A DNA stretch of 64,000 nt from Deferrisoma camini S3R1 (GTDB lineage Bacteria; Desulfobacterota; Deferrisomatia; Deferrisomatales; Deferrisomataceae). The stretch covers positions 3,001,014-3,065,013 of the forward strand of contig NZ_JAFN01000001.1 in NCBI RefSeq assembly GCF_000526155.1, read 5' to 3'. Below are positions 1 through 64,000 of the stretch, piece after piece (the stretch's first letter is position 1; every line of letters starts with the position of its first letter). The notes under the pieces are model-generated. The model worked only from the letters and a program-made list of their open reading frames with translations, was not told the origin of the DNA and searched no databases. The translations under genes and the position numbers were made by a program.

Positions 1-2
1 AC

Positions 3-959
3 GTGGTCAGCCCCGACGAGGTGATCCGGCGGTACGGGGCCGAGATCCTGCGGCTCTGGGTGGCGGCCGAGGACTACCGGGACGACATCCGGATCTCCGA
101 GGAGATCCTGAAGCGCCTGGTCGAGGCCTACCGGCGCATCCGCAACACCTGCCGGTTCCTGCTGGGCAACCTGTCCGACTTCGCCCCCCGGTCCGACGGG
201 GTGGACCGCTCCGACCTGTGGGAGATCGACCGGTACTGCCTGGACCGGCTGAACCGGCTGGTCGAGCGGTGCCGCCGGGCCTACGAGGAGTACGAGTTCC
301 ACGTCATCTTCCACCGGATCCACAACTTCTGCGCGGTGGACCTGTCGGCGTTCTACCTGGACATCCTCAAGGACCGGCTCTACACATTCCCCGCCCGGAG
401 CCGGGGCCGGCGGGCGGCCCAGACCGTGCTGTACGAGGTGCTCCACAAGCTGTGCCGGCTCATGGCGCCGGTGCTCGCGTTCACGGCCGACGAGGTGTGG
501 CAGCACCTACCGGCCGCGGGCGACAGCGTGCACCTGGAGCTGTTCCCCGAGGTGGAGGCCGACGCCGTGGACGACGAGCTGGCCGACCGGTGGGACCGGC
601 TGCGCAGGCTCCGGACCCTGGTGACCCGGGCGGCCGAGACCGCCCGGGTGCGCAAGCTCATCGGCCACTCCCTGGACGCCAAGGTGGTGCTCCACGTGGA
701 CAACCGGTGGGAGGCGTTCCTCGGCCCCTACGCGTCGGAGCTGCCGTTCCTGTTCATCGTGAGCCAGGTGGACCTGGTGCCCGGTGAGGGAGGCGCGTTC
801 ACCGACCCGGACCTGCCCGGCGTGGGCGCGACCGTGGAGCGGGCCGAGGGCGAGAAGTGCCAGCGGTGCTGGAACTACTCCCCCACCGTCGGTCAGGACC
901 CCGAGCACCCCGCGGCCTGCGCCCGGTGCGTGAAACACCTGGCCGAGGCAGCCGGGTGA
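3..959 (+). CDS. ileS: Isoleucyl-tRNA synthetase, C-terminal part (5' end outside the window)
   Basis: Class I aminoacyl-tRNA synthetase that charges tRNA-Ile in the cytoplasm. Only the last 318 residues are present. The fragment opens with VVSPDEVI, the stretch that normally follows the KMSKS loop, so the catalytic domain lies upstream of the window. The helical anticodon-binding domain follows. The C-terminus carries the Cys4 zinc finger typical of bacterial IleS, with pairs CQRC (about residues 287-290) and CARC (about 307-310). Its TGA overlaps the GTG of lspA by 4 nt, so the two are probably translationally coupled; ileS-lspA is a common proteobacterial arrangement. Confidence 0.96.
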   Translation: MVSPDEVIRRYGAEILRLWVAAEDYRDDIRISEEILKRLVEAYRRIRNTCRFLLGNLSDFAPRSDGVDRSDLWEIDRYCLDRLNRLVERCRRAYEEYEFHVIFHRIHNFCAVDLSAFYLDILKDRLYTFPARSRGRRAAQTVLYEVLHKLCRLMAPVLAFTADEVWQHLPAAGDSVHLELFPEVEADAVDDELADRWDRLRRLRTLVTRAAETARVRKLIGHSLDAKVVLHVDNRWEAFLGPYASELPFLFIVSQVDLVPGEGGAFTDPDLPGVGATVERAEGEKCQRCWNYSPTVGQDPEHPAACARCVKHLAEAAG

Positions 960-1444
960 GGGCCAAGCTCCTCTTCTTCGCTGCGCCGGCCGCCGCGGCC
1001 CTCGCCCTGGACCAGCTCACCAAGGCGTGGGTGCAGGCCTCGTTCCGGCTGTACGAGAGCCGCCCCGTGATCGAGGGGTGGTTCCATCTGACCTACGTGC
1101 GCAACCCCGGGGCCGCCTTCGGCCTGTTCGCGGACCACGGCGCGGGGTTCCGTACCCCGTTCTTCGTGATCGTGACCCTGGTGGCCCTGGCCGCCATCGG
1201 CGTGGCCGTGGCCCGCCTGGCCCCGGACCGGCGCTGGACGCTGGGGGCGCTGGGCCTGGTGGCCGGCGGGGCCCTGGGCAACCTGGTGGACCGGGTCCGG
1301 TGGGGCGAGGTGGTGGACTTCCTGGACGTGTTCTGGCGCTCGTACCACTGGCCCGCGTTCAACCTGGCCGACTCGGCCATCACCGTGGGCGTGGCCATGC
1401 TGCTCCTGGAGGAGTTCCGGGGCTCCCGAAAGCCTGAAAAATGA
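956..1444 (+). CDS. lspA: Lipoprotein signal peptidase (signal peptidase II)
   Basis: Inner-membrane aspartyl protease that cleaves prolipoprotein signal peptides after Lgt has added diacylglycerol. The product has 162 residues and about four hydrophobic segments. The two catalytic-Asp motifs are intact: GNLVDRV and FNLADSAI. RNPGAAFG, another conserved family motif, is present. The GTG at 956 was chosen because it overlaps the ileS stop (GTGA) and gives the family's usual length; an in-frame upstream extension would run through ileS. lgt follows 274 nt later, so two lipoprotein-maturation genes sit together. The last codons run into an 8-nt periodic repeat. Confidence 0.97.
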   Translation: MRAKLLFFAAPAAAALALDQLTKAWVQASFRLYESRPVIEGWFHLTYVRNPGAAFGLFADHGAGFRTPFFVIVTLVALAAIGVAVARLAPDRRWTLGALGLVAGGALGNLVDRVRWGEVVDFLDVFWRSYHWPAFNLADSAITVGVAMLLLEEFRGSRKPEK

Positions 1445-1480
1445 ACCCAAGGCTTTCCAACGTTCCAGCTTTCTAGTATT
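1441..1480. repeat. Octad (8-nt period) array after lspA
   Basis: Degenerate 8-nt units of the type GGCTTTCC, AACGTTCC, AGCTTTCT begin at the lspA stop. A second short array of the same class (AGCCTTCG, AGCCTTCT) lies at 1690-1710, just before the lgt start. No coding potential is seen. Confidence 0.6.
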
Positions 1481-1492
1481 TCGTGGTTCTCC

Positions 1493-1700
1493 CAGGGGGT
1501 GGGGCTGGGGGCCCCTCCTTCGCTGAACGGCCTCGCAGGGGCCGCCTCGGCGCGGTCCGCTGCGGCGCGTGAGAGCACGCGCCGCGGCCGCACCGCTCGC
1601 GCCGGGCGGCCCGGCCTGCTCGGCCGTCGCGCTTCGTCGGAGCCCCCAGCCCCACCCACGCAGTCCGCATACGTTTTTGCAAAACGGAACACTAGCCTTC
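1493..1700 (+). repeat. Dispersed 153-bp inverted-repeat element, copy A, upstream of lgt
   Basis: The core at 1501-1653 is bounded by 12-bp terminal inverted repeats (GGGGCTGGGGGC / GCCCCCAGCCCC). It has a central perfect 10-bp hairpin: GCGGCGCGTG (1562-1571), AGAG, CACGCGCCGC. A near-identical inverted copy lies at about 15838-15989, where even the outer flank (GCAAAA and AACACTAGC-like text) is conserved. A diverged copy lies at 39285-39437 and a partial one at 16796-16851. Every copy points toward the 5' end of the next gene. Confidence 0.8.
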
Positions 1701-1718
1701 GAGCCTTCTAACGGACCC

Positions 1719-2477
1719 ATGCATCCGATTCTGTTTCAGTTCGGCAGACTCACCGTCTATACCTACGGCCTGTTCGTGGCCCTGGGGTTCTTCGTGGCCA
1801 TCTGGGTCGCGGGCCGCGAGGCCGGCCGGCTCGGCATGGAGCCCCGCAAGGTCCAGGACCTGGGCCTGGTGGTGCTGATCTCGGCCCTGGTGGGCGCACG
1901 GCTGTTCTACGTGCTGGTCGAGTGGGAGTACTTCGTGGACCACCCCCTCCAGGTGTTCGAGATCTGGAAGGGGGGCCTGGTGTTCTACGGCGGGTTCGTG
2001 ACGGCGGCCCTGGCCAGCCTGGCCTACGTGCGCCACGCGGGCCTGCCGGTGTGGCCCACGGCCGACGCGGTGGCGCCGGGGCTGGCCCTGGGCCAGGCCC
2101 TGGGCCGGATCGGGTGCTTCTTCGCAGGGTGCTGCTACGGCGCCGAGTGCCGGCTGCCGTGGGCGGTGACGTTCACCGATCCCCGGGGGCTGGCCCCTTT
2201 GAACCTGCCGCTGCACCCCACCCAGATCTACAGCGCCGTGGGGAACTTCGTGATCTTCCTGGTGCTGTACTTCGGGTTTCGGAAGCGCTGGGGCGGCACC
2301 GGACGGGTGTTCGGGCTGTACCTGGTGCTGTACCCGGCGTTCCGGTTCATGGTCGAGTTCTTCCGGAACGACCCCCGGGGCTCCCTGGGCCCCCTGAGCA
2401 CCAGCCAGGCCCTGGGCATCCCCCTGTTCCTGTTCGGCCTGTGGCTCCTGTGGGTCCGGCGGGGGGAGGGGCAATAG
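1719..2477 (+). CDS. lgt: Phosphatidylglycerol--prolipoprotein diacylglyceryl transferase
   Basis: Inner-membrane enzyme that moves diacylglycerol from phosphatidylglycerol to the lipobox cysteine, the first step of lipoprotein maturation. The product has 252 residues and about seven membrane segments. The Lgt signature is present as GRIGCFFAGCCYG, with HPTQIY further on. The ATG at 1719 gives the usual N-terminus (MHPILFQFG); an in-frame extension to 1569 would only translate the repeat element and was rejected. lspA lies just upstream and a lipoprotein gene just downstream. Confidence 0.97.
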   Translation: MHPILFQFGRLTVYTYGLFVALGFFVAIWVAGREAGRLGMEPRKVQDLGLVVLISALVGARLFYVLVEWEYFVDHPLQVFEIWKGGLVFYGGFVTAALASLAYVRHAGLPVWPTADAVAPGLALGQALGRIGCFFAGCCYGAECRLPWAVTFTDPRGLAPLNLPLHPTQIYSAVGNFVIFLVLYFGFRKRWGGTGRVFGLYLVLYPAFRFMVEFFRNDPRGSLGPLSTSQALGIPLFLFGLWLLWVRRGEGQ

Positions 2478-2495
2478 CATGCGCGGGAGGCATCG

Positions 2496-3731
2496 ATGCG
2501 AGCAACCGCTCTCTTCCTCGTCGCGGCATCCCTCCTCCTGGGAGGGTGCGCGCAGACCCTGCTCACCGTGGACCGCGTGGAGTCCCCCTACCGGGACCTG
2601 TCGAGCCTGGAAAAGGGCGACATCGTGCACCTGGCCACGGGCCGCAAGCTCTCCCAGGAGGAGCTGCTGGAGTACCTGAGCTCGTACCGGGTGGTGTACG
2701 TGGGCGAGACCCACGACAACGTCTACGACCACCAGGTGGAGCTCACCATCCTCAAGGGCCTGGCCGAACGGTTCCCCGGCCAGGTGGTGCTGGGGCTCGA
2801 GATGCTGCGGCGGCCGTACCAGGAGAAGGTGGACGCGTACCTCGCCGGCGAGCTCAGCGAGCGGGAGTTCGTGCGCACGGCCTGGTCCCCCTCGTGGGGC
2901 CCCAACTCCTGGCGCTACTACCGGGACATCCTGCGGTTCGTCCGGGACGAGGGGATCCCCGTGCTGGCCCTCAACGCCGGGCGTGACCTCACCCGGGCGG
3001 CCTCCCGGGCCCCGAATCTGGACGAGCTGGACGAGGATCTGCGCAACCGCCTTCCGAAGGACATGGACCTGGCCGACCCGTACCACCGGGCCTTCATCCG
3101 GGCCATCTTCGGCGGGCACTCCGAGGGCACCAACCAGAGCGAGGCCTTCTACCGGGTGCAGGTGATCTGGGACGAGACCATGGCCGAGACCGCGGCCCGG
3201 TTCCTCCGAAGCCCCGAGGGCCGGGGCAAACGCCTGGTGGTGTTCGCGGGTGGCAACCACGTGCGCTACGGGTTCGGCATGCCCCGTCGGCTGTTCCGGA
3301 GGGTGCCCGAGGCCTACGCGATCGTGGACCCCCTGACCATCGAGATCCCGGAGGAGAAGCAGGAAAAGGTCCTCATGGACGTGACCCCCCCCGACCTCCC
3401 CCTGCGCCCGGCCGACGTGTACTGGGCCGTGGGGTACGACGACCTGGAGGACGAGCGCGTGATGCTGGGGGTCCGGATCGAGAAGGCCGAGGGCGGCGGC
3501 GCCCGGGTGCTGGGGGTCATGCCCGACAGCCCGGCGGCGAAGGCCGGCATCCAGGAGGACGACGTGATCGTGTCGGTGGACGGCGAGCCGGTGGAGGAGC
3601 TGTTCGACCTCACCTTTCAGGTCGGCCAGCACAAGCCCGGCGACCGAGGGCCGGTGGTCGTGGTCCGGAACGGGGAGCGTCGGGAACTCCAGGTGGAGTA
3701 CGACGTGGTGAAGCACGGGGGGGAACGCTAG
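2496..3731 (+). CDS. ChaN-domain lipoprotein with C-terminal PDZ domain
   Basis: Predicted lipoprotein of 411 residues. The signal peptide ends in the lipobox LLGGC (Cys18). Residues of about 60-290 form a ChaN-like domain (PF04187-type, known for haem binding in Campylobacter ChaN), with VVYVGETHDN near the front and GGNHV near the end. From about residue 315 a PDZ domain follows (MPDSPAAKAGIQEDDVIVSV), suggesting peptide binding or scaffolding at the membrane. It starts 19 nt after lgt and may share its transcript. The substrate is unknown. A shorter, PDZ-less ChaN-like paralogue is at 56232-56966. Confidence 0.85.
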   Translation: MRATALFLVAASLLLGGCAQTLLTVDRVESPYRDLSSLEKGDIVHLATGRKLSQEELLEYLSSYRVVYVGETHDNVYDHQVELTILKGLAERFPGQVVLGLEMLRRPYQEKVDAYLAGELSEREFVRTAWSPSWGPNSWRYYRDILRFVRDEGIPVLALNAGRDLTRAASRAPNLDELDEDLRNRLPKDMDLADPYHRAFIRAIFGGHSEGTNQSEAFYRVQVIWDETMAETAARFLRSPEGRGKRLVVFAGGNHVRYGFGMPRRLFRRVPEAYAIVDPLTIEIPEEKQEKVLMDVTPPDLPLRPADVYWAVGYDDLEDERVMLGVRIEKAEGGGARVLGVMPDSPAAKAGIQEDDVIVSVDGEPVEELFDLTFQVGQHKPGDRGPVVVVRNGERRELQVEYDVVKHGGER

Positions 3732-3912
3732 CCCGCATTATTCATGAAGCCTTCTGCTGCAACCGCCGATTGCACGCCATCTCGGGGCGTGCTCGCGCCT
3801 CGGGGCTCGACGTACCGTCCAGTACGCCTGCGCCCCTCGTTGCTGCGCTTGCCCCGACCTGACGCACACTCGACGGTTTCGCGACGAACGCTCATGAATA
3901 ATGCGGGCTAGG
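3728..3912. mobile_element. MITE-like element with perfect 20-bp terminal inverted repeats
   Basis: The ends 3728-3747 (CTAGCCCGCATTATTCATGA) and 3893-3912 are perfect reverse complements around 145 bp with no gene. The left end overlaps the stop codon of the ChaN/PDZ gene. The interior contains a further hairpin-like segment near 3808-3827 (GACGTACC / AGTACGCC). No transposase is present, so any movement would need one in trans. A degenerate left-end copy lies near 40656-40706. Confidence 0.75.
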
Positions 3913-3941
3913 GCCGAAGGCCCAAAGCTACCGGAAGATCC

Positions 3942-4502
3942 ATGCCCCATGCCGCCCCCCCAACCCCGCCGAACGCCCCCCCTAGGTACCGCCATCTGAC
4001 CGGGTGGCGGGCCTGGGCCACCGTGGGGTGCGGCCTGGGGCTGGGGGCCCTGGCCGGCCGGACCGGGCTCCAGGCGGCACGGCTCGAGCCCGGCTGGGTG
4101 TTCTGGGCCCTCTCCACGCTCGTGCTCGCCGGGGCGTCCCTCGTGGTCACCACCCTGCCGTGGCGCCTCACCTCCCGGTTCGACGACCGGGGGATATGGA
4201 TCGGCTGGGCCCTGGGCCGGCTGCGGGTGCCGTGGCCGGCCGTGCGGCGGGTGGTGATCGGCTCCCTGGGCTCGGGCGGTCAGCGCGATCCCTTCACCGT
4301 GACCCTGCTCCTTCGGGACGGCCGCGAGGTCCTCTACCTTCCCCTGGGCCGCCGCCGGCCCGAGGACGTGCCGGCCGCCGCGGCCCTCCTGGACGAGGCC
4401 GAGCGCCGGGGGCTGCGCATCGAAAACACCCTGGCCACCCCGGAGGAGATCGTGGAGCGCGAACGCCGCTGGCGCGAGGCCCGGCTCAAGGGGTGGCGGT
4501 AG
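3942..4502 (+). CDS. Membrane protein with PH-like domain, unknown function
   Basis: 186 residues. A proline-rich N-terminus precedes two hydrophobic segments (about residues 25-45 and 50-68). The rest is soluble, with alternating beta-strand character (WRLTSRFDDRGIWIGWALG, then VTLLLRDGREVLYLPLG), and resembles small bacterial PH-domain membrane proteins. The C-terminus is charged and helical. It lies between the MITE-like element and the convergent toxin remnant; its end overlaps that gene by 17 nt. The function is not recognised. Confidence 0.65.
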   Translation: MPHAAPPTPPNAPPRYRHLTGWRAWATVGCGLGLGALAGRTGLQAARLEPGWVFWALSTLVLAGASLVVTTLPWRLTSRFDDRGIWIGWALGRLRVPWPAVRRVVIGSLGSGGQRDPFTVTLLLRDGREVLYLPLGRRRPEDVPAAAALLDEAERRGLRIENTLATPEEIVERERRWREARLKGWR

Positions 4503-4910
4503 GCTCCACCGCCAATCCCTCCTTTTTCGCTGCAGCCGACAGCACCCGGTCGAACGTGAGAATCCTCGCCTCGGGAAGGGTTGCCTGAAGGGTCTTGGTC
4601 GTGGCCAGGTGCCAAAGATCTGCACCCTTCAGCACGTGGCGCTCGGACAACTCCCCCAGAACCTTCCACGACGGCTGCAGATTGAGCTCACGCCACGGCC
4701 CGGCCTGGAAGGCCTCTACCGCGGCCCGATGGGCATCCGGGGACAAGGCCCCCTCGTGGCGCATCCGACGCAAGACGGCAAAGGTCTCCGCGGCGGCGAG
4801 GGTGGAGACGACGGAGTGCCCGCCCGCGCATACGAGAGGGCCTGCTCCGTGTGCACATCACGCACCAATACCGCCAACAGCGCAGAGGCGTCCCAGTAAA
4901 GAACCTTCAA
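4486..4910 (-). pseudogene. PIN-domain toxin (VapC type) with a frameshift
   Basis: Metal-dependent PIN ribonuclease toxin read in two frames. The first part (LYWDASALLAVLV) starts at a TTG that overlaps the antitoxin stop (TTGA). It then breaks near 4818-4822 in a G/C run. The second frame continues with TLAAAETFAVLRRMRHEGA, KGADLWHLAT and LTFDRVL. Across both frames the acidic PIN residues (Asp in WDAS, Glu in AAET, Asp in GADL, Asp in TFDR) all survive. One extra base in the GC run would restore a protein of about 141 residues. The break could be a recent inactivation, a sequencing error or programmed slippage. Confidence 0.75.
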
Positions 4911-5185
4911 CCTTCCCGGTCCTCCCTGAGGTACTCTTGCGCACTCTTGCCGCCCGCCTGGACAGGGTGTGGCACTTTTGCCAACTTCTTGGGCGGCCCG
5001 ATGATTCCCTCGGCTTGAAGCCGTTCGATCCGGTCGTCGACCGACAGGTCGGTGTCCCGGAAGGGAACGATCTTCCCAACCGGCCGACCCCGCTCGGTGA
5101 CGATCACCTCGTCGCCCCCTTTGACCAACCGTAGGTATCGGCTGAGATGCGCCTTCGCTTCCCGTATTCCGACCCGTACCGGCAT
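4907..5185 (-). CDS. Phd/YefM-type antitoxin
   Basis: 92-residue antitoxin that would bind its own promoter through the N-terminus and neutralise the PIN toxin with the C-terminal tail. The N-terminal block (IREAKAHLSRYLRLVKGGD, then VIVTERGRPVGKIVPF) matches the Phd/YefM fold. The stop overlaps the toxin's TTG by 4 nt, the usual coupled order. The reading frame is intact although the toxin partner is broken, so the antitoxin may now act alone. Confidence 0.85.
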   Translation of the reverse strand: MPVRVGIREAKAHLSRYLRLVKGGDEVIVTERGRPVGKIVPFRDTDLSVDDRIERLQAEGIIGPPKKLAKVPHPVQAGGKSAQEYLREDREG

Positions 5186-5600
5186 GATGTTCCCTCTTTC
5201 GGTGAACCAGAGCTAATACCGGGTCGCCATCCACCGGATACGTATCCGGGGGCGGGCAAGGGACCTGCCTCCGGCCGGGCGCGAAGCCAGGCATTGAGAT
5301 TCGCCGCGCAGGCACGGAGCAGGGGAGCTGGCTTCATGGCAACCCGTTGAAATCCGCACCATTTCGCAGTCCAGACGCCGGAGGCTCTGCCCGGCGAGCC
5401 AAAGGGCCGCGCCCCGCTCTCCGGCAGGTCCCTTGCCCCTCTGAGCAGGGGGCCGATAGCTTTGAATGCAACTCGGCATAAGATGTAGTCACCGTAGTCT
5501 CTTTCCTCGCAGGCGTCAAACCCGGTGCGTCGAGCAGCAGCAACCGAGCCGGCCCGCGTGAAGCGGTGACCTTGTGGGAGACCCCGACGGAGGTGTTGCA
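5186..5600. repeat. Repeat-filled gap: about 165-bp element (copy R) inside an ATACC-ended repeat
   Basis: No gene is seen. Bases 5216-5479 are bounded by degenerate ATACC...GGCAT ends of the palindromic ATACCAAGTTGC family. Inside, 5258-5430 is an inverted copy of the element also found at 58873-59040 and 62737-62886. It points leftward to the antitoxin gene. The last 20 bases hold the ribosome-binding site GGAGGTG of the next gene. Confidence 0.65.
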
Positions 5601-6548
5601 ATGGAAACCCACGCCCGCCTGCGCATCCTGGTGAGCGCGTGCCTGCTGGGGGATCCGGTGCGCTACGACGGGGGCCACAAGCTCGACCCGGCCGTGGCCG
5701 GGCTGGCGCCCTGGGCTGAGCTCGTGGCGGTGTGCCCCGAGGCGGAGGCAGGGCTCGGGGTGCCCCGGGAAGCCATGGACCTGGTGGGCGACCCCGCCGG
5801 ACCCCGAGCCGTGACCGTGGAGACCGGCCGGGACCGAACGAAGGAGCTGGCTGCGGTGTTCCGCCGCCGGGCGGCCGATCTGGCCGCCTTGGAACCGGAC
5901 GCCGCGATCCTGAAGGCCCGGTCCCCGTCCTGCGCGGTGGAGTCGGCCCGGGTGTACCCGCAGCGTCCCCGGCAGGGCGACCCGGTGCCGGGCCGAGGGC
6001 TGTTTGCGGCCGAGCTGGCCCGACGGGCACCCCTCCTACCCCTGGCCGAGGAGACCGATCTCCACCGCCCGGAGCCCCGGGCACACCTGTTCCGCCGGGT
6101 GTTCACGCTCCGGCGCTGGAGGGCGGCTCGGGCGACCGCGCCGGATCCGAGGGCCCTGCGGAAGTTCCACGAGCGGGAGCGGCTCGGGCTCCTCAGCCAC
6201 GATCCGGACCGCTGCCGCGGCCTGGAGCGGCTCGCGGTCTCGGCCGCCGACCGTTCCGTGGACGAGGCCTGGGCACGGTACGAGGCGCTCCTTCTGGAGA
6301 CACTCGCCCGCCGTCCCACCCGTCGGGCCCATGCCGTCGCGCTCCGGCACGGGGCCTCTGTGGTGGCCGAGGATCTCGACGCCGGGGACCGGGGGCGGCT
6401 GGCGGCCGCGATCCGGGCATACGAGGAGGGCGGGGGATCGCTCGCGGCCGTCGCGTCCCTCCTACGGGAGCTCGCCCGCAGGAAGGGGAGGAAGGATCTG
6501 GCAGACTCCCCGTACCTGGCCCCTCACCCCCTGGAGCTCGGGGAGTGA
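5601..6548 (+). CDS. DUF523 / DUF1722 (YbgA-like) fusion protein
   Basis: 315 residues in two domains. Residues of about 6-145 form DUF523, with ILVSACLLGDPVRYDGGHK, VCPEAEAGLGVPR and LKARSPSCAVE; its conserved cysteines suggest metal or cluster binding. Residues of about 160-305 form the YbgA-like DUF1722 domain, with FHERERLGLLSHDPDRC. The same fusion is widespread and its biochemical role is not established. The ATG at 5601 was chosen for its GGAGGTG ribosome-binding site 5 nt upstream. Confidence 0.85.
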   Translation: METHARLRILVSACLLGDPVRYDGGHKLDPAVAGLAPWAELVAVCPEAEAGLGVPREAMDLVGDPAGPRAVTVETGRDRTKELAAVFRRRAADLAALEPDAAILKARSPSCAVESARVYPQRPRQGDPVPGRGLFAAELARRAPLLPLAEETDLHRPEPRAHLFRRVFTLRRWRAARATAPDPRALRKFHERERLGLLSHDPDRCRGLERLAVSAADRSVDEAWARYEALLLETLARRPTRRAHAVALRHGASVVAEDLDAGDRGRLAAAIRAYEEGGGSLAAVASLLRELARRKGRKDLADSPYLAPHPLELGE

Positions 6549-6637
6549 GCTCGGCAGGGGGACCTGCTTGCGTCCGCACGCGGCTCTCCAGCCGCCCCCA
6601 TGTCCCCGAGATTTGGCGCGGTGCGAGAACCGCCTGG

Positions 6638-6664
6638 CCTCCTAGCATCCCAGCGTCCTAGCGG
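6638..6664. repeat. Octad array between convergent genes
   Basis: 8-nt units CCTAGCAT, CCCAGCGT, CCTAGCGG lie just before the stop of the kinase gene. The preceding 6566-6632 resembles the distal CTCCAGCAGGCCCC / GCGCCAAAGCTC module of the composite repeats. Confidence 0.5.
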
Positions 6665-6667
6665 AAA

Positions 6668-8950
6668 TCAGCCCGGGCTCCGGGAGGGGGTCGGGGCTTC
6701 GAGCGCCCGCTGCACGGCCCGGAGCAGATCGACGGAGCGGTAGGGCTTTTGGAGCACCTCGCACCCCCCGGTGCCGCACAGGTCGCCGGGGATCCCGGCG
6801 TCCAGGTAGCCGGTGGCCACGATCACCCGCACGCCCGGATCCAGCCGGAGCAACTCCTCCAGACACCGCTCTCCCCCCATCCCCGGCATGTTCAGGTCCA
6901 GAACCACCAGGTCGATCCGGTCCCCCTGTTCCCGGTACACCTCCAGCGCGGTCTCGCCGTCCGGCACGGCGATCACCCCGTACCCCGCCCGCTCCAGCAC
7001 ATCCCGGCAGACCTCCCTCACCGACTCGTCGTCGTCCACCACGAGCACGGTGCCCGCACCCGCCGGAGCGGGGCCACGGGTCCCGGCTCCGGGGCCGGCC
7101 TCCGTGGGGGCGGCGTCGGCGTCGGCAGCCGGAAAGAACACGTGGAAGCTGGCCCCCTTGCCGGGAACGCTCTCGCAGGTGACCGCTCCGCCGTGCCCCT
7201 TCACGATCCCGTACACCGACGAGAGCCCGAGGCCGGTGCCCTGTCCCACCTCCTTGGTGGTGAAGAACGGCTCGAACACGTGCTCCAGCACGTCGGCCGG
7301 CATGCCGTGGCCGGTGTCGGAGAGCGAGACGCGCACGTACCGGCCGGGGGGCAGTTCGGGCGGGGCGTCCGGGTCGGGCTGGGCCCCCAGCCGCACGTTC
7401 CGCGTCCGCACGGTCAGGGTGCCGCCGTCGGGCATGGCGTCCTTGGCGTTGAGGGCCAGGTTCATGAGCACCTGCTCCACCTGGACCGGGTCGGCCCGCA
7501 CCTTCCACAGCGGCTCCTCCAGGTCCAGCTCCACCCGGATCATCCGGGGCAGGGTACGACCCAGCAGATCGAACACGGAACGGATCGAGCGGTTCAGGTC
7601 CAGGGGTTCCCGCTCCCCGCTCTCTTCCGGGGCCCTTCGGCTGAACGCCAGAAGCTGCTCCGTGAGGGAACGGCCCCGCAGGGCGGCCTTCCGGATCCCC
7701 TCGAGCCCCCGCACCAGGGCGGAATCGTCCGGACGGGCATCGAGCAGCAGCTCGGCGTAGCCCAGCACCGCCTGGAGCAGGTTGTTGAAGTCGTGGGCCA
7801 CCCCGCCGGCCAGGGTGCCCACCGCCTCCATCTTCTGGGCGTGGAGCACCTGGGCCTCCATGATCCGCTGCTGGGTCACGTCCAGCACGAACCCCTGGAT
7901 CGTCTCGATGCGGCCGTCGGGCCCCCGGCCGGCCCGGGCGCTCACCAACAGATCCAGCCCCTTGCCGTCGCGCCGACGGGCCTTCATCTCGAAGTTGCGC
8001 ACCACGTCGTGCCGCTCCAGCAGAGCCAGGAACTCGTCCCGCTGTTCGGGCAACGCGCACACGTCGGTGCGGATGTCCCGGACCGACCGAAGCAGGTCCT
8101 CGGGCGAGTCGTACCCGTAGAGTTCGGCCAGGGCCGGGTTCACCGCCAGGTACCGCCCGTCGGGGGTGCTGACGAACATCCCCTCCACCGCGTTCTCGAA
8201 CAGGGCCCGGTATCGTTCCTCGGCCCGGACCCGTTCCTCCACCTCGTGCTCGAGCCGCCGGTTCACCTCTGCGAGGGCCGCCTCCCGCTCCCGGATCCGG
8301 CGCGCCATGCGGCGGAACCGTTCGATCACGCTGCGGAACTCCCACGGCATCCGGTCGCCGGGGTCGAACTCGTAGTCCCCCTCGGCCAGGCGATCCAGGG
8401 CCTGGCCCAACGCCTCCAGCGGCCGCCGGATGTGACGCCCCACCAGCAGGAACGCCCCCCCGGCGATGGACAACGCCACCACCAGCATCACGAGCACGTT
8501 GGACCACAGGATCCGGCGACCGGCCGACACCATGAACCGGGGGCTCACGCCCACCTCCACGGTGCCCACCTCGGTCCCCTGGTGGCGGACCGTTCTGCGC
8601 CGCACCACCAGATCCGGCCCCTGTGGTGAGCCGCCCCAGTCCTCCAGCAGGGTTCCGTCGGTGTCCCACACCCGCACACGCGCCGCCGCCCCGCTCTCCA
8701 CGTAGGCCCGCACCACGGAGCGGCGCCCCTCCTCGTCGATCTCCCACAGGGGGAGCTCCAGGCTCCGGGCCAAAGCCTCCACCATCTCGTCGGCGTGCTG
8801 CTGGAGCCGGCCGTTCCATTCGGAACGGGTGGTGAGGTACACGACCGGGATGGGAATGAGGCACGACACCACCACCACGAGCACCAGCTTCAGGGCCACC
8901 AGCGACGACACCGACCGCCGCAGCGGCCTTTTCGGCCGGAGCGGGCTCAC
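6668..8950 (-). CDS. Membrane hybrid sensor histidine kinase (HAMP-PAS-HisKA-HATPase-REC)
   Basis: 760 residues. TM1 is about residues 18-40 and TM2 about 148-170, with a periplasmic loop between them. HAMP follows, then PAS (about 245-360), HisKA with phospho-His386 in VAHDFNNLL, a HATPase domain with NAKDAMPDGG and a GLGLSSVYG box, and a receiver domain from about 630 with DLVVLDLNMPGMGG. The GTG start overlaps the stop of the solute-binding gene by 4 nt (GTGA). The periplasmic binding protein is probably the ligand sensor for this kinase. No separate response regulator or output domain is adjacent. The ligand is unknown. Confidence 0.92.
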   Translation of the reverse strand: MSPLRPKRPLRRSVSSLVALKLVLVVVVSCLIPIPVVYLTTRSEWNGRLQQHADEMVEALARSLELPLWEIDEEGRRSVVRAYVESGAAARVRVWDTDGTLLEDWGGSPQGPDLVVRRRTVRHQGTEVGTVEVGVSPRFMVSAGRRILWSNVLVMLVVALSIAGGAFLLVGRHIRRPLEALGQALDRLAEGDYEFDPGDRMPWEFRSVIERFRRMARRIREREAALAEVNRRLEHEVEERVRAEERYRALFENAVEGMFVSTPDGRYLAVNPALAELYGYDSPEDLLRSVRDIRTDVCALPEQRDEFLALLERHDVVRNFEMKARRRDGKGLDLLVSARAGRGPDGRIETIQGFVLDVTQQRIMEAQVLHAQKMEAVGTLAGGVAHDFNNLLQAVLGYAELLLDARPDDSALVRGLEGIRKAALRGRSLTEQLLAFSRRAPEESGEREPLDLNRSIRSVFDLLGRTLPRMIRVELDLEEPLWKVRADPVQVEQVLMNLALNAKDAMPDGGTLTVRTRNVRLGAQPDPDAPPELPPGRYVRVSLSDTGHGMPADVLEHVFEPFFTTKEVGQGTGLGLSSVYGIVKGHGGAVTCESVPGKGASFHVFFPAADADAAPTEAGPGAGTRGPAPAGAGTVLVVDDDESVREVCRDVLERAGYGVIAVPDGETALEVYREQGDRIDLVVLDLNMPGMGGERCLEELLRLDPGVRVIVATGYLDAGIPGDLCGTGGCEVLQKPYRSVDLLRAVQRALEAPTPSRSPG

Positions 8951-9783
8951 GGTCGCCCTCCGCCCACATCCCGGAGCCTTCGCACGATGCCGCGGTACTC
9001 CGGGGAGTCCACCACCCCCCGGATCGCCCGGTTCACCGCCTCCACGACCTCCTGGGGCACGGCCCGGCTGAACATCAGGTACCGGCGGTTCCCCTCGGGG
9101 GCGTCCTCGAAGCGCCGGAACACCGAGCAGCTGCGAAGCCGGGGGCGAACCCGGAGTTGGTAACCCGCCTCCTCCGGGCAGATCAGCATCCAGTCGACCC
9201 TTCCCCGGCACAGCATGCGGAACAGGCTCTCCTGGGTCGTCTCGATCCGCTCCACGGCGAGGGACCGCCGGACCTCTCGGAAGCGCTCCTCCCACGGACC
9301 GTACCGGAACCCCTTCACCAGCCCCAGCACCAGCCCGCTCTCGAGGGCCTGGCGCATCGTGGGGGACTCCGGCCACAGGGGGGCCTTCTCCCGCCGGATC
9401 AGGGCGCCCATGGGAAGGTTCTGGTAGATCGGTTCACTGAACCGGGCGAACGCCTCCCGCTCCGGGGTGCGGAACCAGCCCACCGAGCACACGGGCTCCC
9501 CGTCTCGAACCATGCGAAGGATCCTGCGGGGGGGCATCTCGACGAACTCGTGGGGAACGCCCGCCCGTTCGAGCACCATGCGGGCGACCTCCACGAGGGC
9601 GCCGCCGGCCCGGCCGTCCGGCAGACGTTCGTAGTAGGGGGGGCGATGCAGGTAGAGAACCCGCAGCGGTTCGGCGGACGATTTCGGAAAGGCCCCCGGA
9701 GGGCAGAGCAGGGGGAGCAGGACCACCGCCGCGGCCCACAACCCCCGGCTCCCACGTGCCACGCGACTCAACCCGAGGGGCAT
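8947..9783 (-). CDS. Periplasmic solute-binding protein, family 3
   Basis: 278 residues with a hydrophobic signal sequence (about residues 14-34). The rest resembles SBP_bac_3 proteins, with LRVLYLHRPPYYERLPDGRA and ALVEVARMVLERAGVPHEF near the front. No permease or ATPase gene adjoins it. Its stop overlaps the start of the hybrid kinase, which suggests a signalling rather than a transport role. The composite heptad repeat at 9860 lies 76 nt upstream of the ATG. Confidence 0.85.
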   Translation of the reverse strand: MPLGLSRVARGSRGLWAAAVVLLPLLCPPGAFPKSSAEPLRVLYLHRPPYYERLPDGRAGGALVEVARMVLERAGVPHEFVEMPPRRILRMVRDGEPVCSVGWFRTPEREAFARFSEPIYQNLPMGALIRREKAPLWPESPTMRQALESGLVLGLVKGFRYGPWEERFREVRRSLAVERIETTQESLFRMLCRGRVDWMLICPEEAGYQLRVRPRLRSCSVFRRFEDAPEGNRRYLMFSRAVPQEVVEAVNRAIRGVVDSPEYRGIVRRLRDVGGGRP

Positions 9784-9859
9784 CGCCGTTTCCCTTCCTC
9801 CCCCGCTTGCTTTCCGGCCGCGGCCCTGAGACGAACGATCCCGCCCAACCCTTCCCAGG

Positions 9860-9938
9860 AACTTCGGTCGTCGGTCGTCAGTCGTTGGTCGCCGGTCGGG
9901 GGCCTTCGGCCCGCTGGGCAGCTAGGCGGCTAGGCGGC
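9860..9938 (-). repeat. Composite repeat: heptad array, hairpin, octads
   Basis: ACTTCGGTC opens a 7-nt array (GTCGGTC, GTCAGTC, GTTGGTC, GCCGGTC). The hairpin GGGCCTTCGGCCCGC and the octads GCTAGGCG follow. The ACTTCGGTC boundary faces the start of the solute-binding gene. It shares modules with the repeats at 11753, 15717, 40278 and 61395. Confidence 0.75.
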
Positions 9939-10311
9939 TAAAACCTGCGTGATTCCATCTTCGTAGCTTGCACGAACCTGTGGGAGCGGCTCCCGATGGC
10001 GCCGCCGTCGACCCGCGGGCAGGGGGTCTGCTGGCGCGCTGGGCGCGGCCGGATTCAGGGGTCAGAATTCAGAGGACAGCGGACAGGAAAATCGCAGGAG
10101 CGGTTTTCCCCTGTCTTCTGTCCACCGGGTCCTGATTCCTGAAATGCAGGTCCCTTGCCCCCGAGGGGCCCCCGGTTCGAGCGCGACTCGGTATCAGTTC
10201 TATCCATTCGGCACGTGAGCGGGAGCACTTGACTCTCCCGCCGACACCCCGGCCGCCGGGTCTCCCCTGCCCAGGGGGGATCACGAGGCGATTCCCCGGC
10301 AAAGGCCCGGC
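9939..10311. other. Intergenic gap with degenerate 7-nt arrays and an inverted repeat
   Basis: No gene is seen. Bases 10051-10091 read as 7-nt units (GGATTCA, GGGGTCA, GAATTCA, GAGGACA, GCGGACA). About 30 nt later, 10104-10140 carries the inverse class (CCCTGTC, TTCTGTC, TCCTGAT). GGACAG...GGAAAA pairs with TTTTCC...CTGTCC across the centre. A single right end of the ATACC family (GCGCGACTCGGTAT) lies at about 10181-10194. Confidence 0.55.
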
Positions 10312-11604
10312 TCACCCGCCGATCTCGGCGACCACCCGGCAGATGGCTGCGGTCAGGAAGGCAAGGTCCTGGGGGGAGATCACGTAGGGGGGCATCACGT
10401 ACACGAGCCGGCCGAACGGCCGGACCCACACCCCCTCTTCTACGAACCGGGGCTGCACCCTCCCCATGTCCACCGGCTCTTCGAGCTCCACCACGCCGAT
10501 CGCACCCAGCACCCGCACGTCGCGCACCCCGGGCAGGGCGGCGCAGGGGGCCAGGCCCTGGCGCAGCCCCTGCCCGATCCGGGCCACCCGCTCCTGCCAG
10601 GGGCCCTCCAGCAGCAGCCGCACGCTGGCCGCGGCCACGGCGCAGGCGAGCGGATTGGCCATGAACGTGGGGCCGTGCAGGAACACCCCCGGCTCGCCCG
10701 AGCAGATCCCCTGGGCCACCCGCGTGGTGGTCAGGGTGGCCGCAAGGGTCAGGTAGCCGCCGGTCAGGGCCTTGCCCACGCACAAGATGTCGGGCGCGAC
10801 GTCGGCGTGCTCGCAGGCAAACAGCCGGCCGGTGCGGCCGAAACCGGTGGCGATCTCGTCGGCGATCAGCAGCACCTCGTGCTCGTCGCACAGCTCCCGC
10901 ACCCGGCGTAGGTACTGGGGCGAGTAGAACCACATGCCCCCGGCGCCCTGGACCACGGGCTCCAGGATCACCGCAGCCACCTCGTGCCGGTGCTCCCGGA
11001 TGAGCCGCCGGAACTCGGCGATGTCGCCCTCGTCCCATGGCTGGCCGAACCGGCACCGGGGGGCCGGGGCAAAGAGGTGCTGCGGCAGGATGCCCCGCCA
11101 GATCCGGTGCATGCCGGTGTCGGGGTCGCACACGGCCATGGCCCCGAAGGTGTCGCCGTGGTAGCCCTGGCGGATCGTGAGCAGCCGCCGCTTCTCGGGC
11201 CGACCCCGGGCCTGCCAGTACTGGAGCGCCATCTTGATGGCCACCTCCACCGCCACGGAGCCCGAGTCGCAGAAGAACACCCGGTCCAGGGGCTCGGGCG
11301 TGATCTCCACCAGGAGCCGGCCCAGCTCGGCGGCCGGGGGATGGGTGAGCCCCCCGAACATCACGTGGCTCATGCGCTCGAGCTGCTCGGCGGCAGCGCG
11401 GTTGAGCTCCGGCACGTTGTAGCCGTGGATGGCCGACCACCACGAGGCCATACCGTCGATCAGGGTCCGGCCGTCCGCCAGCTCGAGCCTCACTCCGCGC
11501 GCCCCCACCACGGGAAACACGGGCACCGGGCTCTCCACCGCCGTGTAGGGGTGCCACAGATGCTCACGGTCGAAGGCGATCCAGTCGAACGAAAGCTCGG
11601 GCAT
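10312..11604 (-). CDS. bioA: Adenosylmethionine-8-amino-7-oxononanoate aminotransferase
   Basis: PLP-dependent class III aminotransferase that converts KAPA to DAPA in biotin synthesis, using SAM as amino donor. It has 430 residues, normal for BioA. The N-terminal [11 protein letters not shown] and [12 protein letters not shown] blocks are BioA signatures. The PLP lysine is Lys278 in VGKALTGGY, and [11 protein letters not shown] precedes it. No other biotin gene is in the window. A heptad array begins 16 nt upstream of the ATG, so the ribosome-binding region is squeezed between repeat and gene. Confidence 0.95.
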
Positions 11605-11618
11605 GGCTTGGTCCCATG

Positions 11619-11660
11619 GAACTTCGGTCTACGGTCGACGGTCTTCGGTCTCTTGGCCCC
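11619..11660 (-). repeat. Heptad array abutting the bioA start
   Basis: GAACTTCGGTC is followed by 7-nt units CTACGGT, CGACGGT, CTTCGGT. The boundary lies 16 nt from the bioA ATG and faces it. Confidence 0.7.
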
Positions 11661-11752
11661 CAGGGCAAGTGGCTCTCGCCAACCCGGCGGCGGGGGGCGT
11701 CAGGGTACGCCGCACGTGTAGGGTCCTCCAGGGCCGATGGGGGCTTTCCAGT

Positions 11753-11890
11753 AACTTCGGTCGTCGGTCGTCAGTCGTTGGTCGTCGGTCGGGGGCCTTC
11801 GGCCCGCTGGGCACTAGGCGGCTAGGCGGCTCTCGAACCGCGCCAAAGCTCGGGGGGCGTGGGGCCTGCTGGAGCGCCCGCCTAACGGGC
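11753..11890 (-). repeat. Full composite repeat (type copy)
   Basis: Modules in order on the plus strand: TAACTTCGGTC boundary; 7-nt array (GTCGGTC, GTCAGTC, GTTGGTC, GTCGGTC); hairpin GGGCCTTCGGCCCGC; octads (CTAGGCGG); GCTCTCGAACCGCGCCAAAGC; and GGGGCCTGCTGGAG. The same order recurs at 40278-40390 and, inverted, at 61395-61534. The gap 11605-11937 holds only repeats. Confidence 0.8.
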
Positions 11891-11908
11891 CGGGCTACCC
11901 GGAATTTC

Positions 11909-11948
11909 CCTAGTTCCTAGTCTCTAGTTTCTAGTCTCTAGTCTCTGG
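11909..11948. repeat. CTAGTCT heptad array overlapping the 3' end of the SpoU-type gene
   Basis: Exact 7-nt period: TCCTAGT, CTCTAGT, TTCTAGT, CTCTAGT, CTCTGG. The TAG stop and the last two or three codons of the minus-strand methyltransferase lie inside the array. A short array of the same word (ACTAGAG) is at about 61121-61137. Confidence 0.75.
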
Positions 11949-12753
11949 CCGGCCAGAAACAGGCCCCCCGCTGCCGCACCACCTCGTACAGCACCAGGGC
12001 CGTGGCCGTGGCCAGGTTGAGGCTGTCGGCCGCGCCGAACATCGGGATGCGCACCCTCAGCTCGGCGTCCCGCCGCCATGCCTCGGAGAGCCCGTGGGCC
12101 TCGCTGCCCGTGACCACGGCCACCGGGCCGGTGAGGTCCACCTCAGTGTACACCCGGTCGGCGTCCGGGGTGGCCACCACCGGCCGAACGCCCCTTCGCC
12201 GGAGCCAGGAGACCACCTCGTCGGTCGGGGCCTCGGCGCAGGGCACGGAGAACCGGGTGCCCAGGCTCGCCCGGATCACGTTGGGGTTGTGCAGGTCCGT
12301 TCCGAGGCCGCACAACACCAGGCCGTGGACCCCGGCCGCGTCGGCCGTTCGGAGGATGGCCCCCACGTTCCCGGGCTTTTCCGCGCCCTCGACGACGACG
12401 AGGAACGCCGGATCGGGCGGGTCGAGCCGGTCCAGGGCCGTGTCGTCGTAGGGAACCACCAGCACGATGCCGCCGCTCTCCTCCCGGTAGGCGATGCGGG
12501 CGAACGCCTCGACCGACACCGATGCGGGCTCGCACCCTGTCCGCCGGAGCCGCTCCGCCAGGGCGAGCCCCTCCGGGCCCAGCAGGGGCTCGCACACGAA
12601 CGCCTCTGCGGGCCGCCATCCGGCGTCCAGGCACCGGCGGACCTCCCGCAGCCCCTCCACCACGGTGAGCCGCTCCCGGTCCCGGTGGCGCCGGCTCGAA
12701 AGGAGCCGGGCCACGGCCTTGATCCGGGGGTTCCGGGGGCTTTGGATGAACAT
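11938..12753 (-). CDS. TrmH/SpoU-family RNA 2'-O-methyltransferase
   Basis: 271 residues. The N-terminal substrate-binding domain (VVEGLREVRRCLDAG) is followed by a SPOUT methyltransferase domain carrying the three family motifs: EKPGNVGAILRTADAAG, GSEAHGLS and NLATATALVLYE. It is most like the RlmB/TsnR branch acting on rRNA; the target nucleotide cannot be told. The last codons and the stop lie inside a CTAGTCT heptad array, so the natural C-terminus may have been altered. It is transcribed in the same direction as the next methyltransferase gene. Confidence 0.92.
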   Translation of the reverse strand: MFIQSPRNPRIKAVARLLSSRRHRDRERLTVVEGLREVRRCLDAGWRPAEAFVCEPLLGPEGLALAERLRRTGCEPASVSVEAFARIAYREESGGIVLVVPYDDTALDRLDPPDPAFLVVVEGAEKPGNVGAILRTADAAGVHGLVLCGLGTDLHNPNVIRASLGTRFSVPCAEAPTDEVVSWLRRRGVRPVVATPDADRVYTEVDLTGPVAVVTGSEAHGLSEAWRRDAELRVRIPMFGAADSLNLATATALVLYEVVRQRGACFWPARD

Positions 12754-12902
12754 CGGCTAGGCGGCCGGGCGGCGTGGCGCCTGGGCGGTAGGAAAGGGCT
12801 GGCAGGCCGGCCCTGGGGGCGATGCACGGGGGAACGTCCGATGCCGCACATCCCCCTTCCCCCCGGCTTCGCCCCCTGAAGCCGGGCGACACGCGATGCG
12901 GA

Positions 12903-13817
12903 TCACGACCTGTCCTCTGACGTCTGTCCCCCGACCCCTACCCAGCGGGCGTACGCGCCGCTGGGCAGGGGTCGGCCCGTTTCGTCGCGCACGAGCATCT
13001 CGCCCGTCTCGATCCGGTCCGGCCGGCGGGGAACCGCGGCCTCGAGAAGGTTTCCCAGGGTCGTCGGCGTGAACCCCGGGGTGTGGCAGCTCAGGAGCAC
13101 GAAGGCCGGGCCGTCGTCCAGGATCTGGGCGCAGGCTTCGAGGAGAGGCACCAGGTCGTTTTCGATCTTGAACACCTGGCCCTTGGGCCCCCGGCCGAAC
13201 GTGGGGGGGTCGAGCACGATCCCCTGGTAGCGGTTGCCCCGCCGACCCTCCCGCCGCACGAACTTGAGGGCGTCGTCCACGATCCAGCGGATGGGGTGGT
13301 CGCCCAGGCCGTTCAGGCGCGCGTTCTCCCGGGCCCACTCCACCACCCCCCGGGCCGCGTCCAGGTGGACCACGGCCGCACCGGCCTGGCTCGCGGCCAG
13401 GGTGGAGCCGCCGGTGTAGGCGAACAGGTTCAGCACGCGGGGCCGCCCGTGGCGGGCGAGCCGCCTCAGGGTCTGCCGCAGCCAGGCCCAGTTCTCCGCC
13501 TGCTCCGGAAACAGCCCCAGGTGGCCGAAGTCGGTGAGCCGCACGTGGAACCGCAAGCCCCCATAGGCGATGGGGAACTCCCGGGGCGCGTTCCGGCGCC
13601 ACTCCCACCGCCCTCCGCCCTTGTCGCTGCGGTGGTGAACGGCGTCGGCCCGCTCCCACTCGGCCGGCGCCAGCCGGCGAGGCCATACCGCTGCCAGCCC
13701 CTGGCGCACCAGTCGCAGCGGGCCCACCTGTTCGAGGCGCAGCTCTTCACCGGTGTCCAGGAGCCGGTAGGTTCCGTAACTTCGGTCGTTGGTCGTTGGT
13801 CGTTGGTCGTTGGTCAT
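12903..13817 (-). CDS. Class I SAM-dependent methyltransferase (RlmI/COG1092-like), repeat-flanked ends
   Basis: About 304 residues from the ATG at 13817. The Rossmann fold is clear: VLNLFAYTGGSTLAASQAGA (SAM loop), HLDAARGVVEWARENARLNG and the target-binding LDPPTFGRG. The early block YRLLDTGEELRLEQVG matches the N-terminus of rRNA cytosine methyltransferases of the Methyltrans_SAM type. There is no ATG or GTG between the conserved domain and the GGTCGTT array, so the only good start lies inside the repeat and the first residues are repeat-encoded. The C-terminal tail (GQTSEDRS) is likewise read from a heptad array. The start is uncertain. Confidence 0.82.
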   Translation of the reverse strand: MTNDQRPTTNDRSYGTYRLLDTGEELRLEQVGPLRLVRQGLAAVWPRRLAPAEWERADAVHHRSDKGGGRWEWRRNAPREFPIAYGGLRFHVRLTDFGHLGLFPEQAENWAWLRQTLRRLARHGRPRVLNLFAYTGGSTLAASQAGAAVVHLDAARGVVEWARENARLNGLGDHPIRWIVDDALKFVRREGRRGNRYQGIVLDPPTFGRGPKGQVFKIENDLVPLLEACAQILDDGPAFVLLSCHTPGFTPTTLGNLLEAAVPRRPDRIETGEMLVRDETGRPLPSGAYARWVGVGGQTSEDRS

Positions 13818-13818
13818 G
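13777..13818 (-). repeat. GGTCGTT heptad array inside the 5' end of the methyltransferase gene
   Basis: TAACTTCGGTC is followed by four near-perfect GGTCGTT units and then GGTCATG, which supplies the likely ATG. Gain or loss of one 7-nt unit would shift the reading frame. Confidence 0.8.
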
Positions 13819-13857
13819 GGTGGGGCTTCGGCCCGCGGGTAGGCAGGTTTCGGAATC

Positions 13858-14140
13858 ATACCAAATTGCGTTCAAGGTGATCGGCCCCTGATCCGGCGGG
13901 GCAAGGGGCCTGGTGGATCGCCGGGCGTGGCTCCTACAGTCGCTGCATCCGGCACTCAGCCGATGCCTGCCTCGCGACGATCCCGAAAATACCTTGTCAA
14001 CGTTCGCTGTCCCAACGTCCAAGGAGCACCAGGGCTGAGTGCCGGATGCAGCGTAAGTCGGATGCTGCACTCACGCACGGCCGGAACCAGGCCCCTTGTC
14101 CCGACCCCGGATGGATCTCTGTTTGAACGCAACTTGGAAT
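13858..14140. repeat. Nested repeat island: ATACC-type ends enclosing a 21-bp inverted repeat
   Basis: The outer ends 13858-13875 (ATACCAAATTGCGTTCAA) and 14123-14140 (TTGAACGCAACTTGGAAT) are near-perfect reverse complements of the dispersed palindromic family. Inside, 13941-13961 (CGCTGCATCCGGCACTCAGCC) and 14033-14053 form a perfect 21-bp inverted repeat around 71 nt. The right end touches the stop codon of the nuclease gene. No gene is seen between 13818 and 14139. Confidence 0.75.
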
Positions 14141-14652
14141 CAGTCGTGATCCCGCCAGGTCTTCTTGCGGAGGTACTGCCAGGGGGGAACCGGGGCGTCG
14201 CTCCGCCACAGGCCCTTCCGGAACCGCCGGGCCCGGGCCTCCAGCTCCCGGAGCTTGGGGTCCTCGTCGTAGTCGGGAACGGCCCAGGCCAGGCCCTCCT
14301 CCACCAGCATCCGGTTCAGGTTCCGGCCCCCGGGCAGGATCACCACCCCCAGGATGTGGCCGTACCGGTTCCGGCCCTGCATCTTCACGACCACCCGCTG
14401 GCCCTCGGCCTTGGACATCGTGAACTTCCGGGCCTGCTTCTCGTACGGCTGGCCCTTTTCGGGGCTGTCCACCCCGGCCAGCACCACCCGCACGATCCGG
14501 CCGTTCTCCTTCTGGACCTTGAGCGTGTCGCCCCGGAGCACCCGCACCACCCTGCCCTCGAACTCCCCCCGCCACAGGCCGCAGGCGGCCAGGGACAGGA
14601 CGGCTCCCAGCAGAATCCACCAGGGCATTCGTGTCCGATCGGGGCGCCGCAC
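14140..14652 (-). CDS. Staphylococcal-nuclease-like (SNase) lipoprotein
   Basis: Thermonuclease-family protein of up to 170 residues. An ATG at 14628 (MPWWILLG) is an equally good start, giving 162 residues. The signal peptide ends in the lipobox LAAC, so the enzyme is probably anchored outside the inner membrane. The SNase fold is seen in VVRVLRGDTLKV, RVVLAGVDSPEKGQP (with the catalytic Arg and Glu positions) and GRNRYGHILGVV. It would cut nucleic acid with Ca2+. Its stop codon touches the end of the 13858-14140 repeat island. Confidence 0.88.
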   Translation of the reverse strand: MRRPDRTRMPWWILLGAVLSLAACGLWRGEFEGRVVRVLRGDTLKVQKENGRIVRVVLAGVDSPEKGQPYEKQARKFTMSKAEGQRVVVKMQGRNRYGHILGVVILPGGRNLNRMLVEEGLAWAVPDYDEDPKLRELEARARRFRKGLWRSDAPVPPWQYLRKKTWRDHD

Positions 14653-14764
14653 CGTGTTCTCACCTCCGGAGGCCTGGATTCCCCCCTTTCATCCCCTCCC
14701 CGAACCTCCGGCTCTGCCGAAAGGACGTGCCTCTTCCTTCCGCGGCGCGGTTCGGGGGCGCAGA

Positions 14765-15700
14765 TTAAGGAACGGCACCGGTCGCGCCTTTCTTGAACCC
14801 CCGGGTCACGGTGGCGGCGTACACCCCGGCGAGGACCAAGGCCGCCCCCCACAGAGTGCGCGAGGTGAACGGCTCGCCCAGGAACACCACGCCCGAGGCC
14901 ACCCCCGCCAGGGGGATGCCGTAGATCAGGTTGTTGACCGCCGTGACCCCCAGCGCCGGGATGGCCGCGTTCCACAGCAGGTACCCCAGGGCCGAGCACA
15001 GCACCGCGAGGTACAGAAACGCGGCCCAGGCACCCGGCGACGGAAGCCCGACCGCAGGGGCCACGAGCCATTCCACCGCGGCCAGGGGGGCCAGGAACGC
15101 GGCCCCGCTCACCATGGCCGCCTGGGTCACCCACAGGTTCGGGTACCGCCGACCGAGCCGGTCGGCCAGGAAGGTGTACGCCACCCAGGCGAACACCGCG
15201 CCGAACATGAGCCCGTCCCCCAGGAGGCTCGCCCCCGCCCCCTCGTCGGCGCCCACGATCAACCCCACCCCGGCCAGGGCCGTGCCCAACCCCAGCAGAA
15301 CCCGCAGCCGGGGCCGGCGCCGGGACCGGGCCGCCTCGGCGAGCTGGGTGGCCAGGGGGATCGTCGCGATGATCAGGGCCCCGTGGCTCGCGGTGGTGCG
15401 GGCCAGCCCCAGGTTCTCGAACGCGAAGTAGAGGGTCACCCCCGTGAACCCAAGCCCGGCCGCGGCCCACCGGTCCTCCGGGGCAAGCCGCACGCCCCGG
15501 CACCGGGCCCGCACCAGGGGGACGAACAGGGCCGCCGCCAGCACGAAGCGCAGGAAGGCCAGGAGCAGGGGCGGAAACTCCTGCACCGCGGCCCGGGTCG
15601 CCGCATAGGAGCCTCCCCACAGCAGGATCACGAAGGTCGCCGACACCCAGTGGATCCATCGGGACGACGGCGGGGACAGGGTGACGGTGTGGGATGCCAA
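14765..15700 (-). CDS. EamA-family (DMT) transporter
   Basis: 311-residue integral membrane protein with about ten hydrophobic segments in two EamA halves (FVILLWGGSYAATRAAVQEF at the front; GLMFGAVFAWVAYTFLADRL opening the second). It probably exports small metabolites; the substrate is unknown. The TTG at 15700 was chosen because a purine-rich GGAAGGGGG precedes it and the length is normal. The frame stays open to 15991, but only through repeat DNA. The heptad boundary lies 18 nt upstream of the TTG. Confidence 0.85.
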   Translation of the reverse strand: MASHTVTLSPPSSRWIHWVSATFVILLWGGSYAATRAAVQEFPPLLLAFLRFVLAAALFVPLVRARCRGVRLAPEDRWAAAGLGFTGVTLYFAFENLGLARTTASHGALIIATIPLATQLAEAARSRRRPRLRVLLGLGTALAGVGLIVGADEGAGASLLGDGLMFGAVFAWVAYTFLADRLGRRYPNLWVTQAAMVSGAAFLAPLAAVEWLVAPAVGLPSPGAWAAFLYLAVLCSALGYLLWNAAIPALGVTAVNNLIYGIPLAGVASGVVFLGEPFTSRTLWGAALVLAGVYAATVTRGFKKGATGAVP

Positions 15701-16116
15701 GGGGCCCCCTTCCAGTAGTAACGTCGGTCGTCGGTCGCTGGTCGCTGGTCGCTGGTCGCTGGTCGTCGGTCGGGGGCCTTCGGCCCGCTCGGCAGCTAGT
15801 GTTCTGTTACGCAAAAAGTATATCCATTCCGGCGGTGGAGCTGGGGGCTCCGACGAAGCGCGACGGCCGAGCAGCCCGGGCCGCCCGGCGCCAGGGGAGC
15901 GGCCGCGGCGCGTGCTCTCACGCGCCGCAGCGGACTGCGCCGAGGCGGCCCCTGCGAGGCCGTTCAGCGAAGGAGGGGCCCCCAGCCCCACCCCTTGGGA
16001 ACAGCACGATCCGGTACACGACAGTAGTAACGTCGGTCGTCGGTCGGGGGCCTTCGGCCCGCTCGGCAGCTAGGCGGCCGGGCGGCTCTCGGCCCGCGAC
16101 AAAGCCAACCTGCGGT
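15701..16116 (-). repeat. Repeat-filled gap: two heptad modules and 153-bp element copy B
   Basis: No gene is seen. Bases 15717-15793 hold TAACGTCGGTC, a long 7-nt array (GTCGGTC, four GCTGGTC units, GTCGGTC), the hairpin GGGCCTTCGGCCCGC and CAGCTAG. About 15838-15989 is the inverted 153-bp element, with hairpin arms at 15905-15914 and 15919-15928. Bases 16022-16090 hold a second short heptad and hairpin module. All three face the EamA start. Confidence 0.8.
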
Positions 16117-16773
16117 TCAACCGGCGGGGGCCAAAAGGGCCAGCAGCTCCTCGGGCCGCCGGAGCAGATGCCGTGCCCCCGCCTCCCGGAGCTCTGCCTC
16201 GCCCCGGAACCCCCACAGCACGCCCACCGGCACCATGCCCGCGGCCCGGGCCGTGGCCACGTCGGTGGCGGTGTCGCCCACGTACAGGCAGGCCTCCGGC
16301 TCCACGCCCATCACGGCCGCGGCGCGCAGGGCGCCGGCCGGGTGGGGCTTCCGGGGCAGGTCGGGCATCGCCCCGATCACCGCGGAGAACCGCCACCGCC
16401 CCAGCAGGGCCCCGACCATCTCCACCGCCGGCTCGTGGGGCTTGTTCGTGACCACCGAGAACGGAATGCCCCGCGCCACGAGCCGGTCCAGAAGCTCCGG
16501 AACCCCCGGGTACGGCCGGGTGGTCTCCAGAGACCTCCGGGCGTACTCGGCCCGCAGGTCTGCCAGCACCCGGCCCACCTCGTCCTCCGACGATCCGGCG
16601 GGCACGATCCGGCGCACCAGCATCTCCATGCCGTCGCCCACGAACCGGCGGTAGGCGTCCTCCGGGTGCTCGGGGAGCCCCCGGCGCCGCAGCACCGCGT
16701 TGCCGGCCCGGGCGATGTCGGCCAGGCTGTCCACCAGGGTGCCGTCCAGATCGAACACAACCGCTCGCGTCAT
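16117..16773 (-). CDS. gph: HAD-family hydrolase, phosphoglycolate phosphatase-like
   Basis: 218-residue HAD phosphatase. Motif I is VVFDLDGTLVDS with the nucleophile Asp, motif II is VVTNK, and the motif III/IV region is KPHPA then YVGDTATDVATARAAGM. The helical cap lies between motifs I and II, as in Gph/PGP enzymes that dephosphorylate 2-phosphoglycolate. Substrate assignment within this family by sequence is only approximate. A hairpin-plus-153-bp-element fragment (16785-16851) sits directly upstream of the ATG. Confidence 0.88.
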   Translation of the reverse strand: MTRAVVFDLDGTLVDSLADIARAGNAVLRRRGLPEHPEDAYRRFVGDGMEMLVRRIVPAGSSEDEVGRVLADLRAEYARRSLETTRPYPGVPELLDRLVARGIPFSVVTNKPHEPAVEMVGALLGRWRFSAVIGAMPDLPRKPHPAGALRAAAVMGVEPEACLYVGDTATDVATARAAGMVPVGVLWGFRGEAELREAGARHLLRRPEELLALLAPAG

Positions 16774-16784
16774 CCGATTGGCCT

Positions 16785-16851
16785 TCGGCCCGCTAGGCAG
16801 CCGCCCCTGCGAGGCCGTCCAGCGAAGGAGGGGCCCCCAGCCCCACCGTCG
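16785..16851 (-). repeat. Hairpin module plus truncated 153-bp element (copy D)
   Basis: GGCCTTCGGCCCGCTAGGCAG is followed directly by about 52 bp of one end of the 153-bp element (CCTGCGAGGCCGTCCAGCG, then AAGGAGGGGCCCCCAGCCCC). It is oriented toward the phosphatase gene, 12 nt from its ATG. Confidence 0.65.
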
Positions 16852-16954
16852 GCAACGAGCCCGAACCCAAGCACCCTTCCTCCGTTGTCCGGCGCCGAAA
16901 CGAACCGGGGCGCCCGGAGTCGGGTCCGGGCGCCCCGGGCCGCCACCGGCCCGA

Positions 16955-18283
16955 TCAGTAGATGCCCAGGTAGGTGTCGAGCTCCCAGTTCGTCACGGCC
17001 ATGCGGAACTCGTCCCACTCCTTGCGTTTGGCCTCCAGGTACTTCTCGAAGATGTGGTCGCCCAGGGTGGCCCGGCTCAAGGGGTTCTTCTCGAACTCGT
17101 CCAGAGCCTCGGCCAACGACCCCGGCAGGCTCGCGATGCCGGCCTCCACCTTCTCCTGGCCGGTCATGGCGAAGATGTTGGCGTCGGTGGACGCCGGGCA
17201 CTCCAGCTGGCTGCGCACGCCGTCGAGCCCGGCGTTGAGCATCATGGCGAACGCCAGGTAGGGGTTGCAGGTCGGGTCCGGGCAGCGCACCTCCACCCGG
17301 GTGGACATGCCCCGGGCGGCCGGGATCCGCACCAGGGCGCTCCGGTTCGAGGCCGACCACGCCACGTACACCGGCGCCTCGTACCCCGGCACCAGCCGCT
17401 TGTAGGAGTTGACCAGGGGGTTCGTGACCGCCACGAAGCTCCGGGCGTTCTTGAGGACGCCGGCGATGTACTGCCGGGCCGTGTCCGACAGCTGCAAGGG
17501 CGCCTCCGGGTCGAAAAACGCGTTGGAGCCGTCGAGCCGGAACAGCGACTGGTTGGTGTGCATGCCCGAGCCGTTGATCCCGAACACCGGCTTGGGCATG
17601 AAGGTGGCGTGGAGCCCGTACTTACGGGCGATGGTCTTCACCACCCACTTGAAGGTGACCACGTTGTCGGCGCACGACAGGGCGTCGGCGTACTTGAAGT
17701 TGATCTCGTGCTGGCCCTCGGCCACCTCGTGGTGGCTCGCCTCAATCTCGAACCCCATCTGCTCCAGGGTCTCGATGATCTCCCGGCGGCACGCGATGCC
17801 GTAGTCCTCCGGGTCCACGCTGAAGTAGCCGGCCTTGTCGTGGGTGATGGTGGTGGGCTCGTCGTCCTCCAGGCTGAACAGGAAGAACTCGCACTCCGGG
17901 CCCACGTTCATGGTGAACCCGTCCTTCTTGGCCTCGTCGAGCACCCGCCGCAGGTTGCCCCGGGGGCAGCCCTCGAACGGGGTCTCGCCGTCGGCCTTGT
18001 ACACGTCGCAGATGATCCGGGCCGCGCCCCGGCCGTCCTTCTTCCGCCACGGCAGCACCCGGAACGTGGAGAAGTCGGGCTTCAGGTACATGTCGGACTC
18101 GTTGATCCGCACGAACCCGTCGATGGACGAGCCGTCGAACATCATCTTGCCGTCGAGGGCCTTCTCGATCTGGCTCCGGGGGATGGCCACGTTCTTCATG
18201 AACCCGAAGATGTCCACGAACTGCAACCGGAAGAAGTGGATGTTCTCGCGCTCGACGATCTCCAGGATCTCTTTCTTGGTCAC
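16955..18283 (-). CDS. glnA: Glutamine synthetase, type I
   Basis: Cytoplasmic enzyme that condenses glutamate and ammonia with ATP. It has 442 residues, the length of the short GSI-alpha branch, and I see no adenylylation-loop tyrosine motif. Signature blocks are [47 protein letters not shown] and [15 protein letters not shown]. The GTG at 18283 was preferred over an upstream in-frame ATG (18319) because GGAGA stands 7 nt before it and the protein then opens with the usual TKKEILEIV. Regulation is probably transcriptional or by feedback; no P-II gene is nearby. Confidence 0.95.
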
Positions 18284-18610
18284 GACGATTTCTCCTTCGG
18301 ATGGGGAACACACCGACACAACGGCGCTGGAGCATACCCTGCCGGACTACTCGTCTCAACCCTTGCCGGCGGGAATCGCGCTTTCCATCCTTCCTTTGCC
18401 CCTCCCGCGTTCCGGGGGATCCGTCCCGGCAGGGTTCTCCGATAGGCCGCCACAGTGCCAAGGCCCTCGTGGGCCCCCTATCTTCACGCCTTCTTCAAAG
18501 TTCGTTCACGCCTCCTTCAGATTCCGTTCCTTACCCTTCCAGCCGAGCCATCCCCGGAGCACCCCAGCCCGCCTCTTTCTTCTGCGTGGGCCCAGACCAG
18601 GGACAGTGCC
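18284..18610. other. Divergent intergenic region, glnA / PHP membrane protein
   Basis: About 330 bp that must hold both promoters. I see a small hairpin GGCCC-TCGT-GGGCC near 18462-18475 and no convincing sigma70 or sigma54 site. None of the dispersed repeats is recognisable here. Confidence 0.4.
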
Positions 18611-20155
18611 ATGGCCTCGATCACCGTGCCCACCCGCCCGGCACGCCAGCGATGGATGTGGATCGGCCTGGGCGTCCTGACGATCGTTTCGTTTCTCCCG
18701 GCCTCCCCCCCCCAGGGCCCCTTCGACGCCCGCGACGGCGCCAGGATTCCAGGGGTTCACCTGGAGATGCCGCTGACCGCCGTGCTGCTGGAGCCCCTGG
18801 CCGCTCCGGTCTACGTGCTAGCCGGGGCCCCGGATTTCCGAAGGGCCGGCGTTGCGACCCTCGTGTGGGTGGCACTGGGCGCGGCCGGATGGTGGCTGGT
18901 GCGGCACCGGGGCACAAAGGGGAGGCGCAGAATCCTGGGGGCGGCCGGCGCGGGGGTCGCCGCCGCAGGGCTTCTGGCGGCTTGGCTCGGGTTCGGCGTG
19001 GCCGTGCGCCTGCCCGGATGGCGCCTGGTGTGCGACGACCCCGCATGGGTCGTCGCGGACCTTCACACGCACACCTACGGATCCCACGACGGCCTCGTAT
19101 CGGCGGATGCCAACCTGGGAGCCCTCGCCGCCTCCGGGTACGACCTGGTGGCCGTTACCGAACACAAGCGTCCCGCGGGGGCTTTCGCGGCCGTCAGGGC
19201 GGCGCGCTCGCACGCCCCGGCCAAACCGGCCGTAATCCCGGGGGTGGAGGTCCGGAGCCCCCTGGGGCCGTACCTTCTGGGGATAGGACTTCGTCCCGGC
19301 ATCGAGCTTCCAAGACGCAACGGCCGCGGAGACCCCTCGTTTGAGGCCAGATTCGTCCGGGCGGTACACCGGGATCACGAAGGGGCTGTGATCGCCCTCT
19401 CGTACCGGCTCTCCCCGTCCGACATTGATCGGCTGATCGACCTGGGGGTCGACGCTTTCGAGATCTCCAACTCGGGCCACCCAGCCCTGGAACCCGCCGT
19501 TCGGCGCGCCCTCCTGGCCGCCTCCCGGGAACAGGGTATCCCCCTGATCGCCTCTTCCGACTGGCATGGGTGGGGAGGCATCTTTCGGACCTGGACCCTA
19601 GTCCGACGCCCCCCATTCGGAACGAGCCAAGCCGGGGATGTTCTCTGGCTCCTACGGCATCGCCGCAGAAAGGCCTTCGTCCCCGTGATCGCCGGGACTT
19701 TCGTCCAGCCGGGATGGTTCCGGATCGTGACCGCGCCCTTTTTCGAAACGGTGCGCTACCTTTCGGAGCTCTCCCCTCTGCGGGTCCTCGTTTGGTGGGT
19801 CTGGACAGGCGCTCTATCCTTCCTATGGGCTGGCCTGAGGCGAAGAGGGGTCCCACGGCCCGGGCGCTTCCTGCTCGCGCCGAGCCTGTGGATTTTGTCC
19901 GCCGGACTGGGCTATCGCGGGTTCCAGTGGGTCGCCGTCTGGGCCTCCGGAGCAACCGTTTCTTCCTTCCCCGCCGAGATCGGTTTCGAGACGGTTGGCC
20001 TGGCGTTGGCGTGCGCAGCGGCTGGAGCGGTGTCGGCCCACAGGGAGCTACGAGCCCTTCGCGGAACCCGGGCAGCCCGCGGCGCAACCCAGGCGGCCTG
20101 CCCGGCTACCGATCTTCTCCCCCGCGTTGCGGAGGACGCTGGAGCATCCGGGTAA
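18611..20155 (+). CDS. Multispanning membrane protein with an internal PHP phosphoesterase domain
   Basis: 514 residues. Two or three hydrophobic segments (about residues 16-30, 80-97, 110-133) precede a PHP domain at about 148-350. Metal-binding motifs are ADLHTHTYGSHDG, VTEHK and SSDWHG. Three or more further membrane segments follow to about residue 490. PHP domains hydrolyse phosphoesters with a metal cluster; here the active site would sit on one face of the membrane. The substrate is unknown. The ATG at 18611 has only a weak ribosome-binding site; upstream in-frame starts look non-coding. Confidence 0.8.
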   Translation: MASITVPTRPARQRWMWIGLGVLTIVSFLPASPPQGPFDARDGARIPGVHLEMPLTAVLLEPLAAPVYVLAGAPDFRRAGVATLVWVALGAAGWWLVRHRGTKGRRRILGAAGAGVAAAGLLAAWLGFGVAVRLPGWRLVCDDPAWVVADLHTHTYGSHDGLVSADANLGALAASGYDLVAVTEHKRPAGAFAAVRAARSHAPAKPAVIPGVEVRSPLGPYLLGIGLRPGIELPRRNGRGDPSFEARFVRAVHRDHEGAVIALSYRLSPSDIDRLIDLGVDAFEISNSGHPALEPAVRRALLAASREQGIPLIASSDWHGWGGIFRTWTLVRRPPFGTSQAGDVLWLLRHRRRKAFVPVIAGTFVQPGWFRIVTAPFFETVRYLSELSPLRVLVWWVWTGALSFLWAGLRRRGVPRPGRFLLAPSLWILSAGLGYRGFQWVAVWASGATVSSFPAEIGFETVGLALACAAAGAVSAHRELRALRGTRAARGATQAACPATDLLPRVAEDAGASG

Positions 20156-20210
20156 CACGGCAAGCTGCCGGCGCCTGCGCCGGACGCGGTGGCCTGCAAT
20201 CCGGGCCCCT

Positions 20211-21638
20211 TCAACTCTTCGGGAATTCGAGGCAAAAGGTGGATCCCCCGCCCGTCTCGCTCTCCACCCGGACCTCGGCCCCGTGGAACCGGGCGATCTC
20301 CCGCACGATGGCGAGGCCCAGCCCGGAGCCTCCGTCCTCCCGCGATCGGGAGGGATCCACCCGGTAGAACCGCTCGAAGATTCTGGGGAGATGCTCGGCG
20401 GGAATCCCTGGGCCGGTGTCGGTGACCTCCACAGCCGGGGGAGGTCCGGGCCGCACCCTCACCTCCACCCGGCCCCCCGGGGGCGTGTAGCGCACCGCGT
20501 TTTCCACCAGATTCGATACGGCCTCCTCTAGAAGTCCAGGGTCCCCCCTGACCCGAACCGGATCCTGCCGTCGCACCTCCAAAGCCACGCCCTTGGCCTG
20601 CGCCGTAGCCTGGTGGAGAGCCGCGGCCTCGGCAGCCACGAACGCCAGATCAATCTCCCCGCGATCCCCCGGGAGCACCCCGTTCTGGAGACGGGACAAG
20701 CGCAGCAGATCCTCCACCATGGCGGCGAGCTTTCGGACCCGGCACAGCACCCGCTCGAGCGCCCCCCGCAGGTCCTCCGCCGGACGGGGCCGGCGCAGCG
20801 CCACCTCGCACTCGGTCTGCACCGCGGCAAGGGGAGACCGCAGCTCGTGGGCGACGTCCGCGGAAAACCGTTTTTGGCGCTCGTACGCCGCTCCGAGGCG
20901 TTCGAGGGCGCGATTTAGCGCCTGAACCAGGCCACGGATCTCATCGGCTACGCCGGTCTCGGGCAATCTCACCGATGGATCGTTGGGCCTGATCCCGTCC
21001 GCCTGGCGGGACAAATCCTCGAGCGGGCTCAACGCCCGGGAGATGATCCAGGTGGGCAGGAGCGCCAACGCCACGAAAAGACCGCCGAATCCCCACATGA
21101 GGCGTCGACGAAGTCGGACAAGGGCCTTGTCCACCGGCTTTAGGGCCCGGCCAGTCACCACCCACAAGGTTTGGGGAACCGCTTCCGGAAGCGCCTCCCC
21201 GGGATGCGCAGCCTTCCATTCGTCCACATCCTCCGGATCCCGCTCCGGCTCCCGCACCACCGGCAAGAACGCCGTGCGAAAGCCGGGCGGCCCGGCGAGC
21301 ACGCGCGCCCCGGCGCTCCCGCCGGGAGGCGGAATCTCCGGGGCTCCCGGGTGCCGCGCCACCACCTGCCCCCCTGGCCCCAAGATCACGTAGAAGAAGT
21401 CACCCCTACGCTCCGAGAGTTCCGGCACGGTCAGGTCCTCGGGGTCAAAGGCCGGTGTTCCATCGACCTCGACCTCGACCCCCGCGGCCAGGGCCTGGGC
21501 CGTGACCAAGAGCCCGTGGTCGAACGAGGCCATAAGGTCCCGGCGAAAGGATTCGTGGATGCCGGCCGCGGTCAGGAACAACGCCAGGGCGGTCAGCGGG
21601 AGGAGCGGAACGAGGACGCGCGACCGGATCGAGGTCAT
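20211..21638 (-). CDS. Sensor histidine kinase of a two-component system
   Basis: 475 residues. TM1 is about 7-26 and TM2 about 181-200, with a periplasmic domain of about 155 residues between them. HAMP follows, then HisKA with phospho-His264 (DVAHELRSPLAAVQTE) and a HATPase_c domain with N-box VSNLVENAVRYT and GSGLGLAIVREI. It is typical of OmpR-partner kinases. Its ATG overlaps the response-regulator stop by 4 nt. The periplasmic domain is not recognised, so the signal is unknown. Confidence 0.94.
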   Translation of the reverse strand: MTSIRSRVLVPLLPLTALALFLTAAGIHESFRRDLMASFDHGLLVTAQALAAGVEVEVDGTPAFDPEDLTVPELSERRGDFFYVILGPGGQVVARHPGAPEIPPPGGSAGARVLAGPPGFRTAFLPVVREPERDPEDVDEWKAAHPGEALPEAVPQTLWVVTGRALKPVDKALVRLRRRLMWGFGGLFVALALLPTWIISRALSPLEDLSRQADGIRPNDPSVRLPETGVADEIRGLVQALNRALERLGAAYERQKRFSADVAHELRSPLAAVQTECEVALRRPRPAEDLRGALERVLCRVRKLAAMVEDLLRLSRLQNGVLPGDRGEIDLAFVAAEAAALHQATAQAKGVALEVRRQDPVRVRGDPGLLEEAVSNLVENAVRYTPPGGRVEVRVRPGPPPAVEVTDTGPGIPAEHLPRIFERFYRVDPSRSREDGGSGLGLAIVREIARFHGAEVRVESETGGGSTFCLEFPKS

Positions 21639-22318
21639 CCCGGCGTCTCCGGGATGCGAAACCCCACTCCTCTGACGGTCTCGATCACCCGTTCACCGCC
21701 CGCTGTTTTGAGCTTTCGTCGCAGGTTGGCCACGTGGGCGTCGATCACGTTGGATTCGGCGTCGAAGGCGTGATCGTACACCTGGAGGCTCAGACGGGTG
21801 CGGGAGAGGGTCTTTCCCTTGTGCAGTAGGAGAGCTTGGAGGATCTGGAACTCCTTCGGGGTAAGCGGCAGTTCCTCCTCGCCCCAGAACACCCGGTGGG
21901 CCTCCGCGTCCAGGCGAAGCGCCCCCCAGACCAGCACAGCTTGTCCCACGCCGTGGGTCCTCCGCAACACGGCGCGGACCCTCGCGAGCAGCTCTTCGAA
22001 CCGAAACGGCTTGGGCAGGTAGTCGTCCCCGCCCAGGCGGAGCCCCCGGATCCTGTCTTCCACGTCGCCCCGGGCGGTGAGGAACACCACCGGAACCCCA
22101 TTTCCCTCGGCTCGTAGGGTCTCGAGCAATCGGAAGCCGTCCATGCCGGGAAGCATGAGGTCGAGCACCACGAGGTCGTGCTCGCCCGTGCGGGCCAGGT
22201 AGAGTCCGTCCTCTCCGTCGAAAGCCTGATCCACGGCAAACCCCTCCTCGCGGAATCCACGGGTCAGGGCGTTGGAAAGGTCCACGTCGTCTTCGACGAT
22301 CAGGAGTCGCACGGCCAT
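21635..22318 (-). CDS. OmpR/PhoB-family response regulator
   Basis: 227 residues. The receiver domain has the acidic pair in IVEDD, phospho-acceptor Asp53 (LVVLDLMLPGMDG) and the conserved Lys in YLPKPF. The winged-helix DNA-binding domain follows (LTPKEFQILQALLLHKGKT, then SNVIDAHVANLRRKL). It starts 91 nt after the duplicated-domain lipoprotein gene and overlaps the kinase gene, so the three may be one operon. Four TGAA direct repeats spaced 11 nt at 23978-24016, upstream of the lipoprotein gene, are a plausible binding site. Confidence 0.95.
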   Translation of the reverse strand: MAVRLLIVEDDVDLSNALTRGFREEGFAVDQAFDGEDGLYLARTGEHDLVVLDLMLPGMDGFRLLETLRAEGNGVPVVFLTARGDVEDRIRGLRLGGDDYLPKPFRFEELLARVRAVLRRTHGVGQAVLVWGALRLDAEAHRVFWGEEELPLTPKEFQILQALLLHKGKTLSRTRLSLQVYDHAFDAESNVIDAHVANLRRKLKTAGGERVIETVRGVGFRIPETPG

Positions 22319-22409
22319 CCTCCCGGATCTGCGCCATCCCTTACCGAACGGGAGCCTTCCCCCGTACGCTGGGGGAAGGCTCCCACAGGTTTCCCACGTC
22401 GGGCAATGG

Positions 22410-23837
22410 TCACGGTGCCGGTGTGACCTCGGTAAGCTCCACGACCTCGTCGGCCGTCAGGGCCTCTTCCTTCACCACCCCCACGCCGGGGGCGTACCAT
22501 TTGTACTCCATCACATCCGGCTCCAGGGGGTTCCAGTCCAGGGTCTGCACGCAGTCCTCGTACACGGTGCCGTCCTCGAGCTCCACCGTCACCCCTGTGG
22601 CCACCACATAGGCCATGTCCTCGGCCTCATCTTCATAGTACTCCTGGTAATACGAGGTGCCCGCGGCAGGCGACGCCAGCATCAGGTACCCGGGCTCGGC
22701 ACCGTCCACGCCGGCCTCCCACGATCCCTCGCTGTCCGCGCCCACCACGTTCCCCGCGTCGTCGTACTCGTAGTTCACCACGTCCTCGCCCATGTACCAC
22801 ACGTTCCCCGCGTCGTCCTGGGCGTACCAGTCGTGGGTGTCCTCGATGAGGAGGTCCTCCGTGTCCAGGGGGAGCCCGTCGCCCAGGTACACCCGGTCTC
22901 GCACCACCCGGCACTCCACCCCGTTGACCACCCGCGTCTCGTCGAGCACCTCCACCACCGTGGTCTCCACCCCGTCCTCGGTCTCGGCCGTGTAGGTCCA
23001 GGTGGTGCCCGGCTGGAGAGGAAAGTACGGGTTGTCCACGGTCGTCGGGTCCGTGAAGTCCGCCGCGCCAAAGTCCGGCACCCGGCCCGCTCCCTGCCGG
23101 AACACGGCCCGGAGCTCCACGAGTTCCTCGGCCTCTTCCTCCTTTACCACGCCCACGTCGGGGCAGTAATACTTGTAGGCGTCGGAGTTTTCCTCGAGGG
23201 GGTTCCACTCCACCGTCTGCACGCAGCCCTCGTACACGGTGCCGTCCTCAAGCTTCACCGTCACGTCCACGGCCTCGACCTTGCCCATGTCCTCAGCGAC
23301 CCCTTTCAGGTACTCCTGGCGGTAAGAGTCGCCCACCGCGGGCTGCGCCTTGAACAGGATGCCCGGCTCGGCACCGTCCACGCCGGCCTCCCAGGCCCCG
23401 TCGTCGTTCGTGGCGACCACGTTCCCCTCGTCGTCGTACTCGTAGTTCGTCACCGCCTCGCCGAGGTACCAGACGTTTCCGTCCGCGTCCTGGGCGTACC
23501 AGTCGTGGGTGTCCTCCATCAGGAGGCCGTCCAGGAACACCCGGTCGTGGACCACCCGGCACTCCACCCCGGCCACCGTGCGGGTTTCATCCAGCACCTC
23601 GACCACGTCCGTTTCCACCCCGTCTTCGGTTTCGTTCGTGTAGGTCCAGGTGGTTCCGGGGTCCAACGGGAAGAACTCGTTCGTGATGTTCGCCGCGTCC
23701 GTTCCGAACCGAGCCGCGCTGAACGCGGGTTCCGGCGGGTCTGTCGGGCCCCCGCCGGACGAGCTGCTCCCGCAGCCTCCCAGCGCAAGCCCCAAAAGCA
23801 CCGCAAAGCCGACTCCGATTCCGATCCGCCTCTTCAT
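22410..23837 (-). CDS. Lipoprotein with two tandem copies of an about 200-residue domain
   Basis: 475 residues with lipobox LGLALGGC (Cys22) and a short Ser/Gly linker. Two closely similar domains follow, at about residues 38-250 and 255-470. Each contains NxFFPLxPGTTWTYT or its variant, EDGVET..VVEVLDETR, ECRVV.DRV, EDTHDWYAQD, WEAGVDGAEPG, LEDGTVYE.CVQT and WNPLE. The very acidic, beta-rich repeats suggest a secreted binding or matrix protein; no function is recognised. The ATG at 23837 has a strong AAGGAGGT site. It lies upstream of and codirectional with the two-component genes. Confidence 0.82.
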   Translation of the reverse strand: MKRRIGIGVGFAVLLGLALGGCGSSSSGGGPTDPPEPAFSAARFGTDAANITNEFFPLDPGTTWTYTNETEDGVETDVVEVLDETRTVAGVECRVVHDRVFLDGLLMEDTHDWYAQDADGNVWYLGEAVTNYEYDDEGNVVATNDDGAWEAGVDGAEPGILFKAQPAVGDSYRQEYLKGVAEDMGKVEAVDVTVKLEDGTVYEGCVQTVEWNPLEENSDAYKYYCPDVGVVKEEEAEELVELRAVFRQGAGRVPDFGAADFTDPTTVDNPYFPLQPGTTWTYTAETEDGVETTVVEVLDETRVVNGVECRVVRDRVYLGDGLPLDTEDLLIEDTHDWYAQDDAGNVWYMGEDVVNYEYDDAGNVVGADSEGSWEAGVDGAEPGYLMLASPAAGTSYYQEYYEDEAEDMAYVVATGVTVELEDGTVYEDCVQTLDWNPLEPDVMEYKWYAPGVGVVKEEALTADEVVELTEVTPAP

Positions 23838-24272
23838 GCCGCACCTCCTTTCCCGATGGGGGAGCACCGAACAGGGCGCCGGGCCCGGAGGCCAGGAGGC
23901 AACCCCCGGCGTCCCGGCGGCAGGGGCCCTGACGCTAGGCCTCCTGCTTTTCTGCTTGCCAAGCCTAAAGGGGGCGCGTGAAGGAACTCTGAACGGAGTG
24001 TGAAGATTTCGTGAAAACAGGAACGCCAAAGGGTTTGGCGGGGTCAAACATTCGATATGTTTGCGTTTTTTGGCATAACCTGGTAGAGTCCGTCACCCTG
24101 CCGTATTTTGCGCCCCGTGCTCGCCGGTGCCCCGGGGCGATTTCCCGCTTCTTCCGCAAGAGACCGTGGGGGGTGCCCCGCTCCGGGGCATGGCTTACCT
24201 GCCGACGTCTGGGTGCGCCTCGAAACCGCGCGTCGGCACATGCGGGAGGAGCCTGCTCAAGGAGACTCGCGC
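23838..24272. other. Divergent intergenic region, lipoprotein / citrate synthase
   Basis: 435 bp with promoters for both directions expected. The only clear element is the 11-nt-spaced TGAA repeat at 23978-24016. An AT-rich stretch at 24040-24075 could contain the citrate synthase promoter, but I find no convincing -35/-10 pair. No dispersed repeats are seen. Confidence 0.4.
23978..24016. promoter_or_regulatory. Four direct repeats of (G/C)TGAA at exact 11-nt spacing
   Basis: TGAA occurs at 23979, 23990, 24001 and 24012; on the minus strand this reads as a series of TTCAC/TTCAG. Helical-turn-spaced direct repeats are the usual binding pattern of OmpR/PhoB-type regulators. It lies about 140 nt upstream of the lipoprotein ATG in the likely lipoprotein-regulator-kinase operon. 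Confidence 0.5.
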
Positions 24273-25676
24273 ATGGACCACCAAACCCAAACCATCACCG
24301 ACATCATCCTGAAGGCGGCCGAGCGGGCCCGGGTCGAGACCTCCAACGAGCCGGAGCCGGGCCTCACCAAACGGGTGAAGTGGCCGGTCACCTGCACCGT
24401 GGGGCCGGGGCTGGAGGGCGCCATCGCCTGCGAGAGTCGGGTGGGGTACGTGAACGGCGCGAAGGGATGGCTGATCTACCGGGGGTACGACATCTTCGAC
24501 CTGGCCGCCCACTCCAACTTCGAGGAGGTGTGCTATCTGCTGCTGCACGGCAGCCTGCCCACGGCCGACGAGTTCCGGGCCTTCCGGGACCGACTGGCCG
24601 AGTACCGGTGGGTGAACAAGACCCTCCGGATGCTCATGGGGTTTCCGATCGAAGAGATGCATCCCATGGCGGCCCTGCGGCTCGGCGTGAACCTCATGCG
24701 CCAGGAGTTCACCTACGCAGACTCCCGGGAGCGCCGCCCGGTCAAGGGCAACATCATCGGGTCCGACGAGGACTCCATCCCCATGGAGACCAAGCCCCGC
24801 GGCGAGACCCACGCGATCTACGAGTTCAAGCGCCGCAGCCGGGCCCGCCGGCTGCGGGCCAGCCAGCAGATGGACGACGCGGGCAGCATCCAGTCCGCCT
24901 ACCACCTGATCGCGGGCATGGCCACCCTGGCCGCGGCGATCTCCCGGGTGCACCAGGGACTGATGCCCCTGGATCCCGATCCGGAGCTGAGTCACGCCGC
25001 CAACCTGCTGTACATGATGACCGGCCGCCGGCCCACCCCACTCGAGGAGCGGGTCATGGACGTGTGCCTGATCCTCCACGCCGACCACGGCATGAACGCG
25101 AGCACCTTCGCGTCGCTGGTGGTGGCCTCGACCCTGGCCGACATCTACCTGGCCGTGGGCTCGGGAGTGGCCGCGCTCCAGGGCCCCCTGCACGGCGGGG
25201 CCAACGAGCAGGTGATCTACATGCTCGAGGAGCTGGCCGAGACCGGGGACGTGACCGGCTGGATCGGAAAGAAGCTGGCCGCCAAGGACCGGATCATGGG
25301 GTTCGGCCACCGGGTGTACAAGGCCTATGACCCCCGGGCCCGGGTGCTGGGCCCGCTGGCCGAGGCCCTGGCCCGGGGCAAGCCGGACGTGGAGCCCCTG
25401 TTCCGGGTGGCCCAGCAGCTGGAGGCCGAGGTCCTCAACCGGTTCGGCAACGAGAAGAAGATCTTTCCCAACGTGGACTTCTACTCGGGCCTGGTGTACC
25501 GGAGCCTGGGGATCGAGCCGGAGATGTTCACCCCGCTCTTCGCCGTGAGCCGGGTGGCCGGGTGGACCGCGCGGGTCCTGGAGTACCTCCACAACAACCG
25601 GATCTTCCGGCCCCGGGCCATCTACGTGGGCGAGTTCCACAAGGAGTTCCCCTCCCCGGCCGAGCGGGGATTCTGA
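24273..25676 (+). CDS. gltA: Citrate synthase
   Basis: Condenses acetyl-CoA and oxaloacetate to citrate. It has 467 residues. Active-site blocks are ILHADHGMNAST (His), LQGPLHGGANEQ (His), FGHRVYKAYDPRA and FPNVDFYSG (catalytic Asp). Compared with ordinary bacterial enzymes there is an extra, charged segment at about residues 146-208 (rich in Arg, with Gly/Ser-rich turns) between LRLGVNLMRQ and the helix AYHLIAGMA. The ATG at 24273 follows AAGGAGA; a 55-codon upstream extension was rejected. It converges on the acs operon, whose product acetyl-CoA it would use. Confidence 0.93.
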   Translation: MDHQTQTITDIILKAAERARVETSNEPEPGLTKRVKWPVTCTVGPGLEGAIACESRVGYVNGAKGWLIYRGYDIFDLAAHSNFEEVCYLLLHGSLPTADEFRAFRDRLAEYRWVNKTLRMLMGFPIEEMHPMAALRLGVNLMRQEFTYADSRERRPVKGNIIGSDEDSIPMETKPRGETHAIYEFKRRSRARRLRASQQMDDAGSIQSAYHLIAGMATLAAAISRVHQGLMPLDPDPELSHAANLLYMMTGRRPTPLEERVMDVCLILHADHGMNASTFASLVVASTLADIYLAVGSGVAALQGPLHGGANEQVIYMLEELAETGDVTGWIGKKLAAKDRIMGFGHRVYKAYDPRARVLGPLAEALARGKPDVEPLFRVAQQLEAEVLNRFGNEKKIFPNVDFYSGLVYRSLGIEPEMFTPLFAVSRVAGWTARVLEYLHNNRIFRPRAIYVGEFHKEFPSPAERGF

Positions 25677-25754
25677 TACCAAGTTGCGTTCAAACAGAGA
25701 TCCATCGGGGGCCGGGGCAAGGGGTCCAATAGCTCTGAACGCAACTTGGTATGA
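25674..25754. repeat. Palindromic ATACCAAGTTGCGTTCA element (type copy)
   Basis: Perfect 17-bp inverted repeats at 25676-25692 and 25736-25752 around 43 nt, starting at the citrate synthase stop codon. Related ends are at 5216/5479, 10181-10194, 13858/14140, 39252, 40470-40482 and 56081/56176. The recurrent core AGATCCATCGGGGGCCGGGGCAAG-like text is shared with 56100-56135 and 13885-13910. Confidence 0.8.
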
Positions 25755-25777
25755 TTCGGGCCTTCGGCCTGGGGCGA

Positions 25778-25855
25778 GGGAACTCCAGGCTTTCGAGCTT
25801 CCCGGCCTCCCAGCTTTCCAGCCTTCTAGCTTTCCAGCTTTTCGGCCTTCCATCC
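25778..25855. repeat. Octad array between convergent genes
   Basis: Clear 8-nt period: AGCTTTCC, AGCCTTCT, AGCTTTCC, AGCTTTTC, GGCCTTCC. It lies between the palindromic element and the terminator. Confidence 0.7.
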
Positions 25856-25856
25856 G

Positions 25857-25897
25857 AAACAAAACGCCCCGGGCTGCGCAGGCGGCCCGGGGCGTTT
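25857..25897 (-). terminator. Rho-independent terminator of the acs operon
   Basis: Perfect 10-bp stem: 25865-25874 (CGCCCCGGGC) pairs with 25885-25894 over a 10-nt loop. On the minus strand TTTTGTTTC follows. It lies 30 nt past the acsE stop. On the plus strand a shorter T-run follows, so it could also act on gltA transcripts. Confidence 0.8.
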
Positions 25898-25926
25898 CGT
25901 GTCTGGTGCGGTTCCGGCGGGGGGAG

Positions 25927-26808
25927 CTAGTCCTCCAGCCAGGAGTGGGAGTACAGCACGTCGCCGTTGAGCACCTTGAAGGTCTTGTAGAGCATCTTCT
26001 CGGTGTCGTTGGTGGGCTGCACGTCCTCGCCGTTCATCAGCTTGCCCACGTACTCCACCTGGTCCATCCGCTCGCCACGGCAGATGGCCATCATCTCGGC
26101 GTCGTACGAGTCCACGATCGCGGACTCCTGGCCCAGGTGGTACAGCATCATCAGGTACACCCGGTTCAGGATCGGCCGCAGCTCGTTGGGCGCGCCGTTC
26201 GACACGTTGGACAGGCCGCAGGTGTTCGTAGCGCCCGGAAGGATGTCCTTCACCATGGGCAGGAACTCCATGTAGGCCTTGACCTGGTTGATGTCCACGG
26301 ACACCGGCAGCACGATCGGGTCCACCCAGTACCGGGCGTGGTCGATGCCGAGCTCGTCACCCATGGCCATGATGGTGGTCAGGGCCACGGCCCGCTCGCT
26401 CGAGTCCCGCGGGATGCCCTCTTCGCTCATGGTCAGGGCCACGAAGTCGGCGTCGTACTTCTTCACCAGCGGCAGCCGCTCCTGCATGCTCTGGGGCTGG
26501 GCCGAGATCGAGTTGATCAGCGCCCGCTCGTTGCACACCTGCAGGCCCGCCTCCACCGCGGCGGTGTTGGTGGTGTCCAGGGCCAGGCGCACGTCCTTCT
26601 TGACCTCCTGCACGGTCTCCACCAGCCACCGCATCATCTCGTCGCCGGCCTTCCGGGCCGGGCCGAGGTTCAGGTCGAGCATGTCGGCGCCGGCCGCCAG
26701 CTCCTCTTCGGCCATCTTCTGGATCGGACCCTTGTCCTTCTCGCGGATCGCGGGCCCGATGGTCTTGCTCATGATGTTGATGCTCTCGGCAATCGTGAAG
26801 ATCTTCAT
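25927..26808 (-). CDS. acsE: 5-methyl-THF:corrinoid/iron-sulfur protein methyltransferase
   Basis: Transfers the methyl group of methyl-THF to the Co(I) centre of the corrinoid iron-sulfur protein, the bridge between the two branches of the Wood-Ljungdahl pathway. It has 293 residues and a pterin-binding TIM-barrel fold: GADMLDLNLGPAR, LALDTTNTAAVEAGLQV, INSISA and GLSNVSNGAP. It is the last gene of the acs operon. A GC-rich stem-loop separates it from acsC and a strong terminator follows. Confidence 0.93.
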   Translation of the reverse strand: MKIFTIAESINIMSKTIGPAIREKDKGPIQKMAEEELAAGADMLDLNLGPARKAGDEMMRWLVETVQEVKKDVRLALDTTNTAAVEAGLQVCNERALINSISAQPQSMQERLPLVKKYDADFVALTMSEEGIPRDSSERAVALTTIMAMGDELGIDHARYWVDPIVLPVSVDINQVKAYMEFLPMVKDILPGATNTCGLSNVSNGAPNELRPILNRVYLMMLYHLGQESAIVDSYDAEMMAICRGERMDQVEYVGKLMNGEDVQPTNDTEKMLYKTFKVLNGDVLYSHSWLED

Positions 26809-26832
26809 CTCGTTCCTCCAGATGCGAAATCG

Positions 26833-26855
26833 GGGGGGCGCCGGCGGCGCCCCCC
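26833..26855 (-). other. GC-rich intercistronic stem-loop, acsC-acsE
   Basis: GGGGGGCGCC (26833-26842) pairs perfectly with GGCGCCCCCC (26846-26855) over a 3-nt loop. There is no U-tract, so it is more likely an RNA-stability or processing element than a terminator. Confidence 0.6.
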
Positions 26856-26869
26856 GAAACGGACCGGCT

Positions 26870-28222
26870 CTACTGGCCGACGTAGTCCTTCAGGAACTTC
26901 GGAATGTCGGCCGCCTCGCGGGTGCCGATCACCACCTCCCAGCCCTCACCGAGCTCCTCCTGGAGTTCGCCGGAGATCTGGGCCACGTACCCGGGGATGA
27001 TCAGCTTGCGGTGGTTCACCTTCTCGGTGATGCCGCTCTTCTTCACGAACGGGGCGATGGCGTCGGCCACGAACTTGCCGGCGGACCAGGCGGTCAGCAC
27101 GCTCATGCCCTCGGTGTCCATGATCAGCAGCCAGGTGGGCACCCGGCTCGCCTCCACCTCGGCGCTCACCACGAAGTAGGTCAGCGCGAAGTTGGTGGTC
27201 ACGATCACCGGGCTGTCCGGACCGGGGTTGTTGATCTCGTAGATGCCCTGGTCCATGGTCATGGGCCGCTGCGGGTCGGTGTAGATGTTCAGCCGGTTCA
27301 CCAGCAGCGGGTAGGTCACGGCCGGGTCCAGGGTGCTCAGCACGACCGCACCGGCGTACTTGTCGATCAGCAGGGCCGCGTAGGTGGCCTGCAGTTCGAC
27401 CTCCTGGGTCATGGCGCAGGGGAACGCGATGGTGGGGAAGCCCAGGGGCCGGAACTTCTTGTCCAGGGCCGCCCGCCGGATCGCGATGTTGGCGGTCACG
27501 GTCTCGCGGATGCCCTTCCAGCCGGTGTCGAGCAGGGCCTCCTTCAGGCCGGCGGCCACGATCTTCTCGCCCACGGCCGCCAGGTCCTCGAGGGTGTCGC
27601 CCTGGGCCACCGGCACCGCGCCGACCTCCTTGGCGAAGGCGATCAGGTCGTCGGCGTTGTCCTTAGTGACCGGGTGGATCGCGAACTTCTTGCCCTTCAG
27701 GGCCTCGGCCGCGGCCTTGAGCGTCGCCACGTCCTCGGACGACACGATGATGCCCTTCTCGGTGGCGCCGCCCACCTTCTTCACCAGGTCCAGGAACGAG
27801 GCCTGGTCCTTCTTCTGGTCCCAAAGGAACGCCCAGTTGGGGGCCAGGATCTTGCCCACCCGCTCGAAGCTCTGCTCGTTGAGGTATTTGAGCTGGGTGT
27901 CCACGTCGTCGGCCGACTGCTCGTTCGACAGGGCCACCACGATGGCCGTGGGGTTCACGAAGGTCTTCTCGTGGCGGTACTTGACGGTCTCGCCGCCCAC
28001 CTTCCAGGCCGCGTCGCCCTGGCCCAGGGTCACGTCCCGGATCGGGGGCGCGCTGGCCTCGGACAGCTTGGCCTTGGACTCCTCGCTCACGTAGGGGCAC
28101 TTGTCCAGCTCGGCCTTGCCGGCCGCCAGCTTCATGGCGAACGCCAGGCAGGTGGGGTCCCCGCACTCCTTACAGTTGGTCTGGGGGAGCAGCTTGTAGA
28201 TCTGAATTCCCGTGAGTCCCAT
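26870..28222 (-). CDS. acsC: Corrinoid/iron-sulfur protein, large (gamma) subunit
   Basis: Carries the [4Fe-4S] cluster and, with the small subunit, the corrinoid that hands a methyl group to acetyl-CoA synthase. It has 450 residues. The N-terminal cluster motif is intact: Cys17, Cys20, Cys25 and Cys42 (NCKECGDPTC...KCP). The remainder is the TIM-barrel/corrinoid-binding part (LIMDTEGMSVLTAWSAG near the C-terminal domain). Its partner AcsD is encoded three genes upstream in the same operon. Confidence 0.95.
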   Translation of the reverse strand: MGLTGIQIYKLLPQTNCKECGDPTCLAFAMKLAAGKAELDKCPYVSEESKAKLSEASAPPIRDVTLGQGDAAWKVGGETVKYRHEKTFVNPTAIVVALSNEQSADDVDTQLKYLNEQSFERVGKILAPNWAFLWDQKKDQASFLDLVKKVGGATEKGIIVSSEDVATLKAAAEALKGKKFAIHPVTKDNADDLIAFAKEVGAVPVAQGDTLEDLAAVGEKIVAAGLKEALLDTGWKGIRETVTANIAIRRAALDKKFRPLGFPTIAFPCAMTQEVELQATYAALLIDKYAGAVVLSTLDPAVTYPLLVNRLNIYTDPQRPMTMDQGIYEINNPGPDSPVIVTTNFALTYFVVSAEVEASRVPTWLLIMDTEGMSVLTAWSAGKFVADAIAPFVKKSGITEKVNHRKLIIPGYVAQISGELQEELGEGWEVVIGTREAADIPKFLKDYVGQ

Positions 28223-28276
28223 GATCCCTAACTCCTTTCGTCAAAGCGCGTAGCGCGAATCTCGAAACATCCAACC

Positions 28277-28307
28277 GGCGGCGGGGGGCCCGGGGCTCCC
28301 CGCCGCC
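28277..28307 (-). other. GC-rich intercistronic stem-loop, acsB-acsC
   Basis: GGCGGCGGGG (28277-28286) pairs perfectly with CCCCGCCGCC (28298-28307) over an 11-nt loop, in the 92-nt gap between the acsB stop and the acsC start. No T-run follows. Confidence 0.6.
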
Positions 28308-28314
28308 GTGGGCA

Positions 28315-30519
28315 TTACATCATGGGATCCATCTCGAGGGCGGGATGGCCCACCTTCTGCATGAACTCCATCACCTCTTCCTCGGTGGTGGCGTCCTCCT
28401 CGGTGGCGATCTTGTCGTAGAGATCGGGCACGCCCTCCTCCTCGCCCCGCTTCTGGATCACCTCCTTGAGGGACTCCTTGAGGTGCTTGGGCATCCAGGC
28501 CACCCGCTTGATCCCCCCCTCGGCCGAGATGAACTTCTTCGAGCCGATGTAGAACTTCGAGATCCCCACGAAGCCCGGGGTCTGGGCGCCGCCGCCCACC
28601 GACCCGGCCAGAGTGGAGAACGGCATGCCGCAGGGGGTCATGCCCGGGAAGTCCCGGTCCACCACCATGACCGCGTTGGCCATGGGCAGCAGGACCACGA
28701 TCGCCTCGAAGCACCCGCAGGAGGTCATCGGGTCGACCATGAGGGAGTAGGCGCTGAACGAGGTCACCGACTCGTGGGAGTTCTGGTACACGTACTCGTT
28801 CACGCCGCTCCACTGGCCCAGTTTCTCGTCGATCACGTCGCCCTTTTTCACCGGCTGGTTCGGGCCGGTGGGGTTGATCTCGTAGGCGGCCTTGCCGTCC
28901 AGCCAGTTGTAGGCGCCGCACAGGCCCGGCCGCTCGGGGCTGATCACGCACACGTGGTCGGGCGCAAACGACTGGCACAGCAGGCAGGAGTAGAACGTCT
29001 CCACGGTCTCGTCGGTCATGGCCCCGAGGCGCGACTCCCGCTCACGGTAGGTCTTGCGGGCCTCCTCGATCAGCTCCTTCACCTTCTCGGGCTCGGTGTA
29101 GATCCGCACCTGGACCTTGTCGAGGATCTTACCGAACTCGTTGTGGAACTTGGCGTGGAGGATGGTGCCGAAGTGGCTCAGGCGCAGCCCCGCCTCGTAG
29201 GCCTTCTTGGACACCCGCATCCACAGGATGTCACGTTGGCCGATGTGCAGGATGCCCTCGGCGCCGTTCAAGAGGTGGTGGATCTGGCGCTCCAGGATCG
29301 GCTCGAAGTCCGGCTGCATGTTCCGGCCGGCCACCTCGACCCAGATGCCGATCGGATAGGTCTTGCCCACCTCCATCTCGTCCAGGTCGGGACCGATCAC
29401 CTCGAACTTGCCGTCCTCCACCTGGTCGAGCTCCAGCATGCGGCAGAACTCGAACCCGTCGGCCTTGGGCCCGCCCAGCTCCACGTGCATGGCGTCGCGA
29501 CCGATCCGCTCGCCCTCGAACGCCGGGGAGTACGAGACCGGGATGTCGATCTTGGAGATCTGGATCTTGAGGCCCCGGACCTCGATGGCCTTCGAAACGA
29601 TCTGGTCGTGGGGCACGTTTGACACCACGTGCTCGTAGGTGCAGACGCCGGTGACCAGGATCTCGGGGATGTCCGAGTCGGCGATGGTGGGGAAGCCGTA
29701 GTTGATGGCGCCCGCGGCCGCCGCGTACCACTCGTCGGTGACCTCGCCCAGGGCCAGCACGAACGCGAAGATCCGGTTCTTGTTGTACCGCAGGATGCCG
29801 GCGTAGTCGCCTGGCTTCACCCCGCCGAAGGCCATGGCGGCCCGGGTGGCGAACCCGACGGCGTGGATGGCCGCCGAGGTGTCCCGACCGAACGGCACGA
29901 GCCGGGTGGGCCAGCCCACCTGCACCCCGGCCTCCACGAGCTGCTCGGCAAAGGTCTTGCCGTTGTGCTCCGAGGCCATGAACACGTAGATGCCCTTCTC
30001 CTGGAGCTCCTTGGCGATCTTGACCGCGGTCTCGTTGTCGGGGGCCGCGCCCACGACCGCGGCGAACCCGGGGGCCGAGCCGTCCACGAACTCCACGCCC
30101 CGTTTGCGCATGATCACGTCGTCGGCCGCGCCGAGCCAGATGTTGTCCTCGGTGGGGTCCTCACCCGTCACGTACGGGATCGGGTCCTCCAGGTACTTCA
30201 GCGCCTCTTCCATGTCGTAGGCGAACAGGGTGGCCATGCCCGCGTCCAGGGCGTGGCCCAGATACGGCACCCAGAGCTGGTCCTCCACGTGGGGGGGCAG
30301 CAGCTCCCGGCACCGCTCGAGCACCGGCTTCATGTCGCCGAGCGTCTCGACCTTGTGGCCCAGGATGCCGTAGATCACCGGCAGGTAGTACCCGGTGTTC
30401 GGCAACTTGACCTCTTTGTCCTCGCCGAACTTGGCGATGGCGTCGTTGACCTTCTTCTCCACGCGGTCCACGATGGCGTGGGCCCCGCGGATCGCGGCAG
30501 CGCAGATAATCTTCGACAT
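28315..30519 (-). CDS. acsB: Acetyl-CoA synthase, alpha subunit of CODH/ACS
   Basis: Joins CO, a methyl group and CoA to acetyl-CoA at the Ni-Ni-[4Fe-4S] A-cluster. It has 734 residues, close to the Moorella enzyme. A-cluster ligands are visible: CLLCQSFAPDHVC and GLCGAYNW (about residues 510-535), and the SCGCFE motif near residue 600, whose two cysteines bind the distal nickel. The N-terminal domain (LPVIYGILGHKVETLGDM) forms the contact with CODH. It follows acsA by 18 nt. Confidence 0.96.
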   Translation of the reverse strand: MSKIICAAAIRGAHAIVDRVEKKVNDAIAKFGEDKEVKLPNTGYYLPVIYGILGHKVETLGDMKPVLERCRELLPPHVEDQLWVPYLGHALDAGMATLFAYDMEEALKYLEDPIPYVTGEDPTEDNIWLGAADDVIMRKRGVEFVDGSAPGFAAVVGAAPDNETAVKIAKELQEKGIYVFMASEHNGKTFAEQLVEAGVQVGWPTRLVPFGRDTSAAIHAVGFATRAAMAFGGVKPGDYAGILRYNKNRIFAFVLALGEVTDEWYAAAAGAINYGFPTIADSDIPEILVTGVCTYEHVVSNVPHDQIVSKAIEVRGLKIQISKIDIPVSYSPAFEGERIGRDAMHVELGGPKADGFEFCRMLELDQVEDGKFEVIGPDLDEMEVGKTYPIGIWVEVAGRNMQPDFEPILERQIHHLLNGAEGILHIGQRDILWMRVSKKAYEAGLRLSHFGTILHAKFHNEFGKILDKVQVRIYTEPEKVKELIEEARKTYRERESRLGAMTDETVETFYSCLLCQSFAPDHVCVISPERPGLCGAYNWLDGKAAYEINPTGPNQPVKKGDVIDEKLGQWSGVNEYVYQNSHESVTSFSAYSLMVDPMTSCGCFEAIVVLLPMANAVMVVDRDFPGMTPCGMPFSTLAGSVGGGAQTPGFVGISKFYIGSKKFISAEGGIKRVAWMPKHLKESLKEVIQKRGEEEGVPDLYDKIATEEDATTEEEVMEFMQKVGHPALEMDPMM

Positions 30520-30537
30520 ATCGTTGACCTCCCTCGG

Positions 30538-32493
30538 TTAGACTTCGAGCTGGCGGCGGGCTTCCATATCGAAGAGCACCCGCTCCTTCTTCTTGTGGAT
30601 CCCCAGGGCCTCGCGCTTCTTGTTGATGTGGTCGATCATGAGCGCCGCCATCTTGTTGGGGTCGCTCTCGAACGCCCACTTGCCGCCCAGGTCCTCCTCG
30701 ATCCCGCCGAAGAGGTACTCGGCCCACTTGGTGCCCTCGATGGCCGGGAAGGTCACGCCGAACACCGTGAACACGCCGCTGGCCACGAAGTAGTGGCCGA
30801 TGGCGATGGCCTTCTCGCTCATGTACTCGGGTGCGGCGCCGGCCACCGGCAGGTCGGAGATGTCGTCCCCGAGGCCGCCCGTCTTCACCATCTCGGACAG
30901 GGCCACCAGGATCCGGCTGTTGTCCACGCAGGCGCCGGAGTGGAGCACCGGCGGCATGCCCACGGCCTCGCACACCTCCCTGAGGCCCGGGCCGCAGTAC
31001 TTGGCCGCCGCCTCGGGCTGCATGAAGCCCATCTTGGCCATGGTGATGGCCGAGCACCCGGTCTGGACCACCAGCACGTCGTTGGCCAGCAGCTCCTTCA
31101 CCAGCTCGTAGTGCACCCAGTCGTGCTTCACCCGGGGGTTGGTGCAGCCCACCACCCCGGCCACGCCGCGGATGCGGCCGTTGATGATGTTGTCGTTGAG
31201 CGGGGTGTAGCTGGCGCGGAACGTGCCGCCCAGCATGTAGTTGATGGTCTCGTGGCTGAACCCGCCGATCATCTGCTCGCGGGTGTCGGGGATGGTCACC
31301 TTGGAGGCGTCGCGGTTCTTGAAGTTCTCGATCGCCTTGGTCAGCAGCTCCACACCGGACTGCCGGGCGTTCTCGGTGCCGTGGAACTCGATGTGCTCCG
31401 CGCCTTCGATCTTGCACCGGTAGTTGGTGGTGAAGAACTTGGTGTGGAAGCACTGGGACAGGCTCACCAGGCCCTGCTGGATGCACTGCACGTCCACCAT
31501 CATGCCGTCCACGGCGCCGGTGATGATCACCGCGTCACACTGCATGAAGTTTCCGGCGTGCTTGAGGCCCCGGCGGATCAGCTGCTCGTTGCCCGAGCAG
31601 CACATGCCCACCAGGTTGATGCCCTCGGCCCCAGCCTCCTTGGCCTTGGCCAGCATCTCCGGGTCCTCGGCCAGCTCACAGAGCATGTCGAGCATGTGCG
31701 GCTCGTGGCCGTGCACCACCACGTTGACCTTGTTGGCGTCGAGCACGCCCAGGTCCACCTCGCCCCGGATCGGCTTGGGGGTGCCGAACATGATGTCGGA
31801 CAGCTCGGTGGACACCATGGACCCGCCCCAGCCGTCGGCCAGGGCGCACCGGGCGGCGCCCAGGGTCAGGTTCTTGTAGTCCTGGTCCACGCCCATGGCG
31901 GTGCGGTGCATCATCTCCACCACTTCCCGGTCCACGCCCCGGGGCAGAAGGCCCAGCTCCTGCCACTTCTTGAACCGGGCCTCGGGGGCCCGCTCCAGGA
32001 ACTTCAGCGGGCCGTGCTGCTGACCAAACTGGCTCAGGCAGATCTCCGCCACCTCCACGGCCACGTCCTTGACCTCGCGGCCCTCGGTCTCCACGCCCAG
32101 GTCCTTGGCCACGGCCAGCAGCTTGGCCTCGTCCCGGATCTGGTAGTCGGGGTTCTCGCCCTTGGCGATGCTCAGAAACAGCTCGCTCATCTCCCGGCCG
32201 TGGTCCGAGTGGGCTGCCGTGCCCGCGGCCACCATCCGGGCGAAGTTCCGGGCCTGGATGGTGTCGATGGTGGCGCCGCACACGCCCACCTTGTCGTAGG
32301 GAGCCTTGGAGCTCAGCCGGCACGGCCCCATCACGCAGTGCTTGCAGCAGGCGCTCTTGGCGCCGATGGGGCAGGCAGACATCTCGTCGGCCCGGTCGAA
32401 CGCCGTCGAAAGCCCGGCGTCGCGGGCCTTCTTCAGCATCTCGGCCGTGGTCTCACAGATCGTCACGTCCTGGATCTCTCGAAGTTTCGCCAT
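30538..32493 (-). CDS. acsA: Anaerobic carbon monoxide dehydrogenase, catalytic subunit
   Basis: Interconverts CO2 and CO at the Ni-Fe-S C-cluster and feeds CO to acetyl-CoA synthase (cooS family). It has 651 residues. N-terminal cysteines for the D- and B-clusters are Cys41, Cys49, Cys50, Cys53, Cys58 and Cys72; the eight-residue spacing 41-49 matches the [4Fe-4S] D-cluster type. C-cluster regions are seen as VVHGHEPH (His), VGMCCSGNE, CTNPR, VVQTGCSA and HSGACVDNSR. It lies between acsD and acsB. Confidence 0.96.
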   Translation of the reverse strand: MAKLREIQDVTICETTAEMLKKARDAGLSTAFDRADEMSACPIGAKSACCKHCVMGPCRLSSKAPYDKVGVCGATIDTIQARNFARMVAAGTAAHSDHGREMSELFLSIAKGENPDYQIRDEAKLLAVAKDLGVETEGREVKDVAVEVAEICLSQFGQQHGPLKFLERAPEARFKKWQELGLLPRGVDREVVEMMHRTAMGVDQDYKNLTLGAARCALADGWGGSMVSTELSDIMFGTPKPIRGEVDLGVLDANKVNVVVHGHEPHMLDMLCELAEDPEMLAKAKEAGAEGINLVGMCCSGNEQLIRRGLKHAGNFMQCDAVIITGAVDGMMVDVQCIQQGLVSLSQCFHTKFFTTNYRCKIEGAEHIEFHGTENARQSGVELLTKAIENFKNRDASKVTIPDTREQMIGGFSHETINYMLGGTFRASYTPLNDNIINGRIRGVAGVVGCTNPRVKHDWVHYELVKELLANDVLVVQTGCSAITMAKMGFMQPEAAAKYCGPGLREVCEAVGMPPVLHSGACVDNSRILVALSEMVKTGGLGDDISDLPVAGAAPEYMSEKAIAIGHYFVASGVFTVFGVTFPAIEGTKWAEYLFGGIEEDLGGKWAFESDPNKMAALMIDHINKKREALGIHKKKERVLFDMEARRQLEV

Positions 32494-32529
32494 AACCGGT
32501 TTCCTCCCTCGGTGGTTTCCCCAGGGCCC

Positions 32530-33480
32530 TTAGGCCATGAGTTCGTCGATGATCTTCTTCAGGATCCGCACGGAGTCGGGGTGGCGCAGGATCAAGACGT
32601 CGGCGCCGGCGGCCAGCACGTCCACGGCCGAAACGGTCTCCCACAGCACCCCGCGGACCTTGGCCTCGCCCCAGGCCGGCTCCTCGTCCACCGACACCGA
32701 GGCCTCCTTGGTCTTCCAGGTGTACTTGCCCACGTCCAGGATCAGGGGGGACTGCATCTTCTCGTCACCCTGCTTCAGGCCCGTGAGCCGGTCCCGCTCC
32801 ATCACGGTGTAGCAGTACTCGATGCCGTACCCCAGGGCGCCCATCTGGGGGTCCATGAGAATCTTGGTCATGGGCACGCCGAGGTTGTTCAGCAGGATGT
32901 TGAGCTGTTTGGCCATGTTCACGTCGATGGGGGTCTGCTGCACCACCACGTGGTCGTACCCGATGGCCGCGCCGCCGATCTTCTTGTAGTTGCCCTCCTT
33001 GGCCGGCCCGATCACCAGGTTCATGCCGGCGCACACCTCGGCCACCTTGGACAGGGTCTCGGCGTCCTTCTCGTCGTTCTCGCAGCCCCACACGATCAGG
33101 GGCACCGGGATCGCCTCGGCCACCTTCTTGGCCAGCTCGGCCGCCTCGTCGGCGCTGGTGTTCATGCCGTTGGGGTCGGTGCTCGCCAGCTGCAGGCAGA
33201 TGGCCTCGGCGCCGAACTCCTCCACGCACTTCTTGGCCCAGGCCACCGCGTCGCCCATCACGTCGGCGAACGGCTCCTTGCAGGCCGGCGCCCAGGTCTC
33301 GCACACCTCGGCCTTGTCGTACACCTCCATGGCAACCAGTGGGCGGTTGGGGAACTCACCCTCGAAGTTGCACAGGGGCATCGCGGTCTCGCCACCCACG
33401 GTCCGGGCCTTGTCGCCCGCGCCGATCGTGACCTCTACGATCTTGCCGTTGTACTTGTCTTTGGGGAACTCGAATGCCAT
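32530..33480 (-). CDS. acsD: Corrinoid/iron-sulfur protein, small (beta) subunit
   Basis: Forms the heterodimer with AcsC that carries the methylcorrinoid. It has 316 residues and a TIM-barrel fold, with FPNRPLVAMEVYDKAE, ASTDPNGMNTSADEA, VIGPAKEGNYKKIG and HVVVQQTPIDVNMAKQLN. It is placed between cooC and acsA, a common order in bacterial acs operons. Confidence 0.95.
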   Translation of the reverse strand: MAFEFPKDKYNGKIVEVTIGAGDKARTVGGETAMPLCNFEGEFPNRPLVAMEVYDKAEVCETWAPACKEPFADVMGDAVAWAKKCVEEFGAEAICLQLASTDPNGMNTSADEAAELAKKVAEAIPVPLIVWGCENDEKDAETLSKVAEVCAGMNLVIGPAKEGNYKKIGGAAIGYDHVVVQQTPIDVNMAKQLNILLNNLGVPMTKILMDPQMGALGYGIEYCYTVMERDRLTGLKQGDEKMQSPLILDVGKYTWKTKEASVSVDEEPAWGEAKVRGVLWETVSAVDVLAAGADVLILRHPDSVRILKKIIDELMA

Positions 33481-33541
33481 GACTACCGCTCCTTTCGCCC
33501 AGTGGCCCGAAGGCCGTGGTCCAAAACGAAGGTCCCCAGGT

Positions 33542-34297
33542 TCATCCCGCCCCCTTGGGCAGGTACTTCTCCACGATCTCCGCCACGGCGCGCACCGCGG
33601 CCGAGTCCGCCGGGAGCTGGAAGGTGGGTTTGCCCTCCAGGTCGTAGGCGTACACGTTGGGGTCGTTGGGCACCACCCCGGCCAGCTCGAGGCCCAGCCG
33701 GTCCAGCTCCCGGGCCGTGGCCTCGGGCAGGCCGCCGTCCACCCGGTTCACGATCACCGCGATCTTCCCGATGTTGAGCTTGAGCTCGTCCACCAGGTCG
33801 CGGATCCGGCCGGCCGCCTGCACCCCGCGCACCGACGAGTCGGTCACCGCGAACATCAGGTCCATGTTGTGGGTGGTGCGCCGCGACAGGTGCTCCATGC
33901 CGGCCTCGTTGTCCAGCACCACGTACCGGTAGTTGTCCGCGATCTCGTCCATGTACTTCTTGCACAGGGTGTTGGCGTAGCAGTAGCACCCGGGCCCCTC
34001 GGGCCGGCCCATCACGATCAGGTCGAATCCGTCGGCCTCGATCAGGCACTCCTGGGTCTTGTAGTTGATGTAGGCGTCCTTGGTCATGCCGGCGGGCACG
34101 TTGGACAGCCCCTCGCGGATCTGGCCGATGGTCTGGTGCACCTCGAGGCCCAGCACCTCGTTCAGGTTCATGTTGGCGTCGGCGTCGATGGCCAGCACCC
34201 GGCCGGCCTGCCGCTCCACCAGGTGGCGCAGGATCAGGCCGGCCACCGTGGTCTTGCCGGTGCCGCCCTTCCCGGCCACTGCGATGTTGAAGCCCAT
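33542..34297 (-). CDS. cooC: CooC/AcsF-type nickel-insertion ATPase
   Basis: MinD/ParA-class ATPase that loads nickel into CODH and/or ACS. It has 251 residues with a deviant Walker A (AGKGGTGKTT, residues 8-17) and the metal-binding CxC pair Cys104/Cys106 (GPGCYCYAN) that distinguishes CooC proteins. VVLDNEAGMEHLSRR is the Walker B region. It follows acsV by 22 nt. Confidence 0.93.
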   Translation of the reverse strand: MGFNIAVAGKGGTGKTTVAGLILRHLVERQAGRVLAIDADANMNLNEVLGLEVHQTIGQIREGLSNVPAGMTKDAYINYKTQECLIEADGFDLIVMGRPEGPGCYCYANTLCKKYMDEIADNYRYVVLDNEAGMEHLSRRTTHNMDLMFAVTDSSVRGVQAAGRIRDLVDELKLNIGKIAVIVNRVDGGLPEATARELDRLGLELAGVVPNDPNVYAYDLEGKPTFQLPADSAAVRAVAEIVEKYLPKGAG

Positions 34298-34319
34298 GTC
34301 GCTCTCTTCTCCTCCCGGC

Positions 34320-36266
34320 TCACTGGGCCCGAAGCCGCTGGGCCAGCCGGATGCGTTCCGCCTCGCGCGGGAACTCCTCCATGCGGGTGTGGGGCAGGAA
34401 CAGGGCCGCCACGTACTCCTCCATGTACATGTTGGAGGCGGACAGTTCGATGTTGGTGATCATGGTGGCGATCTGCTCGGCCTCGTCGATCCGGTCCCGG
34501 TGCAGCGCCGCCATCTGGCACCCGGCCAGGCTGGTGTTGCCGCCGTAGGCCACCCGCTCCGGGTCGGTCTCGGGCAGCAGCCCGATGGCCATGGCCTTCT
34601 CCACGTCGATGAACTGGCCGAACCCGCCGGCGATGATGATCCGCTCGATGTCCGAGAAATGAAGGCCCACGCTCTTCAGCAATACCGAGCAGGCCGAGTA
34701 GATCGAGCCCTTGGTGCGGATCAGGTTGTCGATGTCGGGCTCGATGATCGTGATGTCCTGGTCGAGCTGGGTCTGGTCCTTCCAGCACAGCACGTACTCC
34801 CAGCCGTTCTCGCCCTCTCGGATCCGGTCGGTCCGTCCCGCCAGCTCCCGGTTGAACTTGCCGTTCTGGGTGATGATGCCGGTCTCCACGAACTCGGCCA
34901 GGCAGTCGATCATGGCCGACCCGCAGATCCCCTTGGGCGGCACCTGGCCGATGGTGAGGATCATCGGCTCCAGGTTCTCCGGGTTGATCCGGACCTGCTC
35001 GATGGCCCCGTAGGTGGCCCGCATCCCGAACTTCACCCCGCCGCCCTCGAACGCCGGGCCGGCCGACGCCGAGGCCGAGACCATCCAGTCCTGGTTGCCG
35101 ATCACGATCTCGCCGTTGGTGCCCACGTCCATGAACAGGGTGAGCCGGGGATCGGTGTGCATGCCGGTGGCCAGCACGCCGGCCGTGATGTCGCCCCCCA
35201 CATAGGAGGCCACGCAAGGCATCACGTAGCCCATGACGTGGGGCGGCACCCGGATGCCCAGCTCGGCCAGCCGGAACGGGGGGAAGAAGTTGGCCGCCGG
35301 CACGTAGGGGGCCTCGCGGATGTACTTGGGGTTCACGCCCAGGAGGAGCTGGGTCATGGTGGTGTTGCCGGCGAACACCGCGTGGGAGATATCGGCCGCC
35401 TCGGCCTCGGCCTTGGCCAGCAGCTCCTTGAGCACCCCGTTGATCGTCTTGACCGCCCGCTTCTGCAGGGTCTCGAGCCCGCCGGGCTTCAGGGCGGCGA
35501 TGATCCGGGTGATCACGTCCTCGCCCAGGGAGACCTGGGCGTTGTAGTCGGCGGCCCGGGCCACCTCGGCGCCGGTGTTCACGTCGAGCAGGGCGCCGTG
35601 GATCGTGGTGGTGCCCACGTCGATGGCTAGGGCAAAGGTTCGGCCCCGGGTGTCGCCGGGCTCCACCCGCACGATCCGGTGGCTGCGGTGGGTCCGCATC
35701 ACCGTGGCCGTGACCTTCCACCCGCCGTCACGCAGCACCGTGGGCAGGTCGCGCAGCACCGTGTAGTCGGTGGAGACCTTGTCGAGCTCGTGCTCGCGCT
35801 TCAGGGCCTGGCCCAGCCGGCCCATGTCCGACATGTTGTTGTCGGCCGTGGGTTCGGGCAGCTCCACGTAATACTTGGCCACCGCCGGCTCGGGGGCGAT
35901 GCCCTCGTACTCCTTCTCGAACCGGGCGGCCCGGAGCACGTGGTCGGGGCGGCGACTCAGGACGCCCTTCTCGTACCGGGACTCCACCGGCACCTCCACG
36001 ACCAGATCGCCCACGATCTCGGTCTGGCAGGCCAGTCGGTAGCCCTTGTCCCACTCGTCCTGGGTCAGCTTCGAGGAGTGTTGGGAGCGGTGCTCGCCCT
36101 CGAGGATCCGGACCTTGCACTTGCCGCAGGTGCCGGCCCCGCCGCACGAGGCGTTGATGTGCACACCGGCGACCATCGCGACCCGCAGAAGATTCTCCGC
36201 CTCGCGATAGACGTCGATGGACACCCCATCGGGTTCGAACCGGACCGTGTAGCGGCGCTCGGGCAA
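34320..36266 (-). CDS. acsV: Reductive activator of the corrinoid/iron-sulfur protein (RACo)
   Basis: ATP-dependent activator that reduces inactive Co(II) corrinoid back to Co(I). It has 648 residues. The N-terminal plant-type [2Fe-2S] domain has Cys41, Cys47, Cys50 and Cys80 (CGGAGTCGKC...LAC). A middle linker precedes the C-terminal ASKHA ATPase domain (ALAIDVGTTTIHGALLD, FMDVGTNGEIVIGNQD, AGGFGQFID). It is the second gene of the operon. Confidence 0.94.
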   Translation of the reverse strand: MPERRYTVRFEPDGVSIDVYREAENLLRVAMVAGVHINASCGGAGTCGKCKVRILEGEHRSQHSSKLTQDEWDKGYRLACQTEIVGDLVVEVPVESRYEKGVLSRRPDHVLRAARFEKEYEGIAPEPAVAKYYVELPEPTADNNMSDMGRLGQALKREHELDKVSTDYTVLRDLPTVLRDGGWKVTATVMRTHRSHRIVRVEPGDTRGRTFALAIDVGTTTIHGALLDVNTGAEVARAADYNAQVSLGEDVITRIIAALKPGGLETLQKRAVKTINGVLKELLAKAEAEAADISHAVFAGNTTMTQLLLGVNPKYIREAPYVPAANFFPPFRLAELGIRVPPHVMGYVMPCVASYVGGDITAGVLATGMHTDPRLTLFMDVGTNGEIVIGNQDWMVSASASAGPAFEGGGVKFGMRATYGAIEQVRINPENLEPMILTIGQVPPKGICGSAMIDCLAEFVETGIITQNGKFNRELAGRTDRIREGENGWEYVLCWKDQTQLDQDITIIEPDIDNLIRTKGSIYSACSVLLKSVGLHFSDIERIIIAGGFGQFIDVEKAMAIGLLPETDPERVAYGGNTSLAGCQMAALHRDRIDEAEQIATMITNIELSASNMYMEEYVAALFLPHTRMEEFPREAERIRLAQRLRAQ

Positions 36267-36289
36267 AGCCGTCCCTCGAAACGGACGAA

Positions 36290-36318
36290 CGGGGGAGGGG
36301 GGGAGGCCCCCTCCCCCG
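36290..36318 (-). other. GC-rich intercistronic stem-loop, fhs-acsV
   Basis: CGGGGGAGGGG (36290-36300) pairs perfectly with CCCCTCCCCCG (36308-36318) over a 7-nt loop, 26 nt after the fhs stop on the minus strand. There is no T-run, so transcription probably reads through. Confidence 0.6.
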
Positions 36319-36344
36319 CGTCCCGCGAAAAACGAAGGAGAAGT

Positions 36345-38075
36345 TTAGAACAGACCCTTGATCTTGCCGTTCTCGTCCACGTCCACGTACCGGTAGGCCG
36401 GATCCGCGGACAGGCCCGGCATGGTGCGCATCTCGCCGAGCAGGGGGTACAGGAACCCGGCACCCAAGCTGGCCCGGATGTCCCGGATGGGCACCCGGAA
36501 GCCCTTCGGCCGGCCCTTCAGGGTCGGGTCGTGGCTCAGGCTCAGGTGGGTCTTGGCCATGCAGATGGGCAGCTTGTCGTAGCCCAACTCGGTGTACTGC
36601 TTGATCTTCGCCTCGGCGGCCGGCATGTAGTCCACCCCGTCGGCGCCGTACATCTCCTTGGCGATGACCTCGATCTTCTGCTTGATGGACCAGTCGTCCG
36701 GGTACAGGAACTTGAACTCGCTGGGCTCTTCGCAGGCCTTCACGACCTCGTGGGCCGCGTCCTCGGCGCCGGCACCGCCGTGCATCCACACCTCGATCGG
36801 CACCGAGGCCCGGGCGCCGGCCCCCTCGGCCCGCTTCTGGATCATCTTGACCTCGTCGTCCCGGTCGAACACGAACTTGTTGATCGTGTTCACCACCGGC
36901 ACGCCGAACTTGCGCATGTTTTCGATGTGGGCCTCGAGGTTCTCGATACCCTTCTCCAGGTAGTCGTAGTGCTCGCCCTTCAGGAACTCGGCCAGCTGCT
37001 TCGGGGTCATGCTGGCGATCTTCTCGTAGGGCATGCCGTGCATCTTCAGGGCCCGCACGGTGCAGGTGATGACCACGCAGTTGGGCCGGAACCCGCCGTA
37101 ACGGCAGGGGATGTCCATGAACTTCTCGGCGCCCATGTCCGAGGCGAACCCGGACTCGGTCACCACGTAGTCGCCCAGCTTCAGGGCCACCTTGTCGGCG
37201 ATGATCGAGTTGTTGCCGTGGGCGATGTTGGCGAACGGGCCGGCGTGGATGAACGCCGGGTTGCCCTCGAGGCTCTGGATCAGGTTGGGCTTCAGGGCGT
37301 CCTTCATGAGGGCGGCCATGGCGCCGGCCACCCGGAGGTCCTCGGTGGTCACGGGCTTGCCGTCGTAGGTGTAGCCCAGCACGATGCGGCCCAGCCGCTC
37401 ACGCAGGTCCTTCAGATCGGTGGCCAGGGCCAGGATCGCCATCACCTCGGAGGCCACGGCGATGTCGTACCCGCTCTCGCGCGGGATGCCGTTGAGCTTG
37501 CCGCCCAGGCCGATCACGATCTGCCGCAGGGCCCGGTCGTTCACGTCCACCACTCGGCGCCACTGGATGGTGAGGGGGTCGATGTTCAGGGGGTTGCCGT
37601 GCATCAGCGACGAGTCCAGGGCCGCCGCGCACAGGTTGTGGGCGATGGACACGGCGTGGATGTCGCCGGTGAAGTGGAGGTTCAGGTCCTCCATGGGCAC
37701 CACCTGGGAGTACCCGCCGCCGGCCGCTCCGCCCTTGATGCCGAACACCGGGCCGAGGCTGGGCTCCCGCAGGCACAGCATGGAGCGCTTGCCGATGTAG
37801 TTCAGGCCCTCGTTGAGGCCGATGGAGGTCACGGTCTTGCCCTCGCCCAGGGGGGTGGGGGTGCAGGCCGTGACGTCGATCAGCTTGGCGTCGGGCTTGT
37901 CCTTGAGCCGCGCGAGGACCTTGGCGTAGTCCACCTTGGCCTTGTAGTTGCCGTAGTACTCCAGCTCGTCCTCCAGGAGCCCCGCCTTCTCGGCGATCTC
38001 CCGAATGTGCTTCATCTTGTGATTCTGCGCGATTTCCAGGTCGGAGGGGACGTGCCGGGGCTCGAGTTTTGCCAT
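36345..38075 (-). CDS. fhs: Formate--tetrahydrofolate ligase
   Basis: Activates formate to 10-formyl-THF with ATP, the entry reaction of the methyl branch. It has 576 residues. The ATP loop TPTPLGEGKTVT lies at about 72-83. Other blocks are EPSLGPVFGIKGGAAGGGY, FTGDIHAV, GPFANIAHGNNS and FGVPVVNTINKF. The ATG at 38075 follows GGGAGGAGAACC; longer in-frame starts run into the leader. It is the first gene of the acs operon. folD and metF are not in the window. Confidence 0.96.
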   Translation of the reverse strand: MAKLEPRHVPSDLEIAQNHKMKHIREIAEKAGLLEDELEYYGNYKAKVDYAKVLARLKDKPDAKLIDVTACTPTPLGEGKTVTSIGLNEGLNYIGKRSMLCLREPSLGPVFGIKGGAAGGGYSQVVPMEDLNLHFTGDIHAVSIAHNLCAAALDSSLMHGNPLNIDPLTIQWRRVVDVNDRALRQIVIGLGGKLNGIPRESGYDIAVASEVMAILALATDLKDLRERLGRIVLGYTYDGKPVTTEDLRVAGAMAALMKDALKPNLIQSLEGNPAFIHAGPFANIAHGNNSIIADKVALKLGDYVVTESGFASDMGAEKFMDIPCRYGGFRPNCVVITCTVRALKMHGMPYEKIASMTPKQLAEFLKGEHYDYLEKGIENLEAHIENMRKFGVPVVNTINKFVFDRDDEVKMIQKRAEGAGARASVPIEVWMHGGAGAEDAAHEVVKACEEPSEFKFLYPDDWSIKQKIEVIAKEMYGADGVDYMPAAEAKIKQYTELGYDKLPICMAKTHLSLSHDPTLKGRPKGFRVPIRDIRASLGAGFLYPLLGEMRTMPGLSADPAYRYVDVDENGKIKGLF

Positions 38076-38436
38076 GGTTCTCCTCCCTCTGTGGCGGCCC
38101 GAACGGGCCTGGATGGGGTTAGTGGGCTGCCGTCTCGGCAAACCGCCGCCGGAACCCGGGGCTCCGGCGCGGAACGATCCCGCGTGGAAGAGACCTGAAC
38201 CAACCGGTCCGTTCGGGGAGAGGAAACGAGCGGGATGCTGTGACGCAGCATCCGCGGGGCGCGATGACACGGCCTGGCGGTAACCCCTCGCCGAACCCCA
38301 AACACTTGGGAACTGCCGGGCCGAAACAGCGGCCCGAGCGAACAAAAACCGGCCCGGAAACGGCGGAGCCGGGGGCGGAGCATCCTCCCGGTCGCCCGGC
38401 GCGCGGACGAACCACCGTTTCCCGGTCCCAAAACCG
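38076..38436 (-). other. Long 5' leader of the fhs-acs operon
   Basis: About 360 nt between the predicted transcription start and the fhs ATG, with no gene. It contains a perfect 8-bp hairpin, GGATGCTG (38233-38240), TGACG, CAGCATCC (38246-38253), and other GC-rich pairing. I cannot match it to a known riboswitch class, and no intrinsic terminator is visible. Confidence 0.45.
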
Positions 38437-38441
38437 GCGCA

Positions 38442-38471
38442 AGGATAACGGCCCCCTTTTCGGGGTGTCAA
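38442..38471 (-). promoter_or_regulatory. Sigma70-type promoter of the fhs-acs operon
   Basis: On the minus strand TTGACA (38471-38466) is followed after 18 nt by TATCCT (38447-38442). A consensus -35 with a four-of-six -10 stands out in this GC-rich background. It lies between the talC end and the long leader. Confidence 0.65.
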
Positions 38472-38579
38472 GCGGTTTTTGCCTCAAAGATATTGAGAAA
38501 ATCGGCACATTCTCGCCGGAGACACCGCTCGAAACCGGGCCGCGACCCCGGAAGTGTTTGAGCCTGGTGAACAAATTTT

Positions 38580-39230
38580 CTACTTTTTGCCGGTGTACCG
38601 GTCCCAGTCCGCCAGGAACTGCTGGATCCCCAGGTCCGTCAGCGGGTGGCCCAGCATCTGGGTCAGCACCTTGTGGGGAATCGTGGCGATGTCCGCGCCG
38701 AGAAGGGCCGCCTCGACCACGTGCATGGGGTGGCGCACGCTCGCCACGATCACCTCGGTGTCCACGTCGTAGTTCCGAAACATGGTCACGATCTGCTCGA
38801 TCAGGGCCATGCCCTCGTGGCCCCGATCGTCCAGCCGGCCCACGAACGGGCTGACGAAGCTCGCGCCGGCCTTGGCCGCCAGCAGGGCCTGGGTGGGGCT
38901 GAACACCAGGGTCACGTTGGTGCGGATTCCCTCGGCCGCCAGCCGCTTGACGGCCCGAAGCCCGTCGGCCGTGATCGGCACCTTCACCACGATCTGATCG
39001 TGGATCGCCGCCAACTCCCGGGCCTCGGCCACCATCTTGTCGGCCTCCAGGGCCACCACCTCGGCGCTGACCGGGCCGTCCACGATCCGGCAGATCTCGG
39101 CCAGCACCTCCCGGTAGGGCTGCCCCTCCTTGGCGATCAGGGTGGGGTTCGTGGTGACCCCGTCCACCACCCCCAGCGCCACGGCGCTGCGGATGTCCTC
39201 GATGTTCGCGGTGTCCAGGAACAGTTTCAT
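38580..39230 (-). CDS. talC: Transaldolase / fructose-6-phosphate aldolase (TalC/FSA family)
   Basis: 216-residue class I aldolase of the small transaldolase family; it either transfers dihydroxyacetone or cleaves fructose-6-phosphate. The Schiff-base lysine is Lys83 (VVKVPIT). [27 protein letters not shown] and [11 protein letters not shown] are family blocks. Sequence alone does not separate transaldolase from aldolase activity. Repeat DNA (39252-39477) lies just upstream. Confidence 0.92.
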
Positions 39231-39251
39231 CTTCGCCTCCGTTGGGGGGTC

Positions 39252-39477
39252 ATACCAAGTCGCATTCGAAGCCAGCGATTTGGGGGGGCCGTTGGCCCGG
39301 AGCGCTACGGCCGAGCCGTTCCAGCGGCTCGGCGCAGGGGAGCGCCCGCGGCGCGTGCTCTCACGCGCCGCAGCAGACCGAGCCGTAGCGGCTTCGGCGA
39401 GGCCGTCTTTTCCGGCGGAGGACCGACGGCCCCCAAATCGCCCCTCTATGAGCTCACCTTGATCGCAAATTGGTGTC
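39252..39477 (-). repeat. ATACC-ended repeat enclosing 153-bp element copy C
   Basis: ATACCAAGTCGCATTCGAA opens the region and an ATTGGTGT-type end closes it. Within it, 39285-39437 is a diverged copy of the 153-bp element. The central hairpin GCGGCGCGTG-CTCT-CACGCGCCGC (39348-39371) is fully conserved even though the flanks differ. It is oriented toward talC. Confidence 0.7.
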
Positions 39478-40138
39478 AGAACCGGTGCCCGACCCCGATG
39501 TAGATGCTGGTCTCGTCGAACAGGTGCACCTCACCCGTGAAGTACACGTTGGGGTTCACGAAATAGTCGGCCCCGCCGAACACCCCCAGGAACCCGTCCT
39601 GGCGGTAGTCGTCCAGGCCGCCGCCGTCGTAGCGGCTGGCCGTGAACCGCAGGCCCGCGTAGGGATACATGTACCCCACCGTGCCCGCGGCCCCGATCTC
39701 CCGGACCACGTAGCCGGCCAGGTGGTAGGCCTGGTGCCGGACCCTCCGGGACCCGTCCTCGGACCGGTCGAACTCGGCCTGCAGGTCCACCACCACCCGC
39801 ACGTCGCCGGAACGAAGAACCCCGATCTTGGCGCCCACCCCCCCGAGCCCGCCCAGGGTGCCCTCGAAGTCCGCCTCCTGGAACTGGATGTCGGAGAACC
39901 CGAGGAACCCGTACAGATCGAGCCCGTCCACCACCCCCACCTGGACCCGGCCCAGCATGCGACGGGTGGAGACCTCGTCGGCCCGCCCGTCCTCCACGTC
40001 CTGCTCGCCGTAGGCCACGAACCCCGAAACCGTGAACTTGCCGGGCCCCACGGGCGCGGCCAGCCCGGCCACGTTGGCCGCCCCGGCCGGTGCCGCCACG
40101 AGGAGCGCCGCCACGAGAAAACCGATCCGTCTGCGCAT
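39476..40138 (-). CDS. Outer-membrane beta-barrel protein
   Basis: 220 residues. A cleavable signal peptide ends at about residue 20 ([10 protein letters not shown]). Alternating strands follow ([37 protein letters not shown]) and the terminal Phe in IYIGVGHRF is the usual signal for BAM-dependent insertion. No specific family is recognised. The ATG at 40138 was chosen for the signal peptide; the frame is open further upstream without coding character. Confidence 0.78.
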
Positions 40139-40789
40139 GATCCGAGTCCCTCCGCTCGTCCGGACGTCTCCCGGGAGAGCCTGCCTGCCCGGGGCACCCC
40201 CGCCGGTCCCGTTTCCCACCTCGGTCGGGACCGCGATACCTACCACAACCCCACCCCCACTCCAAGCCCCCTTCCCGTAACTTCGGTCGACGGTCTACGG
40301 TCAACGGTCGTCGGTCTGGGGCCTTCGGCCCGCTGGGCGGCTCTCGAACCACGCCAAAGCTCGGGGGACATGGGGTCTGCTGGAGAGTCGCTGCGCGGCG
40401 GATCTCAATGCCCGGCTTCGCGCGCGGCCGGGGGCGGTCCCGCCCCCCGAGGGCTCTCGGTCCAAACGCAACTCGGTATGAGTGCCGGGGGCCCGGCAAC
40501 AGGGAAAGGGCAACTTGTCACGCCCCATTACGTGTAGGTGCGACTCCTGGTCGCGATCCTGGGCCGTGAGGCCCGGCGGGGCCTTGTCGCGGTTTGGAAG
40601 GCCGCTTCCACGGGTGAGGGCGTACGGCTTCGTCCGCAGGCTAAGGCCTACCCGGCTACCCGCACCGTTCACGAGGCCTCTTGCCGCAGCCACCGATCGC
40701 ACGCCTTCTGAAGGACAGACACGGGAAGTTTCATGCTGCCGGCACCCAACGTGGCAATCGGCCGATTGCCAAGACTACACCCGGCCGCC
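40139..40789. repeat. Repeat-rich gap: composite repeat, ATACC end, degraded MITE
   Basis: No intact gene is seen. Bases 40278-40390 are a composite repeat (TAACTTCGGTC, 7-nt units, hairpin, GGCTCTCGAACC, GGGGTCTGCTGGAG) facing the outer-membrane gene. Bases 40390-40450 are a fragment of the about 165-bp element. Bases 40470-40482 are one end of the ATACC family (CAACTCGGTATGA). Bases 40656-40706 resemble the left end of the 3728-3912 MITE-like element. Confidence 0.65.
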
Positions 40790-41259
40790 ATGAAACCGAA
40801 TCACGTCGTTCCCAGATGGATCGAGCGACGGCTGGAGGAAGCCGTCGGCGGCAGTCCGGTGGGATTGCTCCACGGCCCTCGCCAGAGCGGCAGGACCACA
40901 CTGGCGCGCCGAATCGGCGAGAGGCTCGGCTTCGCCTACGTCAACCTGGACGACGACGTCTCCCGCGCCGGGGCCAAGGCCGACCGGGTGGGAGGCGTGG
41001 CCGGCCTGGGGGGCCGTTTCAGCTCAGTCGGCCGATCATCCGCGACTACGCCCCACAGGTCCCCTTCAACCGCAAACAGGTGCTGGACCGGTGGATGCTC
41101 GGGCTCTTCAGCGTCGAGCGGGTCGATCCGCTCGCCGAGCACCTGTGCGATGAGAGCCTGGAGGGGATGGGCGAGAACAATATCTTCCACCACGCCCATT
41201 GCCTGCACCTGCCGGAGGAGAACCGCCCCGAGTTGTCCCACGGGGTACTGCTCCGCTAA
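40790..41259 (+). pseudogene. Truncated AAA ATPase (DUF4143 type) fused out of frame to an unrelated coding remnant
   Basis: From the ATG at 40790 the product begins like AAA/DUF4143 ATPases: PRWIERRLEEA, Walker A LLHGPRQSGRTTLARR, and YVNLDDDVSRAGAKAD. The coding match stops near 41010. From about 41020 to the TAA at 41259 a different frame continues with strong G/C third positions (RKQVLDRWMLGLFSVERVDP, GENNIFHHAHCLHLPEENRP). It does not look like the DUF4143 C-terminus and I do not recognise it. Deletion or recombination has probably joined two gene remnants. Confidence 0.65.
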
Positions 41260-41340
41260 GCCATCGTTTTCGGTGACACAAAACTCAACGAGCGGCGAGT
41301 CACCCACGGTGGGCCACCGTCGCGTGGAAGAACTTCCCGC

Positions 41341-43659
41341 TCACGCCTTCGTGACCTCTACCCTCACCCCCCGGAAGGCCACCTGGCCGGAGACCGGGCA
41401 GCGCGCTTCTAGGTTGGTGACGTGGTTGATGGACCGCCAAGCCGTGAAGGGGCTCTTCTCGCCGTAGGAGTAGGGCACGAACACGGTGTCCCTGCGGATG
41501 CCCGGCGAGACCACGGCCCGGGCGTCGGCCTCGCCGAACGGGGACCGCACCCTGACGCGGTCCCCGTCCCGAATGCCCAGCCGAGCGGCCGTGTCCTCGT
41601 GGATCACGCACACCTGGTCCGGTGCCAGGTCGTTGAGCCGTCGGATCCAGTGCGACGTGTGGCCCATGATGGCCCGGCAGGGGCGGCCGGTTGCCAGGTA
41701 GAGGGAATAGCCGTCCGGCTCCTCTCGTTTCCGGGTGAGCCGCACCCTTCGGGTGTACGTCCGGCCCTTCTGGAAGGGGGAGGGTACGAGCGCCGGGTGG
41801 TCGTAGGCGATGGTGGGCTCGCCCGCCGGCGCCGCATCGGGATCCGTGTAGTAGTGGGGAACCGCGCTCAGGCCGTAGGCCGCGAACCTCTCCTCGAGCT
41901 CCTCCGTCCAGAGCTCGATCTTGCCGCTCTTCGTGGGAAACCTCTTGTCCAGGAACAGCGTGCCCCGCTCCTCCACGGCGTTGCCGTCGACCCGGATTGG
42001 CGCCCGCAGGGCGTGGTCCGGCCGGGCCGTGAACCGCTCCACGGTGTAGCCTCCGGCGGCGCCGGCCAGGTTCTGGAGCTTCACCGGGTCCTTCAGATCG
42101 TCGGTGAACACCTCGCCCCATCCCATGCGCTGACCCAGCTCGACCCACCACCACCGGTCCGGCCGGCACTCACCGGGGGCCCGGACGATCTGCGGCACCC
42201 AGACGAACCGGCTGTCGTCGCTCACCGGGGCCAGGCCCCCGGCCTCGATCCACGTGGCCGCGGGCAGGATGTAGTCGAAGTAGTACGCGTTCACGTTCTT
42301 CGTCAGGCCGTTGTAGACGCTGATCTCGAGGCGGTCCATGAGCCGGCGGAGCCGGGACTGGTCGGGCCACTGGGTCAGGGGGCTTCCCGTGGCGATAAGG
42401 CCGCGGAGCGCGTAGGGGTACGCAGGGTCTTCGATGGACTCGAGCCAGCCCACCGGGTTCTTGCTGAGCTCCATCTCCGGCGGGGGCAGCTTCTCTTCGG
42501 GCAGGGGGATCCGCCCCGTGGACCGCCCGCCGTTGTTCAGGCAGCCATAGCCCATGGCCTTCTCACCGAAGTGGCCGGTGATGGCCGCCAGCAGGTAGAA
42601 CGCCCGGTGGGTCTGGACGGCGTTGGTGTGGTGGCTCAGGCCCGCGTTGCCGATCACGATCGCCTTGCGGGTTTGGGCGTAGACCTCGGCCAGGTCCTGG
42701 ATCTGCCCCTCGCCCAGGCCCGTGACCCCGGCCCCCCAGGCGAGGGTGTATCCCCGTGCCAGGATCTCGGCCCGGAGGCGCTCGTAGCCCACCGTGTGGT
42801 TCCGGATGAACGCGTGATCCACCAACTCACGGCTGATCAGGTAGTGGATCAGCGTCAGGGCCAGGGCCAGGTCGGTGCCGGGCCGGATCGGGAGCCACGT
42901 GTCGGCGTGCCCGGCGATCTCGGAGCGGCGGGGATCGACGACCACCAGTCGGCACTTCCCCTGGGCCCTGCGCTCCCGGAGCCGGGAGTGGATCACGGGG
43001 CGGGTGGCGGCCATGTTGCTGCCCACGAAGACGTAGAGGTCAGCGGCGAAGAAATCGTCGTCGGTGTAGGTCCACGGGGTGTGCCGGGTTCCCACCACGG
43101 AGACACCGGCCGGCTTTGCGGAGTAATTGCAGAAGGGGCCGGTCTTCTCGTAGTTGGGGGTGCCGTAGAGCCGGGCGAAGGCCGCGTTGAGCTTGCGGCC
43201 GTCCGAGGCGCTTCGGCCCGAGGCCCAGATCCCCAGGGCCCGGCCCCCGTGCCGCTCGCGCAGGGACCGGAGCTTGGCCGCGATCTCGTCCAGCGCCTGA
43301 TCCCATGAGATCCGTTGAAACCGGGCGCCGTCCCCGCGGGGGCCGACCCGCTTCAGGGGATGGGTGAGGCGAAGGGGGCTCTGAAGGAGCTCCAGGCTGC
43401 CCAGGGGCTTCACGCACATCCGGCCCCGGGTCACCGGATCCGCCGGGTTGCCGGTCACGTGCACGGCCTTGCCGTCCTTGACATACACGATCAGGCTGCA
43501 CCCGTTCTGGCACCACATGCAGCCGGTGATGTGTCGCTCCGCGCCGTCCTCCCCAGGGGACAGGGCCCTCGCCTCGGCATGGGAGAGAACCGGGTAGGCC
43601 CCCGCAGCCAGGACCGCCTGCAGCGAGAGCCGGACGAACTCCCTTCGATCCATCCGCAT
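41341..43659 (-). CDS. Tat-exported molybdopterin oxidoreductase (DMSO-reductase family), catalytic subunit
   Basis: 772 residues. A twin-arginine signal (DRREFVRLS) points to periplasmic export. The [4Fe-4S] motif is Cys47, Cys50, Cys54 and Cys82 (CMWCQNGC...GRMC), and Cys177 in GPFCNYSAKP is the likely Mo/W ligand. GNAGLSHHTNAVQTHR, GCLNNGGRS and RCPVSGQVAFRG lie in the bis-MGD domains. It resembles the thiosulfate/polysulfide/arsenate reductase branch, but the substrate cannot be assigned. No iron-sulfur or membrane-anchor subunit gene adjoins it. Confidence 0.9.
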   Translation of the reverse strand: MRMDRREFVRLSLQAVLAAGAYPVLSHAEARALSPGEDGAERHITGCMWCQNGCSLIVYVKDGKAVHVTGNPADPVTRGRMCVKPLGSLELLQSPLRLTHPLKRVGPRGDGARFQRISWDQALDEIAAKLRSLRERHGGRALGIWASGRSASDGRKLNAAFARLYGTPNYEKTGPFCNYSAKPAGVSVVGTRHTPWTYTDDDFFAADLYVFVGSNMAATRPVIHSRLRERRAQGKCRLVVVDPRRSEIAGHADTWLPIRPGTDLALALTLIHYLISRELVDHAFIRNHTVGYERLRAEILARGYTLAWGAGVTGLGEGQIQDLAEVYAQTRKAIVIGNAGLSHHTNAVQTHRAFYLLAAITGHFGEKAMGYGCLNNGGRSTGRIPLPEEKLPPPEMELSKNPVGWLESIEDPAYPYALRGLIATGSPLTQWPDQSRLRRLMDRLEISVYNGLTKNVNAYYFDYILPAATWIEAGGLAPVSDDSRFVWVPQIVRAPGECRPDRWWWVELGQRMGWGEVFTDDLKDPVKLQNLAGAAGGYTVERFTARPDHALRAPIRVDGNAVEERGTLFLDKRFPTKSGKIELWTEELEERFAAYGLSAVPHYYTDPDAAPAGEPTIAYDHPALVPSPFQKGRTYTRRVRLTRKREEPDGYSLYLATGRPCRAIMGHTSHWIRRLNDLAPDQVCVIHEDTAARLGIRDGDRVRVRSPFGEADARAVVSPGIRRDTVFVPYSYGEKSPFTAWRSINHVTNLEARCPVSGQVAFRGVRVEVTKA

Positions 43660-43799
43660 CCCCTCGTCCTCCTCCCTCCCCCGGAGACCCGCACCATCGG
43701 ATTTTCATAGCCTTACCATCCTGATATCCAATCGATAATCCGCATGGGGGGTGGAGGGAGGATCGGGACCGGCGATGGCGGAACGGGAGGGGCGGTCGG

Positions 43800-45482
43800 T
43801 TACACGGTCGCCATGGCGAGCACCGCCACGAGGATCAGGACGAGGAGGGTCAGGGCGAGGCTCGCGCCCACCGGGGCCCGGCGGATGCCCCGGGCCGTGA
43901 GGTCCCGCACCCGGTCCGCCAGGGCCCGGGCCGAGCGGTTGGCCAGGGCGTCGCAGGCCGAGAACACCCGGTTGACGCCCCCCACCACGAGCCGGTCGGC
44001 CACGGGGGCCCCCTTCCGGTAGAGCCAGTCGGTGTCCAGGGCGATCTTGTCCTCGCCGGCGAGCTTCTCCCGGAGGAGCCAGAACGCCACGAAGGTGAAC
44101 ACCAGGATCTGGGCGGTCTCGGCCAGGTGGGGCACGGTGTAGGGCCGGTACGCCATGGGGAACGGGAGGATCCCGTACAGGAGCCCGGGGGCCACCCCGT
44201 ACAGGATGCACAGGGCCGCCACGGCGGCCATGGCCGCCAGCATGTTCCGGGGCGCGGGGGCCGGCACGATGCCCCGGTCCCGGCCGAACCAGGTGAAGTA
44301 GGGGAGCTTCAGCCCCGTGTGGAGGAACGTCCCCACCGAGGCCAGGATCAGGAGCACCATGGCGGCGGTGTGGCCGCTCTTGCCGGCGGCGCTCACGATC
44401 ACGGCCTTGCTGATGAACCCGTTGAACAGGGGGAACCCCGAGATCGAGAACGCCCCAATCATGTACAGGGCCACGGCCAGGCGCTGGCGCTTGGCGAACC
44501 CGCCCAACTGGGTGAGCCTGCTCCGGCCGGTGGTCCGGATCACCACCCCGGCCCCCATGAACAGCAGCGCCTTGTACAGGATGTGGCTGAACGCGTGGGC
44601 CGCGGCGCCGTTCAGGGCGAGCTCGGTGCCGATGCCCACGGCGGCGACCATGTACCCCACCTGGCTGATGATGTGGTACGCGAGGATCTCGCGGATGTCG
44701 TTGGCCAGCACGGCGTAGACCACCCCGTACAGGGCCATGATCACCCCCAGGGGGATCAGCACGTCCCACCCGGCGAACAGGGTGGCCAGCACGTACACCG
44801 AGGTCTTGGTGGTGTAGGCGCTCAGGAACACCGCCCCGGTGACCGTGGCCCGGGGGTACGCGTCGGGGAGCCACGCGTGGAGCGGCGGCAGGGCCGCGTT
44901 GAGGGCCACCCCGGCCAGCACCAGCCAGGCGGCCGCCGACGCGCCCGGGCTGAACGGCGTGAGCGCCAGGGACCCGGTGGCGGCCACCTGGAGCGCGATC
45001 CCGGCCAGGAGCAGGCTCCCCCCGAACAGGTGCACCAGGATGTACCGGCGGCCCGCGGCCGACGCCTCGGGGGTGCGGGCGGCCCACACCAGGGCGGCCG
45101 AGGCCACGGCCATGACCTCCCAGCCCAAGAACAGGCTGAGGTAGTCCCCGGCAAAGGTCACGGCCAGGGCGCCCCCGCCGTACAGGAGAGCCGCCGCCTG
45201 CTGGCCGGTGTCCCGCACGTGCAGGGCGTACACGCCCCCCAGCACCCCGATCAGGGTGAAGATGGTGCCGAACAGCCGGCTCATCCGGTCCACCTCCAGG
45301 GGGACCAGCCGAAAACCCAGGTAGTCCACGCTCCACAGCACCCCCTCGGGCAGGGCCCACACCAGCGCCAGGGCGGCCAGGGGGAACAGGGGGAACACCG
45401 CCGGCCGCAGCCTGCGGGGCACCAGGGGAAGGGCGGCCGCGCCGAGCCACAGCACCAGGGCCGGGGGCAGCTCAGGAAGCAT
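43800..45482 (-). CDS. Mrp/Nuo-type antiporter subunit, third large (NuoL/N-like) protein
   Basis: 560 residues with about 14-15 membrane segments. The proton-antiporter domain is clear: the conserved TM5 Glu122 (LGWEVMAVAS), LPPLHAWLPDAYP and the Lys in SAYTTKTSVYVL. The lysine that normally precedes HxWLP is Asn195 (GVALNAALPPLH). A long C-terminal part carries a probable lateral helix. It starts at 45482, overlapping the 72-residue gene by 11 nt, and is the last gene of the antiporter operon. Confidence 0.85.
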   Translation of the reverse strand: MLPELPPALVLWLGAAALPLVPRRLRPAVFPLFPLAALALVWALPEGVLWSVDYLGFRLVPLEVDRMSRLFGTIFTLIGVLGGVYALHVRDTGQQAAALLYGGGALAVTFAGDYLSLFLGWEVMAVASAALVWAARTPEASAAGRRYILVHLFGGSLLLAGIALQVAATGSLALTPFSPGASAAAWLVLAGVALNAALPPLHAWLPDAYPRATVTGAVFLSAYTTKTSVYVLATLFAGWDVLIPLGVIMALYGVVYAVLANDIREILAYHIISQVGYMVAAVGIGTELALNGAAAHAFSHILYKALLFMGAGVVIRTTGRSRLTQLGGFAKRQRLAVALYMIGAFSISGFPLFNGFISKAVIVSAAGKSGHTAAMVLLILASVGTFLHTGLKLPYFTWFGRDRGIVPAPAPRNMLAAMAAVAALCILYGVAPGLLYGILPFPMAYRPYTVPHLAETAQILVFTFVAFWLLREKLAGEDKIALDTDWLYRKGAPVADRLVVGGVNRVFSACDALANRSARALADRVRDLTARGIRRAPVGASLALTLLVLILVAVLAMATV

Positions 45483-45690
45483 CGTAGTAGTCCTCCGGCC
45501 GCTGGAGCAGCGCCTTGCCGAGCCTCTTGGAGACGACCACGATGGCCACGCACCCCAGGAAGCCGAACAGGGCGTAGGAGCCCGGCACCAGGTCCCACCA
45601 CCGGGCATAGGGCGGGTGGGGCCCGAACGCCTGGGCCAGCACGGACCCGGCGGCCACGAGCCCCAGGGCGATCCAGCGCGTTCGCGTCAT
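45472..45690 (-). CDS. Small two-TM protein of the antiporter operon
   Basis: 72 residues with two hydrophobic segments (about 7-21 and 37-55) and a basic/acidic tail (KRLGKALLQRPEDYYD). The ATG overlaps the stop of the upstream antiporter gene (ATGA), and its own end overlaps the next start. This coupling marks it as a real subunit or assembly factor. I do not recognise the family. Confidence 0.7.
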   Translation of the reverse strand: MTRTRWIALGLVAAGSVLAQAFGPHPPYARWWDLVPGSYALFGFLGCVAIVVVSKRLGKALLQRPEDYYDAS

Positions 45691-47204
45691 GGCCCGATCC
45701 CCGCGGTCACGCCCCCGCCCGGACCGGCCAGCACGCTGGCGGTCACGGCCGTGGCGAGGTCGAAGAACTGGTTGGGAAACAGCCCCAGGGCCACCGAGAG
45801 CACGGCCACCACGGCGATGGGGATCACCATCGAGGCCGGGGCCTCCCGGCCCCGGTGCGGGTCCCTGGACGGCCGGAAGAAGGCCCGGTGGACGATGGGG
45901 AAGAAGTAGGCCGCGTTCAGGAGCCCGCTCAGGAGGAGCACCACGAGGGCGGCGATCTGGCCGGCCTCCAGGGTGCCCACGCACAGGAGGTACTTGCTCG
46001 CGAACCCGTTCACCGGGGGCACGCCGGCCAGCCCCAGGGCCGCCACGGTGAAGGCGCCCATGGTCCAGGGCATGTCCCGGCCCACGCCGTCGAGCTCGGA
46101 GACGTTCTTCTTGTGCAGGCTCACGTAGATGGCGCCGGCGCAGAAGAACAGGGTGATCTTCATGGTGGCGTGGTTGAGCAGGTGCAGGAGCGCACCGCTC
46201 AGGCCCGAGGGCGTGAGCAGGGCCGCCCCGAGCACGATGTAGGACAGGTGGCCCACTGTGGAGTAGGCCAGACGCTTCTTCAGCTCGTCCTGCCGCAGCG
46301 CCAGCACCGACGCCAGCACCACGGTGGCCCCGGCGAACACGGCCAGCACGGTGGCCAGGCCCAGGCCCCGCATCAGCTCGGGGCCGAACACGAACCCCAC
46401 CAGGCGCAGCACCCCGAACACCCCCGACTTGACCACCGCCACCGCGTGGAGCAGGGCGCTCACCGGGGTGGGGGCCACCATGGCCGACGGGAGCCACCCG
46501 TGGAGCGGCATGATGCCGGCCTTCACCCCCACCCCGGCCAGGGCCAGGACGAAGATCGCCCGGATCGTGCCGGCCCCGGCCCCGGCCCCGGCCAGGATGC
46601 CCCCGGGCCGGAACTCCAGGGTGCCGGCCACCTGCCACGTCCACGCCGTGGCCACCAGCAGCAGCCCCCCGGCCGTGAGGGCGTAGGCCAGGTACTTGCG
46701 GCCCGCGGCCAGGGCCTCGGGGGTCTCCTTGTGGATCACCAGGGGGTAGGTGGCCAGGGACAGGATCTCGTAGAAGACGAGGAAGGTCAGGAGGTTGGCC
46801 GAGAAGGCGACCCCGATCGTGGCCGACAGGCACACGGCGAAGCTCGCGAAGTAGCGGGTCTGGTTGGCCTCGCCGCCGGCGCGCACGTACCCGATGGAGT
46901 ACACCGAGGTCACCACCCACAGCCCCGACGCCACCAGGGCGAAGAACACCCCCAGGGGGTCGGCCCTGAGGGCCAGGGCGACGCCCGGGGAGATCTCGAA
47001 CAGCGTGACCTCGGCGGCCCGGCCGGCCAGGGCCCCGGGCAGGAGGCCCAGCACCAGGGCGAACTTGAGGACGGCCGCGGCCAGGGTCCAGGTCTCCCGC
47101 AGGGCCGGCCTCCGGCCGCTCGCCACGATCAGCCCGGCCGCCGCCAGGGAGACCAGCACCGCGAGAAGGGGGACCGCCGAGGGGTAGGTCTCGTAAGGGA
47201 TCAC
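45687..47204 (-). CDS. Mrp/Nuo-type antiporter subunit, second large (NuoM/MrpD-like) protein
   Basis: 505 residues with about 14 membrane segments. Key residues are present: Glu in LVFYEILSLATYP, Lys in GVGVKAGIMPLHGWLP, Lys in AVVKSGVFGVLR and HATMKITLFF. It begins 16 nt after the first MrpD-like gene. With the other two large subunits it gives three antiporter-type channels in one complex. Confidence 0.88.
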   Translation of the reverse strand: MIPYETYPSAVPLLAVLVSLAAAGLIVASGRRPALRETWTLAAAVLKFALVLGLLPGALAGRAAEVTLFEISPGVALALRADPLGVFFALVASGLWVVTSVYSIGYVRAGGEANQTRYFASFAVCLSATIGVAFSANLLTFLVFYEILSLATYPLVIHKETPEALAAGRKYLAYALTAGGLLLVATAWTWQVAGTLEFRPGGILAGAGAGAGTIRAIFVLALAGVGVKAGIMPLHGWLPSAMVAPTPVSALLHAVAVVKSGVFGVLRLVGFVFGPELMRGLGLATVLAVFAGATVVLASVLALRQDELKKRLAYSTVGHLSYIVLGAALLTPSGLSGALLHLLNHATMKITLFFCAGAIYVSLHKKNVSELDGVGRDMPWTMGAFTVAALGLAGVPPVNGFASKYLLCVGTLEAGQIAALVVLLLSGLLNAAYFFPIVHRAFFRPSRDPHRGREAPASMVIPIAVVAVLSVALGLFPNQFFDLATAVTASVLAGPGGGVTAGIGP

Positions 47205-47220
47205 GCCGGGGCCCTCCCCT

Positions 47221-48711
47221 TCACAGCCCGGCCGGCAGCATGGGCCGGATCAGGTGGGTGACGAGCCAGGCGTTGCCGAGCCCCAGGACGAGCAGGCCCC
47301 CGGCCAGCGCCACGGTGGGCACGAGCATCGAGACCGGCACCTCCCCCTCCTCGATCGGCGCGGGCGCGGCCGCAGCCCCCTCGGAGGCCGGGACCAGGTA
47401 CATCCGCTCCAGCACCCGGAAAAAGTACACCGCGTTGAGCAGGCTGCTCGCCACCAGGGCGGCCAGCAGGAGCCAGTTGGCCTGCTCCAGGGCCCCCAGG
47501 GCCAGGTACCACTTGCTGAAGAAGCCCGCGGTGGGGGGGATGCCGATCATCGAGAGGGCCGCCAGGGCGAACGCCGCCATGGACCAGGGCATGGCCCGCC
47601 CGAGGGACCGGTCGAACCACGGGATGTCGCTGTGCCCCCGCTGGGCCCGGAGGTTCCCGGCCACCAGGAACAGGCAGGCCTTCATGAAGGCGTGGTTCAG
47701 GATGTGGAGGACGGCGCCGATGAACCCCAGGGGCGAGGCCAGGCCGATGCCGGCGGCGATGTAGCCCACCTGGGACACGCTGCTGTAGGCGAGCATGCGC
47801 TTGAGCTCGGGCTGGAGGATCGCCATGACCGAGCCCCACACGACCCCTGCGGCGCCCAGGTAGCCCACCGCGGCGAGCAGCGGCAGGCCCCGGGCGTACT
47901 CGGGCTCGAGCACGTAGAAGAACAGCCGCAGCAGCACGTAGGCGGCCACTTTGGTGCCCAGGGGCGCCACCAGGGACGTGGCGGCGGACGAGGCGTCGGT
48001 GTAGGCGTCGGGCAGCCACCCGTGGAGGGGGAACAGGGCCATCTTCAGCGCCATGCCCACGCCCGTGAACGCGAGACCCACCATCACCGGTGAGAAGTCC
48101 TCCGCCAGGGGCAGCAGTCGGCCCATGTCGGCCATGTTCAGGGTGCCGGTCTCCAGGTACAGGAAGGCCAGTCCGAACAGGTAGAACGAGGCCCCTGCCG
48201 TGCCCATGACGAGGTAGCGGAAGGTGGACAGGGGGGCCTGCCGGCTCCCCACGGCCAGGAGCGCGTAGGCGGCGAGCGAGCTGATCTCCAGGAACACGTA
48301 CAGGTTGAACAGGTCGCCGGTGAGCACCATGCCGGTGAGACCCGTGAGAAAGATCATGGACGCGCTCATGAAGGGCACGACCCGGCCGGGGATCTCGGCC
48401 GCGGTGGTGCGCCCGCCGTGGACCAGGGCGGCCAGGCCCACCACCGCCACCACCGCGACCATGAACGCCGAAAGCCCGTCGAGCACGAACTCGATCCCCA
48501 CCGGCGGCGGCCACCCCCCCATCTCGTACGAGAGCGGGCCGGCCACGGCCACCCGCACCAGCCCCGCCAGGGCGAGCGCCGTCCCGGCGGACGCGCCGGC
48601 CAGGACCATGCCCGGGGCCAGGGAGGGCCGCCAGGCCCCGGCCAGGGGGATGAGCAGGGCCGTGACCAGGTAGGTGAGGGGAATCAGGGCGGGCAGGTTC
48701 GCGGCGATCAT
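47221..48711 (-). CDS. mrpD: Na+/H+ antiporter subunit MrpD
   Basis: 496 residues. This is the most typical MrpD/MnhD of the three: Glu in YVFLEISSLAAYALLA, Lys in GMALKMALFPLHGWLPDAY, TKVAAYVLLRLFFYV and NHAFMKACLFLVAG. Its ATG overlaps the mrpC stop (ATGA). MrpD is one of the two ion-translocating subunits in Mrp complexes. Confidence 0.9.
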   Translation of the reverse strand: MIAANLPALIPLTYLVTALLIPLAGAWRPSLAPGMVLAGASAGTALALAGLVRVAVAGPLSYEMGGWPPPVGIEFVLDGLSAFMVAVVAVVGLAALVHGGRTTAAEIPGRVVPFMSASMIFLTGLTGMVLTGDLFNLYVFLEISSLAAYALLAVGSRQAPLSTFRYLVMGTAGASFYLFGLAFLYLETGTLNMADMGRLLPLAEDFSPVMVGLAFTGVGMALKMALFPLHGWLPDAYTDASSAATSLVAPLGTKVAAYVLLRLFFYVLEPEYARGLPLLAAVGYLGAAGVVWGSVMAILQPELKRMLAYSSVSQVGYIAAGIGLASPLGFIGAVLHILNHAFMKACLFLVAGNLRAQRGHSDIPWFDRSLGRAMPWSMAAFALAALSMIGIPPTAGFFSKWYLALGALEQANWLLLAALVASSLLNAVYFFRVLERMYLVPASEGAAAAPAPIEEGEVPVSMLVPTVALAGGLLVLGLGNAWLVTHLIRPMLPAGL

Positions 48712-49076
48712 CGCATCCGCTCCAGCAGCTCCTCCTCGTCCAGGGTGCCGTAGGAGCGGTGGATCGCGATGATCAGGGCGAAGGCCACCCCCAGGGTGAC
48801 CACGGCCACCACGATGGCCGTGAGCATCAGGGTGTGGGGCAGGGGGTTCACGTACCGGCTCGGGTCGGCCATGCCCAGACGCTCGTCGTAGATCGGCACG
48901 CTCCCCCCGGCCCGGTAGGCGCCCACGAGCCAGAACAGGATGATCGAGGTCTGGAGGATCGTCATCCCGATCAGTTTCTTCACGAGGTTTCGCTTCGCGA
49001 GCATCCCGTAGAACCCGATCACGGTCAGGGTCGCCAGGAAGTAGTAGGCGAAGTGTCCCTCAAGGTTCTCAAGCAT
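48708..49076 (-). CDS. mrpC: Na+/H+ antiporter subunit MrpC (NuoK-like)
   Basis: 122 residues with three membrane segments, like MrpC/MnhC and NuoK. FYGMLAKRNLVKKLIGMTIL and DPLPHTLMLTAIVVAVV-like text (here NPLPHTLMLTAIVVAVVTL) are diagnostic. The start overlaps the mrpB end by 8 nt. Confidence 0.9.
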   Translation of the reverse strand: MLENLEGHFAYYFLATLTVIGFYGMLAKRNLVKKLIGMTILQTSIILFWLVGAYRAGGSVPIYDERLGMADPSRYVNPLPHTLMLTAIVVAVVTLGVAFALIIAIHRSYGTLDEEELLERMR

Positions 49077-49509
49077 CGTCTTCGTCCCCGAGGAGCTCGT
49101 CGTAGATGGCGGTCAGCACCGCCGCCACCGCGATCGCGACCCCCACCTCGATCACCAGGATCATCAGGGAGCGCAGCTCAACCGGGGTGAACCCCGGCAG
49201 GGGCACGCGGCCGTGGTCCAGGAAGCTGCCGCCGGTGAGGAACGCCGCGGCGCCCACGGCCGCGAACAGCAGCACCCCGACCGCCCCCAGCAGAAGCCCG
49301 GCCCGGCGGGGGACCTGTCGCTGGCCGGCGTCGCTGCCCGCGGCGAGGCGCACCAGGACGAAGCTCGCGGCCAGGAGCACGCCGCCCTGGAACCCTCCGC
49401 CGGGGCTGTAGTGGCCGTGGAACACCACGTACAGGGCGAACAGCTGGATCACCGGCGCCAGGCCCCGGGCGGCCAGCACCACCACCAGGCTGCGCGACGG
49501 CGTCCTCAC
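49069..49509 (-). CDS. mrpB: Na+/H+ antiporter subunit MrpB
   Basis: 146 residues with four membrane segments. LARGLAPVIQLFALYVVFHG-like opening text, GHYSPGGGFQGGVLLA and MILVIEVGVAIAVAAVL match MnhB. The GTG start overlaps the upstream stop (GTGA). Confidence 0.88.
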   Translation of the reverse strand: MRTPSRSLVVVLAARGLAPVIQLFALYVVFHGHYSPGGGFQGGVLLAASFVLVRLAAGSDAGQRQVPRRAGLLLGAVGVLLFAAVGAAAFLTGGSFLDHGRVPLPGFTPVELRSLMILVIEVGVAIAVAAVLTAIYDELLGDEDDA

Positions 49510-49799
49510 GGCCGCCTCCGCAGGATCAGCACGCAGGCGACGCCCCCGGTGAACACCACCAGCGTCTCCCCCAGGGTGTCCATGCTCCGGTAGTCGGCCA
49601 GCACCGCGGTGACCACGTTGGGGGTGGCCGCGTCCTCCAGGGCGTGCTCCAGGTAGTAGGTTCCGGCGCCGGGGGTGCCGACCGGGCTGGTGCGCCGGTG
49701 GGCCGGCGCGGCCGGGTCCCCCCGGCTGGGCAGGTGCCCCACGGCGTACAGGAGCACCGCGGCCAGTCCGGCCAGCACGAAGAGGTCTCGGAGTCTCAA
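49506..49799 (-). CDS. MbhE-like antiporter subunit
   Basis: 97 residues from a TTG that overlaps the upstream stop (TTGA). One N-terminal membrane helix, a loop (TYYLEHALEDAATPNVVTA) and the block VLADYRSMDTLGETLVVFTG are seen. The last block is characteristic of the MbhE domain, which in full-length MrpA lies near the C-terminus. Here it is a separate gene. Confidence 0.8.
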   Translation of the reverse strand: MRLRDLFVLAGLAAVLLYAVGHLPSRGDPAAPAHRRTSPVGTPGAGTYYLEHALEDAATPNVVTAVLADYRSMDTLGETLVVFTGGVACVLILRRRP

Positions 49800-50041
49800 T
49801 CCGTGCTCCTTCGGGCCGTGCGGAAGATGGCCACGATGTAGAGCACCCCCACCAGGCCCGCCCCCACCACCGCCTCGGTGAACGCCACGTCCACGGCCCC
49901 CACCGAGAGCATGAGCAGGGCGCACACGAAGCTGAACGCGGTCAGGATGACCGAGGCGGCCAGGAGGCTGTGGACCTCCAGGGCGGCCAGGGCGGTCACC
50001 ACGAGCACCACGTACAGGATCAGCTCGATCGGCCAGGTCAT
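49796..50041 (-). CDS. MbhD-like (DUF4040) antiporter subunit
   Basis: 81 residues with two or three membrane helices; ASVILTAFSFVCALLMLSVG and AFTEAVVGAGLVGVLYIVAI match the MbhD/DUF4040 domain found at the C-terminus of MrpA or as a separate Mbh hydrogenase subunit. The ATG overlaps the mrpG stop (ATGA). Confidence 0.82.
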   Translation of the reverse strand: MTWPIELILYVVLVVTALAALEVHSLLAASVILTAFSFVCALLMLSVGAVDVAFTEAVVGAGLVGVLYIVAIFRTARRSTD

Positions 50042-50364
50042 CGGCGCGCCCCCCCTGCCCCGGGGGGCCGCCAGGGCCCCAGACCCGAGCGCACCGCGGC
50101 CCGGGCCAGGGCGTGGACGGCCACCGGGCTCGACACGGCCACGAAGGCGATCACCAACACCAGCTTGAGCCCGCTGACGGTGGGGCCCTCGTGAAGCGCC
50201 AGGCCCCCCAGGCACAGCATCATCCCCACGCTGTCCACCTTGCCCGAGGCGTGGGTGCGGGTGAAGAAGTCGGGCAGGCGCACGAGCCCCAGGCTCCCGA
50301 CGAGCATGAACAGGACCCCCGAGCCGAACAGGATGATCGCGGCGGTCTCACGCAGGGCGTTCAC
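50038..50364 (-). CDS. mrpG: Na+/H+ antiporter subunit MrpG
   Basis: 108 residues with three membrane helices. GSLGLVRLPDFFTRTHA is the MrpG/PhaG signature. The GTG start overlaps the mrpF stop (GTGA). Confidence 0.9.
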   Translation of the reverse strand: MNALRETAAIILFGSGVLFMLVGSLGLVRLPDFFTRTHASGKVDSVGMMLCLGGLALHEGPTVSGLKLVLVIAFVAVSSPVAVHALARAAVRSGLGPWRPPGAGGARR

Positions 50365-50630
50365 CGGCTCACCTCCTCGGAGGAGAAGTACTTCTCGATG
50401 GCCACGGCGCCCACGAAGTTCAGGATGGCGTAGCCCAGGGCGATGTCGAGGAACATCTCGATGCGGCCGAAGGCGAACCCGAACAGGCACGAGATCACGA
50501 TGGTCTTGCTGCCGATGACCGAGGCCCCCAGCAACCGGTCGAACACCGTGGGCCCCCGCAGCACCCGGTACAGGGGGGGTAGCAGGATCACCGCCAGAAA
50601 CGCGGCCAAGGGCGTGTAGAGGGTTTCCAC
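50361..50630 (-). CDS. mrpF: Na+/H+ antiporter subunit MrpF
   Basis: 89 residues with three membrane helices. LYRVLRGPTVFDRLLGASVI and DIALGYAILNFVGAVAIEKY are typical of MrpF/MnhF. It starts 4 nt after the mrpE stop. Confidence 0.9.
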   Translation of the reverse strand: METLYTPLAAFLAVILLPPLYRVLRGPTVFDRLLGASVIGSKTIVISCLFGFAFGRIEMFLDIALGYAILNFVGAVAIEKYFSSEEVSR

Positions 50631-50634
50631 GGCG

Positions 50635-51180
50635 TCACTCCTCCCACCGCACGTCGTACACGGCCCGGCCGGGCTCGTCGCAGAACAGCCGCGCCACCTT
50701 GGCCTGCATGGTGCCGTCCAGCAGCCCCCGGGCCGTGGCCTCGGTCAGGGCGTGGACCGTGAACTCGTCTCCGTCCACCTCCACGGTGAGGGTGCCGGGG
50801 GTCAGGGTGATGGAGTTGGCCAGGAGCATCCGGGCCACGTCGTTGGGCTGATCCGACCGGAACCGCACCATCCTGGGGCTCACGGGCAGGCGGGGGTGGA
50901 GCACCACCGCGGCCACGTGGAGCGCGGACAGCAGGATCTGGCCCAGGAGCCAGCCGCAGTAGGCCGCGAACCGGAGCACGTGGACCTCGGTCCGCCCCCG
51001 CCCGGCGGGCCGGGGGAGCCTCCGGTTGAGCCACAGCACGACCGCCACCGACACCACCCCGAGCCCCAGGTGGAAGGGGTCGTAGAGACCGCTCAGCACG
51101 AGCCACAGGGCCATGAGGAGCCCCGCCTGGCCGACCAGACCCAGGGGCACCCGCCGCGCGGGCTGGCGAGGACCGGCCAC
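50635..51180 (-). CDS. mrpE: Na+/H+ antiporter subunit MrpE
   Basis: 181 residues with N-terminal membrane helices and a soluble C-terminal domain. ARMLLANSITLTPGTLTVEV and FTVHALTEATARG are the MrpE/MnhE signature. It starts 12 nt after the stop of the RelA/SpoT-like gene, so the two are very likely cotranscribed. Confidence 0.9.
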   Translation of the reverse strand: MAGPRQPARRVPLGLVGQAGLLMALWLVLSGLYDPFHLGLGVVSVAVVLWLNRRLPRPAGRGRTEVHVLRFAAYCGWLLGQILLSALHVAAVVLHPRLPVSPRMVRFRSDQPNDVARMLLANSITLTPGTLTVEVDGDEFTVHALTEATARGLLDGTMQAKVARLFCDEPGRAVYDVRWEE

Positions 51181-51192
51181 GGACGGGTCCCC

Positions 51193-52371
51193 TCACCGGC
51201 CCCCGGCCGGGGCGGCCGCCATCTCGGCGAACCGCCGGGCGAGCCGGGCGATGCGGGGAAGCCGGCCCCTGGGCTTGTCCGACTGGTGGCGGCGAAGCAC
51301 CTCGGGGGCCCTGCGGGCCAGCAGGAGCACCAGCAGATGGTCCGAGCTGCCGGGGTCGAGCACCACCCCCCAGTCGTGGGTGCGGAGCTGATGGGCCCGG
51401 AAGGCCTCGAACAGGTTCCACGACTCCCGCTGGTAGTCCCCGTGCATCAGCTGCTCCTCCACCGTCTCCGGCGTGGTCAGCCCGAAGGCCCGGAGCTCCT
51501 CGAGCAGGGCCAGGGCGTGCATCTCGAAGTTGTGGGCCATGGGGAAACGCTCCCGCATCCGGGCCACGAAGTCGAAGGTGTCCGCGAACTCGCCGGTCCG
51601 CCGGGCCAGCCGGCGCCGGGTGGCCGCGATCAGGGCGTTCAGGACCTCGTCCCCCTTCTTGGTCAGCGCCCCGAGGGCCGACAGGAGCTCCATCTCCTCG
51701 TCCGAGGGCTCGCCGTTGGCGGCCTTGTACACCAGGTTGTGCTCGATCTCGTTCCACACGTGGGCCAGCAGGCTGCACACCTGGATCTCGCAGCTGGTGC
51801 CCTGGAGGTTGGCCCCCCGGCCGGCGAGGTCCCGGGGGGGCAGGATCACCTGGCAGTGGATCGCGCGGTAGTGGCGTGAGGGGTCGGCCTTGACCTCCAC
51901 GTCCACCTCGCCCCCCTCGCCGGGGCCGTCGAACGCCAGCCGGATGTCCTCCACCACCTTGTCCCGGTCGGCCTCCACGTAGGTCTTGACCCGCACCCCG
52001 GCCAGGTCGCTGACCATGTCCAGCAGATCCTCCGGGGCCCGGGCGGCCGGGGGCTCCCCGGCCAGGAGCTCCTCGAGCTTGCGCTCCAGGCTCTCGGGGC
52101 TCTTGGCCCGGGCGTCCACCGTCCCCAGGATGGCGTTGGCCTCCAGGAGCCGCCGGCACTTCTCGGCCACCATCTCCGCCAGCTTGGCGTAGCGGTCGTG
52201 CTCCCGCCGGTACCGGGTCACGGCGGCCGCGATCAGCCCCCGGGGCTCTGCCGCGGGCCCGGGCCCGGCCCGGCCCCCCGCCGAGCGGCGGGGCGGCCCA
52301 CACCCGCGATCCAGAGGATAGCCGTGGTCCTCGACTCGGCAAATGCTTCCGTTCGGAGTACGGTATCTCAC
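51193..52371 (-). CDS. RelA/SpoT-domain nucleotidyltransferase, (p)ppGpp synthetase-like
   Basis: 392 residues. A RelA/SpoT synthetase domain spans about residues 50-220: RAKSPESLERKL, DLAGVRVKTY (124-131), HYRAIHCQV and EIQVCSLLAHVWNEIEH. The Arg usual after EIQV is Cys199. There is no HD hydrolase, TGS or ACT domain. About 170 C-terminal helical residues are unassigned. The GTG at 52371 has GGGGAGGT 6 nt upstream. It directly precedes the Mrp operon. It could be a small alarmone synthetase or a diverged relative with another pyrophosphate-transfer role. Confidence 0.85.
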   Translation of the reverse strand: MRYRTPNGSICRVEDHGYPLDRGCGPPRRSAGGRAGPGPAAEPRGLIAAAVTRYRREHDRYAKLAEMVAEKCRRLLEANAILGTVDARAKSPESLERKLEELLAGEPPAARAPEDLLDMVSDLAGVRVKTYVEADRDKVVEDIRLAFDGPGEGGEVDVEVKADPSRHYRAIHCQVILPPRDLAGRGANLQGTSCEIQVCSLLAHVWNEIEHNLVYKAANGEPSDEEMELLSALGALTKKGDEVLNALIAATRRRLARRTGEFADTFDFVARMRERFPMAHNFEMHALALLEELRAFGLTTPETVEEQLMHGDYQRESWNLFEAFRAHQLRTHDWGVVLDPGSSDHLLVLLLARRAPEVLRRHQSDKPRGRLPRIARLARRFAEMAAAPAGGR

Positions 52372-52469
52372 GTGGTGACCTCCCCTTGAATGGGAACGCC
52401 CGCCCGGGGGAAGCACATCCCCCGGCGGGCGGATGGAGGGGCGCCCCCGCGGGGGGGCCTGGGGGTTCG

Positions 52470-53294
52470 TCACGGACCCAGGAACAGCGGACGACCGCAG
52501 TGGCGCATGAGGTGCAGCGCGGTCTCCCCGATGTGCCGGCGCCGCAGGAGGCTCCTTGCGCCGTTTCCGGCCACCACCAGGTCCGCGTCCCAGCGGCCGG
52601 CCTCCAGGAGGAGCGCCCTGCCGGGAGCCCCCGACAGGCGCCGGGTCTCGGGCTCCCGCCCGTGGGCGCGGCAGTACTCGGCCGCGTCGGCCAGGAGGCG
52701 CGAGCCCTCCTCCTCGGAGGAGTGACACGTGACGACGCGGATCTGGACCTCAGGCCAGGGGTCGAGCTGGAGGAAGCACCGCATGGCCCTTGCCGACCCC
52801 ACGGAGCCGCTGTAGGCGATCAGGGCCCGGCGGATCGGTCGGAGCTCCTCGGCCACGGCCAGGATCGGGTGCACCCCACCCCCGATGAGCCGGGCCAGGG
52901 CCGCCTCGGAGTGCTCCGCGGCGAGCGGGCCCTCCAGCAGGCTCCGCAGACCGAACACCGTCAGATCGTGGTAGCGGGAGCAGGAGGTGATGAGGTCGGT
53001 CACGTCCCCCTCCTCCACGTCGTGGGCCACCCCTGCCGCCTCGCACGCCCGCCGGAAGGTCCGAACGGCGGCTGCCACCTGCTCCTGGCGCACCCCGAAG
53101 CGGTGAGTCCGTAACCGCTCGGCATGGGCCGAGGCTCCGGCCGGCACCGGCCCCACCGAGTCCAGCTTCCGGCGGTCCAGAACTGCCAGCCCGGTCAGCT
53201 CCGCCCCGTGGCGCTCGGCCAGCTCCACGGCGATCCGGATCGCCGAGGGGGTGAAACGGGTCCCCGCGAGCACGACCAGTATGCGGCGGATCAT
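52470..53294 (-). CDS. Universal stress protein (tandem UspA-like)
   Basis: 274 residues with two Usp-like halves. The N-terminal half begins RRILVVLAGTRFTPSAIRIAVELAE, and the second half is at about residues 150-272 (RRALIAYSGSVGSARAM and DLVVAGNGARSLLRRRHIGETA). The second half ends with the usual G-2x-G-9x-G(S/T)-like nucleotide-binding pattern. It lies upstream of the RelA-like gene on the same strand with a 98-nt GC-rich gap, and may belong to the same stress/ion locus. Confidence 0.85.
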   Translation of the reverse strand: MIRRILVVLAGTRFTPSAIRIAVELAERHGAELTGLAVLDRRKLDSVGPVPAGASAHAERLRTHRFGVRQEQVAAAVRTFRRACEAAGVAHDVEEGDVTDLITSCSRYHDLTVFGLRSLLEGPLAAEHSEAALARLIGGGVHPILAVAEELRPIRRALIAYSGSVGSARAMRCFLQLDPWPEVQIRVVTCHSSEEEGSRLLADAAEYCRAHGREPETRRLSGAPGRALLLEAGRWDADLVVAGNGARSLLRRRHIGETALHLMRHCGRPLFLGP

Positions 53295-53632
53295 GGGCTT
53301 CTCCTTGGGAACGGGGCTCCCGCCGGCCGGGGCGCCCGGCCAAAACGCGAAACGGCCGGGCCCGCCCCCCGCCGGGTGGGGAGGCAGGACCGGCCGTCGG
53401 GCGCCCGGGGCGTGGACCCCTTGCGCCGTTGGGCTGGACGCCGTGGCAACAAAAAAAGCCGGACGCGGGCCTCCTGCCCTCCATCCGGCCTATTCCTCGA
53501 CCGACTCCCCCGTGGGAGGAGCCCTTCCAGGAATCTGCTCTGCCCTTACTTCTACCGGATCGCCTCCGGGCCGTCAAGGCGGCCGAGGCGAAGCCACCGG
53601 AGCCCCCCCCGGGCCCGATCCCCGATGGAGAA
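53295..53632. other. Gap between the universal stress and MpsC-like genes
   Basis: About 340 bp without a gene. It holds the terminator at 53451-53490 and several GGCCGG-rich inverted repeats at 53320-53410. No clear promoter for the universal stress gene is visible. Confidence 0.4.
53451..53490 (-). terminator. Rho-independent terminator after the MpsC-like gene
   Basis: On the minus strand GCCGGA (53489-53484) pairs with TCCGGC (53463-53458) over a GC-rich 20-nt loop that may pair further. A run of seven T follows (53457-53451). It separates the MpsC-like gene from the universal stress and antiporter genes. Confidence 0.65.
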
Positions 53633-54001
53633 TTACGGGGCACACCCCTGGGGCGGGCCGTCCAGGGTGAAAACGAAGATCCTCTCCCCGGTCTGGGTGC
53701 TCAGGTCCGTGTGCATGGCCACCACCCGCCTGCGGGTGACGTCCTCCACCACGGTGTACACGAGCTCCTTGGCCCCCTCGATCAGGTTGGTCCGCATCTT
53801 TTTGACGAGGTCGATCCCCTCGGGGTTCTTCGCCAGGTGCTGCTCCGCCGGGGTCAGCACCCCGTTGAGGCGCACCAGCACGAGGTCTCCGATCACGTGG
53901 CAGGTGGCCTCCTTGGGCCCCCGGCCCATGTACTCCTTCTCGAAGACCACGAACGCCTTGGCCAGCTCGTCCTCGATGCGACCGTAGGGGCTGCGCGGCA
54001 T
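53633..54001 (-). CDS. DUF2294 (MpsC-like) protein
   Basis: 122-residue soluble protein. YGRIEDELAKAFVVFEKEYM, GRGPKEATCHVIGDLVLVRL and GVLTPAEQHLAK match the DUF2294 family, renamed after MpsC of the staphylococcal Mps cation/bicarbonate system. In Staphylococcus its partner MpsA is a NuoL-like protein. Here the NuoL-like Mrp genes lie about 2.5 kb downstream, behind a terminator. A GGAGGAG site precedes the ATG at 54001. Confidence 0.78.
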   Translation of the reverse strand: MPRSPYGRIEDELAKAFVVFEKEYMGRGPKEATCHVIGDLVLVRLNGVLTPAEQHLAKNPEGIDLVKKMRTNLIEGAKELVYTVVEDVTRRRVVAMHTDLSTQTGERIFVFTLDGPPQGCAP

Positions 54002-54185
54002 CCGGCCTCTCCTCCGTCCAGGGTGGCACCACCTCTCTTCATATGACACGGAGCCCGGGAAGTCCAGGGGGCGCAGCCGCTGGCATAACCGTGCGGCGCT
54101 TCTTGATTTTCCACGGGTCCGTGCGGTAGCGTTACCGGCTTCGTGCGAGGCATCGCTTTTCGAGCCGAACCGGGAGATCTCACCG

Positions 54186-56081
54186 ATGCTCAACCAGATC
54201 CGGAAGAACGTTCGGAACCCCTACGTGCAGGCGGTTCTCGGCCTCATCATCCTGGTGTTCATCTTCTTCTTCGGATGGGGGGTGCGGTCCCAGAAGGCCA
54301 CGTATGTGGCCAAGGTGAACGACACTGAGATCGACCTGGCCACCTACCAGCGGGCCTACGGCAACCTGACCGACCTGTACCGGAAGGCCTACGGCGACCG
54401 GTGGAACGCCCGCATGGCCAAGGAGCTGGGGCTGGCCCGGCGGGCCCTGGACCAGTTGATCGACCAGACCCTGCTGCTGCAGGAGGCCGACCGGCGCGAC
54501 ATCGAGGTCACGGACGAGGAGCTGGCGGCCGCCATCCAGGCGGTGGGCGCCTTCCAGGAAGGGGGCCGGTTCAGCAAACAGAGGTACCTGCAGATCCTCG
54601 ACGCGAACCGGATCACCCCCCTGGAGTACGAGGAGTCCACCCGGCGCGAGCTGCTGCTGCGCAAGGTGGAGCAGGCGATCCGCTCCCAGGCCCAGGTCAC
54701 CGACGCGGAGGTGGAGGCCGAGTACCGGGACCGCAACACCAAGGCCCGCATCGCGTTCGTGGCGTTCCGGCCCGAGGCGTTCGAGGCCGACGTGCAGGTG
54801 ACCGACGAGGCCCTGGCCGACTTCTACGAGGCCCAGAAGGAGCAGTACCGAACCCCTGAGCGGCGGTCGGCCCGATACATCCTGTTCGGACCCGAGGCGT
54901 TCGAGAAGGACGTGGAGGTGACCGACGCGGAGATCGAGCAGGAGTACAACTGGCGGGCCGGCGAGTTCACCGTGGCCGAGGCGGTGCGGGCCCGGCACAT
55001 CCTGCTGAAGGTGCCGCCCAACGCGGACGCGGCCAAGGAGAAAGAGATCCGCGAGAGGATCGAGAAGCTGCGCAAGCAGATCCAGGACGGCGCGGACTTT
55101 GCGGAGCTGGCCAAGAAGTACTCGGAGGATCCGGGCTCCAAGGACCGGGGCGGGGACCTGGGCTACTTCGAGCGGGGCAAGATGGTGCCCGAGTTCGAGA
55201 AGGTGGCCTTCGAGCTGGAGCCCGGGCAGGTGAGCGAGCCGGTGAAGACCGCCTTCGGGTACCACCTGATCCTGGTGGAGGACCACCGCCAGGCCCGGCA
55301 GCAGCCCCTGGAGGAGGTGCGAGACCGGATCGAACAGGACATCCGCCGGCGCAAGGCCCTGGAGCTCGCGTTCACGGCCGCGGACAACACCCTGATGGAC
55401 CTGGAGGACGGCAAGGTCACCTGGGACGACCTGGCCAAGGAGCACGAGGTCAAGACCACCGGCCTGGTGACCAAGACCGACCGGATCCCAGGGGTGGCCA
55501 AGCCCGACGAGTTCCGGGACCTGCTGTTCTCCACCGATCCCGACGGCCCGGGCGAGATCCTGGAGACCCCCCAGGGCACTTACCTGATCGCCGTGGCCGA
55601 GGCCAAGCCGGCCGAGATCCCCCCGCTGGAGGCGATCCGGGACCGGGTGGAGGCCGCGTACCGCAAGGCCCAGGCCTCCCGGCTGGCCCGGGAGAAGGCC
55701 GCGCAGTTCCTCGCCGAGGCCCGGGAGAAGGGCTGGGACGAGGCCGTAAAGGAGCGCAGCCTCACCGCCGAGACCACCCAGCCGTTCGCCAAGAAGGGCG
55801 GCGCGGTGCCCAAGATCGGATGGTCCCCAGAGCTCAAGGAGGCGGTGTTCGGCCTGGAGCCCGGCCAGGTGGCCGGTGAGCCGTTCGAGGTGAACGGAGT
55901 GGTGTACGCGGTGCGGCTCGTGGAGCGGATCGAGCCCGACATGTCGGGGCTGGAGGAGGCCCGGGAGCGGATCCGCAAGGAGCTGCTGTCCAAGAAGCAG
56001 GGCGAGTACTTCGACGAGTACCTCAAGCGGCTCCGGGCCGAGGCGGAGATCGAGATCAACGAGGATCTACTGAGGCTGTGA
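54186..56081 (+). CDS. ppiD: PpiD/SurA-like periplasmic peptidyl-prolyl isomerase
   Basis: 631-residue membrane-anchored chaperone. One N-terminal membrane helix (about residues 14-33, VQAVLGLIILVFIFFF) leaves the rest in the periplasm. A SurA_N/PpiD N-terminal domain (about 40-170) is followed by a parvulin-type rotamase domain at about 270-370, with ARHILLKV, DFAELAKKYSEDPGSKDRGG and LGYFERGKMVPEFE. A second, degenerate rotamase-like region follows. It helps newly secreted outer-membrane proteins fold. It is divergent from the MpsC-like gene. Confidence 0.92.
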   Translation: MLNQIRKNVRNPYVQAVLGLIILVFIFFFGWGVRSQKATYVAKVNDTEIDLATYQRAYGNLTDLYRKAYGDRWNARMAKELGLARRALDQLIDQTLLLQEADRRDIEVTDEELAAAIQAVGAFQEGGRFSKQRYLQILDANRITPLEYEESTRRELLLRKVEQAIRSQAQVTDAEVEAEYRDRNTKARIAFVAFRPEAFEADVQVTDEALADFYEAQKEQYRTPERRSARYILFGPEAFEKDVEVTDAEIEQEYNWRAGEFTVAEAVRARHILLKVPPNADAAKEKEIRERIEKLRKQIQDGADFAELAKKYSEDPGSKDRGGDLGYFERGKMVPEFEKVAFELEPGQVSEPVKTAFGYHLILVEDHRQARQQPLEEVRDRIEQDIRRRKALELAFTAADNTLMDLEDGKVTWDDLAKEHEVKTTGLVTKTDRIPGVAKPDEFRDLLFSTDPDGPGEILETPQGTYLIAVAEAKPAEIPPLEAIRDRVEAAYRKAQASRLAREKAAQFLAEAREKGWDEAVKERSLTAETTQPFAKKGGAVPKIGWSPELKEAVFGLEPGQVAGEPFEVNGVVYAVRLVERIEPDMSGLEEARERIRKELLSKKQGEYFDEYLKRLRAEAEIEINEDLLRL

Positions 56082-56176
56082 TACCAAGTTGCCATCCATA
56101 GGATACCCGGCCGGGGGCGGGGCAAGGGACCTGCCTCTGGGCAGGGGGGGCAATAGCTTTGAACGCGACTTGGTAT
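56081..56176. repeat. Palindromic ATACCAAGT element between convergent genes
   Basis: ATACCAAGT (56081-56089) and ACTTGGTAT (56168-56176) close a 96-bp element whose interior (GGGGCGGGGCAAGGGACC) matches other family members. It begins at the ppiD stop codon. An octad trace (GGAAAGCT, GGAAGGCT) follows at 56183-56203. Confidence 0.7.
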
Positions 56177-56231
56177 GAGAGGCCGGAAAGCTGGAAGGCT
56201 GAACTCGGACACGAATGCGGCGGCCCGGCGG

Positions 56232-56966
56232 TCAGCGCCGGGCCGTCTTGCGTGCCGGCGCTGACCAGGACACCACGGCATCGAGCTCCCGGCCCGGCGG
56301 GAGCCCCGGCGGTAGGAGCGCCCGCAGCCGTGCCGTGAGGGCCTCGTAGCCCCCGCCTCCGGGGCCACCCCAGCGAGCCGAACCCTCCCCCGGCAACGTT
56401 CCCACCAGGAGGCACGCCACCCCAGCGGCCCGGAGCCGGCCCCCGAGCCGGTCCGCCGCGGCCAGGGCGTGCAGATTGCCCACCAGCACCACCGCCCGCG
56501 GGGCCCCCTCGGCCAACGCCCCGAGCACCCGCGAGGCCATGAAGGCGTCCCGATCCCCCCGCCGGCCCCAGGGTAGGTCCAGGGCCACCAGCCGAAGCCC
56601 GCCGCCCCGGGCCTGCCGGCCCAGGGCTAGCAGGAGGTCGCGGTACGACGGCGTGCCGATGACCCGGGGCAGGAGCGCCGGAGGGGCCGGCCCGACGCCC
56701 AGCCGGTCGAGGAGCGGTTGGCGGTCGGCCGGGATCTCGAGGCCCACCACCGTGCCAGGAAAGCGGCGGCCCGCCTCGGCCGCGATCCGGCCGAACAGGG
56801 CGTGGCCCGGCGCGAACCCGTGGCGCTCGCCCATCACCACCACCCGGTGGGTGGCAACCGCCGCCAGCACCTCGTCTTCGCCCTGGGCGGCCGCGCAGGG
56901 CCCGGCCAGACCGACCGCGGCCAACAGAAAGGCGGCCCCTGCGGCCGCCCGGATGCCTCCGTGCAA
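56232..56966 (-). CDS. Secreted ChaN/TraB-like domain protein
   Basis: 244 residues with a signal peptide (cleavage near AAA at about residue 27). RVVVMGERHGFAPGHALF, GTVVGLEIPADRQPLL and VVLVGNLHAL resemble the ChaN/TraB superfamily core. It is shorter than the first copy at 2496-3731 and lacks the PDZ domain and a lipobox. The function is unknown. Confidence 0.75.
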   Translation of the reverse strand: MHGGIRAAAGAAFLLAAVGLAGPCAAAQGEDEVLAAVATHRVVVMGERHGFAPGHALFGRIAAEAGRRFPGTVVGLEIPADRQPLLDRLGVGPAPPALLPRVIGTPSYRDLLLALGRQARGGGLRLVALDLPWGRRGDRDAFMASRVLGALAEGAPRAVVLVGNLHALAAADRLGGRLRAAGVACLLVGTLPGEGSARWGGPGGGGYEALTARLRALLPPGLPPGRELDAVVSWSAPARKTARR

Positions 56967-56988
56967 CGAAACCTCCTTGCCGCGCCCT

Positions 56989-57336
56989 TCACCCCTTCCG
57001 GTCCAGGAGCGTCCCGAGCATCTCGTCCTGGGTGCGGAGCACCTGGAGGTTGGCCTCGAACCCCCGCTCCCCCTCGATCATCCGGACCGTCTCCTGGACC
57101 AGGTCCACGTTGGACCCCTCGGCCGGCTCGGTCTCCGGCGGCTCCGGGGGAACGGGCACGCCGGGGGCGTCCGACCGGACGGCCTCGGCCCGCACCCCGG
57201 ACGGGGTCTCGGAGAACGTGACCTCCACCCGCTTGTACCCGCGGGTGGAGACGTTGGCCGTGTTTCGGGCGGCCGCGTCCACCTGGGCCTGGCGGGCCCG
57301 GACGCCGGAGAGGGCGGAGTACAGGGCAGAGACCAT
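56989..57336 (-). CDS. Orphan flagellar basal-body rod-like protein (FlgC/FlgG type)
   Basis: 115 residues. The N-terminus (ALYSALSGVRARQAQVDAAA, then NTANVSTRGYKR) and C-terminus (SNVDLVQETVRMIEGERGFE) are the paired helices of flagellar axial proteins. The middle is only a short Pro-rich linker, so the usual domains are missing. No other flagellar gene is in the window. A heptad boundary lies 20 nt upstream of the ATG. Confidence 0.8.
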   Translation of the reverse strand: MVSALYSALSGVRARQAQVDAAARNTANVSTRGYKRVEVTFSETPSGVRAEAVRSDAPGVPVPPEPPETEPAEGSNVDLVQETVRMIEGERGFEANLQVLRTQDEMLGTLLDRKG

Positions 57337-57356
57337 GGGAACCCTCCGGGGGACTC

Positions 57357-57395
57357 AACTTCGGTCAACGGTCCACGGTCATCGATCGGGACGCA
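57357..57395 (-). repeat. Heptad array upstream of the flagellar-rod-like gene
   Basis: AACTTCGGTC with 7-nt units CAACGGT, CCACGGT, CATCGAT faces the gene start, 20 nt away. Confidence 0.65.
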
Positions 57396-57429
57396 GGAAA
57401 GGGCGTTGATAGCCCGCTCACTTATTCCA

Positions 57430-58389
57430 TCATCGGCCCGGGCCGGTCTGACCTTGACCCTGGCCCGGGGCCTCGGCCACCAGGGACGTGGCGACCGCCA
57501 CCACCTCGGCCACGTCCACTCCTCCCAGGCACCGGGGGTCTGCGCACCGGATCGGCCCGCCGGCCGTGCAGGGGGCGCACGGCTCCCGGGTGCGGATCCA
57601 CCGCACCCGAGGCCCCAGCGGCCGCCACAGGGCCGGGTCCGTGGGCCCGAACACCACCACCGTGGGCACCCCCAAGGCCCCGGCCAGGTGGGCCGGACCC
57701 CCGTCGTTCCCCAGAAACAGGGCCGCGCCCGCCAGGAGCCCGATCAGATCCCGGAGGCCGGAGCAGGCCGTCGCCGGGCCCAGGGCCTCCCACCCCCCGC
57801 TCCCCCGCTCCACCTCGGCCGGCCCCAGGGCCACGCGCACCCCGAGCCCCAGGCTTTGGGACACCCGACCCGCCACCTCGCCCCAGAACTCCGGCGGGAA
57901 GTTCTTCTTGGGATCCCCGCTCCCGGGGTGCAGAAGGATCCACCGGGCCGAGCGCCGGGGCAGGACCCGGGCCCGCCATTCGGGCAGGAGCGGCCCCGGG
58001 GGCCGGGGCACGCCGGCCCGGTCCAGCTGGTCCGTCTGGAACGCCGGAACCCACGGCCCTCCGGCCGGCGGGAACGACCGAACCGACACCACCTGGCCGG
58101 GCGCGTGCCCCACCCAAGCCGGGGGCCGGCTCCCGCCGAACGCAGCCACCACCGAGAAAGCGGCCAGGGCGCCTACGGCCTCCGGGCCCGGGGCTTCTCC
58201 CCACAATTCGTGCCCGCGGCGCACCAGGTCCGCGGGCGGCGGCCCGAACCCGGGCAGTAGCTCCCGACGATCCGATGGTCCCCAGAACGACCACGCCACC
58301 CCCGGGTACGCCGCCGCCAAGCGGAGCACGGCCGGCATCGACAGCACGAAGTCCCCGAGTCCGCCGTTGTGGTACAGAAGGCCGTTCAC
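57430..58389 (-). CDS. Glycosyltransferase family 9 (heptosyltransferase-like)
   Basis: 319-residue GT-B enzyme. The front has LYHNGGLGDFVLSMPAVLRL; the donor-binding half has ILLHPGSGDPKKNFPPEFW, LFLGNDGGPAHLAGALGVP and VVVFGPTDPALWRP, as in ADP-heptose:LPS heptosyltransferases. It probably adds a heptose or related sugar to lipopolysaccharide core at the inner face of the membrane. The GTG at 58389 follows AGGGAGA. No other LPS genes are adjacent. Confidence 0.88.
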   Translation of the reverse strand: MNGLLYHNGGLGDFVLSMPAVLRLAAAYPGVAWSFWGPSDRRELLPGFGPPPADLVRRGHELWGEAPGPEAVGALAAFSVVAAFGGSRPPAWVGHAPGQVVSVRSFPPAGGPWVPAFQTDQLDRAGVPRPPGPLLPEWRARVLPRRSARWILLHPGSGDPKKNFPPEFWGEVAGRVSQSLGLGVRVALGPAEVERGSGGWEALGPATACSGLRDLIGLLAGAALFLGNDGGPAHLAGALGVPTVVVFGPTDPALWRPLGPRVRWIRTREPCAPCTAGGPIRCADPRCLGGVDVAEVVAVATSLVAEAPGQGQGQTGPGR

Positions 58390-58554
58390 GGTTGCGTCTC
58401 CCTGGGGCCCGTGGCAAGCTCCGGCCGGTACGCATTGCCGACCGCTCCGGCGAGAATGCCGGCTGGCCCGCCGCGAGTCGGCGGGTGGGCTCCGCCTCGA
58501 AAAGGGCCACTTCTCCATTCTATCCGGAACCCGCGTGCCGAAAGGAGGTTTGCC

Positions 58555-58737
58555 ATGCCCATCGTCAACATCGACTGGCTCGAAGGCCGCACCCAGGATC
58601 AGAAGCGGGAGATCGTCCGGCGGGTCACCGACGTGATCGTGGAGGTGACCGGATGCCCCCCCGAGGCGGTGACCGTGATCTTCACGGACCACCCCCGCCA
58701 CGACATCGGAAAGGCCGGGAAACTCCTGTCCGACTGA
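58555..58737 (+). CDS. 4-oxalocrotonate tautomerase-family protein
   Basis: 60 residues. After Met removal the N-terminal Pro (MPIVNIDWLEG) is the catalytic base of this family. EAVTVIFTDHPRHDIGKAG is the C-terminal half. Members are small hexameric tautomerases acting on enol/keto acids; the substrate is not inferable. An AAAGGAGG site precedes the ATG. Confidence 0.85.
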   Translation: MPIVNIDWLEGRTQDQKREIVRRVTDVIVEVTGCPPEAVTVIFTDHPRHDIGKAGKLLSD

Positions 58738-59144
58738 GAACGCTAGGAGGCTGGGAAGCTGGGAGGCTAGGAGGTTAGGAAGCTTGAAAACCTCCCGGAT
58801 TCCCACGCCTTCTAGGAATCACCATGCCTTTTCGCCTCCACCTCACGGTCTGGGAGGAGCGCCGGGTACGGCCCCTTAGCTCGCCGCGCAGCGCCTTTGA
58901 CGCTCAGACCACGAAACGGTTCGGATTCCACCGAAGTTGTCATGAAACCAGCTTTTCGGTCCCGTGCCTGCGCGGCGAATCTCAACGCCCGGCTTCGCGC
59001 CCGGCCGGAGGCAGGTCCCTTGCCCCTCCCTCCGGGGGCGCTCTCCTTGTTTGGCCGGCCCAAATCTCCCCTGGAATTTTCGAGTCCGATCCCCTATCCT
59101 CCGCGCGGACCCCGCCCCGACCCTCACACCCCTAGGGAGGAGCC
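58738..59144. repeat. Repeat-filled gap: octad array and about 165-bp element copy P
   Basis: No gene is seen. Bases 58744-58786 are octads (AGGCTGGG, AAGCTGGG, AGGCTAGG, AGGTTAGG). Bases 58873-59040 are the about 165-bp element (CTCGCCGCGCAGCGCC...GGCTTCGCGCCCGGCC), oriented toward the cotransporter gene. GGGAGGAGCC before 59145 is the ribosome-binding site. Confidence 0.7.
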
Positions 59145-60260
59145 GTGAGCGAACGCGCGAAACGCCTGCTCGGCGTCCTGGCGGTACTGGGCCTTCTCTA
59201 CCTGTTCCTGGTCAGCATCGGCATGGTGGGGGCCGCCTTCAAGCTGGCGGGCAAGGGGCTGGCCAAGGAGATCTTCGGGTTCGCCTCGAACCCCCTGACC
59301 GGCCTGTTCATCGGGATCTTCGCCACCTCGCTGGTGCAGAGCTCCTCCACCACCACCTCGATCGTGGTGGGGCTGGTGGCCGGCGGCATGCCCGTGAACA
59401 CGGCCATCCCCATCATCATGGGGGCCAACATCGGCACCAGCGTCACGAACACCCTGGTGAGCCTGGGCCACATCTCCCGAACCAACGAGTTCGAGCGGGC
59501 GTTCGCCGCCTCCACGGTGCACGACTTCTTCAACCTGCTGTCCGTGATCGTGCTGTTTCCCCTCCAGTACTTCACCGGGTTTCTGGGCCACCTGGCCCAT
59601 GGCCTGGCCGGGGTGGTGACCGGCGGCTCCGACCTCCAGTTCCACAGCCCCCTCAAGGCCGTGGTGAAGCCCGCGGTCCACCTGCTGGTGAACCTGGTGG
59701 GGGGGCTGACCGGGGTCAAACTCCTCCACGCGGGCCTGGTGGTGCTGCTGGCGGGGGTCCTGCTGTTCATCTCCTTGAAATACATGACCGCGATCCTGCG
59801 CGGCCTGGTCATGGAGCGCGCCTCCGGGTTCTTCGAGCGCACGATCTTCCGCAACACCCTCACCGCCTTCGTGGTGGGCATCTTGCTGACCATCGGCGTC
59901 CAGAGCAGCTCCATCACCACCTCGGTGATCGTGCCCCTGGCCGGCGCCGGGCTGCTGACCCTGGAGCAGATCTACCCCTACACCCTGGGCGCCAACGTGG
60001 GGACCACGGTGACGGCGATCCTGGCCTCGCTGGCCGTGCCCGAGCACTTCACGGCGGCCGTGACCACCGCGTTCTCCCACCTGCTGTTCAATGTGTGCGG
60101 CATCATCGCGATCAACATCCTCCCGCCCGTGCGCCGGCTCCCCCTGCGCCTGGCCCGAACCCTGGCCAGCCAGGCCGCCCGGAGGAAATGGGTGCCCGTT
60201 TTGTACATTCTCGTGGTATTCTTTCTCATCCCCCTTTCCCTCATTTTCGCGACCCGGTGA
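59145..60260 (+). CDS. Na+/phosphate cotransporter (NptA/PNaS family)
   Basis: 371-residue membrane protein. Two inverted PNaS repeats each carry the QSSS motif: VQSSSTTTSIVVGLVAGGM and VQSSSITTSVIVPLAGAGL, with GANIGTSVTN and GANVGTTVTA following. It imports phosphate with sodium. The GTG start at 59145 has a strong GGGAGGAG site. The PhoU gene follows by 4 nt, a frequent pairing (often fused). Confidence 0.92.
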   Translation: MSERAKRLLGVLAVLGLLYLFLVSIGMVGAAFKLAGKGLAKEIFGFASNPLTGLFIGIFATSLVQSSSTTTSIVVGLVAGGMPVNTAIPIIMGANIGTSVTNTLVSLGHISRTNEFERAFAASTVHDFFNLLSVIVLFPLQYFTGFLGHLAHGLAGVVTGGSDLQFHSPLKAVVKPAVHLLVNLVGGLTGVKLLHAGLVVLLAGVLLFISLKYMTAILRGLVMERASGFFERTIFRNTLTAFVVGILLTIGVQSSSITTSVIVPLAGAGLLTLEQIYPYTLGANVGTTVTAILASLAVPEHFTAAVTTAFSHLLFNVCGIIAINILPPVRRLPLRLARTLASQAARRKWVPVLYILVVFFLIPLSLIFATR

Positions 60261-60264
60261 GCCC

Positions 60265-60954
60265 ATGTGGAAGGAACTGATCAAGATCTGGACGTCCCAG
60301 AGCCTGCTGGACCAGGCCTGGAAGGAGTCGTTCGACGCCCTGGAGATCGACCGGAAGATGTTCCTGGAGGCCGTGCGCATCCTCCGGGAGAGCGACGACC
60401 AGGAGCTGGCGTCCGAGATCCGGGAGATGGACCGGCAGGTCAACAAGTACGAGCGCGACGTCCGGCGCAAGGTGATGACCCACTGCGCGGTCACGGGCAC
60501 CGGCACGGCCGACCTGCCCAGCGCCATGGTGCTGGTGTCGATCATCATCGACATCGAGCGCATCGGCGACTACTGCAAAAACATCGTGGACCTGGCCCGA
60601 CACCACCCCCAGACCCTCTCCGCCGGACCCTACGAGACCGACCTGGGCGAGGTGGAGAAGGAGCTCAAGGAGCGGTTCGCCCGCACCATCGAGGTGCTGC
60701 GCCACCACGACGTGGAGGGCGCCCGGGAGCTGATGGCCACCTACCGCACCGAGGTGGGGTCGGTGTGCGACCGGATCGTGCACGGCGTGGTGGGCGGCGA
60801 GAACCCCGAGTTCTCCGCGGCCGACGCGGCCACCCTGGCCCTGTACGCCCGGTACCTCAAGCGGATCACCGCCCACCTGAAGAACGTGGCTTCCAGCGTG
60901 GTCAATCCGTTCCCCCGCATCGGGTTCAAGGAGAAGCAACCGAAGAGCCCGTAG
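60265..60954 (+). CDS. phoU: PhoU-domain protein
   Basis: 229 residues of two helical PhoU-like bundles (DQELASEIREMDRQVNKYER; VSIIIDIERIGDYCKNIVDL). PhoU proteins restrain phosphate uptake and signalling; paired with NptA it probably gates the cotransporter. It starts 4 nt after that gene and is followed by a terminator. Confidence 0.88.
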   Translation: MWKELIKIWTSQSLLDQAWKESFDALEIDRKMFLEAVRILRESDDQELASEIREMDRQVNKYERDVRRKVMTHCAVTGTGTADLPSAMVLVSIIIDIERIGDYCKNIVDLARHHPQTLSAGPYETDLGEVEKELKERFARTIEVLRHHDVEGARELMATYRTEVGSVCDRIVHGVVGGENPEFSAADAATLALYARYLKRITAHLKNVASSVVNPFPRIGFKEKQPKSP

Positions 60955-60980
60955 AGGCCCTCCTGACTTACCACACGACG

Positions 60981-61006
60981 CGGGCCGCCCTCTGGGGCGG
61001 CCCGTT
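60981..61006 (+). terminator. Hairpin terminator after phoU
   Basis: GGGCCGCC (60982-60989) pairs with GGCGGCCC (60996-61003), followed by GTTTG. It lies 27 nt past the phoU stop. The T-run is short, so efficiency is uncertain. Confidence 0.55.
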
Positions 61007-61546
61007 TGCGTGTCGGGCCTCGTCGACCCCTTCCGGCCGCCGCCCGGCGGGCTCGTGGTATGCTGGGGCCTCGATGCCGGGGGAAGCCCCATCAGGCCCT
61101 GTGCGGGGCCGTCCAGAGACTAGAAACTAGAGACTTAAAAACCCGGGAGTTCGGACCATTGGGCGGGGCTCTATCAGGCCCCTTTTGAAGCCGTACAACG
61201 GGAAGGTAACTTTTGTTGGTCCGGAGCCCATTGCCGGCGGCGGGTCATGGGGCCTGCTTCCGGCCGTGCGCGAGTGCAGCATCCGATCGCCGCGCCTTCG
61301 CATGCCGTTGCCGAAGTAGCCTGTTCGGGCGGCGACAGCGGAGGGCCCTGGAATTCGACAAAGCTACAGATGTTCGGGGGGCGCGGCGAGACAAGGAGCC
61401 GCGCCCGGCTCTCCAGCAGGCCCCATGCCCCCGAGCTTTGGCGCGGTTCGAGAGCCGCCGGGCTGCCTAGCCGCCCACCGGGCCGAAGGCCCCCGACCGA
61501 CGACCAACGACCAACGACCAACGACCGAAGTTACATGGAAGGCGTC
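61007..61546 (+). repeat. Repeat-filled gap with an inverted full composite repeat
   Basis: No gene is seen. Bases 61121-61137 hold the ACTAGAG heptad word. Bases 61395-61534 are the composite repeat in inverted order: CTCCAGCAGGCCCC, GAGCTTTGGCGCGGTTCGAGA, CTAGCCGCC octads, hairpin GGGCCGAAGGCCC, then GACCAAC heptads and the boundary GACCGAAGTTAC. The boundary ends at the next gene's start region. Confidence 0.75.
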
Positions 61547-62671
61547 ATGCGTCTGTTCGTGTTCCTGACCATCGCCCTGTCCGTGTACACGGCGATGCAC
61601 GCGGTCGTGTACTGGGCCGTGCGGCCGATCTGGGCGGGGGCGCCCCGGGCCGGCGCCGCGGTGATCGCCTGGATGGCCGCCATGGTCGCGGCGCCGGTGG
61701 CCGTGCGGCTCCTGGACCGGGCGGGCCTGGAGGCCGTGGCCCGGCCCCTGGCCTGGGCCGCCTACACCTGGCTCGGGCTGGTGTTCCTCGCCTTCTGGCC
61801 GGCGGCGGCGCTGGGGGTGGGGCAGATGCTGGCCTCCGGCCTCGGCGCCCTCCTGCCCACCGAGCCCCTGCGGCTTCGGACCCCGGCCGTGGCCTGGGCC
61901 GTCCTGGCCGGGGTGGTCGCCCTGGGGGGGTACGGCGCGTGGGAGGCCACCCGCCTCCGGGTGGAGCGGGTCCGGATCGCATCGGCCAAGCTCTCCCGCC
62001 CCGTACGCATCGTTCAGGTGTCGGACCTCCACCTGGGGCTCCTGCTGCGGAGCCGGACCCTGGCCCGGGTGCTCCGGACGGTGGAGGCCCTCGGGCCCGA
62101 CCTTCTGGTGGCCACGGGCGACCTGGTGGACGCCCAGATCGACCACCTGGACGATCTGAGCCGCTCGTGGGCCTCGTTCACCCCGCCCCTGGGCAAGCTC
62201 GCCGTGGTGGGCAACCACGAGGTGTACGCGGGGCTGGGCCAGAGCCTCGCGTTCCTGGAGAAGGGCGGCTTCCGGGTGCTTCGCAACGAGGCCGTGGCGG
62301 TGGGGTCCGACCTCGTCGTGGTGGGCGTGGACGACGAGCACGCCCCGGGTCCCCGGCCCGACCCGGAGCGGCTGTTCGCCCGGACCCCCGCGGGAAGGTT
62401 CGTGCTCCTCTTGAAGCACCGGCCCACGGTGGTTCCCGGTGCCGGGGGGCGGCTCGACCTTCAGCTCTCGGGCCACACCCACCTGGGCCAGATCTTTCCG
62501 TTCCGCCTGCTCACGAAAATGGCGTACCCTATGCAGCGCGGCCTGTACGCCCTGCCGGAGGGAGGCCGCCTGTACGCGAGCCGGGGCACCGGCACCTGGG
62601 GGCCGCCCATGCGGGTGCTCGCGCCCCCCGAGGTGACTCTGATCGAGCTCGTGCCGGAAAAGCAGGAGTAG
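61547..62671 (+). CDS. Membrane-anchored metallophosphoesterase
   Basis: 374 residues. About four N-terminal membrane segments (to about residue 135) precede a calcineurin-like phosphoesterase domain: VSDLHLGLLL, ATGDLVD, VVGNHEVY and LSGHTHLGQ hold the two-metal ligands. It resembles the YaeI/UDP-diacylglucosamine-hydrolase-like group; the substrate is unknown. An ATG at 61535 also fits; 61547 is preferred because GGAAGG precedes it. The heptad repeat ends at the first ATG. Confidence 0.87.
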   Translation: MRLFVFLTIALSVYTAMHAVVYWAVRPIWAGAPRAGAAVIAWMAAMVAAPVAVRLLDRAGLEAVARPLAWAAYTWLGLVFLAFWPAAALGVGQMLASGLGALLPTEPLRLRTPAVAWAVLAGVVALGGYGAWEATRLRVERVRIASAKLSRPVRIVQVSDLHLGLLLRSRTLARVLRTVEALGPDLLVATGDLVDAQIDHLDDLSRSWASFTPPLGKLAVVGNHEVYAGLGQSLAFLEKGGFRVLRNEAVAVGSDLVVVGVDDEHAPGPRPDPERLFARTPAGRFVLLLKHRPTVVPGAGGRLDLQLSGHTHLGQIFPFRLLTKMAYPMQRGLYALPEGGRLYASRGTGTWGPPMRVLAPPEVTLIELVPEKQE

Positions 62672-62736
62672 CTCGGCAGTGAAACAGGCACTCTCTGCTC
62701 CCCGATGGGGGGCAAGGGGTCTGCCGGAGAGCCGGG

Positions 62737-62886
62737 CGCGGCCCCTTAGCTCGCCGCGCAGCGCCTCTGACGTGCGAACCACGAAATGGTATGCGTTCCA
62801 CGAGTTGGAATCTTCCGTGTCCTGTGCCTGCGCGGCGAATCGCAACGCCCGGCTTCGCGCCCGGCCGGAGGTAGGCCCCTTGCCCC
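62737..62886 (+). repeat. About 165-bp element, copy Q
   Basis: Copy of the element at 58873-59040 (CTCGCCGCGCAGCGCCTCTGACG, then CCTGCGCGGCGAATCGCAACG). It is oriented toward the DUF362 gene, which starts 58 nt later. Confidence 0.7.
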
Positions 62887-62943
62887 CTCTCCGGAAAAAC
62901 GCGCCCATTTTGCCGCCGGAACAATAGCAATAGGAGCCGCACC

Positions 62944-63741
62944 GTGGTCTCGGTCCGTGTGGAACCGTTCCGGAGCTTCGAGGCGAGCGTGCCGGCCGCC
63001 CTGGAGGCGGTGGGGGCGGCTGCGGCGCTGGCCCGGCAGGAGCTCGTGGTGATCAAGCCCAACCTGGTCACCGCGAGCCCGCCCCCCGTGACCCTGCCGG
63101 TCGAGGCGGCCGCGGCCCTGGTGGGGTTCGTGCGGAGGAACTGCCGGGCCCGGGTGGTCATCGCCGAGGGATGCGGAGACGCCGGGCTCTCGACCCCGGA
63201 GGTGTTCGAGGCCCTGGGGTACCGGGGCCTCGCCCGGGAGCTCGGCGTGGACCTCGTGGACCTCAACACCGCGCCCACGGTTCGGCTGGAGAACCCCTCG
63301 TTCCGGGTGTTCCCCGAGGCCTGGGTGCCCGAGCTCCTCACGCGGGCGTTCGTGATCTCGGCCGCCGTGCTCAAGCGCCACAGCCTGGCCGAGGCGACCC
63401 TGTCGCTCAAGAACATGATGGGCGCGGCCCCGCCCAGGAGGTACGGGAACCCCGGCGGCTGGAAGAAGGGGCGGTTCCACGCCCGGATGCACCGGGCCGT
63501 GTTCGAGTGGGCGAGTCACCTCACGCCCGACCTGGCCCTGGTGGACGCGAGCGTGGGCCTGGCCGAGTTCCACCTGGGCGGCCCCCCGTGCGATCCGCCG
63601 GTGGGAAAGATCGTGGCCGGCTTCGATCCCGTGGCCGTGGACGCGGCCGGCTGCCGGCTCCTGGGGCTCCACTGGAGTCGGGTGGGGTACCTTCGGCTCG
63701 CCCACGGCGTGCTCGGACGGGCGACGGAGACGGACGGATGA
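62944..63741 (+). CDS. DUF362-domain protein
   Basis: 265 residues. VVIKPNLVTA near the front, VIAEGCGDAGLSTPEVFEAL, and HSLAEATLSLKNMMGA with a C-terminal FDPVAVDAAG block define the DUF362 fold. No ferredoxin-like extension is present. The biochemical role is unknown. The GTG start at 62944 has an AATAGGAG site. Its stop overlaps the next start (ATGA). Confidence 0.85.
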   Translation: MVSVRVEPFRSFEASVPAALEAVGAAAALARQELVVIKPNLVTASPPPVTLPVEAAAALVGFVRRNCRARVVIAEGCGDAGLSTPEVFEALGYRGLARELGVDLVDLNTAPTVRLENPSFRVFPEAWVPELLTRAFVISAAVLKRHSLAEATLSLKNMMGAAPPRRYGNPGGWKKGRFHARMHRAVFEWASHLTPDLALVDASVGLAEFHLGGPPCDPPVGKIVAGFDPVAVDAAGCRLLGLHWSRVGYLRLAHGVLGRATETDG

Positions 63742-64000
63742 GGGAGCCGATCACTCGGGAACGGGCGGAAGAGATCCTGGAAACCATCCGACGGGTGCTC
63801 GAGGACCGGCCGGAGATCGTATTCGCCTACGCCCACGGGTCGTTCCTCGATTCCCCCCGGCCACGGGACCTGGATCTTGCCGTTTTCGTAAACCCGGAGC
63901 CCGAGGGACTGCCTGCCCTCTGGGAGGGTGCCCTAGAGGTGGATCTGGAGGAGGCCATCGGACGAGCGCTTCCCGTGGACGTCCGGATCCTCAACCGCGC
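63738..64000 (+). CDS. MNT-type nucleotidyltransferase, 3' end outside the window
   Basis: At least 87 residues. The minimal nucleotidyltransferase motif is present: AHGSF, then DLDLAVFV with the two catalytic Asp, and DVRIL as the third acidic strand. Such proteins are often the antitoxin-like partner of a HEPN protein, AMPylating it; the next gene is not visible. The ATG overlaps the DUF362 stop. Confidence 0.82.
   Translation, partial: MREPITRERAEEILETIRRVLEDRPEIVFAYAHGSFLDSPRPRDLDLAVFVNPEPEGLPALWEGALEVDLEEAIGRALPVDVRILNR

Follow-up and report, generated by a model that had tools for sequence, protein, structure and literature searches.

Intergenic arrays that keep their period while their words drift in Deferrisoma camini S3R1: possible recognition ends of dispersed elements

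Introduction

How does a piece of DNA hold a 7-nt rhythm when the words that carry the rhythm differ from one unit to the next? The question is raised by positions 10051-10140 of the window, by which we mean the whole stretch of 64,000 nucleotides analysed here, bases 3001014-3065013 of the one-contig 4.24 Mb genome of Deferrisoma camini S3R1 (G000). A sequence-only reading of the window had described at this place a row of heptads followed by an inverse row, conserved in period rather than in sequence, and had been reminded of the heptanucleotide repeats of cyanobacteria. We compared the locus with a sample of the rest of its genome, with two further species (G001 and G002), with other genomes of the phylum and with published repeat systems.

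Results and discussion

The locus is a hairpin with heptad arms

The period is indeed kept better than the sequence at 10051-10140: the words vary, and 40 matches are counted at lag 7 where shuffled sequence gives 20.3, none of 500 shuffles getting as far as 40. The best period-7 segment scores 8.0 (equalled in 0 of 500 shuffles), and lags 5, 6 and 8-12 are flat, with nothing above shuffles. CAG cores stand at 10056, 10063, 10070, 10077 and 10084, spaced by exactly 7 nt, and CTG cores at 10111, 10118, 10132 and 10139 lie on the grid of the CAGs, the CTG expected at 10125 being missing. The forward and inverse arrays recognised from the letters are thus a CAG row and then a CTG row on a common grid, and each of them makes one arm of a dispersed hairpin element. 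Tandem Repeats Finder does not pick up so degenerate an array, which also falls below the threshold of 10 used genome-wide. The parts are:

10046-10150, no strand assigned: hairpin element, both arms of which are degenerate heptad arrays (lag-7 excess, DNA fold, dispersed family)
10053-10088, plus strand: left arm, five CAG heptads (lag-7 analysis)
10089-10108, no strand assigned: hairpin tip with the inner part of the stem (fold)
10109-10142, plus strand: right arm, four CTG heptads with one core absent near 10125 (lag-7 analysis)

On either strand, 10046-10150 folds as DNA into a single hairpin (z -4.0 and -4.5) whose stability is matched by 0 of 200 shuffles; in the minus-strand fold, paired runs with one core each are separated mostly by interior loops of 2 nt. 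The element is one member of a dispersed hairpin family, with heptad arms in register, present in three species (G000, G001 and G002), as found by a search that scored 40 candidates per genome. The family alignment drew 35 places from sampled loci and stretches of the three species, 30 rows being counted and 5 dropped, in a frame whose 3' end resembles GCAGGCCCCATGCCCC. Among the 30 rows, consensus-paired columns vary at 0.045 versus 0.115 for the others, and compensatory change occurs in 3 cells only. We also asked whether a unit and its mirror image in the opposite arm carry the same linker letters, and rejected the idea: 38 of 90 agree and 37.0 are expected, no better than chance. At the matching gene pair the reported copy is absent from both G001 and G002, and two congeners of the family sit in segments, 330 and 339 bp long, that are each specific to one species.

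Two periods and a small number of vocabularies

The periodicity scan covered 438 intergenic pieces (145,236 bases) from an 864 kb sample, 20% of the genome, with gene calls from our own simple model. It gave 98 period-7 segments, against a mean of 0.75 and a maximum of 2 in 20 shuffles and 2 in coding DNA, and 86 period-8 segments, against a mean of 0.95, a maximum of 3 and 5 in coding DNA. The comparison of intergenic DNA with shuffled sequence that the sequence-only reading had proposed therefore showed a strong period-7 excess rather than none, and 8-nt arrays, overlooked by that reading, are as common as 7-nt ones. Periods 5, 6, 9, 10, 11 and 12 yielded 4, 6, 6, 10, 1 and 4 intergenic segments, none of the remaining periods between 4 and 13 rising above 10 in this sample, and the 75 and 56 segments at periods 14 and 16 belong to multiples of 7 and 8. 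A chance origin is rejected by the shuffle comparisons, as is coding periodicity, predicted genes being nearly free of arrays.

About a quarter of the sampled pieces (112 of 438) carry arrays. Their flanking genes are tandem in 85, divergent in 14, convergent in 10 and at an edge in 3, the corresponding numbers for pieces of 150 bp or more that lack arrays being 92, 40, 18 and 10. Clustering sorts the 96 heptad arrays into 12 groups, 88 of the arrays falling into four of these, and the 80 octad arrays into 10, with 75 in five. Each vocabulary joins near-fixed core columns to free ones, as in GGTC-NNY or CTG-NN-TY; in the AGACTAG vocabulary one A/G column varies. The earlier impression of many unrelated words in one segment stands as to their number, but the words belong together in four main heptad and five octad vocabularies; the proposed common factor NNNNRTC dissolves into several vocabularies with cores of their own, and clustering rejects it as a universal word. 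The order of units inside arrays is near random, with 22 of 87 and 36 of 108 adjacent units identical versus 18.1 and 34.4 after shuffling.

Arrays and composite elements of the window

The other arrays of the window are as follows:

9864-9898, plus strand: GGTCNNY heptad array (periodicity scan, gene-pair comparison)
9898-9912, plus strand: small GC hairpin GGGGGCCTTCGGCCC bridging heptads and octads (sequence, fold)
9913-9940, plus strand: octad array GGCTAGGC (Tandem Repeats Finder, period-8 scan)
11622-11651, plus strand: CGGTCNN heptad array adjoining the start of a predicted class-III aminotransferase gene (periodicity scan)
11757-11791, plus strand: GGTCNNY heptad array of a composite extending to about 11945 (periodicity scan)
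11814-11831, plus strand: octad array of the 11757-11945 composite (period-8 scan)
11909-11945, plus strand: CTAGTYT heptad array at the far end of that composite (periodicity scan)
12754-12788, plus strand: octad array (Tandem Repeats Finder, gene-pair comparison)
12904-12936, plus strand: weaker CTG-vocabulary array in a 191-bp segment found in G000 only, lacking in G001 (lag 7, P=0.018)
13784-13820, plus strand: near-perfect GGTCGTT array where the gene 12903-13817 is predicted to start (Tandem Repeats Finder)
15722-15772, plus strand: GGTCGYT/C heptad array (Tandem Repeats Finder, periodicity scan)
25789-25849, plus strand: octad array shared with G001, with equal unit number and two substitutions (period-8 scan, alignment)
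40284-40316, plus strand: CGGTCNN heptad array (periodicity scan)
58742-58780, plus strand: octad array (period-8 scan)
61494-61526, minus strand: GGTCGTT heptad array immediately before a predicted start codon (periodicity scan)

The similarity of 12904-12936 to the reported site, also pointed out from the letters, is borne out more weakly (lag-7 count 16 versus 9.9). The G000-only segment with the CTG array (12903-12941) provides the final codons and stop of a predicted methyltransferase gene. The class-III aminotransferase gene has its nearest matches in MAGs named Malonomonas, Deltaproteobacteria and Desulfuromonas, as would be expected of a host from or near the Desulfobacterota. At the place of 9864 a GGTC-type array is present in all three species, with different words and lengths.

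The GGTC heptads frequently belong to a composite layout in which TTCC-N-GTAACTTC is followed by 3-8 heptads, GGGGCCTTCGGCCC, octads, a shared core and CTAGTYT heptads, all pieces of which are present at 11740-11945. A 3' flank is held in common with another array by 33 of 43 GGTC arrays, and a 5' flank by 5. The terminus TTCC..GTAACTTC occurs at 65 places in 1.21 Mb, with GGTC heptads next in most of them and octads (CGCTAG 10, CGTTAG 2) or a small hairpin next in the remainder. The possibility that array termini form inverted pairs round a transposase gene was set aside, as just one +/- pair was found.

Several other elements lie nearby or elsewhere in the genome. Within a GGTC composite there is a palindrome-like element of about 230 bp (15774-16009), matched dozens of times in G001 and G002 and followed by a second partial composite. 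A dispersed element of about 290 bp (13856-14145) is matched at many places in G001 and at some in G002 and partly matches its own reverse strand, and a 180-bp insertion at 3732-3911, lacking in G001, has inverted ends and CTAG at both sides. Outside the window, positions 780001-800000 of the genome contain five near-identical ATTCACC heptad arrays inside 12 kb, most with octad arrays beside them, and a Y1 transposase gene nearby.

The stable hairpin at the reported site, together with several GGTC arrays that end beside a Shine-Dalgarno-like sequence, brings to mind elements acting at the RNA level in 5' or 3' untranslated regions, either as hairpins or as sites of RNA-binding proteins of the cold-shock or TRAP-like kind, and a role in translation is proposed by MacGregor for TAACTGA repeats in the portion of that article drawn on here (PMC4679880). 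We consider this explanation very unlikely: the window gives 0 Rfam matches at gathering score, by which a known RNA family is rejected, compensatory changes in the hairpin family are few, and the GGTC composite, folded as DNA, shows no more stability than shuffled sequence does (z 0.94 and 0.31), so that DNA structure is rejected for the composite as well. The preference for gene boundaries is also weak over all families, with 35 arrays within 40 nt of starts versus 30.3 expected and 43 within 40 nt of stops versus 31.0.

Arrays change by whole units

G000 and G001 were compared in four syntenic blocks with 336,286 aligned bases in chains. Among indels of at least 4 nt, counts that take in some poorly aligned stretches, multiples of 7 make up 7 of 11 in period-7 arrays versus 3 of 68 elsewhere, and multiples of 8 make up 9 of 13 in period-8 arrays versus 2 of 68. 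Arrays at equal places were also found in G065 and G128, which represent a distant genus; two of the three alignments made show steps of 7 and 14 nt together with point changes, and the third array is nearly unchanged. Such gain and loss of whole units at matching places would keep the period while the words drift.

Substitutions reach 7.1% and 6.5% in arrays versus 5.7% in the 80-bp flanks (G000/G001), so that the arrays, being no slower than their surroundings, do not demonstrate strong selection. Among the core columns of 33 arrays that align well, 11 of 666 changed, and among the variable ones 16 of 383 (P=0.015), a difference for which mutability without selection may account, since the columns were set on G000 arrays, partly those tested, and alignments below 80% identity were dropped. 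No clean target-site duplications were seen around the array-bearing elements.

It would be natural to ask whether these are ordinary decayed microsatellites, which arose by slippage and were blurred by point mutation with no recognition involved. Whole-unit indels, the neutral-like overall rate and the perfect homogeneous CTGNNTY arrays of Photorhabdus and Serratia genomes all agree with such an origin. Of the two marks of simple sequence repeats, length change by whole units is observed here and near-identity of the units is not. However, one array after another varies in the same columns, the order of units is close to random, the core/linker rule recurs in 24 genera and paired arrays have a fixed polarity, and we hold a purely microsatellite nature to be quite unlikely.

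Spread across the phylum and polarity of pairs

Rows of CTGNNTY, the vocabulary of the reported site, occur in 38 of 148 phylum genomes and in 24 of 109 genera, with a reversed-pattern control that is mostly zero; GGTCNNY rows occur in 13 of 148, and array words recur in many related genera. Hit counts of these pattern searches refer to overlapping windows of long arrays and not to the number of arrays. Among 41 genomes reached via named loci 8 match CTGNNTY; the CTG matches of three Desulfobacterales or Desulfobacteraceae MAGs mix different words, and those of Photorhabdus and Serratia are perfect one-word repeats among the matches listed.

Wherever CTG arrays on opposite strands lie within 250 nt of each other, the CAG side is on the left and the CTG side on the right: in 11 of 11 pairs of G065 and G179, in 6 of 6 of the own-genome sample and, under a stricter array definition, in 5 of 5 of a larger genus sample. 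In G065, 20 arrays have flanks lacking a common element and most arrays are unpaired, so that many of them are not visibly the ends of any element. A 27-unit CTG/CCG heptad array in another genome (G152:C26) includes an alternating two-word stretch, a pattern expected from 14-nt duplications, and in G179 (C191) three consecutive paired CTG arrays lie inside 2 kb, two of the three pairs enclosing similar GC-rich cores.

REP, BIME and REPIN elements and MITEs are dispersed short non-coding palindromes of intergenic DNA, and the REP elements of RAYT systems are short palindromes that carry a tag, GTAG/GGAG or CGTC, and lie beside a RAYT gene. Our elements share the dispersed palindromic character, but here the arms or ends are degenerate tandem arrays. 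That they are of REP type and owe their mobility to Y1 (RAYT) transposases seems highly doubtful, although 12 Y1 matches were obtained in the D. camini genome, with frames of at least 330 aa for several of them, and in the phylum sample Y1 genes occur in 33 of 38 genomes with CTG arrays versus 67 of 110 without arrays (P=0.003). This association may mark no more than genomes rich in mobile DNA. Of the 38 array-bearing genomes 5 have no Y1 match, and one of these, G142, gives 77 array hits, the joint highest count of the CTGNNTY search; an array lies within 1.5 kb at 2 of 10 own-genome Y1 loci. RAYT as the sole mobiliser is weakened by both the Y1-less genomes and these loci.

Relation to published repeats

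The arrays resemble unexplained repeats already published for Geobacter metallireducens; the comparison was made with the text and legends of the 2009 genome paper (PMC2700814). The sections consulted describe paired opposite-strand sites, read as sites of a global regulator with IHF/HU as possible binders, and divide them into class 1 (four octads), class 2 (three repeats) and class 3 (five heptads MTYCTGA, with 16 sites printed); a 49-copy GGACCGG heptad element is also mentioned. On this textual basis the reported site fits class 3 by the rule of its words, by the number of its units and by the way the arrays are paired. Its word, written as CTG-A-M-T-Y, falls within CTG-NN-TY, the rule that most of our units follow, and corresponds to the case in which N is A, some units of the reported site being without the A. 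Both have five heptads, in our case five CAGs on the left and four CTGs with one gap on the right, and both are intergenic and paired on opposite strands at variable distance; relative to the class 3 account, linker letters are freer here, and the pair makes up the arms of one dispersed hairpin. Classes 1 and 2 and the GGACCGG element, as described there, are alike in tandem octad rows, GC-rich heptad rows and many dispersed copies, and appear to differ from ours in their words. The phylum-wide count, evolution by unit steps and fixed polarity go beyond the class 3 description in those sections.

The cyanobacterial likeness suggested from the letters was apt in kind, Geobacter metallireducens being much closer. 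In the excerpts used, TAACTGA direct repeats are reported from Beggiatoaceae, Cyanobacteria and some Bacteroidetes (PMC4679880) as intergenic heptad rows in dozens to hundreds of sets over scattered taxa, similar to ours but made of a single invariant word. The GGGNATC quadruplex repeats of Xanthomonas and Nostoc, as far as the consulted part of PMC4692102 describes them, are likewise intergenic heptads with a preferred unit number and one variable letter, mostly between aligned genes, but have a G-run core, whereas our vocabularies have no GGG core. In the literature searched, which covers subscription journals thinly, we found no published account of degenerate phylum-wide arrays.

The proposal made for Geobacter may be extended to our arrays, which would then be paired sites for a nucleoid protein or global regulator of IHF/HU type, persisting since they regulate genes. 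Besides the closely similar paired heptads and octads for which it was put forward in the consulted sections (PMC2700814), a fixed core with a free linker fits binding of a protein at multiple sites, core columns change less, and GGTC arrays between tandem genes are oriented 22 to 7 (P=0.008). This value, like that of the GTGAC family (6 to 0, P=0.031), is uncorrected for the nine families tested, most of which have no orientation bias. Copies also come and go among congeneric species, whole arrays evolve at the local rate and many vocabularies in one genome would require many regulators, so that we regard this explanation as unlikely.

Conclusions

With a confidence a little above even, we propose that non-autonomous, non-coding dispersed mobile elements have these arrays as their recognition ends or arms, which would be read in trans unit by unit. 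The reported site is a hairpin element with inverted arms, each built of five heptads, with a common CAG/CTG core and differing letters between the cores. The period would be preserved since copy number shifts by whole units, through replication slippage or unequal exchange, and a trans-acting candidate, for which an oligomeric DNA-binding protein belonging to the machinery of movement is the likeliest choice, would read a core every 7 or 8 nt and tolerate the linker letters, words drifting where they are not read.

This mobile-element reading draws on the excess of periods 7 and 8 limited to intergenic DNA, on the small set of vocabularies, in each of which some columns are fixed and others free, on composite copies with common 3' flanks and the TTCC terminus, and on the species-specific segments and the absence of the reported copy from G001 and G002. 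Whole-unit indels, the fewer changes of core columns, the less variable paired columns, the single polarity of pairs and the occurrence of CTGNNTY over so many genera point in the same direction. Against it count the free-standing arrays of G065, the near-neutral rate and the few compensatory changes, and no transposase or other factor tied to the arrays was found.

More speculatively, and in our view improbably, these may be phylum-wide elements whose ends are set by rhythm and not by sequence: an oligomeric candidate protein would read a core of 3-5 nt per 7 or 8 nt and ignore the linkers, so that wording diverges under a constant period, core and polarity, and core vocabularies differ by lineage. 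With arrays in about a quarter of the sampled intergenic pieces and one vocabulary in 24 of 109 genera, the motif, the spacing and the polarity provide handles for finding the protein that reads them or for showing that none exists.

Follow-up and report, generated by a model that had tools for sequence, protein, structure and literature searches.

Heptad arrays facing gene starts in Deferrisoma camini S3R1 are probably one end of a mobile repeat whose orientation follows both genes and replication

Tandem arrays of 7-nt units that face start codons are already known from Beggiatoaceae and Xanthomonas. In the Beggiatoaceae and their relatives, TAACTGA heptads are found genome-wide in one orientation near the start codons of unrelated genes, and they have been proposed to be translational regulatory sites (PMC4679880). 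The GGGAATC heptads of Xanthomonas and Nostoc are intergenic and oriented to nearby open reading frames (ORFs), mostly within 50 bp of them (PMC4692102). REP sequences are 20 to 50 nt long, often occur as inverted pairs, and lie mostly 3' of genes (PMC3733652, PMC8266576); TnpA-REP cuts at CT beside GTAG palindromes (PMC8266576). Y1 elements are known to target the lagging-strand template (PMC6006769).

Here we describe heptad arrays in Deferrisoma camini S3R1, beginning with a 64-kb stretch of its DNA (the window). An earlier note, made from the letters of the window alone, had listed nine arrays that start at a conserved boundary and point to the 5' end of a gene. All nine were found at the positions given there (Table 1), seven with the boundary AACTTCGGTC (at 9860, 11620, 11753, 13778, 40279, 57357 and, on the minus strand, 61532) and two with AACGTCGGTC (15720 and 16029). 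In all nine the boundary is directed toward the 5' end of a called gene, and the only inverted copy faces the only plus-strand gene among those faced. The nine arrays belong to seven genes, with two arrays each for bioA (11620 and 11753) and EamA (15720 and 16029). With a home-made gene caller, the start distances are 15 nt for bioA, 20 nt for the rod-like gene, 14 nt for the phosphoesterase, and 140 nt for the outer-membrane gene, and the boundary at the methyltransferase again lay inside the called gene; for the solute-binding protein the distance is 77 nt, near the 76 nt given before, or 280 nt, depending on the start chosen. The boundary is indeed conserved, but its left limit had been set too far inward, as conservation reaches further left to give CTTCC[CA]NG[T/C]AACTTCGGTC. 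The modules that were said to follow the heptads are present but keep no fixed order and differ from copy to copy. Pfam supports the faced genes as aminotransferase class III (bioA-like), EamA, SAM methyltransferase, metallophosphoesterase, and family-3 solute-binding protein, and the genes 3' of the window copies are unrelated to each other. The inverted copy represents a full element at about 61160-61541. Called coding regions run into the heptads at 13747-13817 (methyltransferase 5' end) and 15660-15814 (EamA 5' end), with N termini like MTNDQRPTTNDR and PTTSDQRPAT as the result; these extensions may be genuine additions to the proteins or errors of annotation.

Table 1. Copies of the element and an interrupting repeat in the 64-kb window
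Feature	Position	Strand	Remarks
Element copy	9851..9945	+	CTTCC target-like site, AACTTCGGTC boundary (9860), 5 heptads, GGGCCTTCGGCCC hairpin, CTAGGCGG octads; toward solute-binding protein gene
Short element copy	11620..11750	+	15 nt 5' of bioA-like aminotransferase start; terminates in CCAGGGCCGATGGGGGCTTTCC, as right ends usually do
Second copy, in tandem with the 11620 copy	11753..11946	+	Boundary, heptads, hairpin, octads, GAACCGCGCCAAAGCTC module, CTAGTYT heptads
Copy with heptads overlapping the called methyltransferase 5' end	13778..13860	+	N terminus is MTNDQRPTTNDR
Copy with AACGTCGGTC boundary near EamA start	15720..15805	+	Broken at CTAG by another repeat
Different repeat of ~220 bp (TAGTGTTCTGTTACGC...GTACACGACAGTAG) between the two EamA copies	15806..16025	none	Not part of the element
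Second EamA copy, AACGTCGGTC boundary	16029..16110	+	3' of the interrupting repeat
Copy 140 nt 5' of outer-membrane-type gene	40271..40400	+	Divergent gap
Short copy 20 nt 5' of rod-like gene start	57357..57400	+	
Inverted copy, left part	61395..61541	-	14 nt 5' of plus-strand metallophosphoesterase start
Inverted copy, right end (GTTACCTTCCCGTTGTACGG...GGGGCCTGATAGAG)	61165..61219	-	nhmmer; the sole right end scoring in the window

The 10-mer AACTTCGGTC occurs 172 times (87 forward, 85 reverse) in the 4,236,551-bp genome, far above chance, and the control made by reversing its sequence gave 1+0 matches. For the genome-wide set, 162 places of the 172 exact copies were listed with about 5 kb on each side (1.29 Mb in total), in which a home-made hexamer model called 1242 genes. 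The rule that the boundary faces a 5' end holds for 143 of the 167 copies with called neighbors and is thus strong without being absolute; other copies are directed toward 3' ends, stand in tandem, or lie far from starts. Of these 143 copies, 74 are no more than 30 nt from the start codon, 14 to 20 nt being the commonest distances. Copies are neither randomly oriented relative to genes nor equally common between convergent genes, which account for 6 of the 151 element-bearing gaps versus 35 of 319 element-free gaps; either outcome would have refuted the earlier note, which is thus borne out on this point. These heptads resemble those of the Beggiatoaceae in being tandem, one-way, near starts, genome-wide, and next to unrelated genes (PMC4679880), and those of Xanthomonas and Nostoc in being intergenic and ORF oriented (PMC4692102). 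They differ in forming one end of a mobile repeat. The TAACTGA repeats are simple arrays for which the account, as far as it bears on these points, describes no mobile unit, target site, or replication bias (PMC4679880). The GGGAATC heptads, whose sequence and context are unlike those seen here, are reported to have no leading/lagging preference, and the account, again as far as it bears on these points, describes no mobile unit or target for Xanthomonas (PMC4692102).

We consider the arrays to be, more likely than not, the left end of a nonautonomous mobile repeat that is specific to the genus and has a length of about 330 bp at the mode, a reading that goes together with a strand-biased, Y1-type insertion at CTTCC/GGAAG sites. 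A copy begins after a CTTCC, to which the conserved left edge extends, and continues with [AC]NGTAACTTCGGTC, 2 to 7 heptads, variable and partly palindromic modules, and GTTACCCTTCNCCGTTGTAG-[GGCCCC-GCA-GGGGCC]-TGANGGGG-CTTCC. On the 3' side of the heptads, modules are joined as a mosaic. Full-length copies (n = 89) have a median length of 327 bp and asymmetric ends. A profile search of the sampled DNA found 150 right ends, with the consensus GTTACCCTTCCCCGTTGTAG-GGCCCC-GCA-GGGGCC-TGAGGGGG-CTTCC, the stem of which is paired in 95% of cells versus 32-74% when slid and covaries through C-G to G-C changes. The tag before the stem is most commonly GTAG (55/126), with GCCC, GTAC, and GCCG as variants, and CTTCC is located 8 nt past the stem in 31 of the 37 right ends that have CTTCC. 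A strong fold of the whole element could be dismissed, as its folding as DNA is weak (of two copies, one gave z = -3.0 and the other -1.1).

When set against two other genomes of the genus, the MAGs JAADGT01 (G001) and JALUTY01 (G002), the element proves to be mobile: whole elements are present in one genome and absent from another at otherwise matching sites. The comparison between the two MAGs yielded few pairs. At the cleanest empty site, the genome of the window (G000) reads ...GCGCAC-GCTTCC-CGATC, with a single GCTTCC, and the same site is filled in G001 (L148), which reads ...GCCC-GCTTCC-[ATGGAACTTCGG...GATGGA]-GCTTCC-CGATC. At a second clean site (L146 versus G000:1,237,413), the new element is directed toward the 3' end of a gene and keeps the replication rule described below. 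These are the two clean empty sites in unique DNA; several "absent" sites were left out of the clean set because the empty allele contained other repeats. In two cases (L129 versus L182 and L178 versus L197), the left edge of an older unit has received a further, complete unit. Forty-five of the 53 alignable copies are common to species, and copies vary between genomes in heptad number, by multiples of 7, as well as in their modules and by entire units. Among the possibilities raised in the earlier note was a repeat with directed insertion, and it gains support from this presence and absence of whole elements, from the CTTCC-like insertion sites, and from the biased orientation.

A Shine-Dalgarno 4-mer overlaps or adjoins the GGAAG of the copy in 54 of the 65 near-start copies. 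The CTTCC motif alone can be rejected as the cause of the preference for gene starts, as virtual insertions at free CTTCC sites fell within 30 nt of a start in 44 of 468 cases, versus 74 of 167 for the elements (odds ratio 7.7, P = 6e-21). The short motif is therefore insufficient, and either a Shine-Dalgarno context is preferred at insertion or insertions near starts are retained, the latter being an alternative because the GGAAG copy stays beside the start. The species comparison hints at such selective retention, with 30 near-start copies shared and 3 absent against 2 and 2 for the 3'-facing copies, although these numbers are small.

The gene-facing orientation is real but is half the story, as the direction of replication also predicts orientation. 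The dnaA gene is located at 3,126,567, and the sign of the GC skew reverses near 1.0 and 3.1 Mb; copy orientation switches where the skew does, including at the antipode of dnaA. One replichore harbors 70 plus and 20 minus copies and the other 15 plus and 57 minus, and 127 of 162 copies are oriented the same way relative to the fork (Fisher P = 2.6e-13). When right ends are counted alone, the bias is somewhat weaker (61:27). In a logistic model, the terms for gene and for replication are both significant (P = 1.5e-12 and 4e-10, respectively), and the two directions act independently on copy orientation. In divergent gaps, where either orientation meets a start, 35 of 40 copies follow replication (P = 1.4e-6). 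A by-product of gene strand bias can be discarded, since only 58% of genes are leading and the replication term survives in the model, as can an asymmetry of the target motif, since CTTCC in element-free intergenic DNA is strand balanced (232:236). The effect could not be seen from the window because the window lies entirely on one replichore; the inverted copy at 61395-61541 breaks the rule.

Orientation bias might instead arise after insertion, through selection against one orientation due to hairpins or replication-transcription conflict. The somewhat weaker bias of right ends is in line with this, as is the older appearance of near-start copies in the small species comparison, but all four of the cleanest recent insertions are already replication consistent, one of them toward a 3' end, and we regard this explanation as rather unlikely.

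Less likely still is the possibility that the elements are mainly functional 5' leaders, acting in translation or RNA control or as binding arrays, that were spread or kept for their effect on the downstream gene, with orientation reflecting function. The prevalence of 5'-facing copies at 14 to 20 nt, the large share of copies common to species, and the precedent of the Beggiatoaceae heptads, for which a translational role is proposed in the account cited above, are what such leaders would predict. Many copies are positioned where transcription would cover them. Against this stand the independent effect of replication, divergent gaps included, and the copies that face 3' ends, stand in tandem, or lie far from starts. 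The downstream genes in the window are unrelated, and a window search gave no Rfam match at gathering score. Moreover, between-species mismatch is 5.1% in the boundary and 7.0% in the heptads versus 5.6% in adjacent, mostly coding DNA, so that boundary and heptads change about as fast as their surroundings, with no excess conservation.

The CTTCC at both ends could instead be a 5-bp target-site duplication, which raises the possibility of a MITE moved by a DDE-type transposase, the replication bias then resulting from contact of the enzyme with the replication machinery. This is similarly improbable: CTTCC-like pentamers do flank the element, the empty site has one copy (a clean GCTTCC pair, at one site), and there is imperfect inverted similarity (GTAACTTCGGTCGTTGGTC / GACCAACGNAAGTTAC) within the element, but these inverted repeats are not terminal, since hairpin sequence extends for about 45-60 bp beyond the right one, the target is almost sequence specific, and left and right pentamers do not covary. 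The outer ends (CTTCC/NNGTAAC versus TGANGGGG/CTTCC, the slash marking the edge) show no terminal inverted repeats, as similarity begins internally. Covariation of the pentamers lends no support to a simple target-site duplication, identity between left and right ends being 32 versus 28.7 for shuffled pairing (P = 0.13).

We favor a model in which a putative Y1 (TnpA-REP-like) enzyme transposes the element, with a strand bias, into CTTCC/GGAAG sites, many of which are Shine-Dalgarno sequences. The element inserts at CTTCC-like sites (GGAAG on the other strand) on a preferred strand relative to the fork, most often where GGAAG is part of, or abuts, a Shine-Dalgarno sequence. Its mover would be a Y1 HUH enzyme (TnpA-REP/IS200 type) that works on single-stranded DNA at the fork. 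With a GGAAG copy left next to the start codon, the gene keeps a ribosome-binding site, and part of the concentration at gene starts would reflect selective retention. Like the GTAG-tagged REP/TnpA-REP (RAYT) systems, the element is a high-copy intergenic palindromic repeat (PMC3733652, PMC8266576) in a genome with Y1 transposase relatives, and its right end, and only this end, displays a GTAG tag directly before a perfect stem, a 3-nt loop, and a CT step just 3'. Unlike REPs, it is about 330 bp long, combines one REP-like end with a heptad-array end, lies upstream of starts, and has no linked RAYT; in spite of the REP-like anatomy of the right end, its length and the lack of a linked enzyme argue against counting the element as an ordinary REP. 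With IS200/IS605 elements (IS608, ISDra2; PMC6006769) it shares a sequence-specific target that matches the right-end site, a subterminal hairpin, and a replication-strand bias (127/162; 35/40 in divergent gaps). It differs in having no internal tnpA and no ends in common with the IS200/IS605 copies of the genome. A match to the lagging-template rule of IS200/IS605 would hinge on which strand is transferred.

Y1_Tnp genes are present in the genome. Neither the left boundary nor the right-end hairpin of the element was found within 500-700 bp of the inspected Y1 genes, and no copy with a transposase of its own was detected. All 12 genomes of the class that were searched have RAYT-like genes, although 9 of these genomes are without the element, so that the genes cannot be matched to it by presence. 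RAYT or IS200 genes were thus rejected as an obvious partner, with neither common ends nor a phylogenetic match. The RAYT-like Y1 transposases (L202, L203, L204; G000:483701, 1933800, 1935813, 215049) are 330-345 aa long with a C-terminal extension and are flanked by repeats of their own (GGGACGCTGGTC...GACCAGCGTCCC). Four IS200 copies (L007-L010; G000:718733, 738564, 789121, 1513274) encode an identical protein, share 618-629 bp of DNA, and are apparently recent; their ends differ from those of the element.

Three genomes, all of one genus, have the left-end pattern, and the nine other genomes of the class that were searched do not; the right-end pattern was found in 3 of 297 genomes of the phylum. 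In a scan of 84,980 genomes, which possibly did not include that of the window, all 52 stretches came from the two MAGs G001 and G002. As judged from these patterns, the element is confined to one genus.

The means by which the start-facing heptads of several bacterial groups have spread has been undescribed so far, and the arrays described here form one end of a mobile repeat. The composite element, the replication bias, and the evidence for insertion appear to be new. The origin of start-facing heptads becomes testable through sites where the element is present or absent, through its defined target, and through two effects on orientation that can be told apart, and the copies amount to a natural archive of how insertion at replication forks depends on the strand. 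Many 5' leaders of the genus would consist of mobile DNA. A more specific proposal, which we advance tentatively, is that a single-strand transposition system recognizes the GGAAG of Shine-Dalgarno sequences where these are exposed on the lagging-strand template, so that a mobile 5' leader comes to lie directly in front of start codons of the leading strand, with the ribosome-binding site kept. If this is true, the start-facing heptads of bacteria would be insertion products and not evolved regulators.

Other repeats share the same space. A repeat of about 220 bp with the ends TAGTGTTCYGTTWCGCAAAAA...CACGACA(C/G)TAG occupies CTAG sites inside elements (window 15806-16025, and in G002 opposite G000:2456319) and has no replication bias (5:6). 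The pattern that served as the reversed control, GGTTGCTGGTTGCTGGTTGCTGG, is a heptad array too and has up to 23 matches per genome in other families of the phylum (G016, G080, G092, G121, G149), where it represents a separate heptad family. In a genome of the same family but another genus (G003; L267, 1498-1535), a short (GACCAAC)n array lacks the AACTTCGGTC boundary, which suggests that the heptad is older than the element or unconnected with it. Further 7- and 8-nt arrays (CTAGTYT, GCTAGGAG, AAGCTGGR) are located in the same intergenic space, in the window at 11910-11946, 58742-58784, and 25784-25852 and also genome-wide, and the CTAGTYT heptads likewise lean toward one replication orientation (45:20).
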